In this document: one piece after another, positions 1 to 64,000 of the stretch
Layout of the letters: each line of letters begins with the position of its first letter
How positions within the stretch are numbered: the first letter of the stretch is position 1
DNA from: Minwuiaceae bacterium
GTDB taxonomy: Bacteria > Pseudomonadota > Alphaproteobacteria > Minwuiales > Minwuiaceae
Direction: 5' to 3'
NCBI GenBank assembly: GCA_028278525.1
Contig: JANQEE010000040.1
Span: 1-64,000, forward strand
Length of the DNA stretch: 64,000 bases
Notes under the pieces: model-generated
Databases searched by the model: none
Told to the model about the DNA's origin: nothing
The model's input: the letters and a program-made list of their open reading frames with translations, nothing else
Translations under genes and position numbers: made by a program

Positions 1-501
1 GGCGTCGGCCTGGATGCCGATGCGGGCCAGGAACGGGTTGTAGGGTTCGCCGGAGACGGAGAAAATCGGGATCTTCTGGCTTTCCACCAGGCAGTTGAAC
101 ACGTCGATCATCGGCACGTCGGTGCGGATCATCTTGGAGGCCAGAACGCGCTCGGTGGGATTGACCGAGGGCCCGCCGATATTGACCTTGGGATCCATGT
201 CCAGATCGGGACCCCTGTCCTTCGGGTCTCCGGCGCCGCCGAAGACCACGATGTCGGCGTCGGCCTGGATGCCGATCCGCGCCAGGAAGGGATTGTAGGG
301 CTCGCCCGAGACCGAGAAGATCGGGATCTTCTGGCTTTCGACCAGGCAGTTGAAGATGTCGATCATCGGCACGTCGGTGCGGATCATCTTGGTCGGCACG
401 ATCCGCTCGGACGGATTGACCGACGGGCCGCCGATATTGACCTTCGGGTCCATCGACAGATCCGGGCCGCCGTCGATCGGGGTGCCGGTGCCGTCGAACA
501 C
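1..501 (-). repeat. Diverged tandem repeat inside ATPase subunit B
   Basis: Two adjacent units of 85 codons: unit 1 at 247-501 (residues 98-182) and unit 2 from 246 to the window edge (residues 183 on). By eye about 29 of 213 aligned bases differ, many at third codon positions, so this is not a fresh slip duplication. The units begin with VFDGTG and VFGGAG. Those two points of one gene resemble each other enough to serve as a recombination junction. Confidence 0.85.
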
Positions 502-792
502 CCGGCCGAGGACATTCGCCGAATAGGTCGTCTGCATCGGGTGGCCGAGGAACGTCACCGTTGATGCGGTGGAAACGCCCTTGGTGCCAGTGAAGATTTG
601 TAAGGATACGACATCCCGATCGATATTGATGACCTGGGCGAGAGACTGCTGCTCTTCAGCGCCCTCCAGAATGGCCAGGTCGCCGAACCGGACCGCCGCC
701 TCCTTGCCGTGGCTGGCCGGCGGCACCCGCACTTTCAGGATGTCGCCGACGATCTCCAGAATTCTGGAGTAACGCACCAGTTCCTGCGTCAT
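1..792 (-). CDS. V-type ATP synthase subunit B (N-terminal part, cut by window edge)
   Basis: This is the non-catalytic nucleotide-binding B subunit of a V/A-type rotary ATPase, a soluble V1 component. Only the first 264 residues lie in the window. The family core is plain: a beta-barrel domain with LQIFTGTKGV and TFLGHPMQ, then LGRVFDGTG, then the segment around SQKIPIFSVSG. The ATG at 790-792 follows a GGGGGAG ribosome site, 45 bp behind arcC on the same strand, so it is probably the next gene of the arginine deiminase operon. The oddity is an in-frame repeat: residues 98-182 recur from 183 on, with about 70 of 82 residues identical. A normal B subunit has this block once, so the product may be misfolded or the region misassembled. 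The subunit call is confident; integrity is doubtful. Confidence 0.85.
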   Translation of the reverse strand, partial: MTQELVRYSRILEIVGDILKVRVPPASHGKEAAVRFGDLAILEGAEEQQSLAQVINIDRDVVSLQIFTGTKGVSTASTVTFLGHPMQTTYSANVLGRVFDGTGTPIDGGPDLSMDPKVNIGGPSVNPSERIVPTKMIRTDVPMIDIFNCLVESQKIPIFSVSGEPYNPFLARIGIQADADIVVFGGAGDPKDRGPDLDMDPKVNIGGPSVNPTERVLASKMIRTDVPMIDVFNCLVESQKIPIFSVSGEPYNPFLARIGIQADA

Positions 793-837
793 GCCTCCTT
801 GCTCCCCCTTGTTGCCCGCCCACCGGGCCGCGTTGGA

Positions 838-1776
838 TCAGGCGGGCGCGTGACAGTCGATTCCTTTCGACTTGCCGCTGATTGTGGTGCCCGCCGTGCC
901 CTCCAGGATGCGGGGAAGATCGGCCAACGCGCCGATGGCGGCTGCATTGCCGGTCCGTTCCGCGAACTGGCATGCGGCCTCGACCTTCGGGCCCATGGAG
1001 CCGGCGGCGAACTCGTGTTGCCGCATATCCGCCGGCGCAGCGCGTTTGATGCCGCGTGCTTCCGGCTTTCCCCAGTCTAGGTAGACCGCGTCGGCGTCGG
1101 TCGCCATGACGAACAGATCGGCGTCGAGCTCCCGCGCCAGTAGTTCGCTGGCGAGATCCTTGTCGATCACCGCCTCGACGCCGTGCAGTTTGCGGTCGTC
1201 GTCGTAGACCGTCGGGATGCCGCCGCCGCCGGCGCAGATGACGATGGTGTTTTGCTCCAGCAGCCATTTGATCGGGCGTATCTCGAAGATCCGCTTGGGC
1301 AGCGGCGACGGCACGACGCGCCGCCATTTGTCGCCGTCCGGTTTGATCGCCCAATCCTTCTCGGCCGCGAGCCGTTTTGCCTCGGCCTCTTCGTAGACGG
1401 GCCCGATAAACTTGGTCGGGTCCGCGAAGGCCGGATCCTTGGGGTCGACCTCGATCATCGTCAGAATGGTCGCGAACGGCACCTCGAACGGCAGCAGGTT
1501 GCCCATCTCCTGCTCGATCATGTAGCCGATCATGCCTTCGGTCTCGGCGCCGAGCACGTCCAGCGGATAGGCCTCGTCCGCCTTATAGGCGGCGCCCTGC
1601 AAGGCGAGCAGGCCGACCTGCGGACCGTTGCCGTGCGAGATCACCAGTTGATGCTCATTGGCGATCGGCGCCATCGCTTCGGCCGCGACGCGAACGTTCT
1701 CGCGTTGATTTTCGGCGGTCAACGCCTGCCCGCGGCGCAGCAGGGCGTTTCCGCCCAGCGCTATGACGACACGCAT
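838..1776 (-). CDS. arcC: Carbamate kinase
   Basis: Carbamate kinase is the last step of the arginine deiminase pathway: carbamoyl phosphate plus ADP gives ATP, CO2 and ammonia in the cytoplasm. The 312-residue length is normal. Family signatures are visible: IALGGNALL at the N terminus, the [10 protein letters not shown] nucleotide loop, ICAGGGGIP in the middle, and an AGTTISGK-type C-terminal stretch. The gene starts 3 bp after the stop of arcB and is followed 45 bp later by the ATPase subunit B gene, so it belongs to the same transcript. Here the kinase makes the pathway's ATP, which a downstream rotary pump could consume. Nothing in the sequence looks damaged. Confidence 0.96.
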
Positions 1777-1779
1777 GGC

Positions 1780-2781
1780 TCAGGCTCCGATGGTTGCGAC
1801 GAGCACCGCCTTGATGGTGTGCATGCGGTTTTCTGCCTGCTCGAACTGGATTGCGGCGGGCGATTCGAAAACCTCCTCGGTGACTTCCATCTCGGCGATG
1901 CCGTATTTTTCAAAAATCTCCTCGCCGACCTTGGTCTCTCGGTTATGGAAGGCCGGCAGGCAGTGCATGAACCTGGTCGAGGGAATGCCGCTCGCGGCCA
2001 TCAGGTCACTGTTGACCTGATAGGGGGTGAGCAGCTTGATCCGCTCCTCCCACACTTCCGCCGGCTCGCCCATCGAGACCCAGACGTCGGTATGGATGAA
2101 GTCGCAGCCCTTGACCGCTTCGTGCGGGTCTTCGGTGATGGTCAGGCGCGCGCCGTAGGTCTGGGCCAGTTCCCGCGCCGGGCCTTCGTATTCGGCGCTC
2201 GGCCAATTGTCTTTCGGGGCGGCGATACGGACATCCATGCCCATGACGCAGCCGGCGATCATCAGCGAATGACCCATATTGCTGCGCGCGTCGCCGACGA
2301 AAGCGTAGGAAATGTCGTGCAACGGCTTGTCGGCATGTTCGCGCATCGTCAGCAGATCCGCCAGCATCTGGGTCGGGTGAAACTCGTCGGTCAGGCCGTT
2401 GAAGACCGGCACGCCGGCGTACTCGGCAAGCTCCTCGACGATGCTCTGCCCGAAGCCGCGATATTCGATGGCGTCGTACATGCGGCCGAGCACGCGCGCC
2501 GTGTCCTTCATGGATTCCTTGTGGCCGATCTGAGAGCCGGACGGGCCGAGATAGGTCACGCCCGCGCCCTGGTCCATCGCCGCCACCTCGAACGCGCACA
2601 TTGTCCGTGTCGACGACTTTTCGAAGATGAGACAGATGTTCTTGCCCTTGAGGTGTTGCTGCTCGGTGCCTGAATACTTGGCTCGTTTCAGGTCGCGCGA
2701 CAGGTCCAGCAGGTAGCGCATCTCGCGCTGGTTGAAGTCGAGGATTTTGAGAAAGCTGCGTCCCTTGAGATTGAAAGCCAT
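1780..2781 (-). CDS. arcB: Ornithine carbamoyltransferase (catabolic context)
   Basis: The enzyme transfers a carbamoyl group between citrulline/ornithine and phosphate. In this operon it should run catabolically, splitting citrulline into ornithine and carbamoyl phosphate. At 333 residues it has the carbamoyl-phosphate motif SSTRT (in FEKSSTRTM), the ornithine-side motif SMGEP, and the HCLPAFH loop with the catalytic cysteine. It sits 42 bp after arcA and 3 bp before arcC. Sequence alone does not separate catabolic ArcB from anabolic ArgF; the call of arcB rests on the flanking deiminase and carbamate kinase. Confidence 0.95.
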
Positions 2782-2823
2782 CGAGATCTCCTCCTTTGCT
2801 TTCAGTGTCGGCGTGGACCCGGT

Positions 2824-4056
2824 CTAGTAATCGACCGGGTCGCGCAGGATCGGACAGGTCATGCAGTGGCCGCCGCCGCGGCCGCGGCCGAGCTCGTTGC
2901 CGGCAATCGTGATTACTTCGATGCCTGCCTTGCGCAGCAACGTATTGGTATAGGTATTCCGTTCGTAGGCGACGACCACTCCCGGCTCCAAAGCGACCAC
3001 GTTGTTGCCGTCGTCCCACTGCTCGCGTTCGGCCTCGTAGGCATCGCCTCCGGTGTGGACCTTGCGCAGTTCCTTGATTCCCAGCGCCTCGGCGACCACG
3101 GTCGGGAAGTCCTTCGTCTCCTCGACAATCGAGATGTCGCCGTCGCCATCGCCGGGCCTGAGCGAGAACGGCCGAATCTGGTCGACCACGTCCGGGAACA
3201 TGTTGACCACGTCGCGGTCGCAGAATGTGAACACCGTATCCAGATGCATGGCTGCCCGGTCCTTGGGCATGCCGGCGGCGATGACGTGCTGGGCGCCGCC
3301 CTTGGCGAACAGCTCGCGCGCCACTTGGCCGACGGCCTGCGGCGTCGTGCGTTCACCCATGCCGATCAGGACCACGCCGTTGCCGACCGGCATGACGTCG
3401 CCGCCCTCGACATGCGCCATACCGTGGCCGTTCTCGACATCGTCGCCCCACCAGAACTGGAAATCGGCGTCCTTGAACATCGGATGGAACTTGTAGATCG
3501 CCGCCGTGTTCAGGGTTTCGTCGCGGCGCGCCGGCCAGAACATCGGATGCAGCGTGACGCCGCCATAGATCCAGGCTGACGGATCGCGGGTGAAAAGCTG
3601 GTTCGGCAGCGGCGCCAGAACGAAGTCCTGCGGCTCCAGCAGGCGGCCGATCATGCCCTTCGGCTCGAATGGCAGCTCGGCGCGGGCGATGCCGCCGACC
3701 AGATGGACGGAGAGCTTGTAGGCGTCCATCTCCATCAGGCAGTCGTGCAGTTCCTGCGCCATGCCGACGCCGACCGTGTTCTCGGAGATCCGAAGCTTCA
3801 GCAGCCATTCCCGCGCCGTCAGGTCGCGGATGGTTTCCTCCAGCAGTTCGCGGAACAACAGCACCTCGATGTCGCGGTGCCTCATCTCGTCTACGAACGC
3901 CAGATGTTCCTGGCGCGCCTGTTTCACCCAAAGCACGTCGTCGAACAACAGGTCGTGGCAATTGGTCGGGGTGAGGCGCGCAATCGCGAGACCGGGGCGG
4001 TGCACGATCACCTTTCTGAGCTTGCCGACTTCCGAATGGACTCCCAACGTCGTCAT
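2824..4056 (-). CDS. arcA: Arginine deiminase
   Basis: Arginine deiminase hydrolyses arginine to citrulline and ammonia, the committed step of the pathway. The protein is 410 residues from the chosen ATG at 4054-4056. That start has an AGGGAGA ribosome site about seven bases upstream and gives the family's usual opening, [17 protein letters not shown]. An in-frame ATG ten codons upstream has no such site. Visible active-site elements are [17 protein letters not shown] and, at the C terminus, GGGHCMTCP with the nucleophilic cysteine. It follows the carrier gene by about 45 bp and precedes arcB by 42 bp. It should be induced with the operon under low oxygen if the upstream FNR-like box works. 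Confidence 0.96.
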
Positions 4057-4101
4057 ATCGCTTCTCCCTGGTTGATCCACGTTCACATACGCGGTCTGTC
4101 T

Positions 4102-5508
4102 TCAGTTCAGCAACGTGCCGGCGCTGATCGATCCCATGATGATGATGGTGAGGATCACCAGCAGCGGCCACATGAAGCGGAGCCAGCGTTCGTACGGCAC
4201 CCGGCCGAGCGCCAGGCCGCCCATCACCACGGCGAAAGTCGGGTTGATCAGATTGACCAGCCCGCTGGCCGACTGATAGGCGGTGACGACCAGATCGCGC
4301 TGCACTCCGGCGAAGTCGGCGAGCGGCGCCATGATCGGCATGGTCAACACGGCAAGGCCGGACGACGACGGTACGAAGAACGACAGCGCCACTTCCAGCC
4401 CGAACATCGTGTTGATGAAGGCGATGGCCGGCAGGCCGCTGACCGCCCCTTCCGCCCAGAACAGGATGGTGTCGGTCATCTTGCCGGCGTCCATCACCAC
4501 CACGATGCCGCGGGCGATGCCGATGACCAGGGCGACGCCCAGCAGATCTCGGGCGCCGTCGACGAACGTGTCGGTGAATTCCTCCTCGCTCATCCGGGCG
4601 ATCACGCCGACCAGGATGGCGGCGACGATGAACAGCGCCGACATCCGGGCCATCCACCAGCCGCCCGCGGAAACGCCCCAGATCATCACCGCGAAGGAAA
4701 GCGCGAAGATCAGCAGGACGATCTTGCGGGTGGCCGTGAATTCAACGACCTCCGACTGATCGCGGCCTTTGAGGAAATGTTCCTCGTTGGAAACGCGCCG
4801 GTCGGCGACGATGGAATAATCCGGATTCTCGCGGACCTTCTCCGCGTAGCGCATGACATAGACGACGCAGGCGAGCCAGCACAGGATCAGGATGACGAAG
4901 CGGAGCACGATGCCGTCGGTGAAGGGCACGCTGGCGGCATTGGCGGCAATGACGGTGGCGAAGGGATTGATCGTCGATCCCAATGTGCCGACACCGGCGC
5001 CGAGCATGATGATGGCAACGCCCGTGACCGCGTCGTAGCGCGCGGCGATCATTACGGGAATGATCAGGGTGTAGAAGGCCAGCGATTCCTCGGCCATGCC
5101 GTATATGGTGCCGCCGGCGGCGAACAGGGCCATTAGGATCGGGATCATCCATTTCTCCCGGCCGCGCAATCGGCTCATCGCACCGGCGATGCCGGCGTCG
5201 ATGGCGCCGGTTTTGGTCACGATGCCGAGGAACCCGCCGATGATCAGCACGAACAGCGCGACGTCGATCGCCCGCGCCTCGTAACTGTCCGGATCGAAGA
5301 ACCCGGCGATGGGCGCGAGCACGATATCTTCGAAACCCTGCGGGTTGGGTTCGACTTCCTTGTAGGTGCCGGGCACCGGCACGTCCCTGCCCAATGTTTC
5401 GTTCAGGACACGGTCATATTCGCCCGCCGGAACGAACCAGGTGGCGATGGCGACCGCGACGATCAGGCCGAACAGGATTGTATAGGCGCTGGGGAATTTG
5501 AATGTCAT
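4102..5508 (-). CDS. YfcC/ArcD-type membrane carrier, probable arginine-ornithine exchanger
   Basis: This 468-residue inner-membrane protein belongs to the YfcC / C4-dicarboxylate anaerobic carrier family (DcuC-like). It has about twelve hydrophobic segments, a first helix right after MTFKFPSAYTILFG, the conserved WFVPAGEYDR stretch, and a glycine-rich LGAGVGTLGSTINPFATV motif. Members of this family often replace or accompany classical ArcD in arginine deiminase operons, so exchange of arginine for ornithine is the best inference. Substrate cannot be read from sequence. It is the first gene of the operon; its ATG at 5506-5508 follows AGGGTGAGG. Confidence 0.85.
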   Translation of the reverse strand: MTFKFPSAYTILFGLIVAVAIATWFVPAGEYDRVLNETLGRDVPVPGTYKEVEPNPQGFEDIVLAPIAGFFDPDSYEARAIDVALFVLIIGGFLGIVTKTGAIDAGIAGAMSRLRGREKWMIPILMALFAAGGTIYGMAEESLAFYTLIIPVMIAARYDAVTGVAIIMLGAGVGTLGSTINPFATVIAANAASVPFTDGIVLRFVILILCWLACVVYVMRYAEKVRENPDYSIVADRRVSNEEHFLKGRDQSEVVEFTATRKIVLLIFALSFAVMIWGVSAGGWWMARMSALFIVAAILVGVIARMSEEEFTDTFVDGARDLLGVALVIGIARGIVVVMDAGKMTDTILFWAEGAVSGLPAIAFINTMFGLEVALSFFVPSSSGLAVLTMPIMAPLADFAGVQRDLVVTAYQSASGLVNLINPTFAVVMGGLALGRVPYERWLRFMWPLLVILTIIIMGSISAGTLLN

Positions 5509-6056
5509 GGCCTCACCCTGCCCGCGAATTCGATGGATTGACGGTCACCGTCGGGGCCGCCGCAAGAGCTGCGGGAACCGTCAGTGCGGCCAGTACCGGC
5601 GCGCTGCCACTTTCTCGACATCATCGTGCTTTCCCTGTCTGCTATTCGGCTTGTCTCTCCGATCCGCAAAACAACCGTTCACTCGGGCATGCGCCTTAAT
5701 CTGGATCAACTGTTTCGATGGGTTTTCTTTTCCTCCGTGGTATCGCGCGGACAATCAGCCGGCCTTGCCGTCCGTATCCGACGAAGCTTGTCCGTCGGTT
5801 GTTTCAGGTTTGAGACAGGATGCTTGCCCGTGATAGCCCCCTTCGACCGACCCGGCCGGCGCAACAGTCGTCGGCATATAGTATGGACCGCACAATTGAG
5901 GTTTCCAGTTTTTGCCCGTTTCGCGAATGTGGTGGAGTCATCGAATTCGTGGATTCATCCGATTTCCTCTGACAGAGTCGGCGCGTGGGTATATTCCGAA
6001 GCCGCGGCAAAACAAGGCGAAGGCTTCGGCGCCAAAAGTACAAGGGAGACAACGCG
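5509..6056. other. Intergenic region between divergent operons
   Basis: This 548-bp gap separates the arginine deiminase operon (leftward) from the FAD oxidoreductase cluster (rightward). It holds an FNR/ANR-like box at 5696-5709. Short open frames exist on both strands, but none has a convincing ribosome site or recognisable product. An AGGGAGA ribosome site for the rightward gene lies at 6042-6050. Confidence 0.6.
5696..5709 (-). promoter_or_regulatory. Candidate FNR/ANR-type box for the arginine deiminase operon
   Basis: On the plus strand the site reads TTAAT-CTGG-ATCAA, matching nine of ten positions of the FNR/ANR consensus TTGAT-N4-ATCAA. It lies about 190 bp before the carrier start codon. 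For class II geometry the leftward -10 would fall near 5668-5673, where only a weak TGTTTT is seen. ANR/FNR control of deiminase operons is well known in Pseudomonas; the link here is inferred. Confidence 0.6.
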
Positions 6057-7294
6057 ATGAGCCAGGTTTCAGAAACGCCGAAGAGCGCCGCCTACGATGT
6101 GGTCATCGTCGGTGGTGCGATGCTCGGCTCGTCGGTCGCCTGGTTTCTGGCCGACAATCCCGACTTCGACGGCTCCGTCCTGGTCGTGGAGAAAGACCCG
6201 ACCTACGAATTCACCTCTACCGCCCGCACGAACAGCTGCATGCGCCAGCAGTTCTCGCGCGAGATCAATGTGCACGTGTCCCAGTTCGCCGCCGAATTCG
6301 TGAAGAATTTCCGGTCGTTCATGGGCGACGATCCGCGGGTCCCTGATGTCCCCTTGCACAGCTACGGATACATGTATCTGGCCGACAACCAGGCCTTTGC
6401 GGACGTCCTGCGCGAGATTCAGAAAATTCAGGCGGCCTGCGGCGCGGGCACCAAGTTCATGACGCCGGAGGAGATCAGTCGCGACTATCCGTTCTACAAT
6501 CTGGAGGGCATCGTCGCCGGCAACCACAACCTGGTCGACGAAGGCTATTTCGACGGCAACACCCTGTTCGACTGGTGGAAACGGTCGGCGCGGGAAAAAG
6601 GCGTGGAATACGTGACGAACGAAGTGGTCGCGATGACCAGGAACGCGGCCGGCTCACGGGTGGAGAGCGTGAGTTTGGCGTCCGGCGAGGTCGTCGCCTG
6701 CGGGACGGTGGTCAACGCCTCCGGTCCAAGGGCGGTGCGGACCTCGCGCATGGCCGGCATCGAAATCCCCGTCGAACCGCGCAAGCGATACACCTTCATC
6801 TTCGATGCGGAGCAGCCGCTCGACCGCGACCTGCCGCTGACGATCGATCCCTCCGGCGTGCACATGCGGACCGACGGCGCCTATTACCTCGCGGGCTGTC
6901 CGCCGGACGACGACCCGGCCGTCGATTACGACGACTTCGATCAGGATTTCAGCATCTGGGAGGAAAAGGTCTGGCCTATCATCGCCAACAGAATCCCGCA
7001 GTTCGAGGCTATCAAGCTGATCAATTCCTGGGCAGGCCACTACGCGTTCAATACATTCGACCATAACGCTATTCTCGGCCCCCATTCCGAGGTTGAGAAT
7101 TTCATCTTCGTGAACGGTTTCTCCGGCCACGGGTTCCAGCAATCTCCGGCCACGGGTTCCAGCAATCTCCGGCCATGGGGCGCGGCACGTCGGAATTGAT
7201 CGCTTACGGCGAATACCGGACGCTGGATCTGACCCCGTTCAACTACGACAGAATCCCGGAAAACAGGCCGTTCCTGGAAAAGGCCGTCATATGA
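6057..7294 (+). pseudogene. FAD-dependent oxidoreductase (DAO/FOXRED1-like), frameshifted near the C terminus
   Basis: A D-amino-acid-oxidase-fold flavoenzyme. The N terminus has the dinucleotide motif VVIVGGAMLGSSVAW, and the C-terminal half has the family stretch NGFSGHGFQQSPA. It would oxidise an amine or hydroxy acid; the substrate is unknown. The ATG at 6057 follows AGGGAGA. Two back-to-back copies of a 23-bp unit (7120-7165) shift the frame, so translation now ends at 7199 with an unrelated tail. Removing one copy restores a frame through MGRGTSELIAYGEY to a stop at 7292-7294. The lost tail normally completes the FAD domain, so the product is probably inactive unless this is a sequencing or assembly error. 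It heads a cluster with a sugar dehydrogenase, kinase and aldolase. Confidence 0.8.
7120..7165 (+). repeat. 23-bp tandem duplication causing the frameshift
   Basis: The unit at 7120-7142 is repeated exactly at 7143-7165, and the first ten bases recur a third time at 7166-7175. Perfect identity points to a recent slippage event or an assembly slip. Twenty-three is not a multiple of three, so the reading frame of the oxidoreductase changes here. Confidence 0.95.
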
Positions 7295-7310
7295 AGGATA
7301 GGTGCGCGAT

Positions 7311-8147
7311 ATGAAAAGGATCGTTTTGACAGGCGCCGCCGGCCGGCTTGGCTCCTACCTGCGTGAGCCGCTGTCGAAAATGGCCGACAGTTTCGTGTCC
7401 TCCGATCTGGCGGACGACATCGGCAGGCTGTACGAAAAAGAAACCTATAGGCGCGCCGATCTCGCGAACTACGACGAGATCCACGCCTTGCTGGACGGCG
7501 CCGACATGGTGGTGCATTTCGGTGCGATTGGCGACGAGGCGCCGTTTGAGACCATCCTCGGCCCCAACATCGTCGGCGCTTACAACATATGGGAAGCGGC
7601 CTTTCGAAACGGTGTGCGCCGCGTGGTCTACGCCAGCTCGATCCACGCCGTCGGCATGCACCCGAAGAACGATTTCATCGGCACCGACGCGCCGCACAGG
7701 CCGGACACCTACTACGGATTGGCCAAATGCTTCGCGGAAGACCTGGCCAGCCTCTATTGGGATAAACGCGGCGTCGAAGCCGTCTGCATGCGGATCCTGT
7801 CCTGCGCCCAGGTCACGAATGCCCGCGCCGTCGGCTCGTGGCTCTCCTACGACGACCTTATCCATCTGGTTCAGTGCGCGATTACGACACCCGTGACCGG
7901 TTTCTCCATCGTCTATGGCGTGTCCAACAATGACCGTGCGCCGGTGGATAACGCCAAGGCGAGTTTCCTTGGCTACCGTCCGAAAGACAATGCCGAGCAG
8001 TTCGCGGAGGAAATCTTCGCGGCCGAACCGCCGATGGACCCAGCCGACCCGGGGCATATGTGCCATGGCGGCCCGTTTGCCGCGGTCGAACTTGGGCATA
8101 GCGGCGTGGCGACGATGAATATTGTCGACGATAAGAGGAAAGTCTGA
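7311..8147 (+). CDS. NAD(P)-dependent SDR, uronate-dehydrogenase-like
   Basis: This 278-residue extended short-chain dehydrogenase opens with the nucleotide-binding motif LTGAAGRLGSYLRE and has the catalytic YYGLAK (YxxxK) with an upstream serine in VYASSIHAVG. Overall it resembles bacterial uronate dehydrogenases (Udh), which oxidise glucuronate or galacturonate to aldarolactones using NAD. Shared features include the C-terminal GYRPKDNAEQF stretch. The ATG at 7311 has an AAGGATAGG site; a GTG three codons earlier is possible. It starts 16 bp after the broken oxidoreductase. Adjacent KDG kinase and KDPG aldolase genes suggest acid-sugar catabolism; the exact substrate is not determined. Confidence 0.75.
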   Translation: MKRIVLTGAAGRLGSYLREPLSKMADSFVSSDLADDIGRLYEKETYRRADLANYDEIHALLDGADMVVHFGAIGDEAPFETILGPNIVGAYNIWEAAFRNGVRRVVYASSIHAVGMHPKNDFIGTDAPHRPDTYYGLAKCFAEDLASLYWDKRGVEAVCMRILSCAQVTNARAVGSWLSYDDLIHLVQCAITTPVTGFSIVYGVSNNDRAPVDNAKASFLGYRPKDNAEQFAEEIFAAEPPMDPADPGHMCHGGPFAAVELGHSGVATMNIVDDKRKV

Positions 8148-8225
8148 AGAGAGGATGCCGCGATCATGACCGCCAAACCCGTCATGTCATCGTCGGGCAA
8201 GAGCAACGGCTGACGAGACCAGACC

Positions 8226-9326
8226 ATGACCATTCTCGATATCCGCCCGGTCGAAGAGTGCCGCTACGACATCGTGTCGCTGGGCGAAGTGATGCTGCGG
8301 CTCGACCCGGGCGAGGGACGCATCCGAACCACACGGCAGTTCCGCGCCTGGGAGGGCGGCGGCGAATACAACGTGGCGCGGGGCCTGCGCCGGTGTTTCG
8401 GCCTGCGCGCCGGCCTGGTCACGGCCTTCGCCAGAAACGAGGTCGGCCTGCTGATGGAAGACCTGATCCTGCAGGGCGGTGTCGACACGTCGCTGATCCG
8501 CTGGGTTGACTATGACGGCATCGGCCGGACCGTGCGCAACGGCCTGAACTTCACCGAGCGCGGCTTCGGCGTGCGCGGCGCTGTCGGTTGTTCCGATCGC
8601 GGCAATACGGCGGCGTCGCAAGTGAAACCCGGCGACATCGACTGGGATGACCTGTTCGGCAAGCGCGGCGTGCGCTGGTTCCACACCGGCGGCATCTACG
8701 CCGCGTTGTCGGAGACGTCCGGCCCGGTGGTGATCGAGGCGGCGGAGGCGGCCAAGCGGCATGGCACGGTCGTCTCCTACGACCTCAACTATCGGCCGTC
8801 TCTATGGAAGGGTTTCGGCGGGCTGGACATGTGCCGCAAGATCAACCGGGAGATCGCGCGCCATGTCGACGTGATGATCGGTAACGAGGAAGACTTCACC
8901 GCCTGCCTCGGTTTCGAGGTGGCGGGGATCGACGCCAACCTGACCGACCTGGATACCGACGCCTTCCAGCGGATGATCGAGACCGCGGTCGCCACGTTCC
9001 CCAACTTCAAGGTGACGGCGACGACGATGCGCGGGGTGAAATCGGCAACGGTCAACGACTGGGGAGCGCTCTGCTGGGCGGACGGCCGGTTCCACGCCGC
9101 GGCGCACCGGCCGAACCTGGAAATCCTGGACCGGGTGGGCGGTGGCGACAGCTTTGCCTCCGGCCTGATCTACGGGCTGATGACGTTCGGCGATCCGCAG
9201 CAGGCGGTCGAATACGGTGCCGCCCACGGGGCGCTGGCCATGACCACGCCGGGCGACACCACCATGGCGACGCTGTGGGAAGTAGAGAAGCTGGTCGGCG
9301 GCGGCGGCGCCCGGGTCGACCGGTAG
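8226..9326 (+). CDS. PfkB-family sugar kinase, probable 2-keto-3-deoxygluconate kinase
   Basis: The 366-residue protein has the PfkB/ribokinase plan: an N-terminal SLGEVMLRLDPGEG, the substrate-side GGGEYNVARGL, the middle VSYDLNYRPSLW, and the C-terminal catalytic loop DRVGGGDSFASGLIYG with the general-base aspartate. The pattern fits 2-dehydro-3-deoxygluconokinase, which makes KDPG from KDG and ATP. The aldolase that splits KDPG follows 10 bp downstream, which supports this. KdgK proteins are usually nearer 300-340 residues, so this one is slightly long. The ribosome site is weak (GACGAGACC). Confidence 0.8.
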   Translation: MTILDIRPVEECRYDIVSLGEVMLRLDPGEGRIRTTRQFRAWEGGGEYNVARGLRRCFGLRAGLVTAFARNEVGLLMEDLILQGGVDTSLIRWVDYDGIGRTVRNGLNFTERGFGVRGAVGCSDRGNTAASQVKPGDIDWDDLFGKRGVRWFHTGGIYAALSETSGPVVIEAAEAAKRHGTVVSYDLNYRPSLWKGFGGLDMCRKINREIARHVDVMIGNEEDFTACLGFEVAGIDANLTDLDTDAFQRMIETAVATFPNFKVTATTMRGVKSATVNDWGALCWADGRFHAAAHRPNLEILDRVGGGDSFASGLIYGLMTFGDPQQAVEYGAAHGALAMTTPGDTTMATLWEVEKLVGGGGARVDR

Positions 9327-9336
9327 GAGGCTGGCC

Positions 9337-9978
9337 ATGCTGGACGAACTGCTCAAACGGCCGATCATCCCAGTCATCGTGATCGAGGATGCAAACGACG
9401 CAGAGCCGCTGGTCGAGGCGTTGCTGGAAGGCGGCATCGACGTCATCGAGGTCACGTTCCGCACCGCGGCGGGCGGCGAGGCGATCACCCGCATCGCCAA
9501 GCGGTTCCCCGACGTGCTGCTGGGCGCGGGCACGGTGTTGACGCCGGAGCAGGCGGACCGGGCGCTCGACGCCGGCGCGACCTTCGGTCTCGCGCCCGGG
9601 CTGAACCGGGAGGTGGTCGACCGGTTTTGTGGCCGCGGCGGCCTGTTCATTCCCGGCGTAATGACGCCCAGCGAAATCGAACAGGGCCTCGCGCTCGACT
9701 GCAAACTGTTGAAATTCTTCCCCGCCGGCCCGTCCGGCGGCCCTGCGATGCTGAAGGCCCTGGCCGGCCCCTACGCCAGCCAGGGCGTGAAGTTCTGCCC
9801 GACTGGCGGCGTCAACCTCGACAATATGATGGACTACCTCTCGCTGCCCATCGTCGCGTCTATCGGCGGGTCCTGGATCGCCACCAGGCAGCAGATCGCC
9901 GACAAGGATTGGGCCGCGATCACCCGGCAGGCTCGGGAGGCGATGGCCTCTTGCCCTAGTCCGCCTGCTGCTGTTTGA
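9337..9978 (+). CDS. eda: KDPG / 2-keto-4-hydroxyglutarate aldolase
   Basis: This class I aldolase splits 2-keto-3-deoxy-6-phosphogluconate into pyruvate and glyceraldehyde 3-phosphate. At 213 residues it has the usual length. Visible family blocks are the catalytic-glutamate strand IDVIEVTFRT, LGAGTVLTPEQ, the Schiff-base lysine region LKFFPAGPSGG, and the phosphate-binding CPTGGVN. The ATG at 9337 follows a strong AGGAGG. It is the last gene of the cluster. Its 3' end overlaps by 23 bp the end of the convergent gene on the other strand. Confidence 0.93.
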   Translation: MLDELLKRPIIPVIVIEDANDAEPLVEALLEGGIDVIEVTFRTAAGGEAITRIAKRFPDVLLGAGTVLTPEQADRALDAGATFGLAPGLNREVVDRFCGRGGLFIPGVMTPSEIEQGLALDCKLLKFFPAGPSGGPAMLKALAGPYASQGVKFCPTGGVNLDNMMDYLSLPIVASIGGSWIATRQQIADKDWAAITRQAREAMASCPSPPAAV

Positions 9979-10987
9979 CCGCCGTGAAATACGCGGCGAG
10001 GTCGTCCTTCATCCGGCCCTGGCCGACGGATTCGGCGACGCCGCTGAAGAAACCGGTGATCTGTTCGGTAAAGGCCGCGTTCACGTAGAAGACGGCGACG
10101 CCGTCGTCCGCCGGCAGGGCCAGGGCCACGACCTGCAGCGACTCGTAGGTATGGCCGACGAAGAACTCGCGGCGGGTTAGCAGGACGTGGCTGTCCCCGC
10201 CGGCGATCATTTCGTGCACCAGGATGAAACAGGGCCGGCCTTCGACCGCGCGCTTGATCCAATAGAACTTGTTCACGGCGCCCGGCGTCTGCGATGCCGG
10301 AAAGCTGGAAAACGCGGTCCAGAATTCCGGAAAGAACTCGGTCAGGAATGGTTCGGTCTGATCGGCGACCGCGCCGAGCTCCTTGGCCGGATGAAGACTG
10401 TCGCCGCCGCGTTGATACGGGACGATGCCGGCGAGGCCGCTCTTTCGGTAGGCGGCGAACCGGCCGGCGAGCAGGTCGCGGTAGGCGACGGACACCTTGT
10501 CCAGCATGTCGGGTGCGCGCGGCGACACGCTCTTGAGCCTGTCGCGCAGCGCCTCGGTTTCGTCGCCGTGCAGGTTGAAGTCGTCGCCGCCGCGATACGC
10601 GAGCAGCTTTTCCGCCTCTCGCCGATCCTGTTCCGTGAAACGCAGATTTTCCCAGTCCGCCGCGCCCGGGTCCGGGTCGAGCGTGCCGATCGCCGCAATG
10701 CCCGGATCGGCCTCCAGCCCGCTGCCTTTCGCGACGTTGTCGAACAGCGTGCCGATGTCGACGGGCAGGCGCATTCCTGCGGCTGCGATCAGTTGATCGC
10801 CGCGGGCGCGTTCGATATCCGTCGTCACGATCTTCCCGGCCTTTAGAGCTTCGCGCTGTTCGGCGGTGTAGCCCAGGCGCGACATCACCTCCTCGATTGA
10901 CGGTGCGGCTGCGGGGGCAGGCGCGGCAAGCGCCAGGGCTGCCAAGGCCGCGGCGACGGTGACCATCGTGTTGTGCCGACTACCCAT
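9956..10987 (-). CDS. Secreted protein of unknown function
   Basis: The 343-residue product starts with a typical Sec signal peptide: a short charged start, the hydrophobic run VAAALAALALAAPAPAAA, then probable cleavage near residue 28. The rest looks like a soluble periplasmic domain rich in charged residues, with no second membrane segment. I do not recognise the family. The C-terminal half contains alternating hydrophobic stretches (KFYWIKRAVEGRPCFILVHE) that could be a small alpha/beta domain. The ATG at 10985-10987 follows AGAGGTGG. It stands alone, convergent with eda and divergent from the lipid kinase gene. Confidence 0.7.
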   Translation of the reverse strand: MGSRHNTMVTVAAALAALALAAPAPAAAPSIEEVMSRLGYTAEQREALKAGKIVTTDIERARGDQLIAAAGMRLPVDIGTLFDNVAKGSGLEADPGIAAIGTLDPDPGAADWENLRFTEQDRREAEKLLAYRGGDDFNLHGDETEALRDRLKSVSPRAPDMLDKVSVAYRDLLAGRFAAYRKSGLAGIVPYQRGGDSLHPAKELGAVADQTEPFLTEFFPEFWTAFSSFPASQTPGAVNKFYWIKRAVEGRPCFILVHEMIAGGDSHVLLTRREFFVGHTYESLQVVALALPADDGVAVFYVNAAFTEQITGFFSGVAESVGQGRMKDDLAAYFTAVKQQQAD

Positions 10988-11159
10988 CGATCCACCTCTG
11001 TTCGGTAATTTCCGGATTCAACGGGACCAAACTCACTACACCAAGTACTTAGTTGTATTTTGACAAGTGACGATAGTTTTTTCGCTCCTTCGACCCGTTC
11101 TCGCTGCTAACGTTCTCAGGAGGCAAGAAAACGGGCGTTGCAACAAGGAGCACTGTCTC

Positions 11160-12065
11160 ATGGGTACGCGAACGTTACGCCTGATCCTGAACGGCAAGAA
11201 GTCCGACCAGCCGGGCATCCGCGAAGCCGTCGACGCGGTCCGCCGCCTGGGGCATTCGGTCGATGTCCGCGTTACCTGGGAAGCCGGCGATGCCCCGCGT
11301 TATGCGGCGGAGGCGCTGCGCGACAATGTCGACGTGATCGTGGCCGCCGGCGGCGACGGCACCGTCAACGAAATAGCAAACGGCATCCTGGGCGCGACGC
11401 AATCGCCGCAGACCGCCATGGCGGTCGTGCCGATGGGGTCGGCCAACGATTTTGCGCGCGGCTGCACCGTTCCGGTCGGAGATATCGCCGGTGCCCTTCG
11501 GTTCGCGGCCGAAGGCGAACCGGTCAGCATCGATGCCGCCCGTATCAACGACCGGTATTTTCTCAACGCGGTCATCGCGGGCTTCGGCGCCGAAGTGACC
11601 TTCAAGACCTCGGACGCGATGAAGAAGCGCATGGCCGGCGCCGCCTATGCCCTGACCGGTATGCTGACGGCGTTAAAGCGAACGGTCTACACGTCGCATG
11701 TCAGGACACCGGGCGGCGAGCGGGAGGGCGAGGCGGTGTTCGCCGCACTCGCAAACGGCGTTCAGGCCGGCGGGTTCACCGTGGCGCCACGTGCGCGGTT
11801 GAACGACGGTCTCCTCGATATCATGTCCGTTCCGGACTTCCCGCTCACGCAGCTTGGCCGTGTCCTGCAGGACATCCAGAACCTCGAGACGTCGGACCCG
11901 GAGATAATCCGGTACGAGCAGATCGAATGGCTGGAAGTCGAGGCCGACCGGGACATCCCGGCAAGTCCGGATGGCGAGGAACTGCACCTGAAGCAATTCC
12001 GATTGGACGTATTGAAGCAGTGCCTGCCGTTCGTCCTGCCGGATACCGCACCCTTGGTCCGATGA
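11160..12065 (+). CDS. YegS/DagK-like lipid kinase
   Basis: A 301-residue diacylglycerol-kinase-fold enzyme expected to phosphorylate a lipid headgroup such as diacylglycerol, phosphatidylglycerol or a sphingoid base. The catalytic domain shows LNGKKSD at the start, the nucleotide motif VAAGGDGTVNEIANG and PMGSANDFARG. The C-terminal beta-rich domain includes a late DGEELHLKQF. It is closest to the YegS branch. The ATG at 11160 follows AAGGAG with good spacing; an upstream in-frame GTG/TTG lacks one. It is monocistronic and convergent with the HAD-UbiA gene. Confidence 0.88.
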   Translation: MGTRTLRLILNGKKSDQPGIREAVDAVRRLGHSVDVRVTWEAGDAPRYAAEALRDNVDVIVAAGGDGTVNEIANGILGATQSPQTAMAVVPMGSANDFARGCTVPVGDIAGALRFAAEGEPVSIDAARINDRYFLNAVIAGFGAEVTFKTSDAMKKRMAGAAYALTGMLTALKRTVYTSHVRTPGGEREGEAVFAALANGVQAGGFTVAPRARLNDGLLDIMSVPDFPLTQLGRVLQDIQNLETSDPEIIRYEQIEWLEVEADRDIPASPDGEELHLKQFRLDVLKQCLPFVLPDTAPLVR

Positions 12066-12090
12066 AGCGGTAGGACGGTCGAGGTCGTCT

Positions 12091-13269
12091 CTAGACGAAG
12101 CCGTTTTTTACCCGGCGGCCTAGGTCGACCACGGCGCCGGCCGCGAGTCCCACGGCCAAGGCCCAACTCAGAATCGGCGCCGCGAGCAAAAGCGCGCCGC
12201 CGACCACGCGCAGCGACGACAGCGCGATCGCGACGGGCAGGCGTGGTGGCGGCCACCAGTCCTGTGCCGCCAAAACGGAAAGGGCGACGAAGGCTGCGAG
12301 TGCCGCTGCAAAAGCACCGGACAGCGACAGAGCCACTACGAAAGCCACGCCCCATAACACGGGTAGCGCCCATCCGGCCCGTTGCAGGGCGACCGCGCCT
12401 CTGGCAATCGGGCTCTGTTGCGCGGACGGCAGTGTCCGGCGTACTGGCAGGTGCAGCAATTCGTCGAACATGTAGGACGCCGAGGCGGCGAGGCAGAACG
12501 ACAGCATGCCGAGCAGCGCCGCGAGCCAGGGCGCGACGTCCGCCGCATGCCCGTCGACGGCGAGCGGCAGGAGGACCAGAAGGTTCATCGGCCATCGCGC
12601 CGGCCGCATTGCCCGCAAGAAGTCGCTGAAATGCCGTGCCTCCGGTTCGAAGACGCGCGTCACGTTGGCGGAGCGCGTCGCGAACGCCCTGACCGGAGCC
12701 GCAGGGTTTACGACAATCGTCTCGCGCGCCTTGGAGAAGATCCACAGGTCGGCCAGATCGTCGCCGGCATAGTCGAACGCGCCGTTGCCGACCATCTCGC
12801 GAATTCTTTTCAGTTTGTTTTTGCCGCCCAGGTCGGTGACTCCGTCGGAGCCGATCGCCGCGTCGAACAGGCCGAGGTGCGCCGCCACGCGGTCGGCGAC
12901 GCTTTGGTCCGCCGCCGTCGCAAGCACAATCGTTCGGCCCGCCGATTGCTGTTGGCGCAGATAGTCGATGAAGGCGTCGATATAAGGCAGGGTCTCGACA
13001 GCCGGCGTCGTGCGCGCCGCCACCTGCCGCTTGAGATAGGCGGTTCCGCGCAAAACCCAAAACGCCAGCAGGATGGCGTAGCCGAAGTTCCGGCGTATCA
13101 GATCGAACGCGGCCTCGGTGGAGATGTCAGTGCGGACCAGTGTGCCGTCGAGATCGACGAACAGTGGCACGGCATCGCCCGGCGGCGCTCCGATAGTGTC
13201 GCTATCCGGCGGTTGGCCCGCCGTCCGTTCGGTTTCCGGACCTGCTGAAATCGGTGGCCTTCCCGGCAT
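12091..13269 (-). CDS. HAD hydrolase-UbiA prenyltransferase fusion with degenerate Asp motif
   Basis: The N-terminal ~200 residues are a HAD-type phosphatase: VDLDGTLVRTD (motif I), LATAAD (motif II) and YAGDDLADLW (motif IV). The C-terminal half has about seven to eight membrane helices of the UbiA superfamily. HAD-UbiA fusions are known near decaprenyl-phosphate phosphoribosyltransferase. The expected NDxxDxxxD metal site is eroded here: the matching stretch reads SYMFDELLHLPVRR, where Asn, Asp, Asp and Asp positions are Asp, Glu, His and Arg. Prenyl transfer as usually understood is therefore doubtful, while the HAD part looks intact. The ATG at 13267-13269 is chosen because residues upstream look non-conserved; the start is uncertain. 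Confidence 0.8.
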   Translation of the reverse strand: MPGRPPISAGPETERTAGQPPDSDTIGAPPGDAVPLFVDLDGTLVRTDISTEAAFDLIRRNFGYAILLAFWVLRGTAYLKRQVAARTTPAVETLPYIDAFIDYLRQQQSAGRTIVLATAADQSVADRVAAHLGLFDAAIGSDGVTDLGGKNKLKRIREMVGNGAFDYAGDDLADLWIFSKARETIVVNPAAPVRAFATRSANVTRVFEPEARHFSDFLRAMRPARWPMNLLVLLPLAVDGHAADVAPWLAALLGMLSFCLAASASYMFDELLHLPVRRTLPSAQQSPIARGAVALQRAGWALPVLWGVAFVVALSLSGAFAAALAAFVALSVLAAQDWWPPPRLPVAIALSSLRVVGGALLLAAPILSWALAVGLAAGAVVDLGRRVKNGFV

Positions 13270-13574
13270 CCCTGCCTGGTCGATGGCGCGAACGCCATTC
13301 GAGCCTAGAAGGTCATCCACCGATTGTCGACAGAGCCGGCGCGCCGGCTTATGTCGGTTTTGATTGTCGAGGAATTGCGTGAACGGACGCGAGAGGAAGG
13401 AAGGGGTGAGGGCGTGTCGAGGAAGACCGTTTTCAATGCCGGCTCGCCAGAAAGCCGTGGGGGCGCACTGAAACCGGTTACGACACATCGCCGGGTTCGC
13501 GGCTTATCGAACCCTCACCCCGACCCTCTTCCCTGCCTTGGGGAGAAGAGGGCTCCCTCCGTTCGACTGCCTCC
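13270..13574. other. Intergenic region between icd and the HAD-UbiA gene
   Basis: About 305 bp. No gene is evident. The icd-proximal part contains a hairpin-forming repeat-like stretch at 13524-13552. The rest could hold the promoter of the HAD-UbiA gene or an N-terminal extension of it, since the frame stays open upstream, but no clear -35/-10 pair is seen. Confidence 0.5.
13524..13552. repeat. Imperfect hairpin 3' of icd, repeat-like
   Basis: CCCTCTTC (13524-13531) pairs with GAAGAGGG (13545-13552) across a 13-base loop that can pair further (CCT against GGGG). The flanking CCCTCACCCCGACCCTC wording resembles common intergenic palindromes in proteobacteria. There is no T-run, so a classical terminator is unlikely; it may stabilise the icd transcript end. 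Confidence 0.4.
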
Positions 13575-15074
13575 CTATTGACCCTGGCCCAGCGAGTAAC
13601 CCGCTTCGCCGTCGAACGTGAACAGTTGCTCGGTCTTGACGAAGTCGACGCCGCCGGCGTTCAGGTCGCGCAGCAGGTCGACGATCATCGCCTTGTTGAA
13701 CTCCTTGCCCGATTTCGCCAGATAGCGGCAGCGCCAGTGGTCGGTGCAGAAGGTTTCCGGCAGACCGGCCGGCCAGACCTTGACCCCGCGATTGGTGATC
13801 ATGGCCAGTTCGAAGGCCTGGTTATCGGAGCCCTGCATGGCTTGCGCCAGTTCCTCGACCGGCTTGGTCGAATGCACGAACACGTCGATGCCGACCATTT
13901 CCTTTTTCGCCGCCGGGCGCTTCGTCGCCTGCGGCACCGCAAACGGTTTGGCGTCCGCCTGATAGGAGACCGGTTGCAGACTGGTCGGCTTCTGGCCCAG
14001 GCGCTCGATGATCGCCCTGGCGAACGCGTCCGTGCCGACTTTCTCTTCGGATACGCCTTCCTTGAAGATGTCGTAGGTGTGGACGCCGTCCTCGATCGTC
14101 TTCAGCCAGGCGTTGTGCACCTTCTCGGCCACTTCCGGCTGGCCGATATGGGCCATCATCATCACCCCGGCCAGCAGCAGGCCGGACGGGTTGGCGACGT
14201 CCTGGCCGGCGCGGCGCGGCGCGGAACCGTGGATCGCCTCGAACATCGCGCAGTGCTCGCCGATATTGGCCGAGGGCGCCAGGCCGACGGAGCCGGCGAT
14301 CTGGGCGGCCACGTCGCTCAGCACGTCGCCGTAGAGGTTCGGCATCACCACCACGTCGAAGGCCTCCGGCGTGTCGGCCAGCTTGGCGGCGCCGATATCG
14401 ATGATCCAATGCTCGTTCTCGATCTCCGGATAGTCGGCCGCGATCTCGTCGAACACCTTGTGGAACAGCCCGTCGGTCAGCTTCATGATGTTGTCTTTGG
14501 TGAAGCAGGTGACCTTCTTGCGGCCATGCGCCTTGGCGTATTCGAAAGCGTAGCGCACGATTTTCTCGCAGCCGGGCCGGCTGATCAGCTTCAGGCACTG
14601 ATAGACCTCGTCGGTCTGCCGATGCTCGATGCCGGCATAGAGGTCTTCCTCGTTCTCGCGCACGATCACCACGTCCATGCCCGGATGCTTGGTCGCCACG
14701 AACGGTTGGTAGGCCGCGCAAGGGCGGACGTTGGCGAACAGGCCGAGCGACTTGCGCACGGTGACGTTCAGGCTCTTGAAGCCGCCGCCTTGTGGCGTCG
14801 TGATCGGCGCCTTGTAGAAAACCTTGGTGCGGCGGAGGCTGTCCCAGGCGTCCGGGGTGATGCCGGCCGTCTCGCCGGCGAGGTACACCCGCTCGCCGAT
14901 ATCGATCGGCTCGATCGAAATGTTGGCGCCCGCGGCCATCAGCACCTTCAGGCTGGCATTCATGATTTCCGGGCCGATGCCGTCGCCGAAAGCGACCGTC
15001 ACCGGGACGGTTCCTGCATCCGTCGCGGCCGTCCGCATCGCCGAGATTTCTTCGAGATCTATGGTCACGTTCAT
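13575..15074 (-). CDS. icd: NADP-dependent isocitrate dehydrogenase, long form
   Basis: This TCA-cycle enzyme oxidatively decarboxylates isocitrate to 2-oxoglutarate. At 499 residues it is the longer type with a C-terminal extra domain, as in Thermus, Rickettsia and several alphaproteobacteria, not the E. coli type. Family features include GDGIGPEIM near the N terminus, a phosphate/substrate loop, VIVRENEEDLYAGIEH, the metal-binding NLYGDVLSDVAAQIAGS and the cofactor-side EAIHGSAPRRAG. The extra domain follows residue ~380. The ATG at 15072-15074 has a GAGGGGAG site. It is divergent from a LysR gene 99 bp away. Confidence 0.93.
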   Translation of the reverse strand: MNVTIDLEEISAMRTAATDAGTVPVTVAFGDGIGPEIMNASLKVLMAAGANISIEPIDIGERVYLAGETAGITPDAWDSLRRTKVFYKAPITTPQGGGFKSLNVTVRKSLGLFANVRPCAAYQPFVATKHPGMDVVIVRENEEDLYAGIEHRQTDEVYQCLKLISRPGCEKIVRYAFEYAKAHGRKKVTCFTKDNIMKLTDGLFHKVFDEIAADYPEIENEHWIIDIGAAKLADTPEAFDVVVMPNLYGDVLSDVAAQIAGSVGLAPSANIGEHCAMFEAIHGSAPRRAGQDVANPSGLLLAGVMMMAHIGQPEVAEKVHNAWLKTIEDGVHTYDIFKEGVSEEKVGTDAFARAIIERLGQKPTSLQPVSYQADAKPFAVPQATKRPAAKKEMVGIDVFVHSTKPVEELAQAMQGSDNQAFELAMITNRGVKVWPAGLPETFCTDHWRCRYLAKSGKEFNKAMIVDLLRDLNAGGVDFVKTEQLFTFDGEAGYSLGQGQ

Positions 15075-15157
15075 GGTCGGTGCTCCCCTCAGCCGCTAAC
15101 TTCCTTTGAAAGATAGGGGGTGGGCGGAAATTGTTGTAATTAATTCAACGGCTATTT

Positions 15158-15178
15158 ATCATTGTAGTTTGCAATGAT
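15158..15178 (+). promoter_or_regulatory. LysR-type dyad overlapping the regulator's own start codon
   Basis: ATCATTG and CAATGAT form a perfect 7-7-7 inverted repeat with a T-N11-A core (TTG-N7-CAA). The LysR gene's ATG (15174) lies inside the right arm. This fits an autoregulatory LysR site that could also reach icd on the other strand. The dyad is seen directly; binding is inferred. Confidence 0.55.
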
Positions 15179-16043
15179 AGCCGCAGCCAACATCGACCCC
15201 GATCTCTTGCGTGCCTTCGTGACCGTTGTCGAATGCGGCGGGTTTTCGCGTGCCGCCGAACGGCTGATGCGCGGCCAGTCGGCCGTCTCCCTGCAGATCA
15301 AGCGCCTGGAGGAGCAGCTCGGCGCACGGCTGCTGGAGCGGAGCCCTCGGCATATGTCGCTGACCAGCGAGGGCGAACTGATCCTGGACTACGCGCGGCG
15401 TATCCTCAGCCTGAACGACGAATTGGTCTCTCGCGTCAAGGAACCGGAGCTGACCGGTGTCGTGCGGCTCGGCGCGCCGGAGGACTTTGCTACCAGCCAT
15501 CTGCCCAACGTCCTGGCGCGGTTCGCCCGCAGCTATCCGCAGGTCGCCCTGGAAGTGATCTGCGAATTGACCCTGGATGTGCTTGAGCGGTTTCGCGCCG
15601 GCGGTCTGGACATCGCCCTGGTTAAGCGGGAGCCGGCGGCAACCACCGGCGGCATCCGCGTCTGGCGCGAACCGCTGGTCTGGATCGCCGCCGACCGGCA
15701 GATCGCCGATACCGACGAACCGCTACGGCTTGCAGCCTCGCCCAGGCCCTGCGTTTACCGCAAGCGGATGACCGACGCGCTCGACCGGCATGGCCGGCCG
15801 TGGCGCATTTCATACACCTGCGGGTCGCTGGCCGGCACCCACGCCGCTGTCCGGGCAGGGTTGGGCGTCACGGTTCTGCCCAAGGAAATGGTGCCGTCGG
15901 ACCTGACCATCCTTAACGACCAGGCGCTCGGCCTGCCGGATCTGGAGGATACCGAGATGGCGCTGATCGAAGCGCCGCAGCTTAGCCCCGCCGCGTCCCG
16001 CTTGACCGAATACATCGTCCGCGAACTGGAGCATGCCGGTTGA
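15174..16043 (+). CDS. LysR-family transcriptional regulator
   Basis: A 289-residue regulator with the standard N-terminal winged helix-turn-helix: LRAFVTVVECGGFSRAAERL followed by QSAVSLQIKRLEEQLGARLL. A periplasmic-binding-like effector domain runs from about residue 90. It resembles the LysR subgroup typified by small-acid or drug-exporter regulators; no effector can be assigned. It is divergent from icd and has a dyad covering its start codon, so autoregulation is likely. There is almost no room for a ribosome site upstream of the ATG; a later start would lose HTH residues. Confidence 0.88.
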   Translation: MIAAANIDPDLLRAFVTVVECGGFSRAAERLMRGQSAVSLQIKRLEEQLGARLLERSPRHMSLTSEGELILDYARRILSLNDELVSRVKEPELTGVVRLGAPEDFATSHLPNVLARFARSYPQVALEVICELTLDVLERFRAGGLDIALVKREPAATTGGIRVWREPLVWIAADRQIADTDEPLRLAASPRPCVYRKRMTDALDRHGRPWRISYTCGSLAGTHAAVRAGLGVTVLPKEMVPSDLTILNDQALGLPDLEDTEMALIEAPQLSPAASRLTEYIVRELEHAG

Positions 16044-16069
16044 GGGCCGCGCCGGCCCGTCAGCTCTTG

Positions 16070-16756
16070 TCAAAGGCCTGTTTTTTTCGCCGGACTGAGC
16101 AGATCCGCCAGACGGTTTGAACTCACGGTCAAGTGGCTCCGCAGGGTGTCGGCCGCCCGTTCGCCGTTTCGGTCCCTGCTGTGCTGCAGAAGCGCGCGGT
16201 GTTCGGCCTGCGACGTTTCGGCATAGTCCAACTGGGAAAGCACCAGCCGAACCATTCGATCCAGGTGTCGGTACTGCGCTTCGACCATCGTGTGCAGGCG
16301 GGTTCCCTGCAGCGGCGCATAGAGCGTCAGATGGAATCGGCGGTTCAACTCGCCCAGCTTCGCGACGTCCGGTTCTTTGTCGATTTCATCCAGAATTTCC
16401 TCTGCCCGGTCCAATGTCGCATCGTCGATCCGCGACACTGCCTTCGAAATGGCATGGCATTCCAGCAGCACCCTGATCTCGAAGATCTCCAGGATCTCCC
16501 CGGGCTCGATTGCGGCGACAACGGTGCCGCGATGCGGGAAGAACTCGACCAGTCCTTCGGCTTCCAACTGCCGTAGCGCTTCGCGTATCGGCATCCGGCT
16601 GACGCCGAAGGTGCTCGCCAGATGGTCCTGGCGAATGGTTTCGCCGCCGGCCAACGTCCCTTCGATAATCGCCTGCCGCAGCGTCGCGGTCACCATTTCC
16701 GTAATCGTGCGATAGCGAGGCCGGGCTTGTTCGACCAGCGTCTCCAACGTTCTCAT
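16070..16756 (-). CDS. GntR-family regulator, FadR/FCD type
   Basis: The 228-residue product has an N-terminal GntR winged helix, with LRQAIIEGTLAGGETIRQ and FGVSRMPIREALRQLEAEGL, followed by an all-helical FCD ligand domain with spaced histidines (HLTLY, EHRALL, RSHLTV) that usually bind a metal and a carboxylate. The ATG at 16754-16756 has an AAGGG site upstream; a GTG nine codons earlier is an alternative. It is divergent from an aminotransferase-dioxygenase pair, so it is the likely local repressor. The perfect palindrome at 16841-16852 in the shared intergenic is a candidate operator. Confidence 0.88.
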   Translation of the reverse strand: MRTLETLVEQARPRYRTITEMVTATLRQAIIEGTLAGGETIRQDHLASTFGVSRMPIREALRQLEAEGLVEFFPHRGTVVAAIEPGEILEIFEIRVLLECHAISKAVSRIDDATLDRAEEILDEIDKEPDVAKLGELNRRFHLTLYAPLQGTRLHTMVEAQYRHLDRMVRLVLSQLDYAETSQAEHRALLQHSRDRNGERAADTLRSHLTVSSNRLADLLSPAKKTGL

Positions 16757-16840
16757 CGACCGGCCCGCCCTTCGCCGGGGCACTGCAGGGCCCTGTGTTT
16801 CGTACTTCCCATCATATTGAAACTATTGCACATATCTCAG

Positions 16841-16852
16841 ATTGGATCCAAT
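16841..16852. promoter_or_regulatory. Candidate GntR operator
   Basis: ATTGGATCCAAT is a perfect 12-bp palindrome between the divergent GntR and aminotransferase genes, 43 bp before the aminotransferase ATG. A possible promoter, TTGCAC (16826) with CAATAT (16849) at 17-bp spacing, would be overlapped by it. Palindromes with TTGG/CCAA arms suit FCD-type GntR proteins. Confidence 0.45.
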
Positions 16853-16894
16853 ATCCATATTTAGACCGTGCATTTGCTCACTTGGAGAAAAGCC

Positions 16895-18052
16895 ATGCTC
16901 GCCAAACGTCTTGAAGCCATCACCGGCATTGGGCTGGACCGTGTCGCGGCGGCGGCGGGCGACGATCCGGACGTGTTGCGGCTTGAGAATCTGGACACCG
17001 ATATTCCGATCCCGTCGATTTCTCTCGAGGAGACGCGTCGTGCGATTGTCGACGACGCGAGCAATAGCTGGCTGCCGCTCACGGGCCGCGACGAACTTCG
17101 GCATGCCGTGGCCGGTCGCCTCTCCGCGCAGACCGGCGCCGATTACGATCCCGCCACCCAGGTTGTCGTCACCTGTGGCGGCATGGAGGGGTTGCTGAAT
17201 GTATTATTGGCGCTGATCGATCCGGGAGACGAGGTGATTGTGACCGACCCGACCTACGCGGGGATGATCAATCGCGTGCGGTTGGTTGGCGGCCAGCCGG
17301 TCTTCGTCCCGTTTCGGCCGACCGGCGAAGAATGGCGCCTTGACCTTGACCGGCTTGCCGATGCGGTCTCGCCTGAAACCCGCGCGGTCTTCGTCATGAA
17401 CCCGTCGATGCCCTCCGGCGCGGTTCTGAACGGTGCGGAGTGGCGAGCGATAAGCGAACTTTGCGCGCGGCATGACTTATGGCTGATCTACAACGCGGCG
17501 ATGGAACGCATCCTGTATGACGGTCGTAGGTATATCCATCCGGCGTCGCTCGACGGCATGGCCGAGCGAACAATCACCATTGGCTCCGCCTCGAAGGAGT
17601 TCCGCATGATTGGCTGGAAAGTAGGTTGGGTCGTCGGGCCGCGCTCCGTGATGGACGCGGTAGCGACTGTTCATATCTACAACACGGCTGATGCCGTGGG
17701 CGTCACCCAAATGGCCGTGGCGGCGGCCCTCGTCGCGACGGAAGAGCAGTCCGGCGTTGCCGCGGCGGTTGCGGAATGGGAGCGCCGGCGCGACGTCATC
17801 GTCGACGAATTGGCCGGTTTCAAGGTTCACCCGGCCGCCGGCGGTTGGTCGATGTTGCTGGATGTGGGCGACCTCGGCCTGACATCCGTGGATGCATCGG
17901 ACCGGCTGATGAAGGGAGGAAAGATCGCCGCGACCTACATGCGCGATTGGGGCCTGGAATACGGCGACCGCTACGTCCGCCTCGTCTTCAGCAACGAGCC
18001 GGTCGCGCGGCTTGCCGGCATCGGCGACCGCGTCCGCAAGGCGTTCGGATAG
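16895..18052 (+). CDS. PLP-dependent class I/II aminotransferase
   Basis: A 385-residue fold-type I aminotransferase. The visible cofactor elements are VTCGGMEGLLN (phosphate-side loop), VTDPTYAGM, NPSMPSGAVL (a variant of the usual NPxNPTG), and SASKEFRMIGWKVGW with the Schiff-base lysine. The substrate is not readable. The ATG at 16895 follows GGAGA; a start nine codons earlier lacks a site. A 2-oxoglutarate-dependent dioxygenase follows about 100 bp later and a GntR regulator is divergent. This suggests a small inducible pathway for an amino compound; 2-oxoglutarate would link the two enzymes. Confidence 0.85.
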   Translation: MLAKRLEAITGIGLDRVAAAAGDDPDVLRLENLDTDIPIPSISLEETRRAIVDDASNSWLPLTGRDELRHAVAGRLSAQTGADYDPATQVVVTCGGMEGLLNVLLALIDPGDEVIVTDPTYAGMINRVRLVGGQPVFVPFRPTGEEWRLDLDRLADAVSPETRAVFVMNPSMPSGAVLNGAEWRAISELCARHDLWLIYNAAMERILYDGRRYIHPASLDGMAERTITIGSASKEFRMIGWKVGWVVGPRSVMDAVATVHIYNTADAVGVTQMAVAAALVATEEQSGVAAAVAEWERRRDVIVDELAGFKVHPAAGGWSMLLDVGDLGLTSVDASDRLMKGGKIAATYMRDWGLEYGDRYVRLVFSNEPVARLAGIGDRVRKAFG

Positions 18053-18155
18053 CGATGGAAACATCCACAATTCTTGCCTATTCGCCGATTTGCATGCGCC
18101 GCGCTCCCGTGGCCTAATTCAGGTGATTCAAAAAAAGACACTGGGAAGAAACGCC

Positions 18156-19067
18156 ATGGCTATTACCGTATGTCCGGTCACGCCGGGCTTCGCGGCGGAG
18201 GTTGGCGACGTCGACCTGTCCCGCCCGCTCTCATCCGAAGACGAAAACGCGATCAAGCAGGCGTTTTGGGATTACGCGGTTCTGATTTTCCCTGAACAGA
18301 ATCTGGAGCAGGAACAGCATCTGGATTTCGCCAAGCTGTTCGGTCCGCTGGAGACGACCATCGGCGTTTACCGGTCCGACACGCCGCTTCGCGTGCGCGA
18401 GGATATCGCCGACGTCTCCAATCTGAATTACAAGAACGAAGTCTGGGGCAAGGACAGCCGGCTGCGGCAGTTTCAGATGGGCAACCGCCTTTGGCACACC
18501 GATTCATCGTTCAAATACCTGCCGGCCCGCGCGTCCCTGCTGTATTCGAAGAGCATCCCGCCGGTCGGCGGCCACACCGAATTCGCCGACATGCGCGCCG
18601 CCTACGACGCGCTGCCCGACGATATGCAGGCCAAACTGGAAGGCCTGGTCGCGGAGCATTCGATCTTCAATTCCCGCGCCCGGCTCGGCTTTTCCAACTT
18701 CTCCGATGAAGAGCGGAAGAACATGCCGCCGGTGCCGCAGGTAATGGTGCGCACGATACCGGAATCCGGCCGCAAGTCGCTTTATGTCGCATCCCACGCC
18801 GGCCGGATCTTCGGCATGGATGACGAGGATGGCCGCGCCCTGATCGACGAGTTGGTCGCCCACGCCTCGCAGCGGCAGTTCGTCTACACCCATCGCTGGC
18901 GCGTGCACGACCTGGTGATGTGGGACGACCGCTGCACCATGCACCGCGGTTCCGAGTTCGACGACCTGCGCTGGAAGCGCGATATGCAGCGCGCGACCGT
19001 CGCCGATGTGGCGAATACATGCGAGCAGGCCGGCATCGCCGTCTCTGGGCTTGCCCAAACCGGGTAA
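18156..19067 (+). CDS. TauD/TfdA-family 2-oxoglutarate dioxygenase
   Basis: The 303-residue protein is a non-haem iron oxygenase that couples substrate hydroxylation to decarboxylation of 2-oxoglutarate. The iron ligands are in LWHTDSSF (HxD) and the distal MHRG histidine; a conserved arginine follows in RDMQRATV. It resembles the 2,4-D dioxygenase/TfdA branch. The ATG at 18156 has GGGAAGA upstream. It follows the aminotransferase in the same direction with a 103-bp gap, long enough for its own promoter. Substrate unknown. Confidence 0.88.
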   Translation: MAITVCPVTPGFAAEVGDVDLSRPLSSEDENAIKQAFWDYAVLIFPEQNLEQEQHLDFAKLFGPLETTIGVYRSDTPLRVREDIADVSNLNYKNEVWGKDSRLRQFQMGNRLWHTDSSFKYLPARASLLYSKSIPPVGGHTEFADMRAAYDALPDDMQAKLEGLVAEHSIFNSRARLGFSNFSDEERKNMPPVPQVMVRTIPESGRKSLYVASHAGRIFGMDDEDGRALIDELVAHASQRQFVYTHRWRVHDLVMWDDRCTMHRGSEFDDLRWKRDMQRATVADVANTCEQAGIAVSGLAQTG

Positions 19068-19142
19068 GCCGGCCGCATGCCCCAGGCCCTGTCCCGCCGC
19101 CGAGCGCTCGTCGCCGGCGGTTGGTCCGCTCGGCTGTCGCGT

Positions 19143-19156
19143 TTGATGTATCTCAA
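19143..19156 (+). promoter_or_regulatory. Candidate FNR-type box and class II promoter
   Basis: TTGAT-GTAT-CTCAA matches nine of ten positions of TTGAT-N4-ATCAA. A -10-like TATTGT lies at 19179-19184, exactly where class II FNR promoters place it, about 106 bp before the next start codon at 19290. This makes hypoxic control of that membrane-protein gene plausible. Confidence 0.5.
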
Positions 19157-19289
19157 ATCAAGCTGATCCGATCCGGTGTATTGTTACCGTTAGCCGTTGC
19201 GAAGAGGGGGCATCGGCCCCCTGGGTAGCGGCAGTCCGTTGCCCGTTTGCCGCGACGCGACCTTGCATACAGACAATGGAGGCCGAAAA

Positions 19290-19724
19290 ATGTTCGAGCG
19301 TCCGTCGTTGATGACCCGCATTGCCGTCGGCAAAACCGTCGGCTTCATCATCGGGCTGATCGGGTTCTTTACGTTGCCCTATTTCGCGCCCGAGGCCGGC
19401 TGGATGGTCCGGTGGGGAATTCTGCTCTGGTACACCACGCTCGGCGCGCTGATCGGCGTGTTCGGTGTGTTCAACTGGCACCCGATCCTGAAACTGCCGA
19501 TGCCCTGGTGGTTCCGCGCGCCGTTGCTTGGCGCTTGGATGAACTTCGTGCTGACCTTCTTCGCCTTCGATACCATGCAGACGATGATGATCGCCATGTT
19601 CGGCGCAGACGGTTGGCTGACGTCGCCGTTCTGGTTCACCGCCGAAGGCGCGCTGGTTGGCCTGGTGATCGGCTTCTGCGCCACGAAGTTGGGTGGCGAG
19701 GGCAAGGAGACGGTCGCGGCTTAG
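19290..19724 (+). CDS. Four-helix membrane protein of unknown function
   Basis: A 144-residue inner-membrane protein with four hydrophobic segments: VGFIIGLIGFFTLPYF, WGILLWYTTLGALIGVFG, LLGAWMNFVLTFFAFD and ALVGLVIGFCATKLG. It has no recognisable domain, no signal peptide and few charged residues in the helices. The ATG at 19290 has a strong GGAGG seven bases upstream. A candidate FNR box and -10 lie about 100 bp before it. Its stop overlaps by 4 bp the stop of a convergent small gene. Confidence 0.75.
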   Translation: MFERPSLMTRIAVGKTVGFIIGLIGFFTLPYFAPEAGWMVRWGILLWYTTLGALIGVFGVFNWHPILKLPMPWWFRAPLLGAWMNFVLTFFAFDTMQTMMIAMFGADGWLTSPFWFTAEGALVGLVIGFCATKLGGEGKETVAA

Positions 19725-19885
19725 CCGCGATAAAGCCGGTCTTCCAGGTCCTGAATCAGGGCCAGGTACTGCTTTTCCAGGGCCGACAGGCGTCGGTTCA
19801 GGGTCTGCACCTGGCTGAAGTTCCAGGCGGAGACCGCGACGATCATCAACAGGATGGTGATCGTCGCCGGATTCAGGAATGTCAT
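19721..19885 (-). CDS. Small single-helix membrane protein
   Basis: A 54-residue protein with one N-terminal membrane helix (ATITILLMIVAVSAWNF) followed by a short amphipathic coiled-coil-like tail with leucine heptads (LNRRLSALEKQYLALIQDLE). The ATG at 19883-19885 has its AAGGGTG site overlapping the stop codon of the upstream gene, so the two are probably translationally coupled. Function unknown; the layout resembles small membrane-anchored scaffolding proteins. Confidence 0.6.
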   Translation of the reverse strand: MTFLNPATITILLMIVAVSAWNFSQVQTLNRRLSALEKQYLALIQDLEDRLYRG

Positions 19886-19895
19886 TGTTGCACCC

Positions 19896-20204
19896 TTAGA
19901 CAAACCCTTCTTCCGGGTGGCTGGCGTTGACCAGATCGATCAGGAACACCGTCGGCAACTGTTGGGCGTCGTCGTAGTTGTGATACTCGGACAGTGCCGT
20001 ATTCAGTGCGTCCTTGCGCTGTGCGTCGTCCGGCTGCTCGTCGTACGCCAGCCTGGCCTTTTCCAGGTAATCGTCGTCGTCGGCAAGGTCGTGCAGCCGC
20101 CCCGCCAGCCGCGCCAGCGCCTGCCTTTCGGGGCCGGCGGATGCCGCCCCGGCCGCCGTCGCGATCGCCTTGATCAGATAGTCCTTGAACTCGGAAGGTT
20201 GCAT
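19896..20204 (-). CDS. Small acidic protein of unknown function
   Basis: A 102-residue cytoplasmic protein, mostly helical, with a strongly acidic middle (LADDDDYLEKARLAYDEQ) and no membrane segment. I do not recognise the family. The ATG at 20202-20204 follows a GGAG-type site (CGAGGAGCGCGGGTCC). Its stop lies inside the ribosome site of the 54-residue membrane protein gene, which argues that the two products work together. Confidence 0.6.
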   Translation of the reverse strand: MQPSEFKDYLIKAIATAAGAASAGPERQALARLAGRLHDLADDDDYLEKARLAYDEQPDDAQRKDALNTALSEYHNYDDAQQLPTVFLIDLVNASHPEEGFV

Positions 20205-20307
20205 GGACCCGCGCTCCTCGGCTCCGTTGAACGTTGTCCTCGAGAGTGCGCGTAGCGTCGCGCCGGCGCGTTGACCTGGGTCAAGCTCGATGCCTAGGCA
20301 TTAGGAG

Positions 20308-20394
20308 AGTCATCGCGAGGCCCGAAGGACCGCGGCGATCTGGAAAACACAGCGCTCGGCCCTTCGAGATTGCTTCGCTCCGCTCGCAATGACA
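20308..20394. repeat. Dispersed palindromic repeat, copy 1
   Basis: About 87 bp flanked by GTCATCGCGAG and CTCGCAATGAC, near-perfect terminal inverted repeats. The middle (GCGGCGATCT ... GAGATTGCTTCGCT) also pairs, so the whole element can fold into a long stem. A second copy is at 46613-46697. The wording matches the common 'TCATTGCGAGCGAAGC' intergenic repeats of many bacteria. Confidence 0.8.
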
Positions 20395-20416
20395 GCCGGG
20401 GAGGCTGGCTGTGTAA

Positions 20417-21304
20417 TCAAGCCGCCGCCGGCGTCTCCTCGCGGTAGATCGGCGGCTTGCCGGTGACGCTAACCCGCCAGAGCACGCGTCGGTCGGTCTG
20501 ATCCGTTGCCGGCTTCTGCACCTGCGCCTTGTGCAGGGTCTGGAAGGTGTCCCAGGCGGCCACGTCGCCGATCTCGTAGTCGATCTGGCTGTGGTACTTG
20601 TCCTGGATGCAGTGATGCGCCAGTTCGTCCAGCAGCGCGATCGCCTCGTCCTCCGGCCAGCCGACGATGCCGAACGATGAACCGGCGCAGCCGTAAAGCG
20701 CCTTGCGGCCGTTGACGTGGTGGCGGCGGACCAGCGGCATGATCACATTGCTCACCCGCTTCTTCTGGTCCTCGGTCAGCCGCTCGGCCGAGGTCGGTGA
20801 ATTCTCGTCCATGTCCCAGCGGTTGCCGTAATGGTGGACGACCTTCAGATCGTCGATCTTCTCCTTCATCGCCTGCGGCAGGTCGTCGTAAGCCGCGACG
20901 CAATCCATGAACTCGGTCGGGCAGCCGCCCGCCGGTTTCTCCAGCGCATAGACGATGGTGGAACTGTTCGGCGGGTCTTCGTAGGCGACGTCAGTATGCC
21001 AGAACGCCGCGCCCTCGTAGACGCCGAGCGGCCGTCCGTCCTCGAACACGTTCGACAGCATCAGGATCGCCGGATGGCCGCGAAGCCTCAGGTGATCCAG
21101 GAAATGCGGCCGCTGGTCGCCGAACGCTTTTGTCACTCGGTCGAAGTCGTCGAAACTGAGATCCTGGTTGCGCAGCCGGATCACTTTGTGCTCGTGGAAG
21201 ATCTTCAGCAGCGCCCGGGCCGATTCCGGTTCTCGGATATCGCGCAGGTTTACGCCCTCGACCTCGACGCCGAAGGCGCCGTCCAGCGGCTTCGTTCGGA
21301 TCAT
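20417..21304 (-). CDS. TauD/TfdA-family 2-oxoglutarate dioxygenase
   Basis: A second TauD-type iron dioxygenase, 295 residues, unlike the one at 18156 in detail. The HxD motif is in AFWHTDVAYED. The distal iron histidine sits in TLHKAQ, where most relatives have MHRA or MHRG. The conserved arginine is in RVLWRVSVTG. The ATG at 21302-21304 has an excellent AGGGGAGGAA site. It lies 58 bp after a GntR/UTRA regulator on the same strand and is probably co-transcribed with it from the operator-covered promoter near 22160. Substrate unknown. Confidence 0.87.
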   Translation of the reverse strand: MIRTKPLDGAFGVEVEGVNLRDIREPESARALLKIFHEHKVIRLRNQDLSFDDFDRVTKAFGDQRPHFLDHLRLRGHPAILMLSNVFEDGRPLGVYEGAAFWHTDVAYEDPPNSSTIVYALEKPAGGCPTEFMDCVAAYDDLPQAMKEKIDDLKVVHHYGNRWDMDENSPTSAERLTEDQKKRVSNVIMPLVRRHHVNGRKALYGCAGSSFGIVGWPEDEAIALLDELAHHCIQDKYHSQIDYEIGDVAAWDTFQTLHKAQVQKPATDQTDRRVLWRVSVTGKPPIYREETPAAA

Positions 21305-21362
21305 TATCGTTTCCTCCCCTGAATTGCGTGCGGGTTGTTGCATGCTTCGAGACGGCTTCCTA

Positions 21363-22130
21363 TCAAGCGGAAGCGGGATCTCGACGCATGCTCTCCCTTA
21401 AGTCGATCTCGACTTCATACGTATAACAATCCGCTCGAAGATAGAGATGCGTCACCGCCAGAACCGTGTCATCGTCGGCGCGGTAAACGTTCTCGACGAA
21501 GAACAGCGCCTGACCGAAGCCGGTCGCCAGCAGACCGGCCAGTTCCAGGTCGGCAGTCACCGCTTCGACGCGCTGCGCCATGCGCTTCAAGGGAATGTCG
21601 TCCCGTGCCGAGACGGTCTCGACGAAGCCGCGTCCGCCGGCGAATGTCGCCGCTTCGATCCAGGCGAACCGGTCCGGCGCGCCGTAATTGACGTGATAGG
21701 AAATCGGTTGTCCGTCGCGGTAGCGGAGCCGGCGCATCCGCCAGGCCGCGGCGCCCGCTTCCAGCCCCAGCAGGGTGCAGACCCGGGCCGGCGCCCGGGC
21801 GGTTTCGATATCCAGCACCCGCTGCTCTACGGGGAAGCGTTTCGCGCCGGCGGAGTTGAGCCATTCGCGGAAATCGCCGGTGATCCGGATCGGCACGCGG
21901 TCGGCTTCCGGTTTCGGCGTCACGATGGTGCCGACGCCGCGGCGGCCGACCACCCGGCCCTCGCGCGACAATAGGTCCAGCGCCTTGCGGATGGTGATGT
22001 TGCTGACGCCGAAGCGCTCCTCAAGCGCCTGCGCCGTCGGCAGCCGCTCGCCGGCGACGTAAAGCCCGCTCGCGATGTTGGCGCGCAGGGTATCGGCGAT
22101 CTGCCGGTAATGGGGAACGGCCGCGTCCAT
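21363..22130 (-). CDS. GntR-family regulator, HutC/UTRA type
   Basis: The 255-residue protein has a GntR winged helix (IADTLRANIASGLYVAGERLP, read in two pieces, and FGVSNITIRKALDLLSREG) followed by a UTRA ligand domain from about residue 85. The motifs WRMRRLRYRDGQPISYH and the late LAVTHLYLRADCYTYEVE are typical of UTRA. The ATG at 22128-22130 follows AAAGGCGG. A promoter with a perfect inverted repeat lies 29-57 bp upstream, so autoregulation is likely, with the following dioxygenase gene as the main target. Confidence 0.9.
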   Translation of the reverse strand: MDAAVPHYRQIADTLRANIASGLYVAGERLPTAQALEERFGVSNITIRKALDLLSREGRVVGRRGVGTIVTPKPEADRVPIRITGDFREWLNSAGAKRFPVEQRVLDIETARAPARVCTLLGLEAGAAAWRMRRLRYRDGQPISYHVNYGAPDRFAWIEAATFAGGRGFVETVSARDDIPLKRMAQRVEAVTADLELAGLLATGFGQALFFVENVYRADDDTVLAVTHLYLRADCYTYEVEIDLRESMRRDPASA

Positions 22131-22150
22131 CCATCCGCCTTTCTCGTATG

Positions 22151-22170
22151 TTCGTATATTTATATACGAA
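22151..22170 (-). promoter_or_regulatory. Operator palindrome on the GntR/UTRA promoter
   Basis: TTCGTATA and TATACGAA form a perfect 8-bp inverted repeat with a 4-bp spacer. On the minus strand a promoter reads TTGTCG (22187-22182), 17 bp, TATAAA (22164-22159), so the palindrome covers the -10. GTATA...TATAC arms match operators typical of HutC-type GntR proteins. Confidence 0.7.
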
Positions 22171-22215
22171 TTAGGCGGGCGCGACAATCCGGTAGGGCGC
22201 CGCACTCGGGAATCG

Positions 22216-23130
22216 CTAGCGGCCGAGCGCGAATTGGGCCCGGAATGTCGACGGCGTCAGCGCCGCGTGGCGCTTGAACTCTCTGGTGAAATGCGCCTGA
22301 TCGGAGAACCCGCAGGCATAGCCGATCTCCGCCGCCGTGCGGTCCGAGGTGCCGAGCAGCGTCGACGCGGCGGCCAGCCGCGCCTCGGCCAGCAGGCGGG
22401 AGAAGTTGGTTTGCTCTTCGCCAAGCCGGCGTTGCAGGCTGCGTGTCGAGACGCCGAAACTGTCGGCGAGGTCGTGCAAGGCCCAACCGCGGCCCGGGTC
22501 GGCGGCGATCCGCTCGCGCGCCGCCACCGCCCAATCCGTCCCGGCCGCGGGCGGTGAGGGCGGCACTATCGGCCGCCGGACCGACGACCAACGGATCTCC
22601 CAGCAGGACACATCGCTCGGGTAAGCCGTGTCCCGCCAGTCTCCGCGCTGCAAGCGCCAAGCCGTATCGCCAGGGAGCCGGGCCCGCACATCTTCGGCCC
22701 CCACATAGTCGATCAGCGCGATCAGCAGTCCGAACACCAGCAGGTCCTCCGCCGGTTGCGGCGGCGGGTGCGGTTTGAGCGCGACGTGCCGCAACACCAG
22801 TCGTGCGGTGTCCTGCACGACAACCTGCGTGCGATGCCGCGAATGGACGAAGCGCTCCAGACGTTGCCAGCGGGCGAGAAGATCGGTGGGGTTGCGAGCG
22901 AGGCCGAGCGCGACCATGGCCGGTTCCTCCGGCGCGCCGCGCACCGCTTCGCCGATCCTGAGCAGGACGGTTGGCCCATGGGTTTCCAGAAGTGTCTGGG
23001 CCAGCGTTCGCTTGTCGCGTAACGCCACATGCGCCGCCGACGGCGCGTCGGCGTCGGGCGGCGTCAGGCCCTGCCGTTTCAGGCCAAGATGGATCAGCCG
23101 CATCATCGCGGCGGCTGCGAAGTCTTTCAT
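22216..23130 (-). CDS. AraC-family transcriptional regulator
   Basis: A 304-residue regulator with an N-terminal ligand-binding half of the OruR/ArgR-like 'arabinose-binding domain' type and a C-terminal AraC DNA-binding domain. The latter has two helix-turn-helix units: LHDLADSFGVSTRSLQRRL and AAEIGYACGFSDQAHFTREF. Its ATG overlaps the stop of the molybdenum hydroxylase large-subunit gene (ATGA at 23127-23130), so it is the third gene of that operon and probably regulates it. Regulators co-translated with their targets often sense the enzyme's substrate; the effector is unknown. Confidence 0.88.
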   Translation of the reverse strand: MKDFAAAAMMRLIHLGLKRQGLTPPDADAPSAAHVALRDKRTLAQTLLETHGPTVLLRIGEAVRGAPEEPAMVALGLARNPTDLLARWQRLERFVHSRHRTQVVVQDTARLVLRHVALKPHPPPQPAEDLLVFGLLIALIDYVGAEDVRARLPGDTAWRLQRGDWRDTAYPSDVSCWEIRWSSVRRPIVPPSPPAAGTDWAVAARERIAADPGRGWALHDLADSFGVSTRSLQRRLGEEQTNFSRLLAEARLAAASTLLGTSDRTAAEIGYACGFSDQAHFTREFKRHAALTPSTFRAQFALGR

Positions 23131-25184
23131 GACTCCGAGGCTATCAGGTCCGTCGGCGTGACCGGAAGCCGCGCCGGCCTGACGCCGGTGGCGTCGCGGA
23201 TGGCGTTCAGGATCGCGCCGGAGGCGGCGACGATGGCGGTCTCGCCCGCGCCCGTCGGCGGTTCGTCACTTTCGACGAGCAGGATGTCCATTGGCGGTAC
23301 CTGGTCGATCGACGGGATTGGCGAGTCGGCGAACGTTTCCGCCGCGACGCGGCCGTCGGCCACCGGCAGCCGGTCGGTCAGCGCCATGCCCAGGCCCCAG
23401 ACCAGATTGCCCTCGCATTGCGCGCGTACCTGGTCGGGATTGATGACGCGCCCGCAATCGTGCGCGCACCACAGCCGTTCGACCCGGACGTCGCCGTCGC
23501 TTACCGTTACGTCGGCAACGACCGCCGCATAGCTCGTCTCCTTATAGATGCCGCAGGCGATCCCACGGCCCTTGCGAGGTTCGTTCCAGCCTGCCGCGGC
23601 GGCAGCCTGTTTCAGCACGCGGGCAAGCCGCGGATTGTCGATATGCGCCAGCCGGAACGCCACCGGGTCTTCGCCTGCACGGCGCGCGCACTCGTCCATC
23701 GCGCATTCGATGGCCAGCGCGTTCGGTCCGGCGCCGAGGCCGCGCCATGGCCCGGTCAGCACCGGCAGCCGCTCCAGGTCGTGTTCGATCCGCCGGCTGG
23801 CGATGCGATAGGACGGGATCGCGCCGCGGGCGGCGCCGCCGTCGCCGATAAAGGTCGTCAGGCTCTGCATCCAGGGCGGCAGTCCGGCGTTGGTGAAGAA
23901 CACATGCGTGGTCGCGAAGGCGTGCCACCAGTCCTCTACGCGGCCGTCCTTCAGCCTTGCGCGAACCCGGTGGCTGGAGGGCGGGCGGTGGAAACCCTGG
24001 CGAAACTCCTGGTCCCGCGTCCACTGCACCTTGACGGCGCGCCCCGCGGCCCGCGCCAGCACGGCGGCTTCCAGCTCGACCGTGCAGAGCGTTTTGCCGC
24101 CGAAAGCGCCACCGACACGTTGGGCGTGGACCACCACGTCTTCCGCGTCGAGCCCGAGTCTTCGAACCATCACGTCACGAATGTAGAAGATGTCCTGCGA
24201 GCCGACCCAAAGCTGCAAGCCGTCGCCGTCGAATTCCGCGACGGCGGCGCGAGGCTCGATCGGGGCATGCGCGCCGAGCGGCACGTCGATGCGCAGATCG
24301 ACGTCCCAGGGACCGTTGCGGTCGACCGACTCGCCGACCAGCTCGTGCGACAGCGCGCCCTTGGCGAGGCGCCTGTCGATATCGATGGCGCGCTCGATGT
24401 CCGTCGCTTCGAAACCGCCGTCGATCTCCCATTGCACGTCCAGTGCAGCGGCGATGCGGTCCAGCGCGCCCGGCGTCTCGGCGACGATGCCGAGGCCGTC
24501 GCTCTTGCCCTGCCGCAGCAGCGGGTCCTCGACGAGTTTGACGAAGCCCGGCACCGCCCGCGCCGCGCTTTCGTTCCACGCGGCGGGCCGCGACGCCAGG
24601 TCGGGGGAGGCGGGCGCGCGCAGCACACGGGCGAAAGCCATACCCGGTCGGCGCATGTCGGCCGCATAGACCGGCGCGCCAAGGACGATTGCATCGGCCT
24701 GTTCCAGTGGCACCGGTTTGCCGACGTAACGGGCATCTTTCGCGAAAGCACGCAGCGCGCTCATCGGGCGCGGCTCGGCGGTGAGCGTGCCGCCGGTCCG
24801 TCCGGCCGCCACAGCGTCCCGCAGCGTCGCGCAGGCCTGCGCCAACGGCAGCGCGAAATCCTTCACCGACTCGCTGCCGACGGTCGCGCGCACCCGCTCG
24901 ATGTCGCCGGTGGCGGCCAGTTGCAGGTCTACCGCGTCCCAGTCGACGCCGAGTTCGTCGCAGGCGATCTGTTTCAGCGCCGTGGCGATGTTCTGGCCGA
25001 TCTCGGCACGCGGCAGCGACAGGACATAGCGGCCGTCCCGGTGACGGATCCAGCCGAGCGCGGTTTCCGGCGTCGGGTCCGGCCGCTTCGGAATGACGGG
25101 CAGCGAACAGCCGGCCAAAAAGGTGACGGTAAGCCCCGCGCCCAAGCCGAGGAACGTCCTGCGTTTCATCCGAACGTCCGGCAT
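23127..25184 (-). CDS. Molybdenum hydroxylase large subunit, isoquinoline-1-oxidoreductase beta type
   Basis: A xanthine-oxidase-family catalytic subunit that hydroxylates an N-heterocycle or aldehyde using a molybdenum cofactor. It begins with a twin-arginine-like signal (MKRRTFLGLGAGLTVTFLAG, C follows), so the mature protein is probably periplasmic or lipid-anchored. The cofactor-binding VGGAFGGKT and the C-terminal active-site glutamate loop TGAGETAIV are present. At 685 residues it is somewhat shorter than typical IorB. The gene overlaps iorA-like by ATGA upstream and the AraC gene by ATGA downstream. A start five codons later at MKRRTF is also plausible. No cytochrome subunit or XdhC-type maturation gene lies next to it. 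Confidence 0.85.
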   Translation of the reverse strand: MPDVRMKRRTFLGLGAGLTVTFLAGCSLPVIPKRPDPTPETALGWIRHRDGRYVLSLPRAEIGQNIATALKQIACDELGVDWDAVDLQLAATGDIERVRATVGSESVKDFALPLAQACATLRDAVAAGRTGGTLTAEPRPMSALRAFAKDARYVGKPVPLEQADAIVLGAPVYAADMRRPGMAFARVLRAPASPDLASRPAAWNESAARAVPGFVKLVEDPLLRQGKSDGLGIVAETPGALDRIAAALDVQWEIDGGFEATDIERAIDIDRRLAKGALSHELVGESVDRNGPWDVDLRIDVPLGAHAPIEPRAAVAEFDGDGLQLWVGSQDIFYIRDVMVRRLGLDAEDVVVHAQRVGGAFGGKTLCTVELEAAVLARAAGRAVKVQWTRDQEFRQGFHRPPSSHRVRARLKDGRVEDWWHAFATTHVFFTNAGLPPWMQSLTTFIGDGGAARGAIPSYRIASRRIEHDLERLPVLTGPWRGLGAGPNALAIECAMDECARRAGEDPVAFRLAHIDNPRLARVLKQAAAAAGWNEPRKGRGIACGIYKETSYAAVVADVTVSDGDVRVERLWCAHDCGRVINPDQVRAQCEGNLVWGLGMALTDRLPVADGRVAAETFADSPIPSIDQVPPMDILLVESDEPPTGAGETAIVAASGAILNAIRDATGVRPARLPVTPTDLIASES

Positions 25185-25642
25185 CAGCCCGTCTCCGCCG
25201 CCCGATGGATCGCCCGGCGGATGCGCTGCTGCGTCCCGCAGCGGCAGAGGTTGCCAGCCATCGCATCGTCGATCTCGGCGTCACTCGGTCGGGCGCTGCG
25301 TTGCAGCAGCGCGACCGCCGACATGACCTGACCCGCTTGGCAGTAGCCGCATTGCGGCACGGCCTCGTCCAGCCAGGCGCGCTGCACCCGATGCGGCCGT
25401 CCGTCCTTCGCGGCCAGCCCTTCGACGGTCACGATGTCGCGGCCCACCGTGTCCTCGACGCCGATCAGGCAGCTTCGCTCGGCTTCGCCGTCGACCAGCA
25501 CCGTGCAGGCGCCGCATTGCCCGACGCCGCAGCCGAACTTGGCTCCGACCAGGCCGAGATGTTCGCGCAGCACGGCAAGCAGGGTTTCCGCCCGCCATTC
25601 CGGCGGAATCGCATGCGGGCGGTTGTTGACCTTGAGTTCCAT
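25184..25642 (-). CDS. [2Fe-2S] subunit of molybdenum hydroxylase, isoquinoline-1-oxidoreductase alpha type
   Basis: The 152-residue electron-transfer subunit carries two [2Fe-2S] clusters. The N-terminal plant-ferredoxin-like set is [12 protein letters not shown] with a later cysteine in RSCLIG; the second set is [11 protein letters not shown] and [12 protein letters not shown]. It starts at ATG 25640-25642 with a GGAGG site and ends in an ATGA overlap with the large subunit, so the two are made in step. It lacks a signal peptide and is probably carried out by the Tat signal on its partner. Confidence 0.93.
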
Positions 25643-25728
25643 GGCGGCCTCCGGCGACGTGAAGATAGGTCGCATATAGGCCGCGCCGCGAAGCGCGTCT
25701 TGAATTATCGCGCCAAAACGCCGGCTCG

Positions 25729-26844
25729 CTACGGTTGGTTGCGCAGGATCGAATAGGCGCGCAGCTTGTCGCGGTACCGGCTCATGCTGTGATACTTGTC
25801 GATGCGCTGCGCCTTGTTCTGATGGCAGCTCGCGATGAAATGCAGCAGCCGCCTGAGGTTGGAAACCGCGAACTCGACCCGCAGCGTCGGATAGTCGCCT
25901 TTCGGGCCTGGCACCGCGTCCGTCAGGTAGCGCATATAGCCGTAGTGCCGGAACTTCTGGACCTTGATCAGCCGGTCGACGACCCAGTCGATGGCGCCCC
26001 AGAAGGGAAACAGGGAGCCCAGGGCGCGCAGCACCGATTTCGTGACGTTGATGGTGATGCCGGCCGGTGGCACGAACGGCACGGGATCGGCGACATTGAC
26101 GACCCGGTAGATCGGCGTCTTGAACTTGTCGATCAGGCCCTGGTCGCCGACCCGCGGCGCGCCGAAGGTGTAGCAGGCGGCCAGCCGGTCGGAGCTTTGG
26201 TACCAGGTGGCGACGACGGCAAGGGCGCCGCCCAGCGAATGCCCGGCGATGTAGAGCGGCAGGTCCTCGTAGCTCTTCAGACGATCCGCAATATCGTCGT
26301 GCACCGACATGTAGGCGTCGTGGAAACCCTGATGCATGTTGCCGAGGATGCCGCCGTTCTGCGTGCGGATCGGCACCGGCGTGATGTCGATATTGGTCAG
26401 CCAGTCCTTGATCTGCTTGGTGCCGCGGAAGCAGATCACCGCCATGCCGGTGCCGGTATTGTCGCGCCGGCAGGCGACGAAGCCCTGCGTGTCGGTTTTG
26501 GCGTCGAACAGCGGGGCCCCGCCCGCCAGCTCGAAGCCGCCGACTTCCAGGGCGGCGGTCAGCGCCCGGTTGGATGGCGCGCCGTCCGCCGCGCCCAGCT
26601 TCAGATCGGCCAGGTATTGCTGCAGCCCGCTCAGGCGTTTGGCGATGTCCGACTGGTCGGTTAGTTGCGCCAGTACGCCGGCCAGTTCGAGGATCCGGCT
26701 GTCCGATTCCTCGTCCAACTCGACATAGGCCAGGTCGGCAAGGATCGCCATGATCCAAGCGGTCCTGTCGCTGTAGGCGGCCCGCTTCACCGGTATTTTC
26801 AGTTGCTCGAGTAACTGGAAGTCTCGGTCGGTATCTAAGCTCAT
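25729..26844 (-). CDS. Class 3 lipase-like alpha/beta hydrolase
   Basis: A 371-residue hydrolase of the class 3 (Rhizopus-type) lipase family. Seen directly are [12 protein letters not shown] (oxyanion-side strand), the nucleophile elbow [22 protein letters not shown] after it, and [13 protein letters not shown], the usual aspartate region. No signal peptide is present, so it may be cytoplasmic or exported another way. The ATG at 26842-26844 follows AGGGGG. It ends 86 bp before the [2Fe-2S] subunit gene on the same strand. A functional link to the molybdenum enzyme is not evident. Confidence 0.85.
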
Positions 26845-27010
26845 CGTCAGCCCCCTTTTTTATCCGGCCCGCTACGCCCCAACGTGAACAGTGAGGCAAG
26901 AGCCGCGCCCGTCTGTGAGTAATTTCACACGCGTGCCCCGTGTGCCGATATACAAACCATCTAGGCGGAGAGTGGCGTAGAAGAAGCCGCCGGGTGGGGA
27001 GCTTCTTGTC

Positions 27011-27682
27011 GTGGACGGTTTCGTTCTGGAACTCGTGGCTGGCGACAGCTGGCTTGTCCATGTTGCGGCGCTGTTACAGGTGTTCGGCCTTTTGCTGCGC
27101 AGGCAGTTGATGCTGCGCCTGTTCGTGCTTGCCGGCAGTATCGTCTACATCGCCTACTTTTACTTCCACGCCATCGGGCCGATGTGGGCGCCGATGTTCT
27201 GGAGCGCCGTTCTGGGCGCGGCCAACGTTTTCGGCATTACCCGTCTGATTCTGGAGCGCATGCACTTCCGGCAGTCGGCGGACGAACGGGATTTCCTGCG
27301 CATGCTCAAAGTGCTGACGCCCGGCGAGTCGCGCCGGCTGATGCGGCTTGCGCGCTGGCGGGTGGCCGAGGAGACGACGAAACTGACGCAGGAAGGCCGG
27401 TCGGTGGATCGCCTGTACTTCGTGCTCGACGGGCAGATCGACATTGTCAAGACAGGTAAGTCGTTCTGCATCCGCCCGGGCGTCTTTGTCGGCGAGATCG
27501 CCTTTCTTCTGAATACGCCGGCTTCCGCCACGGTGTTTGTCGCGCCGGGGGCCAAATATATCGAGTGGTCGGCCGAGAGCCTGCGCGACCTGATCCATCG
27601 CATCCCGAGCCTGCGCGCCACTATGGAACGTCTGTTCAACCAGGAACTGGCTCGCAAAGTGGCGCATTCATGGGGAGTGTAG
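27011..27682 (+). CDS. Popeye-like membrane protein with cyclic-nucleotide-binding domain
   Basis: A 223-residue protein with two or three N-terminal membrane helices (to about residue 85), then a cyclic-nucleotide-binding beta roll from about 105 to 200 ([38 protein letters not shown]). The order and the [16 protein letters not shown] helix resemble Popeye-domain (POPDC) proteins of animals. The classical phosphate-binding cassette has [16 protein letters not shown]; the usual arginine after E is absent, as in Popeye proteins. It uses a GTG start at 27011 behind GGGGAG. Ligand binding is unproven. Confidence 0.75.
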
Positions 27683-27756
27683 GGCCGGCCGGCTGGGTTG
27701 GATCGGTTGGCTCGCCTGTGCCATGCTTGACGTCTCACCACGTGAATGGCGACACC

Positions 27757-28977
27757 ATGCAGCAATCCTCCCCCGGCACGGCCGACGACCTGCGTACGAT
27801 CGGACTGATCGGGCTGGCGCACGGTCTCAGCCATTTCTTTCAGTTGGTGTTGCCGCCGCTGTTCATCTTCATGATCGCCGAGTTCGACGTCAGCTACACC
27901 GAACTGGGCGCGGTGATGACCGTGTTCTTCGTCACCTCCGGCTTGGCCCAGGCGGCGGCTGGCTTCGTGGTCGACCGGTTCGGCGCGCGGGTGGTGCTGA
28001 TCGGCGGCCTTGCCATCTATTGCACGGCCATTCTGCTGTTCGGCCTGCTGCCGTCGTTTTGGATGTTCGTTCCCGTGGCGATGTTGGCCGGCCTCGGCAA
28101 CAGCGTCTTTCACCCGGCGGACTTCGCCATCCTCAACGCCACCGTGAACCAGAGCAGGCTCGGCCGCGCTTATGGCGTGCACACCTTCGGCGGCAATCTC
28201 GGCTGGGCGCTCGCCTCCGCCTTCATGCTGCTGGTCGCGGGCTTCGCCGGCTGGCGTGCTGCTTTGTTCGCCGCCGCCGCGATCGGCTTTTCCGTTCTTG
28301 TGCTGCTGATCGCGAACTGGAATCGGCTGCGGGACGAGAGTCCCGATAAGTCAACGGCTGCCGCACCGGGTGCGCCGGCCAAAGGCCTGCTGCCGTTGCT
28401 GACGACGCCGGTCATGCTCTGCTTTGGCTACTTCCTGCTGCTCTCAACGGCGCTGATCGCGGTGCAGAATTTCCTGCCCGCAACCTTGAACGCGTTGCAT
28501 CAGACGCCGCTTGCCGCGGCCGGCACGGCGCTTACCGGTTTTCTGCTCGGCGCCGCCGCGGGCGTCCTGGTCGGCGGCTGGCTGGCCGACCGGAGCCACC
28601 GGCACGACGCCGTCATCGCACTCGGCCTCGCCGCGTCCGCGTTGCTGTTCGTGCTGATCGGCGCGGCGGCGCTGCCGTTCGCGCCGCTAGTCGCCGCCGC
28701 CACGGCCGCGGGCTTTCTGTCCGGCGTCACCACGCCCTCGCGCGACATGCTGGTCCGCTCGGCGACGCCGCCCGGCGCGACCGGGCGGGTCTACGGCTTC
28801 GTCTACTCCGGGCTCGACGCCGGCTCGGCGCTGGCGCCGGTCACCATCGGCCTGATGCTCGACCATGGCGAGCCGCGCTGGGCGATCTGGCTGGTCGCGG
28901 CGATGCTGTTCGCCGCGATCTTCACCGCCGTCTCGATCCGCATTGGCGCCAGGCCCGTGGCCCAGGCCGCGGAGTAG
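27757..28977 (+). CDS. MFS transporter, fosmidomycin-resistance-like
   Basis: A 406-residue major-facilitator protein with about twelve membrane segments. The opening GLAHGLSHFFQLVLPPLF and the tail DRFGARVVLIGG motif A-like loop resemble the Fsr branch (fosmidomycin resistance) and related drug or metabolite exporters. It has no operon partner; the next gene is convergent. The ATG at 27757 is chosen because it directly precedes the conserved N terminus; no strong ribosome site is visible (GTGAATGGCGACACC). Substrate unknown. Confidence 0.85.
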   Translation: MQQSSPGTADDLRTIGLIGLAHGLSHFFQLVLPPLFIFMIAEFDVSYTELGAVMTVFFVTSGLAQAAAGFVVDRFGARVVLIGGLAIYCTAILLFGLLPSFWMFVPVAMLAGLGNSVFHPADFAILNATVNQSRLGRAYGVHTFGGNLGWALASAFMLLVAGFAGWRAALFAAAAIGFSVLVLLIANWNRLRDESPDKSTAAAPGAPAKGLLPLLTTPVMLCFGYFLLLSTALIAVQNFLPATLNALHQTPLAAAGTALTGFLLGAAAGVLVGGWLADRSHRHDAVIALGLAASALLFVLIGAAALPFAPLVAAATAAGFLSGVTTPSRDMLVRSATPPGATGRVYGFVYSGLDAGSALAPVTIGLMLDHGEPRWAIWLVAAMLFAAIFTAVSIRIGARPVAQAAE

Positions 28978-29088
28978 GGCTCAGGCCGCCGGTGCCGCGT
29001 CAAGGCCGACGGCGGTTGAATCTATCCACGCCATGGGTAGCACGGGCTTATGATATTCGTATGACAGAGAAATGCGTCGCCGGTGCCT

Positions 29089-29703
29089 CTATCCTGCCGG
29101 CGGCACCGTCGCCTGCATCGACGGGCGGGCCGAGAACGCCTCGAACCAGGCGGCCAGCTTAGGGTGCCCATCGCGCCAGTTGTCACCGGGAAAGCGGAAG
29201 TCCAGATAGCCGAGCGCGCAGGCCGCGGATATCGTGCCGATGTCGACGGTATCGCCGAAGCTCTCCACTTCCGCCTCCAGCGCGTCGACGCCGCGCCGGA
29301 TTTTGCCCTTCTGGCCGTCGATCCATTCCGGCCAGCGCTGTTCTTCCGGCCTCAGGAACGTCTCGTAGCGGGTGTTGACGCCGGCATCCAGAATGCCGTC
29401 GGCAAGCGCCTGGCGGCGCAACGCCGTCCATCGCGCGGCGCCATCCTGCGGGAACATCTTCGCGCCCTGGTGTTGAGTGTCCAGGTATTCGCAGATCACC
29501 CGTGAATCGAACAGGGTCATGCCGTCGCCCGTGGCCAGCGCCGGTATCTTGCCGATCGGGTTGGCGTCGTTCAGCGACGGGCTTGGATTGATCGGGGTGA
29601 TATGGGCATCGACCTCTTCGACCCGATCGCTCAGGCCGGTTTCCATAACCAGAATGCGGACTTTGCGGACGAAAGGCGATGGAGCTGCGGAATACAGTTT
29701 CAT
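29089..29703 (-). CDS. Glutathione S-transferase family protein
   Basis: A 204-residue GST with an N-terminal thioredoxin-fold domain (MKLYSAAPSPFVRKVRI; the serine in APSPFVRK is the likely glutathione-activating residue), the cis-proline IGKIPAL, and FDSRVICEYL in the glutathione site. The C-terminal helical domain includes LGYLDFRFP. It is close to the YfcF/YibF-like bacterial group. The ATG at 29701-29703 follows GGGAAGAC. It lies behind the SPOR-domain gene, separated by a large stem-loop. Confidence 0.88.
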   Translation of the reverse strand: MKLYSAAPSPFVRKVRILVMETGLSDRVEEVDAHITPINPSPSLNDANPIGKIPALATGDGMTLFDSRVICEYLDTQHQGAKMFPQDGAARWTALRRQALADGILDAGVNTRYETFLRPEEQRWPEWIDGQKGKIRRGVDALEAEVESFGDTVDIGTISAACALGYLDFRFPGDNWRDGHPKLAAWFEAFSARPSMQATVPPAG

Positions 29704-29736
29704 TGTCGTCTTCCCTGTCGAATGAGCGGAGCGGCA

Positions 29737-29797
29737 GCCGCACGGTAGACCCGGCGCGGCGCGGCATCAAGGCGCCGTCCCGGGTCTACCGTGCGGC
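29737..29797 (-). terminator. Large stem-loop between SPOR gene and GST gene
   Basis: GCCGCACGGTAGACCCGG (29737-29754) pairs perfectly over 18 bp with its complement at 29780-29797, leaving a 25-base loop. It begins 3 bp after the SPOR gene's TAA on the minus strand. There is no T-run, so it may stabilise the mRNA end or help Rho-type termination rather than act as an intrinsic terminator. Confidence 0.55.
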
Positions 29798-29799
29798 CG

Positions 29800-32505
29800 T
29801 TATTGGGTGCCGGTCAGAACCGGCAGGCAGCGTGTCTCGGCGTTGCGCGTCGCCAATGCCGTGCACAGGTCTTTCGCGGCGCTTTCGGTCTCGATCGGTC
29901 CGGCCTGAAGTCGATGCCAGACACCCTTTTCGGCGCCGAGGTCGGCGGCAATCACCCGCGTCTGCAAATCGCCCAGCAGATCTTCGGAGGTTGACCGAAG
30001 CGTGGCCCATTCCCGTTCGGCCGTCTTGGGCGACCGAAAGGCGCCGAGTTGGACGTGGAACGTTCGCCTGTTCGCCGGCGCGGTAGTTTGATCCTGTTGT
30101 GCGGCCGCGACGGCCAGCGCCTGCGGCGGTGCGCTTTCGACGTCGGGCGTGTCGGCCTCCGGCTCATCGGGAGTCCCGGCCGTCTCCGTTTCTATCTCGG
30201 CGTCCGCTGCCTCGGCCTTCAGCGCGGCGAGACGCTTGCCCAATTCGGCAAGTTCGGCTTCGCGCAGTCTTGTGCCGGTGGTCAGGCTGGTCAGGCGTTC
30301 GCGCGTGGCGGTTTCCTCCGCCTTGGCGACCGCGGCGGCGGCCAGGGCATCGTCGCGCTGCCGTTCGGCTTCGCGCAGCGCCGCCTGAGCCTGATCGCGA
30401 AGATCGCTCAGGTCTTTCAGTTCGGCCGCCTGGGCCGCCAACGTCTGCTGGACTTCGGTCAGGCGTGCGCGTGCGGCGGTTTCCTGTTGGGCCGCTTCGG
30501 CGTCGGTCTCCCGCGCCGTACGCTGAACCTCGGCGGTTCGCTGGTTCAGCGCATCCAGGTCCGCGGATCGTGCATCGACCGCCTGCGCCAGTTTCTCCAG
30601 CTCCGCCCGTTTGGATATCTGTTCCGACTTCAGCGCGTCTAGTGTCGTCTCGATGGCCTGGGCTTGCGTCTGCGCGTCGCTGAGCTCCGCTTCCGCAACT
30701 TTGCGGTTCTCCCGCAGCGAACTCAGTTCCGCTTCCTGCAGACTTATCGATCCGGTCAATGCTTCGATTTCGGCGCGTGCCGTTTTCCGTTCCAGGTCCG
30801 TGGCCAGCAGCGATTTCTTTATGGTCTCGTATTCCGCTTCGATGGCGATCAGGTCGCCCTGCACCTGGTCGCGGTCCTGCTGCAACGCGACCAGCGCGGT
30901 ATCCAGGTCGGTGAGACGCTGGGCCGCGTTCTCTACTTGAGAGGCGAGCACGGACCGCTGTTCCCGGGTCTTCGTCACCTGCTCCGTCAGTTGCTCTCGT
31001 TCCTTCCGGCGTTCCGCCAACTCGGTCTCGATAGCGGCCACTTCGGCGCGGCGCTCGCTCGCGGAGCGGTCCAGATCCGTCAGTTCGGTGGTGGCCAAGG
31101 CGATCCGCTGTTCCAACGCTTGCCTGTCCCGGCCCAGGCGGCCGGTCTCCGCGCGAACCTGCCGCAATTCGTTTTCCATGCTCTTCAATGCCGCTGCCTG
31201 CGCGGCCGCGTCGTTGGTTGCCGCGGCCAGTTGTTGCTGCAGCTTGTCCCTGGCATCGCGCGCGGCCGTCAACTCCGCCGTCGCGCGCTCGCGTTGCTCG
31301 GCCAACGCGGCCAGTTCCGTGTCGGCGTCCGTGATACGCCGCTTCTTACTTTCCAGCGATTGCGCCGCCGCGTCATTTTCAGTTGTCAGACGGTCTCGGA
31401 CTTGACTGGCGGAGTCGCGCTCGGCGCGTACGGTTTCCACCTCGGCGGTCAGCGTATCGCGCAGTTTCGCCAAATCGGTAACGTTGCGCTCGACTTGCTG
31501 CGCCTGCTCGGTGAGGCCGGCTAACTGGCTGGTTTTGGCTGCGGATTGCGCGGCAAGGTCTTCAAGCGCGGTACGCGCGGTGTCCCGTTCCGTTCGCAAT
31601 GCGGCCAGGTCTTCCGCCGCCTTGTCGCGATCGGCGATCATTTCCGTCAACGCCGTCCGTGTCTTAGCAGCCTGCTCTTCCAAGGCCCGCAGGTCCTCGC
31701 GGCGCGGTTCGATGGCCGCCGCCAGGTTGGACAATGCGTCTTCGGCCGCCGCCCGGTCGGCACGGGCGGCTTTCGCCGCGTCGGCGGCTGACTGCCGTTC
31801 CTGCGCCGCGGTCGCCGCCGCCGTCTGGATGGCGGCCAGCTTTTCTTCCATCTGCCGAACCCGTTGCTCGGCTTCCGCCGCGCCGTTTCTGGCGGTTGCC
31901 AGGTCTTCCAGCGCCCGGTCGCGTTTCGCCAATACCGCCGACGTATCGTCCGCCACGGCCGCGCGGTCGGCATTTGCCTTTTCCAGCTCCGCCTCTGCCG
32001 TATCGATGTCGCTCTGCCTTGCGGCAACCTGCTCGGCCATCTCGTTGATCTGTTCCTCGAGCACGGTCAGCGTCTGCTGTGCGGCGCGCCGTTCCGCAAT
32101 CGCCGCTTTGGCATCGGCCAACGCGGCGTCGCGGCCGGCCGTGGCGCTTGCAAGGTTGGCGCCCATCGCCGTGAGTTTCGCCTCCAGCGTTCCGATTTCG
32201 GCGCGTGCCGCGGTCTGTTCCGCGAAGGTCTTGTCGAGCGCCTGCCTGGCAATCTTCAAGCGCCCGTTCAGATCGCTCAGCTTTCGGTCGGATGCCGCCT
32301 CTGTCGTGGCGTCGCGCTGCGGCGGTGTCCCAAGCGGCACGACAACTTCCTGACCGCGGCTGTCGGCGACGGTTCCGCCATCGGTGTCCGACGAGCCCGG
32401 CGGCAACAGCAACCCGACGCCGAGACCGGCAATCGCCGAGACCGCCATCAGAATGATACCGGCCAATCGCGGTTGCCGCATCACGATCCTGGCAGGCAGC
32501 GCCAT
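29800..32505 (-). CDS. Membrane-anchored long coiled-coil protein with C-terminal SPOR domain
   Basis: A 901-residue envelope protein. Residues ~10-40 form a single signal-anchor helix (LAGIILMAVSAIAGLGVGLL). Residues ~60-780 are almost unbroken coiled coil rich in Ala, Glu, Lys, Arg, Gln and Leu, with no enzymatic motif. The end is a SPOR domain (FHVQLGAFRSPKTAEREW ... VWHRLQAGP), a fold that binds glycan strands stripped of peptides at division septa. So it probably reaches from the inner membrane across the periplasm to peptidoglycan. The ATG at 32503-32505 has a GGAGGAG site; an upstream open stretch is not conserved-looking. It is far larger than most SPOR proteins. Confidence 0.8.
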   Translation of the reverse strand: MALPARIVMRQPRLAGIILMAVSAIAGLGVGLLLPPGSSDTDGGTVADSRGQEVVVPLGTPPQRDATTEAASDRKLSDLNGRLKIARQALDKTFAEQTAARAEIGTLEAKLTAMGANLASATAGRDAALADAKAAIAERRAAQQTLTVLEEQINEMAEQVAARQSDIDTAEAELEKANADRAAVADDTSAVLAKRDRALEDLATARNGAAEAEQRVRQMEEKLAAIQTAAATAAQERQSAADAAKAARADRAAAEDALSNLAAAIEPRREDLRALEEQAAKTRTALTEMIADRDKAAEDLAALRTERDTARTALEDLAAQSAAKTSQLAGLTEQAQQVERNVTDLAKLRDTLTAEVETVRAERDSASQVRDRLTTENDAAAQSLESKKRRITDADTELAALAEQRERATAELTAARDARDKLQQQLAAATNDAAAQAAALKSMENELRQVRAETGRLGRDRQALEQRIALATTELTDLDRSASERRAEVAAIETELAERRKEREQLTEQVTKTREQRSVLASQVENAAQRLTDLDTALVALQQDRDQVQGDLIAIEAEYETIKKSLLATDLERKTARAEIEALTGSISLQEAELSSLRENRKVAEAELSDAQTQAQAIETTLDALKSEQISKRAELEKLAQAVDARSADLDALNQRTAEVQRTARETDAEAAQQETAARARLTEVQQTLAAQAAELKDLSDLRDQAQAALREAERQRDDALAAAAVAKAEETATRERLTSLTTGTRLREAELAELGKRLAALKAEAADAEIETETAGTPDEPEADTPDVESAPPQALAVAAAQQDQTTAPANRRTFHVQLGAFRSPKTAEREWATLRSTSEDLLGDLQTRVIAADLGAEKGVWHRLQAGPIETESAAKDLCTALATRNAETRCLPVLTGTQ

Positions 32506-32641
32506 ATCACTCTCCTCCAATCCGCCATGACCGGGGCGGGACACCGGCGCGGCGTTCCAGCGCCGCAGCCGTCGTTTTCTATAGGCGGGTTTAGCACAAA
32601 TGCCGACATCATTCTGCGTCGCAGCGCGGGGCGGACGCCTC

Positions 32642-33121
32642 TCAGACCGCTCGGTTGCGGCTCGACTGTCCGGATTGAGTCGCACCGCGCCGTCTGAAGG
32701 GCGCTTTGATTCCGTTATAGAGTATCCAGGCCAGCACAATGCCGGCGCCGCCATAGGCCAGGCTGGTCGGGTCAAGCGGTAGGGCGGGTTGAAACGTCTG
32801 GAGCGTGCCGTCGGCGATCGCGCCGTCCAGGTGTTGCAGGAAGGCGATGGGTTTCGAAAACACCCCCGCGGCGCGAATCGCCTGGTCCGCCGCTTCCAGT
32901 TCGGCGACCCGGTCGGCGGCTGCCCGGGCGATTTCCTGCCGGGCGCCGCCGCCGGTCTCCAGGGCCCGCTGCAGGTTAAGGCGCGCTTCGTCGAGATGTC
33001 CGCCCAGGCGTTGCTGATACTGCTGGATAAAGGCCAACAATTGACTGGCCGTCAGGCCGGCTATCGCGGCTATCGCCACGCCGATCAGCGAATCAATCTG
33101 CCTCAGGATCCAGCCCAGCAT
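32642..33121 (-). CDS. DUF2937-like membrane protein
   Basis: A 159-residue protein with a membrane helix at each end (IGVAIAAIAGLTASQLLAF and YGGAGIVLAWILYNGI) and a helical middle containing QQYQQRLGGHLDEARLNL, the hallmark stretch of the DUF2937 family as I recall it. Function unknown. Its start at 33119-33121 lies inside the 3' end of the VOC gene (29-bp overlap), so it is co-transcribed with VOC and rhodanese genes. Confidence 0.6.
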   Translation of the reverse strand: MLGWILRQIDSLIGVAIAAIAGLTASQLLAFIQQYQQRLGGHLDEARLNLQRALETGGGARQEIARAAADRVAELEAADQAIRAAGVFSKPIAFLQHLDGAIADGTLQTFQPALPLDPTSLAYGGAGIVLAWILYNGIKAPFRRRGATQSGQSSRNRAV

Positions 33122-33518
33122 CGTTTTCGCCTGCCCAATCGTCGTCGAGGAACCGTTGAAACTCGATCCGATAGCCGTTCGGGTCGCGCGCGAAGAAGCA
33201 ATAGACCCTGAAGGTTTCCGACGCTTCCGGCGGACCCTCGGTCGCGACGCCAAGCGCGGTCAACCGCCGGTACCAGCCGTCGACGTCGGGGGTCACGATT
33301 GAGAAAACGACGCCGCGCGGCTCGCTTTCCCGTCCTTCGCGCACGCCACAGACGCCGACGAATCCGTTCGGCCCCGTCCGGTAGATGCGGCAAGGGCCCT
33401 GATCGCGGGCCAGTTTCAGGCCCAGGGTCTGCTCGTAGAACTGCCAGGTCGCCGCCGGGTCGTCGGCGTAGAGAAAGGTAATCTGCTGGTCGATCGGCGG
33501 ATGAGCCTCGGTCGACAA
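33093..33518 (-). CDS. VOC/glyoxalase-fold protein
   Basis: A 141-residue vicinal-oxygen-chelate protein. The two beta-alpha repeats are visible: ITFLYADDPAATWQFYEQTL and the late FFARDPNGYRIEFQRF with the C-terminal metal glutamate. It could be a small dioxygenase or glyoxalase relative; the substrate is unknown. It probably uses a TTG start at 33516-33518, two bases after the rhodanese stop, with AAGGA seven bases upstream. The gene overlaps the next one by 29 bp. Confidence 0.8.
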   Translation of the reverse strand: MSTEAHPPIDQQITFLYADDPAATWQFYEQTLGLKLARDQGPCRIYRTGPNGFVGVCGVREGRESEPRGVVFSIVTPDVDGWYRRLTALGVATEGPPEASETFRVYCFFARDPNGYRIEFQRFLDDDWAGENDAGLDPEAD

Positions 33519-33520
33519 GG

Positions 33521-33907
33521 TCAGTCCTTGCTTTCGACCGGCCCGCCGGCTTCTTTCCAGGCGGTAAACCCGCCGTCGATGTGGCTGACGTTGTCCAGGC
33601 CCATTTCCTGCACCGTCTTCGTCGCCAGCGCGGAGCGCCAGCCGGCGGCGCAGAAGAACACGAAGTGCTTGTCTGCGGCGAAGGCGTCGCGGTGATAAAC
33701 GCAGGTGGGATCGACCCAAAACTCCAGCATGCCGCGCGGCGCGTGCAAGGCGCCGGGCACGGCGCCCTCCCGCTTCAACTCGCGGACGTCGCGAATATCG
33801 ACGAACTGGGTATCTTCGCGGCCGTGCAGGTCCATGGCTTCCTGGACCGAAAGCGTTTTGACCTGCTGCATGGCCTCGTCGACCATTTGGGCGGCGGTCT
33901 TCGGCAT
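33521..33907 (-). CDS. Rhodanese-like sulfurtransferase domain protein
   Basis: A 128-residue single rhodanese domain. The active-site loop with the catalytic cysteine is VFFCAAGWRSALA; FVDIRDVRELKREGAVPGA is the CH2A-like N-terminal motif. Such proteins move sulfane sulfur or act in stress responses. The ATG at 33905-33907 follows AGGAG. It starts the rhodanese-VOC-DUF2937 group, with 89 bp between it and the YggT-like gene. Confidence 0.9.
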   Translation of the reverse strand: MPKTAAQMVDEAMQQVKTLSVQEAMDLHGREDTQFVDIRDVRELKREGAVPGALHAPRGMLEFWVDPTCVYHRDAFAADKHFVFFCAAGWRSALATKTVQEMGLDNVSHIDGGFTAWKEAGGPVESKD

Positions 33908-33996
33908 GGTTTGCTCCTGCTGTTCTGGGGCACGAGGACGGCTCAATCGATCTAGCCGCCACGGTCCGCCGCTGTCAAGCGGCGCGCGGGGCCGGT

Positions 33997-34356
33997 TCAG
34001 TTGCCGTAGAACAGATCGTAGATGATGTAGGCGATGTCGCTCTCCAGCGGAAACGAGAGCATGCCCATCACCGAATAGCCCAGCAGCCAGGGCATCAGAT
34101 AGAAGCGGATCATGAAGAAGAACCAGGCGACGTAGATCGGCACCAGCGAGTCGATCAGGAAACCCGGCGTTACCGGCTTGAACACCCGCAGGATCGGATT
34201 GGTGTACTTCACGAACACTTTCATGAAGAACCAGGGCGAATCTTCCGGCAGGAAGATGCCCATCGCAAAACGGCCGATCAGCGTCCACATGATCACGCCG
34301 AGGATGTAGTCGATGGCAATGACCCAGATCGGAAAGACGGCGAGTGGATCGGTCAT
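33997..34356 (-). CDS. YggT-like integral membrane protein
   Basis: A 119-residue protein with three hydrophobic segments. The pattern of a helix, a NPILRVFKPVTPGFLIDSLVP-like loop and another helix resembles one YggT repeat, a family linked to cell-shape and osmotic phenotypes. The similarity is by eye and moderate. Its start at 34354-34356 lies after the symporter terminator, so it should have its own promoter in 34357-34390. Confidence 0.5.
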   Translation of the reverse strand: MTDPLAVFPIWVIAIDYILGVIMWTLIGRFAMGIFLPEDSPWFFMKVFVKYTNPILRVFKPVTPGFLIDSLVPIYVAWFFFMIRFYLMPWLLGYSVMGMLSFPLESDIAYIIYDLFYGN

Positions 34357-34390
34357 CGGAACGGCGTTGTGGAGCGAAGTGGTGTTGTTG

Positions 34391-34424
34391 AAAGGAAAAG
34401 GGTGGCGGCGCGAACGCCGCCACC
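34391..34424 (-). terminator. Intrinsic terminator of the symporter operon
   Basis: On the minus strand GGGTGGCGGCG, loop TTCG, CGCCGCCACCC form an 11-bp perfect stem (34399-34424) followed by a T-rich tract (34391-34398). UUCG is an unusually stable tetraloop. It lies 30 bp after the symporter stop codon. Confidence 0.9.
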
Positions 34425-34453
34425 CGGGTTGAAGTTTCTTTCTCCTTCTGCGC

Positions 34454-36277
34454 TCAGTGCGCGGCGCCGAGGATCGTCTCGCCCGAGGGGATGCGAACCT
34501 CGTCCACCATCGCCTGCACCTCGGCGTCGGGCGCCTTGGTCATCAGGCTGACCGCGACCATGGCCACCAGGCTGACCGGCATGCCGATGATGCCGAAACG
34601 CAGGTGGTCGATGCCGAGCCATGGTGTGCCGCCATAGCCGCCGGGATAGACGTAGTACAGATACGCCGTGCCGGCGACGAAGCCGCAGATCATGCCGGCA
34701 ATGGCGCCGGCCGCGTTCGCCCGTTTCCACCAAACCCCCAGCACAAGAGGGAAGAACAGGCCGGAACAGGCGAAGCAGAAGGCCCAGGCCACCGCCCCCA
34801 GAATGCCGGTGAGCTGCAGACTGGCGATCAGCGCCGCGAGGATGCCAATGCCGAGCAGCAGCACGCGGGCGACGATCAGACGCAGCCGCGTGTCGGCCTT
34901 TGGATCGATGATCTTGTAGTAGAGATCGTGGCTGAGCGCGTTGGCGATGGCCAGCAGCAGGCCGTCGGCCGTCGACATGGCCGCGGCCAGGCCGCCGGCG
35001 GCGACCAGACCCGAGATCACATACGGCAGGCCGGCGATTTCCGGCGTCGCCAGCACGACGATGTCCGGCCGCATGAAGAACTCGTTGAGCTGCAATATGC
35101 CGTCACCATTGCCGTCCGCCAGGAACAGCATGCCGACGCTCTCCCAGTTCTGGATCCAGGCCAGGTTCCTCACCGCCTCGAAGGACTGCCCGATGATCGC
35201 CGTAGGCAGCGTCGGGTCGAGCAGCTGCAGCTTCGTCAGCGTGGCAAGCGCCGGCGCCGTGAAGTACAGCAGGAAGATGAAGAACAGCGAGAAGGCCACC
35301 GACTTGCGCGCCGCGCGTACCGACGGCGTCGTGAAGTAACGCATCAGGATATGCGGCAGCGAAGCCGTGCCCGCCATCATGCAGAGCGCCAGAGTGACGA
35401 ACTTCCACGAGTCGAGGCCGCCCTGCGGGTCGTTGTGCGGCGTCTGCAGGATCCGCACGCCGCCCGGCGCGCCTTCGGCCGCCGGTGCGGTGCCGAGGCC
35501 GATCAGGGCCTCCAGTTCCTGGATGCGGGCCACCGCGTCGCCGTACGAGAAGTGCGGGATGAGGCCGAAGTCCTGTTTGTTGGACATCCAGATCACCGGA
35601 ACTAGGTAGGCGACGATCAGCACGATGTACTGGGCGACCTGGGTCCAGGTAACCGCGCGCATACCGCCCAGCATGGAGCACAGCAGGATGCCGAGGAGGC
35701 CGATCCACACGCCGAATTCGAACGGGATCAACAGGGCGCGCGCGGCGATGGTGCCGGAGGCGTTGATCTGCGCGGTCACGTAGGTGAAGGAGGCGACCAC
35801 AAGGACGATCACCGCGCAGAAGCGGGCGGTGTTGCCGCCGTAGCGGGTGCCGATGAAGTCCGGCACGGTGTAGCAGCCGAACTTGCGCAGATACGGCGCC
35901 ATCAGCGAGTTGACCAGCACGTAGCCGCCGGTCCAGCCGACGATGAAGCCGAGATAGCCGTAGCCGCCGAAGTAGATCCCGCCGGCCAGCGCCACGAACG
36001 AGGCGCCGGACATCCAGTCCGCCGCCGTCGCCATGCCGTTGTAAACGGCCGGCACTTCGCGTCCGGCCACATAGTAGGCCTCGACCTGCATGGTGCGCGA
36101 CAGAAAGCCGATCAGGGCGTAGATCGCGACCGTGAAGCCGACGAAGAGAATGCCGATCGTGGCGGCGCTGACCCCGAGTTGCTCGAGGATCGCCATCAGG
36201 ATGATGAAGACAACGAACCCGCCGGTGTACAAGGCGTATACGCGGCCGAGATTGTCGATAAAGCTTCCTTTGATCAT
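34454..36277 (-). CDS. Sodium:solute symporter, VC_2705/ActP-like
   Basis: A 607-residue SSS-family carrier with about thirteen membrane segments. The first helix follows GRVYALYTGG, and the conserved YYVAGREVPAVYNGMATAAD and WMSGASFVALAGGIY are hallmark SSS stretches. The VC_2705 subgroup has a long loop near residues 250-310 and works with a small DUF4212 partner; its substrates are thought to be small carboxylates such as acetate or pyruvate. The partner gene lies 12 bp upstream on the same strand. The neighbouring divergent DUF294/CBS and SSS-kinase genes suggest it is regulated by them. Confidence 0.92.
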   Translation of the reverse strand: MIKGSFIDNLGRVYALYTGGFVVFIILMAILEQLGVSAATIGILFVGFTVAIYALIGFLSRTMQVEAYYVAGREVPAVYNGMATAADWMSGASFVALAGGIYFGGYGYLGFIVGWTGGYVLVNSLMAPYLRKFGCYTVPDFIGTRYGGNTARFCAVIVLVVASFTYVTAQINASGTIAARALLIPFEFGVWIGLLGILLCSMLGGMRAVTWTQVAQYIVLIVAYLVPVIWMSNKQDFGLIPHFSYGDAVARIQELEALIGLGTAPAAEGAPGGVRILQTPHNDPQGGLDSWKFVTLALCMMAGTASLPHILMRYFTTPSVRAARKSVAFSLFFIFLLYFTAPALATLTKLQLLDPTLPTAIIGQSFEAVRNLAWIQNWESVGMLFLADGNGDGILQLNEFFMRPDIVVLATPEIAGLPYVISGLVAAGGLAAAMSTADGLLLAIANALSHDLYYKIIDPKADTRLRLIVARVLLLGIGILAALIASLQLTGILGAVAWAFCFACSGLFFPLVLGVWWKRANAAGAIAGMICGFVAGTAYLYYVYPGGYGGTPWLGIDHLRFGIIGMPVSLVAMVAVSLMTKAPDAEVQAMVDEVRIPSGETILGAAH

Positions 36278-36289
36278 TCGCTGCCCCCC

Positions 36290-36553
36290 TTATTCCTCGC
36301 CGACGCCGGCTTCGTCGTCGATTACGTCCTGCCGCCAGTTCTGGAAGAAGATCAGCAGTACGAAAACGATCAGCGAACCCTGCACGATGAAGTAGTAGCC
36401 GAGCGGGAAGCCAAGGAATGAAAAGGCGTTCAGCTCCTTGGCGAACCAGGGAAGAACGAAGGCGAAGACGAACCAGATAACGAGAACCAGAATCGTGAGG
36501 TTCCGTGTTCTTGACCAATGACGCGCTTTAGTTTCCTGCCCTATTTCAGGCAT
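36290..36553 (-). CDS. DUF4212 small subunit of sodium/substrate symporter
   Basis: An 87-residue protein with two membrane helices (NLTILVLVIWFVFAFVLPWF and PLGYYFIVQGSLIVFVLLIF) and the DUF4212 wording FQNWRQDVIDDEAGV. It accompanies VC_2705-type symporters and probably stabilises or regulates them. It is the first gene of the pair; its ATG at 36551-36553 follows GGGGGATGAC. Confidence 0.92.
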   Translation of the reverse strand: MPEIGQETKARHWSRTRNLTILVLVIWFVFAFVLPWFAKELNAFSFLGFPLGYYFIVQGSLIVFVLLIFFQNWRQDVIDDEAGVGEE

Positions 36554-36789
36554 GTCATCCCCCAGAACGATTGTTTTTACTTTCGCAATATCCTATCGAT
36601 GGTGAGCTACGTCCTTCCATGATTGTACAGTTTTGCACTTTATCGCAATACTCATGTTGCTGACGGTGAGCATTCCGATCATGGGCTGGATAACCTCGGA
36701 CATGATGACCATGGGTGGAAATTCTTTGCGTTCCCAGGGCGGGAGGGCGGTAGACTGCTCTTGCCCGGGCTTCGCGCGGGGTGGCGCGG
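36554..36789. promoter_or_regulatory. Divergent promoter region of the symporter cluster
   Basis: 236 bp between the leftward symporter operon and rightward signalling genes. It contains a dyad TTGC-N8-GCAA at 36633-36648. On the minus strand a TACAAT -10-like hexamer follows it closely. No convincing sigma-54 -24/-12 pair was found. Regulator identity is unknown. Confidence 0.4.
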
Positions 36790-37482
36790 ATGAACGTTTT
36801 TTTAGACAAGGCTAGGTCATTGCTGCCCGAATTCGTCGCCCGCCTGACCGTGCGGCGCGATTCGGGGCCTATCGATTCGGTCGCGGAGTTGACCCGTTTC
36901 GTCTCCACCCGCGCCGCCTTCATGGCTCAAAAAACGCTCTACGGCTATCTAAAGACCCGTATGGGCACCCGCTATCCCCATATGTTCGAGGACGAAGTCT
37001 TCGTCGCCTCCATCGACATCGCCAAGATGCAGGTGTTCGCGGCCTGTCTTGCGGATCTGGCGATTTTCGCAGTCTGGCGGACGCGTCGGGAAGCGCCCCG
37101 GCCGCCCGAGCCGGCGGTCTGCAAGGCGCTGGCGCTCTGCTGTTTTCGGCGCGGTCTGGCGGACAACGCAGAGCAGGCCGCGGGCGTGCCGAACTTTTCG
37201 GCCGAAGACGCGCTGGCCGATTTCGAGCGGCGGCTCGCCTTCTGGGACTGGGTCGGCGGGCCGCAGGGCGCCGACATCTTCAGTGAGAGCCCGCCGGCGC
37301 TGGTGCGTTGGGCGCCGATCGCGCCCGAGCTGAAGAAATTCGACCGCGAGATTGTCGAGAACTCCATCAGGTTCAAGTGGCGCGAGGTGCGCGCCGGTCT
37401 GGCCAGGCGCCTCGACGCGGCGGCTGTCGCTACGGAGGCGGCGGAGGGCCGCCTGTCCGACCCGACAGCGGCGTGGCGATGA
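36790..37482 (+). CDS. Cytoplasmic protein of unknown function, linked to DUF294/CBS gene
   Basis: A 230-residue soluble, mainly helical protein (LTRFVSTRAAFMAQKTLYGY, then LADFERRLAFWDW). I do not recognise a named domain. It ends in an ATGA overlap with the exonuclease-CBS-DUF294 gene, so the two are translationally coupled. The ATG at 36790 is preceded by a weak GGGGTGG; a GTG three codons earlier is possible. Tight coupling suggests it is a partner of the downstream protein. Confidence 0.7.
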   Translation: MNVFLDKARSLLPEFVARLTVRRDSGPIDSVAELTRFVSTRAAFMAQKTLYGYLKTRMGTRYPHMFEDEVFVASIDIAKMQVFAACLADLAIFAVWRTRREAPRPPEPAVCKALALCCFRRGLADNAEQAAGVPNFSAEDALADFERRLAFWDWVGGPQGADIFSESPPALVRWAPIAPELKKFDREIVENSIRFKWREVRAGLARRLDAAAVATEAAEGRLSDPTAAWR

Positions 37483-39611
37483 GCTTCGGCGGCGCCGAAG
37501 GCAACCTTTCCGGGTTGCCGCTCGCCGTGGTGCCGACGGTCGCGCTGGACACCGAGACCACCGGCCTCGACGTGAAAGCCGACCGCATCGTCGAAATCGC
37601 CGCCGTGCGCCTGCCCGGCATGGACGACCGCTTCGCCGAATTGGTCAATCCCGGCATGCCGATCCCCGCCGCCGCCACCGCGATCCACACCATCACCGAC
37701 GACCAGGTGGCCGGCGCCGGCCGCTTTCCTGCGGCGATGGCGGCGTTTTCCGAGTGGGTCGGCAGGTCGCTTGTGGTCGGCTATTCGATCGGTTTCGACA
37801 TTGCCGTCCTACGCGCCGAGCACGAGCGGCACGGCATGCCCTGGACCGCGCCGCGCGCCGTCGACGTCGGCCATCTCTTCCGCCTGGTGGCGCCCGAACT
37901 GCCCAACCAGTCGCTTGAACTGGCGGCCGAGTGGCTGGGCGTCGATATAGGCGAGCGCCACCGCGCCCTGGGCGACGCAGAGACGGCCGGGCGAATCTTC
38001 CAGGCGCTGCTGCCGCGCCTGCGTGACAAGGGCGTCGTCACCCTGGCCCAGGCCGAGCGAGTCTGTCGCGGCCTAACCGCGCAATTGGAGGGCGAGGCGC
38101 GGGCCGGCTGGCACGACGTGGTGCGCGACGGCCGCATCGCCCCGGAGAGCGTGGCCGAATATGCCCGCGTCGACAGCTTCCCCTACCGCCACCGCGTCGC
38201 CGACGTTATGCGTACGCCGGCGGTCACCATTGCCGGCGGCGCCACGCTGCGCACGGCGCTGGCGACGATGATGGAAAAGGGCATCAGCTCGGTCTTCGTC
38301 GAACCGTCTGCGCCCTCGGCGGAGAGTGCCGGCGACTTCGGCATCCTCACCGAGCGCGACATACTGCGCGCCGTCGATGGCGAGGCTGCGGCCGCCCTCA
38401 ACGCTCCGGTTTCCCGCTTCGCCAACGGCCCGCTGGTCACCGTGGAAAGCGAGGAGTTCGTCTACCGTGCCATCGCCGGCATGTCGCGGCGCGGCTTCCG
38501 CCATCTCGGCGTCAGCGACGCCTCGGGCGCGCTGGTCGGTGCGCTTTCGGCGCGCGATCTGCTGCGCCAGCGCGCCGGCGACGCCCTGTCGCTCGGCGAC
38601 AACCTGGAGAACGCGGCCAGCCCGGTCGACCTCGGGCGCATCTGGTCGGGCCTTACCACGGTGGCGCGCGGCCTGGTTTTCGAGGAGGCCGATCCACGCG
38701 ACGTCGCGGCCATCGTGTCCCGCGAACTGCGCGCGCTCACCAAGCGGGCCACGGAACTGGCCGAGGAAGCGCTGGCCCGCGACGGCAAGGGGCCGCCGCC
38801 ACGGCCCTACGCGATGCTGGTGCTCGGCTCCGGCGGCCGCGGCGAGAGCCTGCTGGCGATGGATCAGGACAACGCCATCGTCTTCGACCGAGGCGAGCCC
38901 GCCGGACCCGAGGACCGCTGGTTCGAGCAGCTCGGCGTGATGGTCGCCGACATGCTGAACGAGGCGGGCGTGATCTACTGCCCCGGCGGCATCATGGCCG
39001 CGAAGCCGGATTGGCGCTTGGACATGGACGGCTGGCGCCGCCGTGTCGGGAACTGGGTCGGCAAGTCGCGTCCGGAAGACATCCTCAACAGCGACATCTT
39101 CTTCGATGCGGTGCCGGTGCACGGCGACCGCGCGCTGGCCGAGCAGCTCTATGCCGAGGCAGTCGAGGCTGCGCGCGGCTCGCGCACCTTTCTAAAGGCG
39201 ATGGCCATGAATGCCGGCGATTTCCGGCCTCAGCTCAATTGGCGCGGCCGGCCGCGCCTGGAAAACGGGCGCATCGACCTCAAGAAGGGCGGTTTGATGC
39301 CGATCTTCTCGGCGGCTCGCGTGGCGGCATTGACTCACGGCATCGCGGCGCGCTCGACGCCGGAGCGTCTGGAGGCGGTGCGCGACCTGGACCTCGTCGA
39401 CAGCGCGGTGATCGGCCGCCTGATCGAGTCGCACAAGATCCTGCTCGGCGCGATCCTGAGTCAGCAGCTGCGCGACATCCAGGCCGGCGTCGCGCTCTCC
39501 AACCGCGTCGCGCCGGGCGAGATGGAGCCCTACGAGCGTCAGCAGCTCACCTGGGCCCTCGGCCAGGTAGACGGCGTGCGCGATCTTCTCGGCACGCCGA
39601 GTTTCGGCTGA
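37479..39611 (+). CDS. Fusion: DEDDh 3'-5' exonuclease + CBS pair + DUF294 nucleotidyltransferase
   Basis: A 710-residue three-part protein. Residues ~15-185 are a DnaQ-like exonuclease with all DEDDh elements: VALDTETTGLD, YSIGFDIAVL and HRALGDAETAG. Residues ~235-365 hold two CBS motifs (ADVMRTPAVTIAGGATLRTA; TLV-type second half with FRHLGVSDASGALVGALS), which usually bind adenine nucleotides. Residues ~380-710 are DUF294/DUF294_C, a GlnD-like nucleotidyltransferase with LVLGSGGRGESLLAMDQDNA. In other proteobacteria I recall exonuclease and CBS-DUF294 as separate neighbours of a symporter gene; here they are one chain. All three catalytic sites look intact. It starts in an ATGA overlap. 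Confidence 0.88.
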   Translation: MSFGGAEGNLSGLPLAVVPTVALDTETTGLDVKADRIVEIAAVRLPGMDDRFAELVNPGMPIPAAATAIHTITDDQVAGAGRFPAAMAAFSEWVGRSLVVGYSIGFDIAVLRAEHERHGMPWTAPRAVDVGHLFRLVAPELPNQSLELAAEWLGVDIGERHRALGDAETAGRIFQALLPRLRDKGVVTLAQAERVCRGLTAQLEGEARAGWHDVVRDGRIAPESVAEYARVDSFPYRHRVADVMRTPAVTIAGGATLRTALATMMEKGISSVFVEPSAPSAESAGDFGILTERDILRAVDGEAAAALNAPVSRFANGPLVTVESEEFVYRAIAGMSRRGFRHLGVSDASGALVGALSARDLLRQRAGDALSLGDNLENAASPVDLGRIWSGLTTVARGLVFEEADPRDVAAIVSRELRALTKRATELAEEALARDGKGPPPRPYAMLVLGSGGRGESLLAMDQDNAIVFDRGEPAGPEDRWFEQLGVMVADMLNEAGVIYCPGGIMAAKPDWRLDMDGWRRRVGNWVGKSRPEDILNSDIFFDAVPVHGDRALAEQLYAEAVEAARGSRTFLKAMAMNAGDFRPQLNWRGRPRLENGRIDLKKGGLMPIFSAARVAALTHGIAARSTPERLEAVRDLDLVDSAVIGRLIESHKILLGAILSQQLRDIQAGVALSNRVAPGEMEPYERQQLTWALGQVDGVRDLLGTPSFG

Positions 39612-39815
39612 CCGGCCGCGGCCGGTGTTCCCGATTGGTTCGGCCGACGCCCTGCAAGCGGTCGTGGCCAGTCCCGGTATTGCTCGTTAGACTATGGGTT
39701 CGCCGGTCGGGCGGACCGGTCGGTGCGGCGCCAATGAAAGACAACAGTAAAGCCGCATCGGACCGTGTTCGCTGCCTCCCATTGGGGCGCCGCCTGGCGG
39801 GGAGGATACGTCGCC

Positions 39816-40193
39816 ATGGCACATTCGATGCTTGTGGTTGAGGACGAGCCCAACGTCGTCCTTTCTCTACGAGTCCTGATGGAGCGCGCGGGCTTCGACG
39901 TCCGTGTGGCGGGTGACGGCACGGCGGCCCTGCGCGAGGTGGAGCAGGCCCCGCCGGACGTCATGCTGCTGGACGTCATGTTGCCGGAACGGGACGGCTA
40001 CGATGTCTGCCGGACCATCCGGGCCAATCCCCATTGGAATGGCGTGCGGATCGTGATGCTGACCGCGAAGGGCCGGGACGCGGACCGCGACCGGGGGCTC
40101 GCGGCCGGGGCGGACGCCTACGTGACCAAGCCGTTCTCGACCCGGGATCTGGTCGATCGGGTGAAAACCCTCGTCGGCATGGAGCAGGGCTGA
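39816..40193 (+). CDS. Single-domain response regulator
   Basis: A 125-residue receiver domain with no output domain. It has the acidic pair in VVEDEPNVV, the phosphoacceptor aspartate in VMLLDVMLPERDGYD, the threonine in VMLTAKG, and the lysine in YVTKPFS. It is 41 bp before a small membrane protein gene and 307 bp before a large SSS-type histidine kinase, its likely partner. Without an output domain it probably signals by protein contact or phosphorelay. Confidence 0.92.
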   Translation: MAHSMLVVEDEPNVVLSLRVLMERAGFDVRVAGDGTAALREVEQAPPDVMLLDVMLPERDGYDVCRTIRANPHWNGVRIVMLTAKGRDADRDRGLAAGADAYVTKPFSTRDLVDRVKTLVGMEQG

Positions 40194-40234
40194 ACCATGC
40201 GGGCGCGGTCGGCGGATAAGCCGGGTTTCGGATC

Positions 40235-40498
40235 GTGAACCGGGCAAGCATTACCCGTGAGCGCTCGGTCGCGCTGCTGATCGCCGGGCTGTTGCTGTTC
40301 AACCCGCCGCTGCTGCTGGTCTTCGCCGGGGACAGCAGCCTGTTCGGCGCACCGCTCTCGTTTCTCTACCTGTTCGCGGCCTGGGCCGGAGTCATCCTCC
40401 TGGTCGCCGTGATCGCGCGACGCAGCGCGCCGCCGGGTGAGGCCGATCCGCAGTCGCGCCAGCAGGCCGCCAACGATCCGGGCCAGTCGGGCGGCTGA
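40235..40498 (+). CDS. Small two-helix membrane protein upstream of SSS kinase
   Basis: An 87-residue protein with two hydrophobic helices (SVALLIAGLLLFNPPLLLVF and FLYLFAAWAGVILLVAVIA) and a polar tail. It uses a GTG start at 40235; no strong ribosome site is seen. The stop lies 2 bp before the kinase ATG. A small partner next to an SSS protein parallels the DUF4212-symporter pairing, so it may be a subunit of the sensor's transporter part. Confidence 0.7.
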   Translation: MNRASITRERSVALLIAGLLLFNPPLLLVFAGDSSLFGAPLSFLYLFAAWAGVILLVAVIARRSAPPGEADPQSRQQAANDPGQSGG

Positions 40499-40500
40499 CC

Positions 40501-43257
<2,757 letters not shown>

Positions 43258-43370
43258 GCGGGCGGCAGAGCGGTCACGACCGTCGGATTAATCCAATCGC
43301 AACCAATTGGTAGCGTTTTCATGGCATTCAACGCAGCCTGACCTCTGTTGGAGGCTCCCCAAGGCACCCC

Positions 43371-44606
43371 ATGTCGGACATTGGAAGAACCCTGGAACAG
43401 CCCAAACCGTCCGGTCCGCCCTTGCGTCTCAACTGGCTGATCGCCGCCGCTTTGCTCGGCTTTGGCGCCGTGCTCTATATCGGCTTCTACGCCAACTACC
43501 TGACCACCCTGAACGGCATCTTCGACGCCTCGAACCATCCGGTCGGCCGCGATTTCCTGGTGTTCTGGTCGGCCGCCAAGCTGGCGAATGCCGGGCAGGC
43601 CGCCCTGATATTCGATGTCGACGCCTATCACGCGGTGCAGCAGCAATTGCTGGGCGGAACCTTCCCGTTGCACCCGTGGTCTTACCCGCCGCAATTGCTG
43701 TTGTTGATCCGGCCGCTCGGCTTGCTGCCCTACGTTCCCGCCTACCTCCTCTGGCTGGTGCTGGGCTGTTCGCTCTATCTGTTCGCCGCGCTTCGCGGCG
43801 ATACGCCGTTGCGGCGATTTGTTCCTCTGGCCGCGGCGGCCTTGTTTCTGGCGCCTTCGAGTTTCGTCACCATCGCGTCCGGCCAGAACGGGTTCTTTTC
43901 CGGCGCGCTGTTCGTTGGTGGTCTGTTGCTGGTCCGGCGGCATCCGGTTGCGGCCGGCATTATGTTCGGCCTGCTGACGTTCAAACCGCAGCTCGGGCTC
44001 TTGATCCCCGTCGCCCTGATTGCGCTTCGGCAGTGGAAGCCTTTCGTTTCCGCTATTGCCACCGCCGGCCTGATCGTCGCGGTGAGCTTTGCCGTCGACG
44101 GCGCGGAGACCTGGCGTCTGTTCGTGGTCGAGGCGATCCCGTTCCAGGCGGCGTATATCGAAACCAGCGAGGGGTTCTTCACCTGGATGATGCCGACAGT
44201 GTTCATGGCCGGCCGGCTGCTGGGCTTCGACCCGGCGGTGAACCACGTCATGCAGCTTGCCTCCGGGCTTGCAGCCACGGTCGCGACCTACTGGGCCTTT
44301 AGAAAGTCCCGGGACCTCTCGATCCAGCTTGCAGTAATCTCCATCGCCACGTTTCTCATCGTCCCCTATGCCTTCAACTACGATATGACGATCGTCGCGG
44401 TCGGAATTGCCTGCTACGCGGTGGCGCGGGCCGAGCGCGGTTTCCTGCCGTTCGAGCGGCTGGTCCTGGCGCTGCTATGGGCCCTGCCCTTCCTCGTAAT
44501 GCCGTTCGGTGCCTTCGGCCTGCCGCTGGGGCCCGTCGTGCTTTGGTTGGGCCTGGGTTTCGTCCTTCGGCATATCCATCTGGAACGGCACCCGGCCCAG
44601 CCATAG
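43371..44606 (+). CDS. DUF2029/GT87-like membrane glycosyltransferase
   Basis: A 411-residue polytopic protein with about ten membrane helices. The extracytoplasmic loop after helix 1 has RDFLVFWSAAKLANAG and later WSYPPQLLLLIRPLG, typical of the DUF2029/GT87 family; members such as PimE transfer mannose from polyprenyl phosphate. The acidic RD at the membrane face is the likely catalytic region. It has no operon partner. The ATG at 43371 follows an AAGG at suitable distance. Acceptor unknown. Confidence 0.75.
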   Translation: MSDIGRTLEQPKPSGPPLRLNWLIAAALLGFGAVLYIGFYANYLTTLNGIFDASNHPVGRDFLVFWSAAKLANAGQAALIFDVDAYHAVQQQLLGGTFPLHPWSYPPQLLLLIRPLGLLPYVPAYLLWLVLGCSLYLFAALRGDTPLRRFVPLAAAALFLAPSSFVTIASGQNGFFSGALFVGGLLLVRRHPVAAGIMFGLLTFKPQLGLLIPVALIALRQWKPFVSAIATAGLIVAVSFAVDGAETWRLFVVEAIPFQAAYIETSEGFFTWMMPTVFMAGRLLGFDPAVNHVMQLASGLAATVATYWAFRKSRDLSIQLAVISIATFLIVPYAFNYDMTIVAVGIACYAVARAERGFLPFERLVLALLWALPFLVMPFGAFGLPLGPVVLWLGLGFVLRHIHLERHPAQP

Positions 44607-44708
44607 ACGTTTATCGCCACACGGCCGCGTTGCGGTATCCGGGTGCTTTTTGTACATAGGCGCCGGTGATGCGCCGCCGTCGGCGGCGCTTAAGAGTCTG
44701 TTCAAGAA

Positions 44709-44794
44709 TGCCTGGCCGGCCCGCTCCCCCGTCCCAACCACCCGCACAGGGTACCCTATGGGTGGTTGGGACGGGGGAGCGGCCCGGCCAGGCA
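44709..44794. repeat. Near-perfect 35-bp inverted repeat (giant hairpin) in the ettA leader
   Basis: Arms 44709-44743 and 44760-44794 match at 34 of 35 positions. The 16-base loop itself holds the palindrome AGGGTACCCT (44748-44757). Outside the arms, TCTGTTCAAGAATGC (left) and a similar inverted copy near 44817-44833 extend the symmetry, broken on the right by a terminator-like hairpin. It may be a palindromic mobile element (MITE) or a regulatory leader. Confidence 0.9.
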
Positions 44795-44798
44795 CTCG

Positions 44799-44823
44799 AA
44801 AATGCGTCGCGAGACGCATTTTT
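44799..44823 (+). terminator. Terminator-like hairpin just upstream of ettA
   Basis: AAAATGCGTC, loop GCGA (a GNRA tetraloop), GACGCATTTT form a perfect 10-bp stem followed by a five-T run ending at 44823. It ends 25 bp before the ettA start codon. It could terminate the GT87 transcript or attenuate ettA. Confidence 0.8.
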
Positions 44824-44848
44824 GGACAGACACTATTTGGAGCGGACC

Positions 44849-46528
44849 ATGGCCTCCTATCAATACGTCTACGTCATGCAGGGAATGAGCAAGACCTATC
44901 CCGGCGGACGCCAGATTCTCAAGGATTTCAATCTGTCCTTCTTCCCCGGCGCCAAGATCGGCGTGCTGGGCCTGAACGGCGCCGGCAAATCGACGGTGCT
45001 GCGTATCATGGCCGGCGCGGACCCGGATTTCACGGGCGAGGCCTGGGCGGCGGAAGGTGTGAAGATCGGCTACCTGCTGCAGGAGCCGGAACTCGACCCG
45101 GCCAAGGACGTGCTCGGCAACGTGATGGACGGGGTCGGCGAGAAGAAGGCCCTGCTCGACCGCTTCAACGAGGTCTCCGCCCGGTTCGCCGAAGAAATGA
45201 CCGACGATGAAATGAACGACCTGATCGCCGAGCAGGGCGAGTTGCAGGAGCAGATCGACGCCGCCGGCTTATGGGACCTGGATCGCGAGGTTGAGATCGC
45301 GATGGACGCCTTGCGCTGCCCGCCTGGCGATGCGGGCGTCGACAAACTGTCGGGCGGCGAACGACGCCGCGTGGCGCTCTGCCGGCTGCTGCTGGCAAAG
45401 CCTGAGATGCTGCTGCTCGACGAACCGACCAACCACCTGGACGCCGAGTCCGTGGCATGGCTCGAACGGTTCCTGCATGAATATCCCGGCACCGTGGTCG
45501 CGGTGACCCACGACCGCTACTTCCTGGACAACGTCGCCGGCTGGATCCTGGAAATCGACCGGGGCCGCGGCATTCCCTACGAGGGCAATTATTCCGGCTG
45601 GCTGGAGCAGAAGGAAAAGCGCCTCCAGCAGGAAGAGAAGCAGGAAGAATCGCGCCAGCGTACCCTCAAGCACGAACTCGAGTGGATCCGCCAGAGCCCG
45701 CGCGCCCGTCAGGCCAAGAGCAAGGCCCGCGTCAACGCCTACGACGAGCTGCTCAGTCAGGAGCGGGAGGCCGAACGGGTCAAAGGCCAGATTTACGTGC
45801 CGCCCGGTCCAAGGCTTGGCGACCTGGTGATCGAAGCGGACGGCGTCTCCAAAGGCTTCGGCGACGATCTGTTGATCGAAGACCTGTCGTTCAAGATTCC
45901 GCCGGGCGCCATCGTCGGGATCATCGGCCCGAACGGGGCCGGCAAGACCACCTTGTTCCGCATGATCACGGGCCAGGAACAGCCGGATTCCGGGAGTTTA
46001 AGGGTCGGCGATACGGTCAAGCTCGGCTATGTCGACCAGTCGCGGGATTCGCTGTCCGCCGACAAGACCGTCTGGGAGGAGATTTCCGACGGCGACGACA
46101 TGATCGAACTCGGCAAACGCAGCATGCCGTCGCGCGCCTATGTCTCCGCGTTCAACTTCCGCGGCCCCGACCAGCAGAAGAAGGTCGGCCAGCTTTCCGG
46201 CGGCGAGCGCAACCGGGTGCACTTGTCGAAGATGTTGAAATCCGGCGCCAACGTGGTGCTGCTCGACGAACCGACCAACGACCTGGACGTGGATACGCTC
46301 CGCGCGCTGGAGGAGGCGATGCTCGACTTCGCCGGCTGCGCCCTGATCATCAGCCACGACCGCTGGTTCCTGGACCGAATCGCGACCCACATCCTGGCCT
46401 TTGAAGGCGACAGCCACGTCGAATGGTTCGAAGGCAATTACCAGGAATACGAGGCCGAGCGGCACAAGCGCCTGGGCACCGACGCCGACCAGCCGCACCG
46501 CATCAAGTTCAAGAAGTTCTCGCGCTGA
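44849..46528 (+). CDS. ettA: ABC-F translation factor, energy-dependent translational throttle
   Basis: A 559-residue soluble ATPase with two ABC domains and no membrane segment. Domain 1 has [21 protein letters not shown] and [10 protein letters not shown]; domain 2 has [20 protein letters not shown] and [10 protein letters not shown]. The interdomain linker (~235-320) and the opening [19 protein letters not shown] match EttA, which binds the ribosomal E site and gates the first elongation step according to ADP/ATP ratio. The ATG at 44849 follows TTGGAG. Its leader holds a large hairpin and a terminator-like stem. Confidence 0.95.
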
Positions 46529-46612
46529 AGGCTGAAAAGTCGCCCCGCGGCAACGGCATCCTTCGACGAGGTGAGGGCGAGGCTTAGATGAATTCAGCCG
46601 CCAGCCGGACTC

Positions 46613-46697
46613 GTCATCGCGAGGCGCGTAGCGCCGCGGCGATCTCGGGAAGACAGGGCACGGCATATCGAGATTGCTTCGCTTCGCTCGCAATGAC
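46613..46697. repeat. Dispersed palindromic repeat, copy 2
   Basis: About 85 bp with ends GTCATCGCGAG and CTCGCAATGAC, the same terminal inverted repeats as 20308-20394. The inner stems CGCCGCGGCGATCTC and GAGATTGCTTCGCTTCG are conserved, the central spacer is not. It lies in the gene-free gap after ettA. Confidence 0.8.
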
Positions 46698-46771
46698 GGC
46701 GGCGGTCGCTATCCAGAGCCTGTCGAAGGATCACAACAGTCAAAGGCGCGTCCGCCGTTCTGCCGTCGCGT

Positions 46772-47491
46772 TCAGCCTTTGCCCGGCTTCGTGTCGTTAA
46801 GGCTGCCAATCATCGGGTTTCCGCGGATCTCGCGGATCAGTTTGGCGCGGATCGCATCGGCGAAAGCGTCGTAGTCGGTGGCCGGTGTTGCGAACGCGCC
46901 GGGTCCGCCGATCACGTCCGAAACGAAATAGCGCTCCAGATCCGGTTCGTCGCTCAGGATCGGCAAGCCGTTGATGGTTATGCCTCTGGCGACGGCTGCG
47001 GCGCGCGCCAGCCTGATATCCGGCCCATGCGAATCGCGGCCGTCGCCGGATATGTCGATCACCTTCCGCTTGCTTTCCAGCGCGTTGCCGTCGAACAGGC
47101 CGGAGACATAGGTGATCATCGCGCTGATCCCGGTGCCGCCGCTTTGGATATGGCGCGGCGTGCTGTCGATCGCGTCGGCGAAGGCCTGCGCGTCGCCGGC
47201 ACCGCGCAGCACGGTCCACGGCAGCACGACCAGGTGGTCGCCGGGCGTCGACCACTGCACCATGGTCACCGCCACGGCGCCGAGGTCGCCGGCGCCGATC
47301 GCCTCGATCACGCCGGCGTGGCGGAACGCCTTGGCGAACCCGCCCATCTGCAGGGCGAACTCCTCGAAGCTGACGCTGGAGGAGGCATCGATGGCCAGTA
47401 TCAGCTCCAGGTCGACCGGCTCCGCCAGCGCCGGCCGCGCCAGACCGACGGCCGCCAGAACGATCAATGCCCAGGCGCGCAACACCGTCAT
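46772..47491 (-). CDS. DUF1194 secreted vWA-like protein
   Basis: A 239-residue protein with a signal peptide (LRAWALIVLAAVGLARPALA) and a von Willebrand A-like fold. LILAIDASSSVSFEEF carries the metal-ion site DxSxS; GGTGISAMITYVSGLF and VIDISGDGRDSHG complete it. This is the DUF1194 family, whose role is unknown. The start overlaps the MFS gene stop by ATGA (47488-47491), making it the last gene of a four-gene operon. Confidence 0.88.
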   Translation of the reverse strand: MTVLRAWALIVLAAVGLARPALAEPVDLELILAIDASSSVSFEEFALQMGGFAKAFRHAGVIEAIGAGDLGAVAVTMVQWSTPGDHLVVLPWTVLRGAGDAQAFADAIDSTPRHIQSGGTGISAMITYVSGLFDGNALESKRKVIDISGDGRDSHGPDIRLARAAAVARGITINGLPILSDEPDLERYFVSDVIGGPGAFATPATDYDAFADAIRAKLIREIRGNPMIGSLNDTKPGKG

Positions 47492-48672
47492 AGACGCCGC
47501 TCCACCTGGCGCAGTGTTACGGCGAGCAGGATGCCGACGAGGCCGGATCCCATAAGGATCCAGCCCGACCGGTCCCATCCGCCCAGGCTCGCGACCAGGG
47601 CGGCGACCAGCGGCGGCCCGAACAGCGAGCCGATGTTGGAGCCCTGCACGATGACGCCGTTGGTGGCGCCGAGTTGGGCGGGCGACGGGCTGTGCACCGG
47701 CGCGCCGGCCAGCACCGACGCCGGCAGCGCACCGCCGATCAGGGAAAAGGCGAAGGCCATGAAGATCTTCAGGTCGTCGGGCACCGCCGGCGAGAAGACG
47801 CCGAGCGCCAGCAGACCCAGGCTGCCGCTCACCGTCGCCAGCATGCGCCACCTCGGCACGCCGCGATGCAGCAGCCAGCCGCCGATCAGGTTGCCGGGCA
47901 CGTTGATCGCGATGATCGCGGCCGTCAGCGCCGCAGCTTGGGTGGTCGTTCTTCCCATGGTCTCCGCCATGAATGTCGGTAACCAGGTCATAAGTCCATA
48001 GAACTGGACCGTATAGGTCGCGAAACAAGCCGATAGCAGCCACGGTCCCGGTCTGGCCAGCGTCGCCCGAATGTCCGCCAGCGACGCGCCCCGCTTCGGC
48101 GCGGCGCCCAGGTTTCTGGTGGCGACGGCGAGTACGAGTGCGAAAGCCGCCAGCAAGGCGGCATTGGTCAGCCAAAGGCCGCGCCAGCCGACGGCGGACA
48201 GCAGGACCGGTGAGACCAGCATCATCAGGGCCATACCCGCCGGCAGGTAGGATCCCCAGATCGACAGCGCCACCCGATGATCGCGCTGCGCCGTCGCGGC
48301 GACGATGATCGACGGCGCGGCCACCACGGTCACCACGAAGCCGAGCCCTTCCAGCAGGCGGGCGCCGAGCAGCGTGGCCGGGCCCAGCGCAAAGCCGCCG
48401 AGCAGGCTGCCGACTGCCATGCAGAGCACGCCCGCCAGCAGGATGCGCCGATGGCCGAAACGGTCCGTCACCGTGCCCGCCGCCACGCCCAACGCTGCGC
48501 TGACCGCGTTGAAGGTGGACGCGACCCAGCCGGCCGCCACCAGCCCGAGCGCGAGGTCCGCGCGCAGCGTCGGTATCGTCGGCGGCACCTTGCCGACCTG
48601 CAGGGCGCCCATCATGCCGGCCATCGTGGCCAGCACGACGATGCCCCACCGTGTCGTGCCGTCCGGCGTCAC
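47488..48672 (-). CDS. MFS transporter, CynX/NimT-like
   Basis: A 394-residue major-facilitator protein with about twelve helices. Motif A appears as GTVTDRFGHRRILLAG. It resembles the cyanate/nitroimidazole (CynX/NimT) and related anion transporter group. It probably starts at GTG 48670-48672, overlapping the FAD oxidoreductase stop as GTGA, and ends in ATGA with the DUF1194 gene. Co-translation with a hydroxy-acid dehydrogenase suggests it carries the enzyme's substrate. Confidence 0.82.
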   Translation of the reverse strand: MTPDGTTRWGIVVLATMAGMMGALQVGKVPPTIPTLRADLALGLVAAGWVASTFNAVSAALGVAAGTVTDRFGHRRILLAGVLCMAVGSLLGGFALGPATLLGARLLEGLGFVVTVVAAPSIIVAATAQRDHRVALSIWGSYLPAGMALMMLVSPVLLSAVGWRGLWLTNAALLAAFALVLAVATRNLGAAPKRGASLADIRATLARPGPWLLSACFATYTVQFYGLMTWLPTFMAETMGRTTTQAAALTAAIIAINVPGNLIGGWLLHRGVPRWRMLATVSGSLGLLALGVFSPAVPDDLKIFMAFAFSLIGGALPASVLAGAPVHSPSPAQLGATNGVIVQGSNIGSLFGPPLVAALVASLGGWDRSGWILMGSGLVGILLAVTLRQVERRL

Positions 48673-50096
48673 GCCGAAGCGACCACCTTGCCCGGATTTA
48701 AGATGCCCTTCGGATCGAAGCTTTGTTTCAAGCCGCGCATCAACTCGATTTCCAGGGGCGACTTGAAGCGCGTGATTTCGTCGCGTTTCAGGCGGCCGAG
48801 CCCGTGCTCCGCGCTGATCGATCCGCCAAGTTCGGCCGTCACTTCGTGCACCGCCGTGCTCACCTCGTGCCACTTCGCCAGGAACGCCTGTTTGTCCGCG
48901 TCCGCCGGCTGCATCGGGTTGTAATGCACGTTGCCGTCGCCGATATGGCCGAAGGCGATGCTGCGGAAACCGGGCACGATGGCATCCACCGCGGCGTCGG
49001 CGCGCTCGATGAACTCGGCGATGCGGGAGATCGGCACGGAGATGTCGTGCTTGATCGACCCACCTTCCGGTTTCTGCGCCTCCGACATGCCGTCGCGGAT
49101 GCGCCAGAACATCTCCCCCTGCGCGCCGCTTTCCGCCAGCGTGGCGTCGCGGACCAGGCCGGCTTCCAGGCCGGCCGCCAGGATCGCTTCCAGGGTTGCG
49201 CGCAGCCCGCCGCCGGTGCCGCCGGACGATAGTTCGATCAGCAGGTACCAGGGATGCGGGTCGGCGATCGGATCGACGGTGTCGGGGATGTGCCGGGTGA
49301 CGATGTCGATGCCGATCCGGGGGATGATCTCGAACGCCGTCACCTGATCGCCGCTTTGCTGGCGGGCGACCTCCAGCAGGCTTACCGCCGCGCCCACGTT
49401 CGGCACCGCGACGAAGGCGGTCTGCACGTCGCTCGGTTTCGGGAACAGTTTCAGCACCGCGGCGGTGATCACGCCAAGCGTGCCTTCGGCCCCGATGAAG
49501 AGTTGCTTCAGGTCGTAACCCGTATTGTCTTTACGCAAACCCCGCAGGCCGTCCCAGATCCGGCCGTCGGCCAGCACCACTTCCAGCCCCAGCACCAGGT
49601 CGCGCGTATTGCCGTAATGCAGCACCGCCGTGCCGCCCGCGTTGGTCGACAGGTTGCCGCCGATCTGGCAACTGCCTTGCGAGCCGATGCGAAGCGGGAA
49701 GTACCGTCCTATGTCGTCGGCCGCATTCTGCACCTGTTCCAGCACGCAGCCCGCTTCCACGGTAATCGTGTCGTTCAACGGATCCGTCGACCGCACGGCG
49801 TTCATCCGGCCAAGCGACAGCACGATCTCGTCGCCGCCGTCGAACGGCACCGACCCGCCGCAAAGCGAGGTATTGCCGCCCTGCGGCACCACCTTGGTGC
49901 CGGTGTCGTTGCAGATTTTCAGGATCTCCGCCACCACGGCGGCCGTGCCCGGCCGCAGGATCAGCGGACTGACGCCGCGGTAAAGGTCGCGCCATTCGGT
50001 CAGAAACGGCTCCATATCGGCGGGGTCTGCGATGAAGCCTTTCGGGCCGACCGCGTTCTTCAGCCGGTCCAGCACGGATGTCGGTATTGCATTCAT
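48669..50096 (-). CDS. FAD-linked 2-hydroxyacid dehydrogenase, GlcD/D2HGDH family
   Basis: A 475-residue FAD-binding PCMH-type oxidase. VVPQGGNTSLCGGSVPF is the FAD pyrophosphate loop, IGGNLSTNAGGTAVLHYGN the following binding segment, and the C-terminal FAHIGDGN-like IAFGHIGDGNVHYNP with ISAEHGLGRLK is the substrate/metal end. It likely oxidises D-2-hydroxyglutarate, D-lactate or glycolate. It follows the Sua5 gene by 28 bp and overlaps the MFS gene. Confidence 0.92.
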   Translation of the reverse strand: MNAIPTSVLDRLKNAVGPKGFIADPADMEPFLTEWRDLYRGVSPLILRPGTAAVVAEILKICNDTGTKVVPQGGNTSLCGGSVPFDGGDEIVLSLGRMNAVRSTDPLNDTITVEAGCVLEQVQNAADDIGRYFPLRIGSQGSCQIGGNLSTNAGGTAVLHYGNTRDLVLGLEVVLADGRIWDGLRGLRKDNTGYDLKQLFIGAEGTLGVITAAVLKLFPKPSDVQTAFVAVPNVGAAVSLLEVARQQSGDQVTAFEIIPRIGIDIVTRHIPDTVDPIADPHPWYLLIELSSGGTGGGLRATLEAILAAGLEAGLVRDATLAESGAQGEMFWRIRDGMSEAQKPEGGSIKHDISVPISRIAEFIERADAAVDAIVPGFRSIAFGHIGDGNVHYNPMQPADADKQAFLAKWHEVSTAVHEVTAELGGSISAEHGLGRLKRDEITRFKSPLEIELMRGLKQSFDPKGILNPGKVVASA

Positions 50097-50124
50097 CGTC
50101 TGGATGTAGACCAGCGGCGGCGGA

Positions 50125-51060
50125 TTAACAAGCCGCCGCCCGGCGCAGCCGGTCGTTGATCGCGCGGCCCAAACCGGTTTCCGGCACCGGCATCACGGCG
50201 ATGCCCGCATGCTCCGGCCGGTCCAACTCGTGCAGCAGCGCGAACAGGTTGGCCGCGGCTTCCACCAGGTCGCCGGATGGGCTCAGGTTCGGCCCCGGCG
50301 GCGCGTCCGGCCCGAAGCCGAGCAGCGCCTCGCCCGGTCGGGCGTCGCTTGCGTTCAGACGGACCGGACGGTCGGGCGCGTAATGGCTTTGCAGCATGCC
50401 GGGCGCCTGCACGGCGTCGGATATCGGTGCGTGCAGCGGTCCGATTTCCGCTTCGACGGCTTCGGCGGTGATACCCCCGGGCCGCAGCAGGTAGGCCTTG
50501 CCCTCGGTGACGCCGATTACCGTCGATTCAATGCCGACCGGGCAGGGGCCGTCGTCCAGGATCATCGCGACCTTGTCGCCCAGGCCGTCGGCGACATGCC
50601 GCGCCGTGGTCGGGCTGATCCGGCCGGAGGGGTTGGCGGAGGGTCCCGCGACCGGCCGGCCGACCGCCCTTAAGAGGGCAAGGGCCGCAGGCCGTTCGGG
50701 GATGCGGACGGCCAATGTGTCCAGCCCGGCGCTCGCCAGAAGCGAAACCGGGCAGCCGGTCCGGCGCGGCAGGACCAGGGTCAGCGCGCCGGGCCAGTAC
50801 AGCGCCGCCAGGCGTTCGGCGATGGGGTCGAACGTCACCAGGGTGCCCGCCGCCTCGATGTCCGGCACATGGCAGATCAGCGGGTTGAAGGCCGGCCGGC
50901 CTTTGGCTTCGAAGATGGCGGCGACGGCGCGGTCGTTGGTGGCGTCGCCCCCCAGGCCGTAGACCGTCTCGGTCGGAAACGCCACCAGCCGGCCGTCGCG
51001 CAGCAGCGCGGCCGCCCGCGCGATCGCGGTGTCGGAGACGGGTTCGATTAAGGCCGGCAT
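50125..51060 (-). CDS. L-threonylcarbamoyladenylate synthase, Sua5 type
   Basis: This enzyme makes threonylcarbamoyl-AMP for the tRNA t6A modification. The 311-residue length indicates the Sua5 form, with a YrdC/TsaC catalytic domain (VAFPTETVYGLGGDATN, KGRPAFNPLICHV, PSANPSGRISPT) plus a C-terminal Sua5 domain (GMLQSHYAPDRPVRL). It heads the operon. The ATG at 51058-51060 has no strong site visible (CACTGCGCCGCC). Confidence 0.93.
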   Translation of the reverse strand: MPALIEPVSDTAIARAAALLRDGRLVAFPTETVYGLGGDATNDRAVAAIFEAKGRPAFNPLICHVPDIEAAGTLVTFDPIAERLAALYWPGALTLVLPRRTGCPVSLLASAGLDTLAVRIPERPAALALLRAVGRPVAGPSANPSGRISPTTARHVADGLGDKVAMILDDGPCPVGIESTVIGVTEGKAYLLRPGGITAEAVEAEIGPLHAPISDAVQAPGMLQSHYAPDRPVRLNASDARPGEALLGFGPDAPPGPNLSPSGDLVEAAANLFALLHELDRPEHAGIAVMPVPETGLGRAINDRLRRAAAC

Positions 51061-51108
51061 GGCGGCGCACTGTAATGGGTTTTCGGCTCGCGTGGAACGA
51101 GCCGGCGG

Positions 51109-51366
51109 TCAGGAAGAGCGGCCGAACAGGGCCTTCATATAGCTGTGCTGCAAGTCGGCGATATGGCGCTGTAAATCCGCCAGGTCCTGGCCGATCTGCT
51201 CCGCGATGGCCAGGTCCTGGTCGATCGAGACGTCGCTTGGCATTTGCCATTGCGCCATCAGCGCCTTGACGGCCTCGTGAGCGGCAAGCTCGTGCGCCCT
51301 TCGGCCGTTGCCGAGCGCCTTTATCCGGTCGCGCACGAACTTGATACTGTCTTCTGCCGAAAGCAT
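51109..51366 (-). CDS. Small helical protein of unknown function
   Basis: An 85-residue soluble protein from the ATG at 51364-51366, with amphipathic helices (SIKFVRDRIKALGNGRRAHE; IAEQIGQDLADLQRHIADLQ). No domain is recognised. A longer version from 51456 is possible but its N terminus looks non-coding. An AGGGGTG lies upstream at loose spacing. It is between Sua5 and the divergent acyl-CoA dehydrogenase. Confidence 0.55.
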   Translation of the reverse strand: MLSAEDSIKFVRDRIKALGNGRRAHELAAHEAVKALMAQWQMPSDVSIDQDLAIAEQIGQDLADLQRHIADLQHSYMKALFGRSS

Positions 51367-51564
51367 AGACTCGATCACCCCTAAAGAATGGATCCCACGC
51401 CACCTAGACGGAATGTAGGATATCGCTCTTAAAGCAGTCTTAATTCCGGCGGCCATTTAGAGGACCGCCGCATTGCCGATCCTGGTCCTCGCGTACTTGT
51501 GATATAAGTAAATCGAGCTAATTGTGGCATGGATTTCTAGGCCTTTTCTGCGGAGTTGACGGTT

Positions 51565-53370
51565 ATGTCGGACTATTCGGCCCCCGTGCGCGACATGCGC
51601 TTCGTTCTCAACCACGTGGTCGACCTGCCGGCGATCGCCCAACTGGATGGCTACGACCACGCGGACGGCGAACTTGTCGATCAGGTCCTGGAAGAGGCTG
51701 CCCGGTTGGCGGGTGAAGTGCTCGGCCCGATCAACCATTCGGGGGACCGGCAGGGCTCGGTGCTGGAGAACGGCGTGGTGCGCACGCCGGACGGCTTCCG
51801 CCAGGCCTACAAGCAGTTTGCCGAGGGCGGCTGGAATGGCGTGCCGTTTGACCCGGAATTCGGCGGCGGCGGCCTGCCCTGGTCGGTCACCATGGCCTTG
51901 AGCGAGATGTGGAACGCCGCCAACATGTCCTTCGCGCTCTGCCCGCTGTTGAACCAGGGCGCGGTCGACCTGATCCACGCTCACGCCTCGGACGAGCAGA
52001 AGGCGACCTACCTGGAGAAGATGATCTCCGGCGAATGGGCCGGCACCATGAACCTGACCGAGCCGGCCGCCGGCTCCGACGTCGGCGCGCTGCGCAGCAA
52101 GGCGGAGCCGCAGGCCGACGGCTCTTACCGGATCACCGGTCAGAAGATTTTCATCACCTACGGCGAGCACGATTTCACCGAGAACATCATTCATCTGGTG
52201 CTGGCCCGCACGCCCGGCGCGCCGGGCGGTACGAAAGGCATCTCCTGCTTTATCGTGCCGAAGTTCCTGGTCAATCCGGACGGCAGCCTGGGCAAGCGCA
52301 ACGACCTCCGCTGCGTCTCGCTGGAGCACAAGCTCGGCATCCATGCCAGCCCGACCTGCGTCATGTCCTACGGCGACGACGGGGAGTGCGTCGGCTACCT
52401 GATCGGCGAAGAGAACCGTGGCATGCGCTACATGTTCACGATGATGAACAATGCGCGGCTCAGCGTCGGCACCCAGGGCTTGGCGATAGCGGAGCGGGCC
52501 TATCAGCAGGCCGCCGCCTTCGCGTTGGAACGGAAGCAGGGCCGGGTCGCCGGCACCCCGGCGGACCAGAGCTCGCCGATCGTCGCCCACGCCGACGTCC
52601 GCCGCATGCTGATGACCATGCGCGCCTATATCGAGGCGATGCGCGCCCTGATCTACACCAACGCCGAGGCGATGGACCTGGCCCGCCGCCACCCGGACGA
52701 AGAGGTGCGCGGGGCCAAGCAGGCGATGGTCGAACTGCTGACCCCGATCTCCAAGGGCTGGTGCACCGATCTCGGCTGCGAACTGACCTCGATCGGCGTG
52801 CAGGTGCATGGCGGCATGGGCTTCGTCGAAGAGACCGGCGCCGCCCAGCATATGCGCGACGCCCGCATCGCCCCGATTTACGAGGGCACCAACGGCATCC
52901 AGGCGATGGATCTGGTGTTCCGCAAGCTGCCATTGCAGGGCGGCGAGGCGGTTCGCGCTCTGATCGATGAGATGCGCGCCCTGGACGGCGACCTTGCGAA
53001 ACAGGACGGCTCGGTATTCAAATCGTTCCGGGCCGGTCTCGATACGTCGACGGCGGCACTGGCAACCGCAACCGACTGGATGCTGGGCAAGCTGCAGGGT
53101 GGCGATCCGGACGATGCCGCGGCCGGCTGCGCGCCGTACCTGAAGATGTTCGGCATCACTGTCGGCGGTTATCTGCTGGCGCGCGGCGCGCTGGCCGCCG
53201 CGGCGCAACTCTCGAACGGCGCCACGGACAAGCCGTTCCTGGAGGCCAAACTGGCGACGGCGAGGTTCTATGCCGAGCAGATCCTGCCCCAGGCCGCGGC
53301 GCTGGCCGGCCCGGCGACCGAAGGCAAGGAAACGCTGTTCGCTATCGAGGCCGAACAGCTCTGCGCCTGA
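51565..53370 (+). CDS. Acyl-CoA dehydrogenase, DmdC (3-methylmercaptopropionyl-CoA dehydrogenase)-like
   Basis: A 601-residue long-form acyl-CoA dehydrogenase. The opening YSAPVRDMRFVLNHVVDL is characteristic of DmdC-like proteins. The FAD/substrate region shows MNLTEPAAGSDVGALRSKA and ITGQKIFITYGEHD. QVHGGMGFVEETG and the active-site region IYEGTNGIQAMDL (containing the likely catalytic glutamate) follow. DmdC acts in DMSP demethylation, but many relatives use other acyl-CoAs, and no other dmd gene is in view. The ATG at 51565 has GGAG nine bases upstream. Confidence 0.88.
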   Translation: MSDYSAPVRDMRFVLNHVVDLPAIAQLDGYDHADGELVDQVLEEAARLAGEVLGPINHSGDRQGSVLENGVVRTPDGFRQAYKQFAEGGWNGVPFDPEFGGGGLPWSVTMALSEMWNAANMSFALCPLLNQGAVDLIHAHASDEQKATYLEKMISGEWAGTMNLTEPAAGSDVGALRSKAEPQADGSYRITGQKIFITYGEHDFTENIIHLVLARTPGAPGGTKGISCFIVPKFLVNPDGSLGKRNDLRCVSLEHKLGIHASPTCVMSYGDDGECVGYLIGEENRGMRYMFTMMNNARLSVGTQGLAIAERAYQQAAAFALERKQGRVAGTPADQSSPIVAHADVRRMLMTMRAYIEAMRALIYTNAEAMDLARRHPDEEVRGAKQAMVELLTPISKGWCTDLGCELTSIGVQVHGGMGFVEETGAAQHMRDARIAPIYEGTNGIQAMDLVFRKLPLQGGEAVRALIDEMRALDGDLAKQDGSVFKSFRAGLDTSTAALATATDWMLGKLQGGDPDDAAAGCAPYLKMFGITVGGYLLARGALAAAAQLSNGATDKPFLEAKLATARFYAEQILPQAAALAGPATEGKETLFAIEAEQLCA

Positions 53371-53510
53371 TCGTTTCAGGCGGTGTGACCAGGCGCGTCC
53401 TTTTCAGAGGGTTGTAGCCGGATTTTCGAGCTTCCGTCCGACGTTTACGCTGCATAAACCTATTATTCGTTACGTAGTCTCTTTCGTAGCGTAAAACTGA
53501 GGTTAGTAGC

Positions 53511-54086
53511 ATGCGTAATCCGTTTGTAAGATTCGCCCGCCGGCTTTTCGCCGCGGGCGTTGTTGCTTTTGCCGCTTGCGTCGGCGCGGCGCCGGTCCAG
53601 GCGGCGCTGGTCAACTTCAACGCCACCGGGGTTCCGGGCATTTCCGGTTATATCGAGGTCGACGACAGCACCTTCTCCGGCGTCGCCGTCGACCTGGTTT
53701 CCAACACCCAGATCACCGCCTTCTCGCTTAACGTGTTCGGGCAGGTCTTTACGCTCGCCGACGTGTTCATGGACCGCTCGCTGCTTATCGACAGCGACCC
53801 TGCGATCCCGAATCTCGTCAACGCCTCTGACAATCTGGCCGACAACGGTGTCGCGGAGCTCAGGCTGGTATCCGACAATGCCGGCGGTATCCTCGATGGT
53901 GACGCGGACCTATCGATCCGCGAGTACAGCCCCGTCCTCGGCTTCTATACCACCTACAACGTCATATGGACCGTTGGGCCGAAGCCCGGTGGCGACGCCG
54001 ATGCCGTTCCTGCCTCGGGTGCGATAGCTCTGCTCGGCCTCGGCTTGACCGGTCTCGGCCTCGCACGGCGCAGGCGTATGACCTGA
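53511..54086 (+). CDS. Secreted protein with PEP-CTERM-like C-terminal sorting signal
   Basis: A 191-residue protein with an N-terminal signal peptide (FAAGVVAFAACVGAAPVQAA) and a beta-rich middle. The C terminus is a sorting-signal look-alike: VPASGAIALLGLGLTGLG followed by ARRRR, i.e. short motif, hydrophobic helix, basic tail. This matches VPxxx/PEP-CTERM proteins processed by exosortase. No exosortase gene is in the window. The ATG at 53511 has GAGG upstream, and a good terminator follows at 54110. Confidence 0.82.
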   Translation: MRNPFVRFARRLFAAGVVAFAACVGAAPVQAALVNFNATGVPGISGYIEVDDSTFSGVAVDLVSNTQITAFSLNVFGQVFTLADVFMDRSLLIDSDPAIPNLVNASDNLADNGVAELRLVSDNAGGILDGDADLSIREYSPVLGFYTTYNVIWTVGPKPGGDADAVPASGAIALLGLGLTGLGLARRRRMT

Positions 54087-54109
54087 CGGAATTGTTCCGT
54101 TATGGGGAC

Positions 54110-54137
54110 CCGGCGGCCCGACAGGGCCGCCGGTTTT
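54110..54137 (+). terminator. Intrinsic terminator after the PEP-CTERM-like gene
   Basis: CCGGCGGCCC, loop GACA, GGGCCGCCGG give a perfect 10-bp stem followed by TTTT (54134-54137). It sits 24 bp after the stop and just before the end of the convergent LysE-type gene. Confidence 0.9.
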
Positions 54138-54146
54138 CCGGTCGTT

Positions 54147-54812
54147 TTATGGGGTCGCGGCCTGCGGGCGCGAGAAGAAGACCCGGGCGGCGAGGGCGAC
54201 GAACACGCCGGCCACGCAGCGTTGCTGCCACAGCAGAACGCGGGGATGCCGGATGGCCCAGCGCGCGGCTCGTCCCGCGCAGACGCACAAAACGGCGATA
54301 ACGGTGAAGTTGATGGCGTTGATCACCGTGATCAGGAACAGGCTCTGCACCAGGATGCTGCCGGCCGTCGGGTCCAGGAACTGCGGGAACAGCACGATGT
54401 AGAAGAACACCGCCTTCGGGCTGAGCAACGCGTTCAGCGCGCCCTGGGCGAAGAAGCGCGGCGCGGAGCCGTTCGGCATGGACGGTACGGCGTCGGCGCC
54501 GAGATGGGCGACGCTGGCATAGGTGTCGCCCCGATAGGTCTGCCAGGCCAGCCACAGCAAATAGGCGGCGCCGCCGATGCGCAGCGCGTCGTAGGCCAGG
54601 GGAAAATGCACGAACAGGCCGGACAGGCCCAGCCCCGCCGCCGTGGCGTGAACCGTCAGCCCCAGGCAGACGCCGAGCGCGCTGTAGATGCCGGCTGCCG
54701 GCCCGCTGACCATCGCGCGGGACACGCAGAAGATCATGTTCGGCCCCGGCGTCACGATAAAGACGATCACCGTCCCCAGGAACAGCGACAGGGTGGCGAG
54801 TTCAACGGGCAT
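54147..54812 (-). CDS. LysE/RhtB-family amino acid exporter
   Basis: A 221-residue membrane protein with about six helices. The family's N-terminal FIVTPGPNMIFCVSRAMVSG and the central FAQGALNALLSPKAVFFYIV are clear. It exports amino acids such as homoserine, threonine or lysine; the substrate cannot be fixed. The ATG at 54810-54812 has a weak GGGC-type site upstream. Confidence 0.92.
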   Translation of the reverse strand: MPVELATLSLFLGTVIVFIVTPGPNMIFCVSRAMVSGPAAGIYSALGVCLGLTVHATAAGLGLSGLFVHFPLAYDALRIGGAAYLLWLAWQTYRGDTYASVAHLGADAVPSMPNGSAPRFFAQGALNALLSPKAVFFYIVLFPQFLDPTAGSILVQSLFLITVINAINFTVIAVLCVCAGRAARWAIRHPRVLLWQQRCVAGVFVALAARVFFSRPQAATP

Positions 54813-54936
54813 GGTTGGCCCGCTCCGGTTGCCTACGGTCGGTCACGGCAATGCTCTCCGCTATACGCAAATGTTGTGGTTGGTCGCGGAGCCTATTCCG
54901 ATCCGCTGGCGTGTCAATTTGCCGGGCGCGCCTTTT

Positions 54937-56049
54937 TTATTGGCCGCCGGTCCGGATCTGATCCTCGATGCCGGCAAGCACGCCGGCCTGACCCTTCACC
55001 GCTTCCGTGCCCTGCTTTGCGTTGTCCAACTCGGTCCAGGCGCGCAGCAGTATCAGTTGCAGCAGGGCGCCCTTTTGTTTCTGTACGTTATCGAGCAGGC
55101 CGTTGTTGCAGAGCTTCACGAAGTCGGTCGTCTCGCCCCCTTCCAGCGCCGAGATGCAGGCCACTTCGATCGCATCGAAGTTGATGTTTTCCAAGTATTT
55201 TCGCTGCATATCGTGCAGCGTTTCAGCGATCTCCGTTTTCTGCTGGCCGGGGGCGATGGATCCGGCGGCGGTCGCCGTTGCCGTGGCGGCGCTGGTTGTC
55301 GCTGCCTCGAGTTTCTCCGCCAGTTCCTGTTCCAGGTTCCGGACGTTCCGTCTTGTCTGCTCCAGGTTCTCCTTTGCCGCCTGCGGCGCGTCCGCGCCGG
55401 CGGCATCGACGGCGGCCTGCGCCTGATCGTTCAACTCGCGGGCCGTCTTCAGGCTGTCCGCCGTCTCGCGCGCGTCCTTGAGCTTTTCCTGAGTGTCCAA
55501 AACGGCCTTGGCCGAGCCGTCCGCCGTACTGCCCAACGTCGCCAGCGAGCGGCCGAAGGCGCCACCGGCGATCTCGCCCAGCAGCATGGTGATCATGGTG
55601 TCGTCGAAGCGGGCCAGCATGACGGCGTAGGCCGTCTTCGAGATTGCGCCGTTGGCATAGGCCTCGCAGGCGCGGTAGAGCCCGTCCCTGAGCAACTGGA
55701 TCGTCGCCAAGCGTTCGCCCAGCTGCGCCGCGCTCTCGGCCTGTGCCTGGCTGATCGCCATCGCGAGCTTCGGTTCGATCCCGGCGGGCAGGCCGCTCAC
55801 CGCCAGCGAGCCGCCGAAGTTGCCGGACCGGCTGAGTGCCCTGGCGACGTCGGGGCTCGGCTCGGCGCAGGTCACGATGTTGCTGTCGCGCGTGACCTTG
55901 CTGATCGTGCGGATGTCGGCGCTCAGCAGCATGCTGTCGCCGGCGTTCAGGCTTTTCGTTTCCTTGGTTCGGCTGTCGATGGTTTCGCAGCCGGCAATCG
56001 ATCCCGCAATCAACGTTATGGACGCTAGACCGGTCAGCTTCGCCAACAT
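54937..56049 (-). CDS. Putative lipoprotein with coiled coil, function unknown
   Basis: A 370-residue protein. MLAKLTGLASITLIAGSIAG ends at a lipobox IAGC, so the mature form should be lipid-anchored in the envelope. Residues ~200-300 are coiled-coil-like (EKLKDARETADSLKTAREL, RRNVRNLEQELAEKLEAA). I do not recognise the family. The ATG at 56047-56049 has a strong GGAGGG. It is monocistronic. Confidence 0.75.
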   Translation of the reverse strand: MLAKLTGLASITLIAGSIAGCETIDSRTKETKSLNAGDSMLLSADIRTISKVTRDSNIVTCAEPSPDVARALSRSGNFGGSLAVSGLPAGIEPKLAMAISQAQAESAAQLGERLATIQLLRDGLYRACEAYANGAISKTAYAVMLARFDDTMITMLLGEIAGGAFGRSLATLGSTADGSAKAVLDTQEKLKDARETADSLKTARELNDQAQAAVDAAGADAPQAAKENLEQTRRNVRNLEQELAEKLEAATTSAATATATAAGSIAPGQQKTEIAETLHDMQRKYLENINFDAIEVACISALEGGETTDFVKLCNNGLLDNVQKQKGALLQLILLRAWTELDNAKQGTEAVKGQAGVLAGIEDQIRTGGQ

Positions 56050-56274
56050 CGTTTTGCCCTCCGTCAATGCACTTTCAATCGAAAATTGCTTGATCGTTTT
56101 ACTGTTCGCGTATGATAGCAACGCAAACCGAAGCGCGGTGTCCAAAAAATGGCGGTGGCCGCCAGCGGCGGCCACCTGATCGTACGACCCTTTGCCCCAA
56201 GCTCGATCTTATCGCCGGCGGGCGCGACGACGCTGTGGGGTTTGCCACATATCGGGCAGGGACTGTCTGGAGGC

Positions 56275-56883
56275 TTAGGCGTCCCAGCTTGGCCGGCTGC
56301 GCAGGCGGTCGTCCCAGCGACGCAGGTTGGAGAGTTCTTCGGGGATTTCGATGCCGACGAAGCCCGCGATCATCGACGCCGTCATGCCGGTGATATCGGC
56401 GACGGAAAATCGGTCGCCGGTCAGGTAAGGCCGGCCATCGGCCAGTTCGCCGTCCAGCCAGGCCAGCTTCTTCATGGATGTCTCGCGTTGCGCTTCCGCG
56501 TATGCGGGCACCTGCATGACCCGGTCCTTGAAGAAGTCGAAGGTGTGCAGCGCAACGGCGCCGATGTTGGTCATAATCTCGATCTCGATGCGCCGGTTCC
56601 ACATCTCGACTTTGGCGCGTTCGACAGCGTCGGCGCCGAACAGCGGCGGGTCCGGATACAACTCCTCGAAATAGCGGCAGATGGCGACGCTCTCGGTGAT
56701 GATCGTGCCGTCGTCCAACTCCAGCACCGGTACGGCGCCCAGCGAGTTCTTCTTCAGGAACGCGGGCGAGCGCGCCTCGTTTTTTGGAATGTCGAGCCGT
56801 TCCGTCGGTACTTCGACACCTTTCTCCGCGAGGAAGATGCGCACGCGCCGGGGGTTGGGGGCAGCGCCGTCATAGAACTTCAT
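56275..56883 (-). CDS. Glutathione S-transferase family protein
   Basis: A 202-residue GST. The N-terminal domain has MKFYDGAAPNPRRVRIFLAE, the cis-proline GAVPVLELDDG and ITESVAICRYFE. The C-terminal helical domain includes LTGDRFSVADITGM. The likely activating residue is in AAPNPRRV. The start at 56881-56883 follows AGGAGAACCCC. It is divergent from the ArsR gene 79 bp away. Confidence 0.9.
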   Translation of the reverse strand: MKFYDGAAPNPRRVRIFLAEKGVEVPTERLDIPKNEARSPAFLKKNSLGAVPVLELDDGTIITESVAICRYFEELYPDPPLFGADAVERAKVEMWNRRIEIEIMTNIGAVALHTFDFFKDRVMQVPAYAEAQRETSMKKLAWLDGELADGRPYLTGDRFSVADITGMTASMIAGFVGIEIPEELSNLRRWDDRLRSRPSWDA

Positions 56884-56962
56884 GGGGTTCTCCTAATTGA
56901 TCCGTTGGCCGAAATTTGATACAGTGTATGGCAATATAAACATATGATCAATAGGTGATATA

Positions 56963-57277
56963 TTGCTGGACGCTACGTTCTCGGCCCTGTCCGACCCAAC
57001 CCGCCGCGGCATCCTGGAATTCCTCGCCGACGGCGACCTGTCGGTCGGCGAACTGGTCGACGAGTTCTCGATCTCCCAGTCCGCCGTGTCTCGCCACTTG
57101 CAGGTGCTGGAACATGCCGGCCTGGTGACCCGGCGGCGGGATGGTCAGCGCCGGCTCTGCTCGCTCAACGGCGAACCCCTACGCGAAGCCGACGAATGGA
57201 TCGCCCGCTATCGCGCCTTCTGGGAAGCCCGCCTGGACCGGCTGGACAAGGTCTTGCGTGCAGAGCGCCGGAAATAG
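56963..57277 (+). CDS. ArsR-family transcriptional regulator
   Basis: A 104-residue winged-helix protein. LSDPTRRGILEFLADGD and ISQSAVSRHLQVLEHAGLV are the typical ArsR N-terminal and recognition-helix stretches. It lacks the metal-binding cysteines of metal sensors and resembles the subgroup paired with SRPBCC (AHSA1) proteins. A TTG start at 56963 is inferred. It precedes the SRPBCC gene by 11 bp. Confidence 0.9.
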   Translation: MLDATFSALSDPTRRGILEFLADGDLSVGELVDEFSISQSAVSRHLQVLEHAGLVTRRRDGQRRLCSLNGEPLREADEWIARYRAFWEARLDRLDKVLRAERRK

Positions 57278-57288
57278 GAGGGACGGCC

Positions 57289-57768
57289 ATGGATCGCGCT
57301 CTCGACAATCTACGCGGTACGGAAACAGTCGAAGTCCGCCGCCGGTTCGACGCCAGCCCGGAAGAGGTGTTTCGCGCCTGGGTGACGCCCCGTCTGATCG
57401 AGCAGTGGTGGGGGCCGGAGGGATTCCGGACCACGGTCGCAAGCCTCGACCTCCGGGTCGGCGGCGCCTTTCGCTTCGACATGTTGTCGCCGACCGGCAG
57501 CCGCGGAGCGACCGCCGGGATATACCGCGAGATCGACCCGCCGCGCCGCCTCGTGTTCGATGCCACAGAACACTGCAACTGCGACCTGCCTTCAGGCGAA
57601 ATGCCGCAACTGGACCCGGCGCGCGTCATCGTTGCCTTCGTCGGGCGCGGCGCGGGGACGGAAGTCACCGTCACCCACGCCGGCCTCTCGTCGGCCGCCA
57701 TCGGCCTCCGCGTCGACGGCGGCTGGTCCAGCAGCCTGGGGCGGCTGGCGGCGGTTCTCTCGTTCTAA
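57289..57768 (+). CDS. SRPBCC/AHSA1-like protein
   Basis: A 159-residue START/Bet v1-fold protein of the Hsp90-ATPase-activator-homologue type. VRRRFDASPEEVFRAWVTP, WWGPEGF and the C-terminal GGWSSSLGRL are typical. It has a hydrophobic pocket but no assigned ligand. The ATG at 57289 follows AGGAGGG. It is translated right after the ArsR regulator, a common pairing. Confidence 0.9.
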   Translation: MDRALDNLRGTETVEVRRRFDASPEEVFRAWVTPRLIEQWWGPEGFRTTVASLDLRVGGAFRFDMLSPTGSRGATAGIYREIDPPRRLVFDATEHCNCDLPSGEMPQLDPARVIVAFVGRGAGTEVTVTHAGLSSAAIGLRVDGGWSSSLGRLAAVLSF

Positions 57769-57873
57769 GCTGAACCGGCACGCCAGGGTCCGTCGCTGCG
57801 CCGGGACAGTAAGGCAGGATTCGGCGGCCTTGCCGGCTGTCCGCCGGCCGGAGGTTTACGGGCGGCCGGTCGG

Positions 57874-58680
57874 TCAGCCGAATTCGCAGTTACCGGCGAC
57901 CTGGTTGTTCATCTCATCCGATTCGTCGATTTCGTTCGCCGGGTCGACGGTTGCGAGAAAGCTGTAAGACGCGCCGCCGGCCGTCGGGGCCGGGTCGAGT
58001 TCGACCTGCTGGCCGGGGTCCAGGCCCGGCGTGGGCAACTCAAGAGGCGGCATGTCCTCGATGTTTACCAGGGTGACCGTCGCGGGCGAGAGTCCTTGCC
58101 CCTCGTTGGTGACGGTTACGGTGAGTGCGTCGACCCCACAGTCGGTGCTGACGGCGAGGTCGACCAACTGATAGCCATGAACCTGCTTGTGAAGCGTGGT
58201 ATGGACGGTCGTGACGATAAGGCGGGTGTCCTCGGATGAGATCATGACGTATCCCTTGAGGAGCGGTGTATCGGGATCGATGTCCTCCCCCGATGGATCC
58301 TCTGCCAGCGCCTGGCGTATGTCGTCGCAGTTCATGAAATAGCCCCTGTAGTAGCCGTGTATTCGCTGGACAGTCGACGTGCTGGGCGGCGTGCCCGGAT
58401 ACACGAAGGCGACGCGCCAGCCGGTGGTGACGTTGTCGTCGATCGGGTTCATGGAGCTGATTTCCGTGCGATAGACGGCGTTGACCAGTGGATCGTTTGT
58501 CGTCGTCTCGCCGCACACGTACTTCGCGGCGAACACGCTGTTGTTTCCCTCTTCGATACGCATCACCCGTTCCACGTCTATGGAAAGGCCGGCGCCGACA
58601 CCGGTAACGACGCCGTCTTGCGTGCAGCCGCCCAACGCAAGTCCGGCGAGGGCCATAGTACGTAAAGTCGGCTTTGCCAT
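57874..58680 (-). CDS. Lipoprotein with C-terminal CARDB-like domain
   Basis: A 268-residue protein with a lipoprotein signal (LRTMALAGLALGG then C). The C-terminal ~95 residues are a CARDB-like beta sandwich: YQLVDLAVSTDCGVDALTV, TVTNEGQGLSPATVTL, and ATVDPANEIDESDEMNNQV. Such domains are extracellular adhesion or scaffold modules. The N-terminal part is unrecognised. The ATG at 58678-58680 follows AGGAG. Confidence 0.75.
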   Translation of the reverse strand: MAKPTLRTMALAGLALGGCTQDGVVTGVGAGLSIDVERVMRIEEGNNSVFAAKYVCGETTTNDPLVNAVYRTEISSMNPIDDNVTTGWRVAFVYPGTPPSTSTVQRIHGYYRGYFMNCDDIRQALAEDPSGEDIDPDTPLLKGYVMISSEDTRLIVTTVHTTLHKQVHGYQLVDLAVSTDCGVDALTVTVTNEGQGLSPATVTLVNIEDMPPLELPTPGLDPGQQVELDPAPTAGGASYSFLATVDPANEIDESDEMNNQVAGNCEFG

Positions 58681-59038
58681 AGGGCTACTCCTCTCAATTC
58701 ACGCTGAGAATCGGATTCCGGACGCCGCTGCCGACGAGGCCGAACGGCGTTACGCCACGTCCGGCTCTTAGCTACCGGCGCGTCTCCCAAACCGGAACCC
58801 GAGAAAGGACACAACGGGCATGCAGGATTGCATTACGTGTGGAAATGTCGCCTTGGGAGCGTGTCCGTCCTTCGCGGTGATGCTTCATCATCCTCCATGG
58901 AGGGCCCGTGATTTCCCCGTCTGGGCCGATTTGACGTTTACGTAAACGTCAAGGATAATTGCTATAGGCTTCCGGGGCCTGCTAAGGGTAGGCCCGCCCA
59001 GTGGCCGCGTCGCCGCCAAGCCGAAAGGAATTCCCGAT
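58681..59038. other. Intergenic region before the monooxygenase operon
   Basis: 358 bp between a leftward lipoprotein gene and the rightward catabolic operon. It contains the operator-covered promoter at 58931-58959. A 41-codon open frame (58820-58945) ends inside that operator and is judged not to be a gene. The last part is the leader with AAAGGAA before the TTG start. Confidence 0.7.
58931..58959 (+). promoter_or_regulatory. Strong sigma-70-like promoter overlapped by a perfect 22-bp palindrome
   Basis: TTGACG (58931-58936), 17 bp, GATAAT (58954-58959) match five of six at each hexamer. The palindrome 58931-58952 has arm TTGACGTTTAC and its exact complement, and covers the -35 and spacer. 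It resembles LiuR/MerR-type operators of acyl-CoA catabolism genes as I recall them. Repression of the operon from 59039 is the likely role. Confidence 0.7.
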
Positions 59039-60091
59039 TTGACCGATCACCGTCCCGACGATCCATTGACCTATCCCGTCGGCCGCCGGCCGGACCATGC
59101 CGAATGCGTGGAGGTCGCGCCCGGGGTGCAGTGGATCCGGATGCAGATCCCGATCCCGGGCCTGGATTTCATCAATCTCTGGCTGATCGAGGACGGCGAC
59201 GGTTGGACCATCGTCGACACCGGGCTCCGCAGTAAGAAGACCCAGGCCTGGTGGGAGGAGATCTTCGCCAAGTATCTCGGCGGCAAGCCTGTCACCCGTG
59301 TCATCTGTACCCACTTTCACCCGGACCATATGGGGCTGGCCGGCTGGCTGGTGGAACGTTTCCCGGGCGCCGTGCTTTGGATGTCCTTCGGCGAGTGGTC
59401 GTTCGGCCGGATGCTCTGGCTGGACACGCAAGAGGAAATGCCCGAGGAAGTGGTCCGCTTTTACCGCCGCCTCGGCTGGGGCGAGCAGGCGCTGGCCGCT
59501 TTCCGCAAGCGGGGCTACAACTTCTATTCCCAGGTCGTCTACGACGTGCCGCACGGCGTCCGTCGCATCGTCGACGGCGAGAGTTTCCAGATCGGCGGCC
59601 GCGCCTGGCGGGTGATCGTCGGCCAGGGTCATTCGCCGGAGCATGCCTGCTTGTACTGCGCCGAACTTGGCCTGCTGATTTCCGGCGACCAGATCCTGCC
59701 GCGCATCACGCCGCATATCGGCATCTATCCGAGCGAGCCGGACGGCAACCCGCTTCAGCTCTATATCGACTCGATCGACATATTCCGGCCGCTGCCGGCC
59801 GATACGCTGGTGCTGCCGGCGCACGGCGATCCGTTCCGCGGCCTGCCGCTCCGGCTCGACGCGTTGGCGCACCATCACGACGTGCGGCTGGAGCGGCTCT
59901 ACGTTGCCTGCGACAAGCCGCAGACGGCACTGGAGGTCGTGCCGGCGATGTTCTCGCGCAAGCTAAAACCCGACGATATGCGGCTCGCGTCCGCCGAGGG
60001 CGTGGCGCACCTGCATTGCCTGATGGGCATGGGCAGGGTCGTGCGCGAAATGGCTTCCGACGGTGTCTACCGCTATCGCCGAGCCGCCTGA
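59039..60091 (+). CDS. MBL-fold metallo-hydrolase
   Basis: A 350-residue metallo-beta-lactamase-fold hydrolase. The metal-binding ICTHFHPDHMG, the GQGHSPEH histidine and the bridging aspartate in LISGDQILP are present. The C-terminal third is helical, as in bacterial lactonase or thioesterase-like members (LACTB2/RidA-like group). It uses TTG at 59039 with AAGGAA upstream. It is the first gene of the operon. Confidence 0.88.
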   Translation: MTDHRPDDPLTYPVGRRPDHAECVEVAPGVQWIRMQIPIPGLDFINLWLIEDGDGWTIVDTGLRSKKTQAWWEEIFAKYLGGKPVTRVICTHFHPDHMGLAGWLVERFPGAVLWMSFGEWSFGRMLWLDTQEEMPEEVVRFYRRLGWGEQALAAFRKRGYNFYSQVVYDVPHGVRRIVDGESFQIGGRAWRVIVGQGHSPEHACLYCAELGLLISGDQILPRITPHIGIYPSEPDGNPLQLYIDSIDIFRPLPADTLVLPAHGDPFRGLPLRLDALAHHHDVRLERLYVACDKPQTALEVVPAMFSRKLKPDDMRLASAEGVAHLHCLMGMGRVVREMASDGVYRYRRAA

Positions 60092-60126
60092 CACCCAATC
60101 ATCGAAACCCAGGGAGGAGACTTGAA

Positions 60127-60927
60127 ATGACCGATCATCTGCTGACCGAAATCGATGGGCCGATCGCCTACGCCACCTTCAATCGGCCGGAAACGCGCAA
60201 TGCGCTGTCGCTGGAAATGCGCCAGCGCATGGGCGAATTCCTGACCGAGATCGAGCATGACGACAGCGTGCGTTGCCTGATCCTGCGCGGCAGCGGCGAC
60301 CATTTTATGGCCGGCGGCGACGTGAAAAGCATGGCAGAGATCGTCAAGACCACCACCGCCGCCGAACGGCGCGGCATGTTCGAGGCGCGGATTCACAATC
60401 TGCACCCGATGATCTTCGCCTTGCGCCGGCTGCGTAAGCCGGTAATCGGCTCGGTCCAGGGCGGCTGCGCCGGGGCGGGTTTGAGCTTCCTGCTTGCCTG
60501 CGACATGGCCGTCGCGGCCGACAACGCCTTCTTCACCCTGGCCTACATCCATATCGGCACCAGCCCGGACGCCTCCGGCACCTTCTTCCTGCCGCGCACC
60601 GTCGGCATGAAAAAGGCGATGGAGATCGCCATGCTGGGCGACCGCTTCGACGCGGCGACGGCTGAAAGCCTCGGCATCGTCAATCGCGTGGTGCCCGCCG
60701 ACAACCTGGCGGTCGAAACCCGCGCGCTGGCCGATCGCCTTGCCGCGGGCCCGGCGCACGCCATCGGCAACACCAAGGAACTGCTCAACGCCTCGCTCGG
60801 CAACAGCCTCGAAGCCCACCTCGCGAGGGAAGCCGAGAGCTTCGCCGACTGCTCGACGACCGAGGACTGGGCGGAGGGCGTCACCGCGTTCGCCGAGAAG
60901 CGCAAGCCTCAGTTCAAGGGCCGCTGA
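60127..60927 (+). CDS. Enoyl-CoA hydratase/isomerase family protein
   Basis: A 266-residue crotonase-fold enzyme. The oxyanion-hole segments FMAGGDVKSM and VQGGCAGAGLSF are clear. The two catalytic glutamate positions of hydratases are in the region LACDMAVAADNAFF and TSPDASGTFFLPR; the second reads Asp-Ala rather than the usual Glu, so it may be an isomerase or hydrolase. The ATG at 60127 has AGGGAGGAG. It is 35 bp after the MBL gene. Confidence 0.9.
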   Translation: MTDHLLTEIDGPIAYATFNRPETRNALSLEMRQRMGEFLTEIEHDDSVRCLILRGSGDHFMAGGDVKSMAEIVKTTTAAERRGMFEARIHNLHPMIFALRRLRKPVIGSVQGGCAGAGLSFLLACDMAVAADNAFFTLAYIHIGTSPDASGTFFLPRTVGMKKAMEIAMLGDRFDAATAESLGIVNRVVPADNLAVETRALADRLAAGPAHAIGNTKELLNASLGNSLEAHLAREAESFADCSTTEDWAEGVTAFAEKRKPQFKGR

Positions 60928-60943
60928 ACCTTCGGCGTATCCC

Positions 60944-62431
60944 ATGAGCACGCAAGCAACGGAAAATCCGACGGCGGATGTGCGTCGCGACCTCCGGTTC
61001 GTCATTATCGGTGCCGGCATGTCCGGCATCCTGACCGCGATCAAGCTGCAGGAGAGGGGCGTAACCGACTTCACGATCTACGAGAAGGCGGATCGCCTCG
61101 GCGGCACCTGGCGAGACAACACCTATCCCGGTCTGTCCTGCGACGTACCGTCCCACCTCTACAGCTATTCGTTCGAACCCAACCCCGACTGGAGCCATCG
61201 GTTCTCGCCGGGCGCCGAGATCCTGGCCTATTTCGAGAAGGTCACCAAGAAATACGGCGTCGAGCGTTTCATCAGGTTCAACAAGGAAATCGCGCAGACC
61301 GAATATAGAGACGGCCGGTGGCACCTTGAGACCAAGGACGGAACGAAGGACGTCGCCGACGTGGTGATCGCGGCGACCGGCGTGCTGCACCACCCGGTCT
61401 ATCCCGACATCGACGGCCTGGACAGTTTCGAAGGCGTCTGCTTCCACAGTGCCCGCTGGGACCATTCCGTACCGCTGGACGGCAAGCGGGTCGGCATCGT
61501 CGGCACCGGGTCGACCGGCGTGCAGATCGTACCGGCCATCGTCGACCGGGTCGCCAAGGTATCGCTGTTCCAACGCACGGCGCAGTGGATTGTGCCGCTG
61601 CCCAACCCGGAACACAGCGAACAGGAGAAGGCGGCCTTCCGCGCCTCGCCCGAGTTGATGCGGGAGACGTACCTCTATCTGGCGGAGCGTTTTCAGAACA
61701 CCTTCGCCCGCGCCGTTGTCGGCGACCGGGAACAGATGGCCAAGATCGAGGAAGCCTGTCGCACCAACCTGGAAGAAAACGTCCAAGATCCCGAACTCAG
61801 GCGGAAACTGACGCCGGACTACAAGGTCGCGTGCAAGCGCCTGATCATGTCGGACGCGTTCTATCCGGCGATCCAGAAACCGAGTGCGGAGCTGGTCGCC
61901 GAAGGCATCGATCGGATCGAACCCGGCGGCATCCGCACCGCTGACGGGCGCTTACACGAACTCGACGTGCTGGTGCTGGCGACCGGCTTCGACGGCCACC
62001 GCTTCATGCGGCCGATGCAGGTGATCGGCCAGGGCGGCGTCAGCCTCGACCAGGCCTGGGCCAACGGCAACGAGGCGCACCGCGCCGTCGCCGTGCCGGG
62101 CTTTCCCAACTTCTTCATGCTGGCCGGCCCGAACAGCCCGATCGGCAATTTCTCGCTGATCATGATCTCGGAGATGCAGCTCAACTACATCCTGCAGCTC
62201 GTCGATCTGGTGCAGAAGGGAAACTGCCGGGCGGTCGTGCCGAAGCAGGAGGCGACGGCCCGCTTTAACGCCGCGATCAGGGAAGCCATGCCGGGCACCG
62301 TCTGGGTCACCGGCTGCCGCTCCTGGTACCTCGACAAGAACGGCAATCCGGCGATGTGGCCGTGGACCTTCGAACGCTTCGAACAGGACATGAAGCAGCC
62401 CGACCTGGACGAATACGAACTGATCGCCTGA
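60944..62431 (+). CDS. Flavin-containing monooxygenase, Baeyer-Villiger type
   Basis: A 495-residue class B flavoprotein monooxygenase. The FAD motif VIIGAGMSGILTAIKL, the NADPH motif VGIVGTGSTGVQIV, and between them the fingerprint FEGVCFHSARWDHS (FxGxxxHxxxW) identify it. Such enzymes insert oxygen next to a ketone to make an ester or lactone. The MBL hydrolase could open a lactone product and the hydratase could act on a later CoA ester. The ATG at 60944 is 16 bp after the hydratase stop. Confidence 0.92.
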   Translation: MSTQATENPTADVRRDLRFVIIGAGMSGILTAIKLQERGVTDFTIYEKADRLGGTWRDNTYPGLSCDVPSHLYSYSFEPNPDWSHRFSPGAEILAYFEKVTKKYGVERFIRFNKEIAQTEYRDGRWHLETKDGTKDVADVVIAATGVLHHPVYPDIDGLDSFEGVCFHSARWDHSVPLDGKRVGIVGTGSTGVQIVPAIVDRVAKVSLFQRTAQWIVPLPNPEHSEQEKAAFRASPELMRETYLYLAERFQNTFARAVVGDREQMAKIEEACRTNLEENVQDPELRRKLTPDYKVACKRLIMSDAFYPAIQKPSAELVAEGIDRIEPGGIRTADGRLHELDVLVLATGFDGHRFMRPMQVIGQGGVSLDQAWANGNEAHRAVAVPGFPNFFMLAGPNSPIGNFSLIMISEMQLNYILQLVDLVQKGNCRAVVPKQEATARFNAAIREAMPGTVWVTGCRSWYLDKNGNPAMWPWTFERFEQDMKQPDLDEYELIA

Positions 62432-62525
62432 CGTTAGGAGCGCGGCGAGCTGTTAGCCGCTCCTCATGCCGATCTTTTTCTGGTTTAGTAAGGCTGCGAT
62501 CAACCGGAAATGGCAGGAGGCGGGC

Positions 62526-63350
62526 ATGGCGACCCTGGCCGGCAAGACCTTGTTTATCACCGGCGCGAGCCGCGGCATCGGTCTGGCGATCGGTCTGCGC
62601 GCCGCCAAAGACGGCGCCAACGTGGCAATCGCGGCGAAGACGGCGGAGTCGCATCCCAAACTGCCGGGCACCATCTACACGGCGGCGGAGGAGATCGAAG
62701 CGGCCGGCGGCAAGGCGCTGCCGCTGATCGTCGACGTGCGCGAGGAAGAACAGGTCGAAGCGGCGGTGGAGAAGACCGTTGAGGCCTTCGGTGGCATCGA
62801 CATTCTGGTCAACAACGCGTCGGCGATCAGCATGACGGGCACCTTGGAAACGCCGATGAAGCGTTTCGACCTGATGCATCAGGTCAATGTCCGCGGCACC
62901 TTTCTCTGCAGCCAGAAATGCATTCCGCATCTCCGCCAGTCCAAGAACCCGCATGTGCTCAACCTCTCCCCGCCGCTCAACTTCGAAGCCCGCTGGTTCG
63001 GGCCGCACGTAGCCTATTCGATGGCGAAATACGGCATGAGTCTCTGCGTGCTGGGTATGGCGGAGGAGTTCCGGCGCAACGGCATCGCGTTCAACGCGCT
63101 CTGGCCGCGCACCGCTATCGACACGGCGGCCATGGCCATGCTCGGCGGGCCGGACGCGGCCAAGCGTTGCCGCAAGCCGGAGATCATGGCCGACGCGGCG
63201 CATGTCATTCTGACCCGCGACGCCCGGCTCTGCACCGGCAGCTACTTCATCGACGACGAAGTGCTGGCGGCGGAAGGCAAGACCGACCTGTCGGAATACC
63301 TGCATCCCGGCGGCCGCGAAGAAGACCTGCTGCCGGACTTCTTCGTCTGA
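62526..63350 (+). CDS. SDR-family oxidoreductase, HSDL2-like
   Basis: A 274-residue short-chain dehydrogenase. LFITGASRGIGLAIGLRAA binds the cofactor; DILVNNASAIS, the serine in VLNLSPPLN and YSMAKYG form the catalytic set. The long insert after KTAESHPKLPGTIY is typical of HSDL2-type enzymes. It probably oxidises or reduces an alcohol/ketone linked to the monooxygenase substrate. The ATG at 62526 has AGGAGG; an in-frame ATG 20 codons upstream lacks one. Confidence 0.9.
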   Translation: MATLAGKTLFITGASRGIGLAIGLRAAKDGANVAIAAKTAESHPKLPGTIYTAAEEIEAAGGKALPLIVDVREEEQVEAAVEKTVEAFGGIDILVNNASAISMTGTLETPMKRFDLMHQVNVRGTFLCSQKCIPHLRQSKNPHVLNLSPPLNFEARWFGPHVAYSMAKYGMSLCVLGMAEEFRRNGIAFNALWPRTAIDTAAMAMLGGPDAAKRCRKPEIMADAAHVILTRDARLCTGSYFIDDEVLAAEGKTDLSEYLHPGGREEDLLPDFFV

Positions 63351-63364
63351 GTGCCGGTATCGCG

Positions 63365-63721
63365 ATGAGCATCGACTACGACGGCCGCATCTTCCGTTCG
63401 GTCGGCAATACAGGCAGCGGCGAAGTCGACGGCGATACCCGGTTTCACTATCGGCAGGAAGGCGATGTGGTCTGGGCGACCTACAGGGGTGGCGGGGTGA
63501 AATTCGGCAGTTTGGTGGCTAAGGTGTTGGACGGTGGCGCGCTGGACATGCGCTACAACCACGTCAACGCGTCCGGCGGTCTGATGACCGGGCAGTGCCG
63601 ATCGGTGCCGGAACGGCTGCCGGACGGTCGGCTTCGTCTGCACGAGACCTGGCAGTGGACCAGCGGCGACCGATCGTCGGGCCAGTCGGTGATCGAGGAG
63701 GTTGAGATCGATGCCGATTAG
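63365..63721 (+). CDS. Small beta-rich protein of unknown function (often labelled n-acetylglutamate synthase)
   Basis: A 118-residue protein with many short beta strands (YDGRIFRSVGNTGSGEVDGD, FHYRQEGDVVWATYRGGGV). Similar proteins carry the label n-acetylglutamate synthase in many genomes, which I do not trust: there is no GNAT domain. It may be a small lipocalin-like or avidin-like binding protein. It follows the SDR by 14 bp and overlaps the VOC gene by 11 bp. Confidence 0.7.
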   Translation: MSIDYDGRIFRSVGNTGSGEVDGDTRFHYRQEGDVVWATYRGGGVKFGSLVAKVLDGGALDMRYNHVNASGGLMTGQCRSVPERLPDGRLRLHETWQWTSGDRSSGQSVIEEVEIDAD

Positions 63722-64000
63722 GGGCCTGGATCATGTGGCGATAACCGTTGCCGACCAGGAGCGCGCCTTGGCGTTCTATCGCGACGTGCTGAATGCCGAG
63801 ATCGTTTGGGAAGCCGAGTGGCGCGCCGGCAAGCTGCCGATCTTTTCGGCCCGGCTCGGCGCCAACGTGATCAACATCCACGCGGCGGCAAGCCCCGGAT
63901 CGCCGCGCGCCGAGCATCCGACCGTCGGCGCCGGCGACCTGTGCTTTCGCTGGGACGGCCCGATCGCCGATGCGGTGCGCCTGCTGGAAGAAAACGGCGT
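63711..64000 (+). CDS. VOC-family protein (partial, runs off the window)
   Basis: The first 96 residues of a glyoxalase-fold protein: LDHVAITVADQERALAFYRD with the first metal histidine, then INIHAAASPGSPRAEHPTVG. It could be a dioxygenase or isomerase of the same operon. It starts at ATG 63711 inside the previous gene, which supports co-expression. The C terminus is outside the window. Confidence 0.88.
   Translation, partial: MPIRGLDHVAITVADQERALAFYRDVLNAEIVWEAEWRAGKLPIFSARLGANVINIHAAASPGSPRAEHPTVGAGDLCFRWDGPIADAVRLLEENG

Follow-up and report, generated by a model that had tools for sequence, protein, structure and literature searches.

Among the described systems closest to the present locus, the Correia (NEMIS) elements of Neisseria and other bacterial MITEs are short, non-autonomous, high-copy sequences with terminal inverted repeats, which lie between genes and form hairpins when transcribed (PMC2229807, PMC10969869). 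The element described below resembles them in all these traits, whereas the Correia sequence itself is unrelated. It also departs from known MITEs in that a resident transposase was not found, one hairpin core occurs in several terminal-repeat settings, and the copies are concentrated behind stop codons. REP and BIME sequences are likewise many-copy extragenic palindromes. REPs measure 20–40 bp, have one end marked by GTAG or CGTC and are associated with RAYT genes (PMC3733652); part of the E. coli REPs lie within 15–20 nt of a stop codon and can reduce translation (PMC12306157). The core studied here, in contrast, is about 75 nt long and was not seen beside a RAYT gene. Hairpins ahead of ABC-F genes are known from the attenuators of msrD and vmlR, and leader attenuation controls some resistance-type ABC-F genes (PMC10314930, PMC9226507). 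The msrD and vmlR attenuators are gene-specific, whereas the hairpin block ahead of the ABC-F gene treated here is scattered through the genome as a repeat and was not found at other ettA genes.

The window, by which we mean the whole 64,000-nt stretch analysed from a Minwuiaceae bacterium (contig JANQEE010000040.1), carries on its forward strand an ettA-like ABC-F gene of 559 aa (44849..46528), with orthologues at 70–80% identity in 80 Alphaproteobacteria and related records. The upstream gene stops at 44606, and the block at 44694–44833, about 140 bp without coding capacity and thus of the small size expected of a MITE, sits between the two genes. We regard it as highly probable that this block is one insertion of a MITE-like palindromic repeat that is non-autonomous and present in many copies. 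The original prediction had described a stem of 35 pairs with one mismatch, and both folding and an inverted-repeat scan recovered it, at about 44709–44794; the scan delimits arms of 38 nt each (44706–44743 and 44760–44797), 95% complementary and 16 nt apart. The predicted fold of 44660–44860 as RNA reached −138.8 kcal/mol (z −11.9), a value that none of 200 dinucleotide shuffles (−82.4 ± 4.8) attained. As annotated from the fold, the large hairpin core comprises a left arm (44710..44743, forward strand), in which pairs have changed on both sides among the copies, and a right arm (44760..44793, forward strand), also seen as an inverted repeat. Between them lies the loop GCACAGGGTACCCTAT (44744..44759), and an AGGRTAC-like loop occurs in other genera as well. 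The palindrome said to be enclosed by the stem is indeed in this loop (CACAGGGTACCC/GGGTACCCTATG, within AGGGTACCCT). Loop length ranges from 15 to 18 nt over 82 cores of the source genome.

A small hairpin, AAAATGCGTC-GCGA-GACGCATTTT, follows the core (44799..44822; arms 44799–44808 and 44813–44822); sequence and fold both show it, and most full-length copies carry it on a single side. It had been called a terminator with a GNRA loop. Its ten pairs are perfect and its loop is of the GNRA type, but the terminator label is weak, because the T's are taken up by base pairs of the stem, because a terminator scan did not report 44799–44822, and because 13 of the 21 family copies have only four T's there. 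In the window the hairpin is succeeded by one further T (44823), and the ettA start codon (ATG at 44849) comes 25 nt on. The outer halves of the block recur in inverted orientation, as had been noticed: the left one is GAGTCTGTTCAAGAATGC, and the right one reads GCACTC, then the small hairpin, then TTGGACAGAC; the plain inverted half lacking the small hairpin (GCATTCTTGAACAGACTC) was found in other copies.

With the block as query, the source genome (5.95 Mb, 98% complete, in 71 contigs) yielded 90 matches, distributed over about 40 scored places, and more than 20 copies matched the full ~140 bp at 84–96% identity. The stem 18-mer CCCCCGTCCCAACCACCC, with up to two mismatches allowed, gave 112 matches per strand, i.e., about 110 palindromes, while its reversed control gave none. 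Such an abundance of dispersed similar copies is what a MITE would show. Many contigs start or end inside the repeat (e.g., C1, C7, C13, C23, C30 and C62), and the copy number is therefore a lower bound; fold-back copies at contig ends (L025 and L037) may be artefacts. The analyses below cover some 82 core records, from 70 distinct places, of the ~110 copies. One further match (L160) was a chance GC-rich stretch and was dropped. At C12:88040 (position ~1500 of L250), tandem half-core units GATTCCTCTGTTGCRGCCNNGCCGGCCCGCTCCCCCGTC were observed in direct orientation, each corresponding to the left core arm without the palindrome. A second interspersed repeat, TCGTCATCGCGAGG...GCAATGACGGC, which resembles extragenic palindromes of the CGTC type, is present in the window at 46607–46701, just past the ettA stop, and at 20307–20397.

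The full-length form is bounded by imperfect terminal inverted repeats, as MITEs are. In the window, the left one, GAGTCTGTTCAAGAAT, occupies 44694..44709 on the forward strand and has exact or near matches at about 20 places of the genome, nearly all with a core, and the right one, GGACAGACAC, delimited by family alignment and pattern search, occupies 44824..44833 on the reverse strand. The small hairpin precedes the right end; it is missing in L024 and L025, which carry the plain inverted half, and is found on both sides in L011, while L141 has lost the core. Seven copies are flanked on both sides by TNA: TAA in L009, L010 and L015, TGA in L012 and L030, TCA in L024, and TTA in L022. The middle base thus agrees in seven of seven copies, the pattern that duplication of a 3-bp TNA target would leave, once the boundaries were corrected by hand and eye. 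An automatic test for 3-bp duplications on 20 copies with uncorrected boundaries found four exact ones against 2.6 expected (p 0.21, not significant), and for this reason we consider target duplication likely, not proven. The window copy is presumed to have a decayed duplication, with TAA on the left (44691..44693), for which sister copies offer matching TNA pairs, and TAT, one change from TAA, aligned on the right (44834..44836). Most of the ~110 copies in the source genome are without GAGTCTGTT ends and are bordered by different, diverged sequence; in these core-only copies, the flanks are too diverged to reveal terminal repeats or duplications.

The dispersal of the block bears directly on the proposal that it is a genuine ettA leader, in which two hairpins attenuate transcription of ettA upon translation stress. 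Position and strand fit such a device, as does the order of the two structures, the stable stem coming first and the small hairpin second, 25 nt ahead of the ATG, and the antibiotic-resistance ABC-F genes introduced above are regulated in this manner. Nevertheless, the original prediction itself held that many dispersed copies would refute a leader, and, as about 110 were found, the leader reading falls. A regulatory leader should also be conserved at the gene it regulates, but a comparable hairpin was found in none of the 80 orthologues: the 160 nt before their start codons contained no similar inverted repeat of 9 bp or longer, and few of 8 bp. Besides, the small hairpin is standard in full-length copies at unrelated genes, and the silence of the terminator scan counts against an attenuator too. 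We thus give the attenuation reading very little credence. The alternative raised alongside it, that the whole symmetric block of ~140 bp is a MITE, is borne out by the copies, their shared terminal repeats and the small hairpin on one side. As the GGAG Shine-Dalgarno-like site and the ATG of ettA lie outside the element, the insertion left both intact, and a promoter scan around ettA returned no site. It is possible that the window copy, being in the region before the gene, affects ettA expression; its stem, if included in the transcript, could reduce read-through or translation of ettA. The element's presence in the leader region is probably that of an incidental passenger.

Comparison with relatives in the sister genus points to insertion and loss. 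Three copies lie on an 18-kb stretch of G003 (L284). G007, G004 and G002 lack the one at ~4646; G002, G008, G005 and G006 lack the one at ~9290, of which G004 shows a short remnant. At the site ~4143, where G007 carries a copy, apparent deletion remnants were observed in G003 and G004. The element would have been moved in trans by a DDE-type (IS5-like) transposase that is now absent or was missed. Such ends, together with a TNA duplication of 3 bp, would, we assume, be in keeping with an IS5-type transposase. The search for IS5/IS4-type transposases matched solely one DDE_Tnp_1 (PF01609) remnant, and no autonomous insertion sequence with GAGTCTGTTCAAG ends was seen in the source assembly, of which many of the 71 contigs end in the repeat. 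An autonomous partner is not required for membership among MITEs. The core could alternatively be a repeat of the REP/BIME type, mobilised as single-stranded DNA by a RAYT (HUH-type) transposase. Its high copy number, extragenic location, hairpin shape and, as in part of the E. coli REPs, its place beside stop codons agree with this idea, and a RAYT search detected one Y1_Tnp protein in the source genome. The gene, which lies at a contig end, has no core in the 2.2 kb around it, however, and the GTAG or CGTC that marks one end of a REP is not found consistently at a fixed place by the arms of the aligned copies (GTAG in 10 of 140 flanks). The element is moreover larger than REPs, and its full form has terminal inverted repeats and duplications. 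We accordingly hold a RAYT-borne origin to be improbable and retain the MITE-like reading.

The copies are far from evenly placed with respect to genes. None of the 70 distinct copies in the source genome was inside a gene as called by a simple home-made caller trained on the window (annotation was not used). Facing stop codons are mostly 14–25 nt from the arm. Where both neighbours were called, 39 of the 58 copies had a facing stop at 25 nt or less, against 21.1 expected from uniform reinsertion in the same gaps, and 27 of the 31 co-directional copies were nearer to the stop of the upstream gene than to the start (Wilcoxon p 1e-5). TAG is over-represented among the stops beside copies (32/59, compared with 53/187 elsewhere; Fisher p 0.0005), and the same tendency toward gene ends was recognised in other genera. 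The window copy is exceptional, being 103 nt past the upstream stop with its arm 55 nt before ettA. On the plain reading, GC-rich genes would offer few TA-containing target sites and stops many, insertions inside genes would be purged so that copies persist at gene ends, where they do the least harm, and a target duplication or terminal repeat at the stop would restore the stop codon. A useful role at 3' ends is possible on top of this: the perfect hairpin at gene ends would probably be a structure of the transcript 3' end, serving as a terminator aid or a barrier to exonucleases.

A stronger version holds that selection has acted on the core as an RNA element of 3' ends, i.e., a bidirectional terminator or exonuclease-blocking hairpin, which spread mainly as it was useful, with mobility being secondary. 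Placement at stop codons in the source and other genera speaks for it, as does stem pairing maintained across genera; the L284 copy at ~13827 is common to five congeners, in which the hairpin is kept and both arms have switched subtype in concert. The distribution is, on the other hand, patchy, with two congeners lacking copies at the same sites, and 11 of the 58 copies have a gene start on either side, a setting in which a 3'-end role would be senseless. Selection at the RNA level also predicts a preference for G.U pairs, but in the copies of the source genome G.U pairs (26) did not significantly outnumber A.C mismatches (15; p 0.12). Since G.U is not clearly favoured, matching of the arms may be kept at the DNA level as well as via RNA, by palindrome-templated correction or by recognition as DNA. 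We take such a primarily functional element to be a serious possibility, albeit on balance an unlikely one. For the MITE-like repeat we favour, either selection for the hairpin or palindrome-templated correction would keep the arms complementary.

The core, a stem of ~31 bp with a loop of ~15–18 nt often containing AGGRTAC, reaches well beyond the source genome. A covariance model built from 25 diverse cores detected it in 30 of 385 sampled alphaproteobacterial genomes, representing 21 of 277 genera, and BLAST located it on plasmids of Sphingomonas sanguinis, Novosphingobium resinovorum and a Sphingopyxis. In the alignment of the 25 sequences, 98.4% of cells were paired, and 13 of the 31 pairs showed double-sided changes and none one-sided ones; no covariation score as high arose in 500 shuffles, and shuffled and slid controls were far lower. 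In the sister genus (G002, G003, G004 and G007), the cores follow the same plan with ACCCGGC in place of GTCCCAA in the stem, and they are set in at least three other flank types. The core is older and more widespread than the full-length element and occurs in varied terminal-repeat settings. The other stem subtype was also noticed in the source genome (L361, C70:62277-62353; ACCCGGCCACCC with an AGGATAC loop), and the two subtypes therefore coexist in one genome. Copies in G009, which belongs to a different family (e.g., L144–L149), are 85–91% identical to the source cores, while those of g3, a genus of the same family, are ~75% identical; this closer match suggests horizontal transfer of the core. 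The ACCCGGC core was also observed in 25 stretches of a viral collection (L335–L359), mostly by gene ends; several of them are ~15 kb and derive from isolate genomes, and such stretches may be gene transfer agent or prophage clusters. No core match was found in the phage records searched. A further and rather doubtful speculation is that a hairpin module, CTCCCCC-N1-2-CCCRRCCACCC with a ~16-nt loop often bearing AGGRTAC and a complementary arm, is class-wide, travels in several unrelated terminal-repeat chassis and settles on gene ends, its border supplying or restoring the stop, as a transferable 3'-end or terminator part.

Rfam returned only long-hairpin matches of the microRNA type and one sRNA family, all below the gathering cut-off, and keyword and sequence-string searches of the literature found no description of the core family. 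A family combining covarying stems, several terminal-repeat chassis and a preference for gene ends thus seems to be undescribed. For the annotation of ettA, recognition of the block as a dispersed repeat averts a false regulatory assignment. For the Alphaproteobacteria, it brings to light a family of repeats, apparently undescribed, at which assemblies break, and which extends over at least 21 genera and clusters behind stop codons. Should the hairpin have an effect on transcript ends, about 100 genes in a single genome would be having their 3' ends remodelled by a selfish element.
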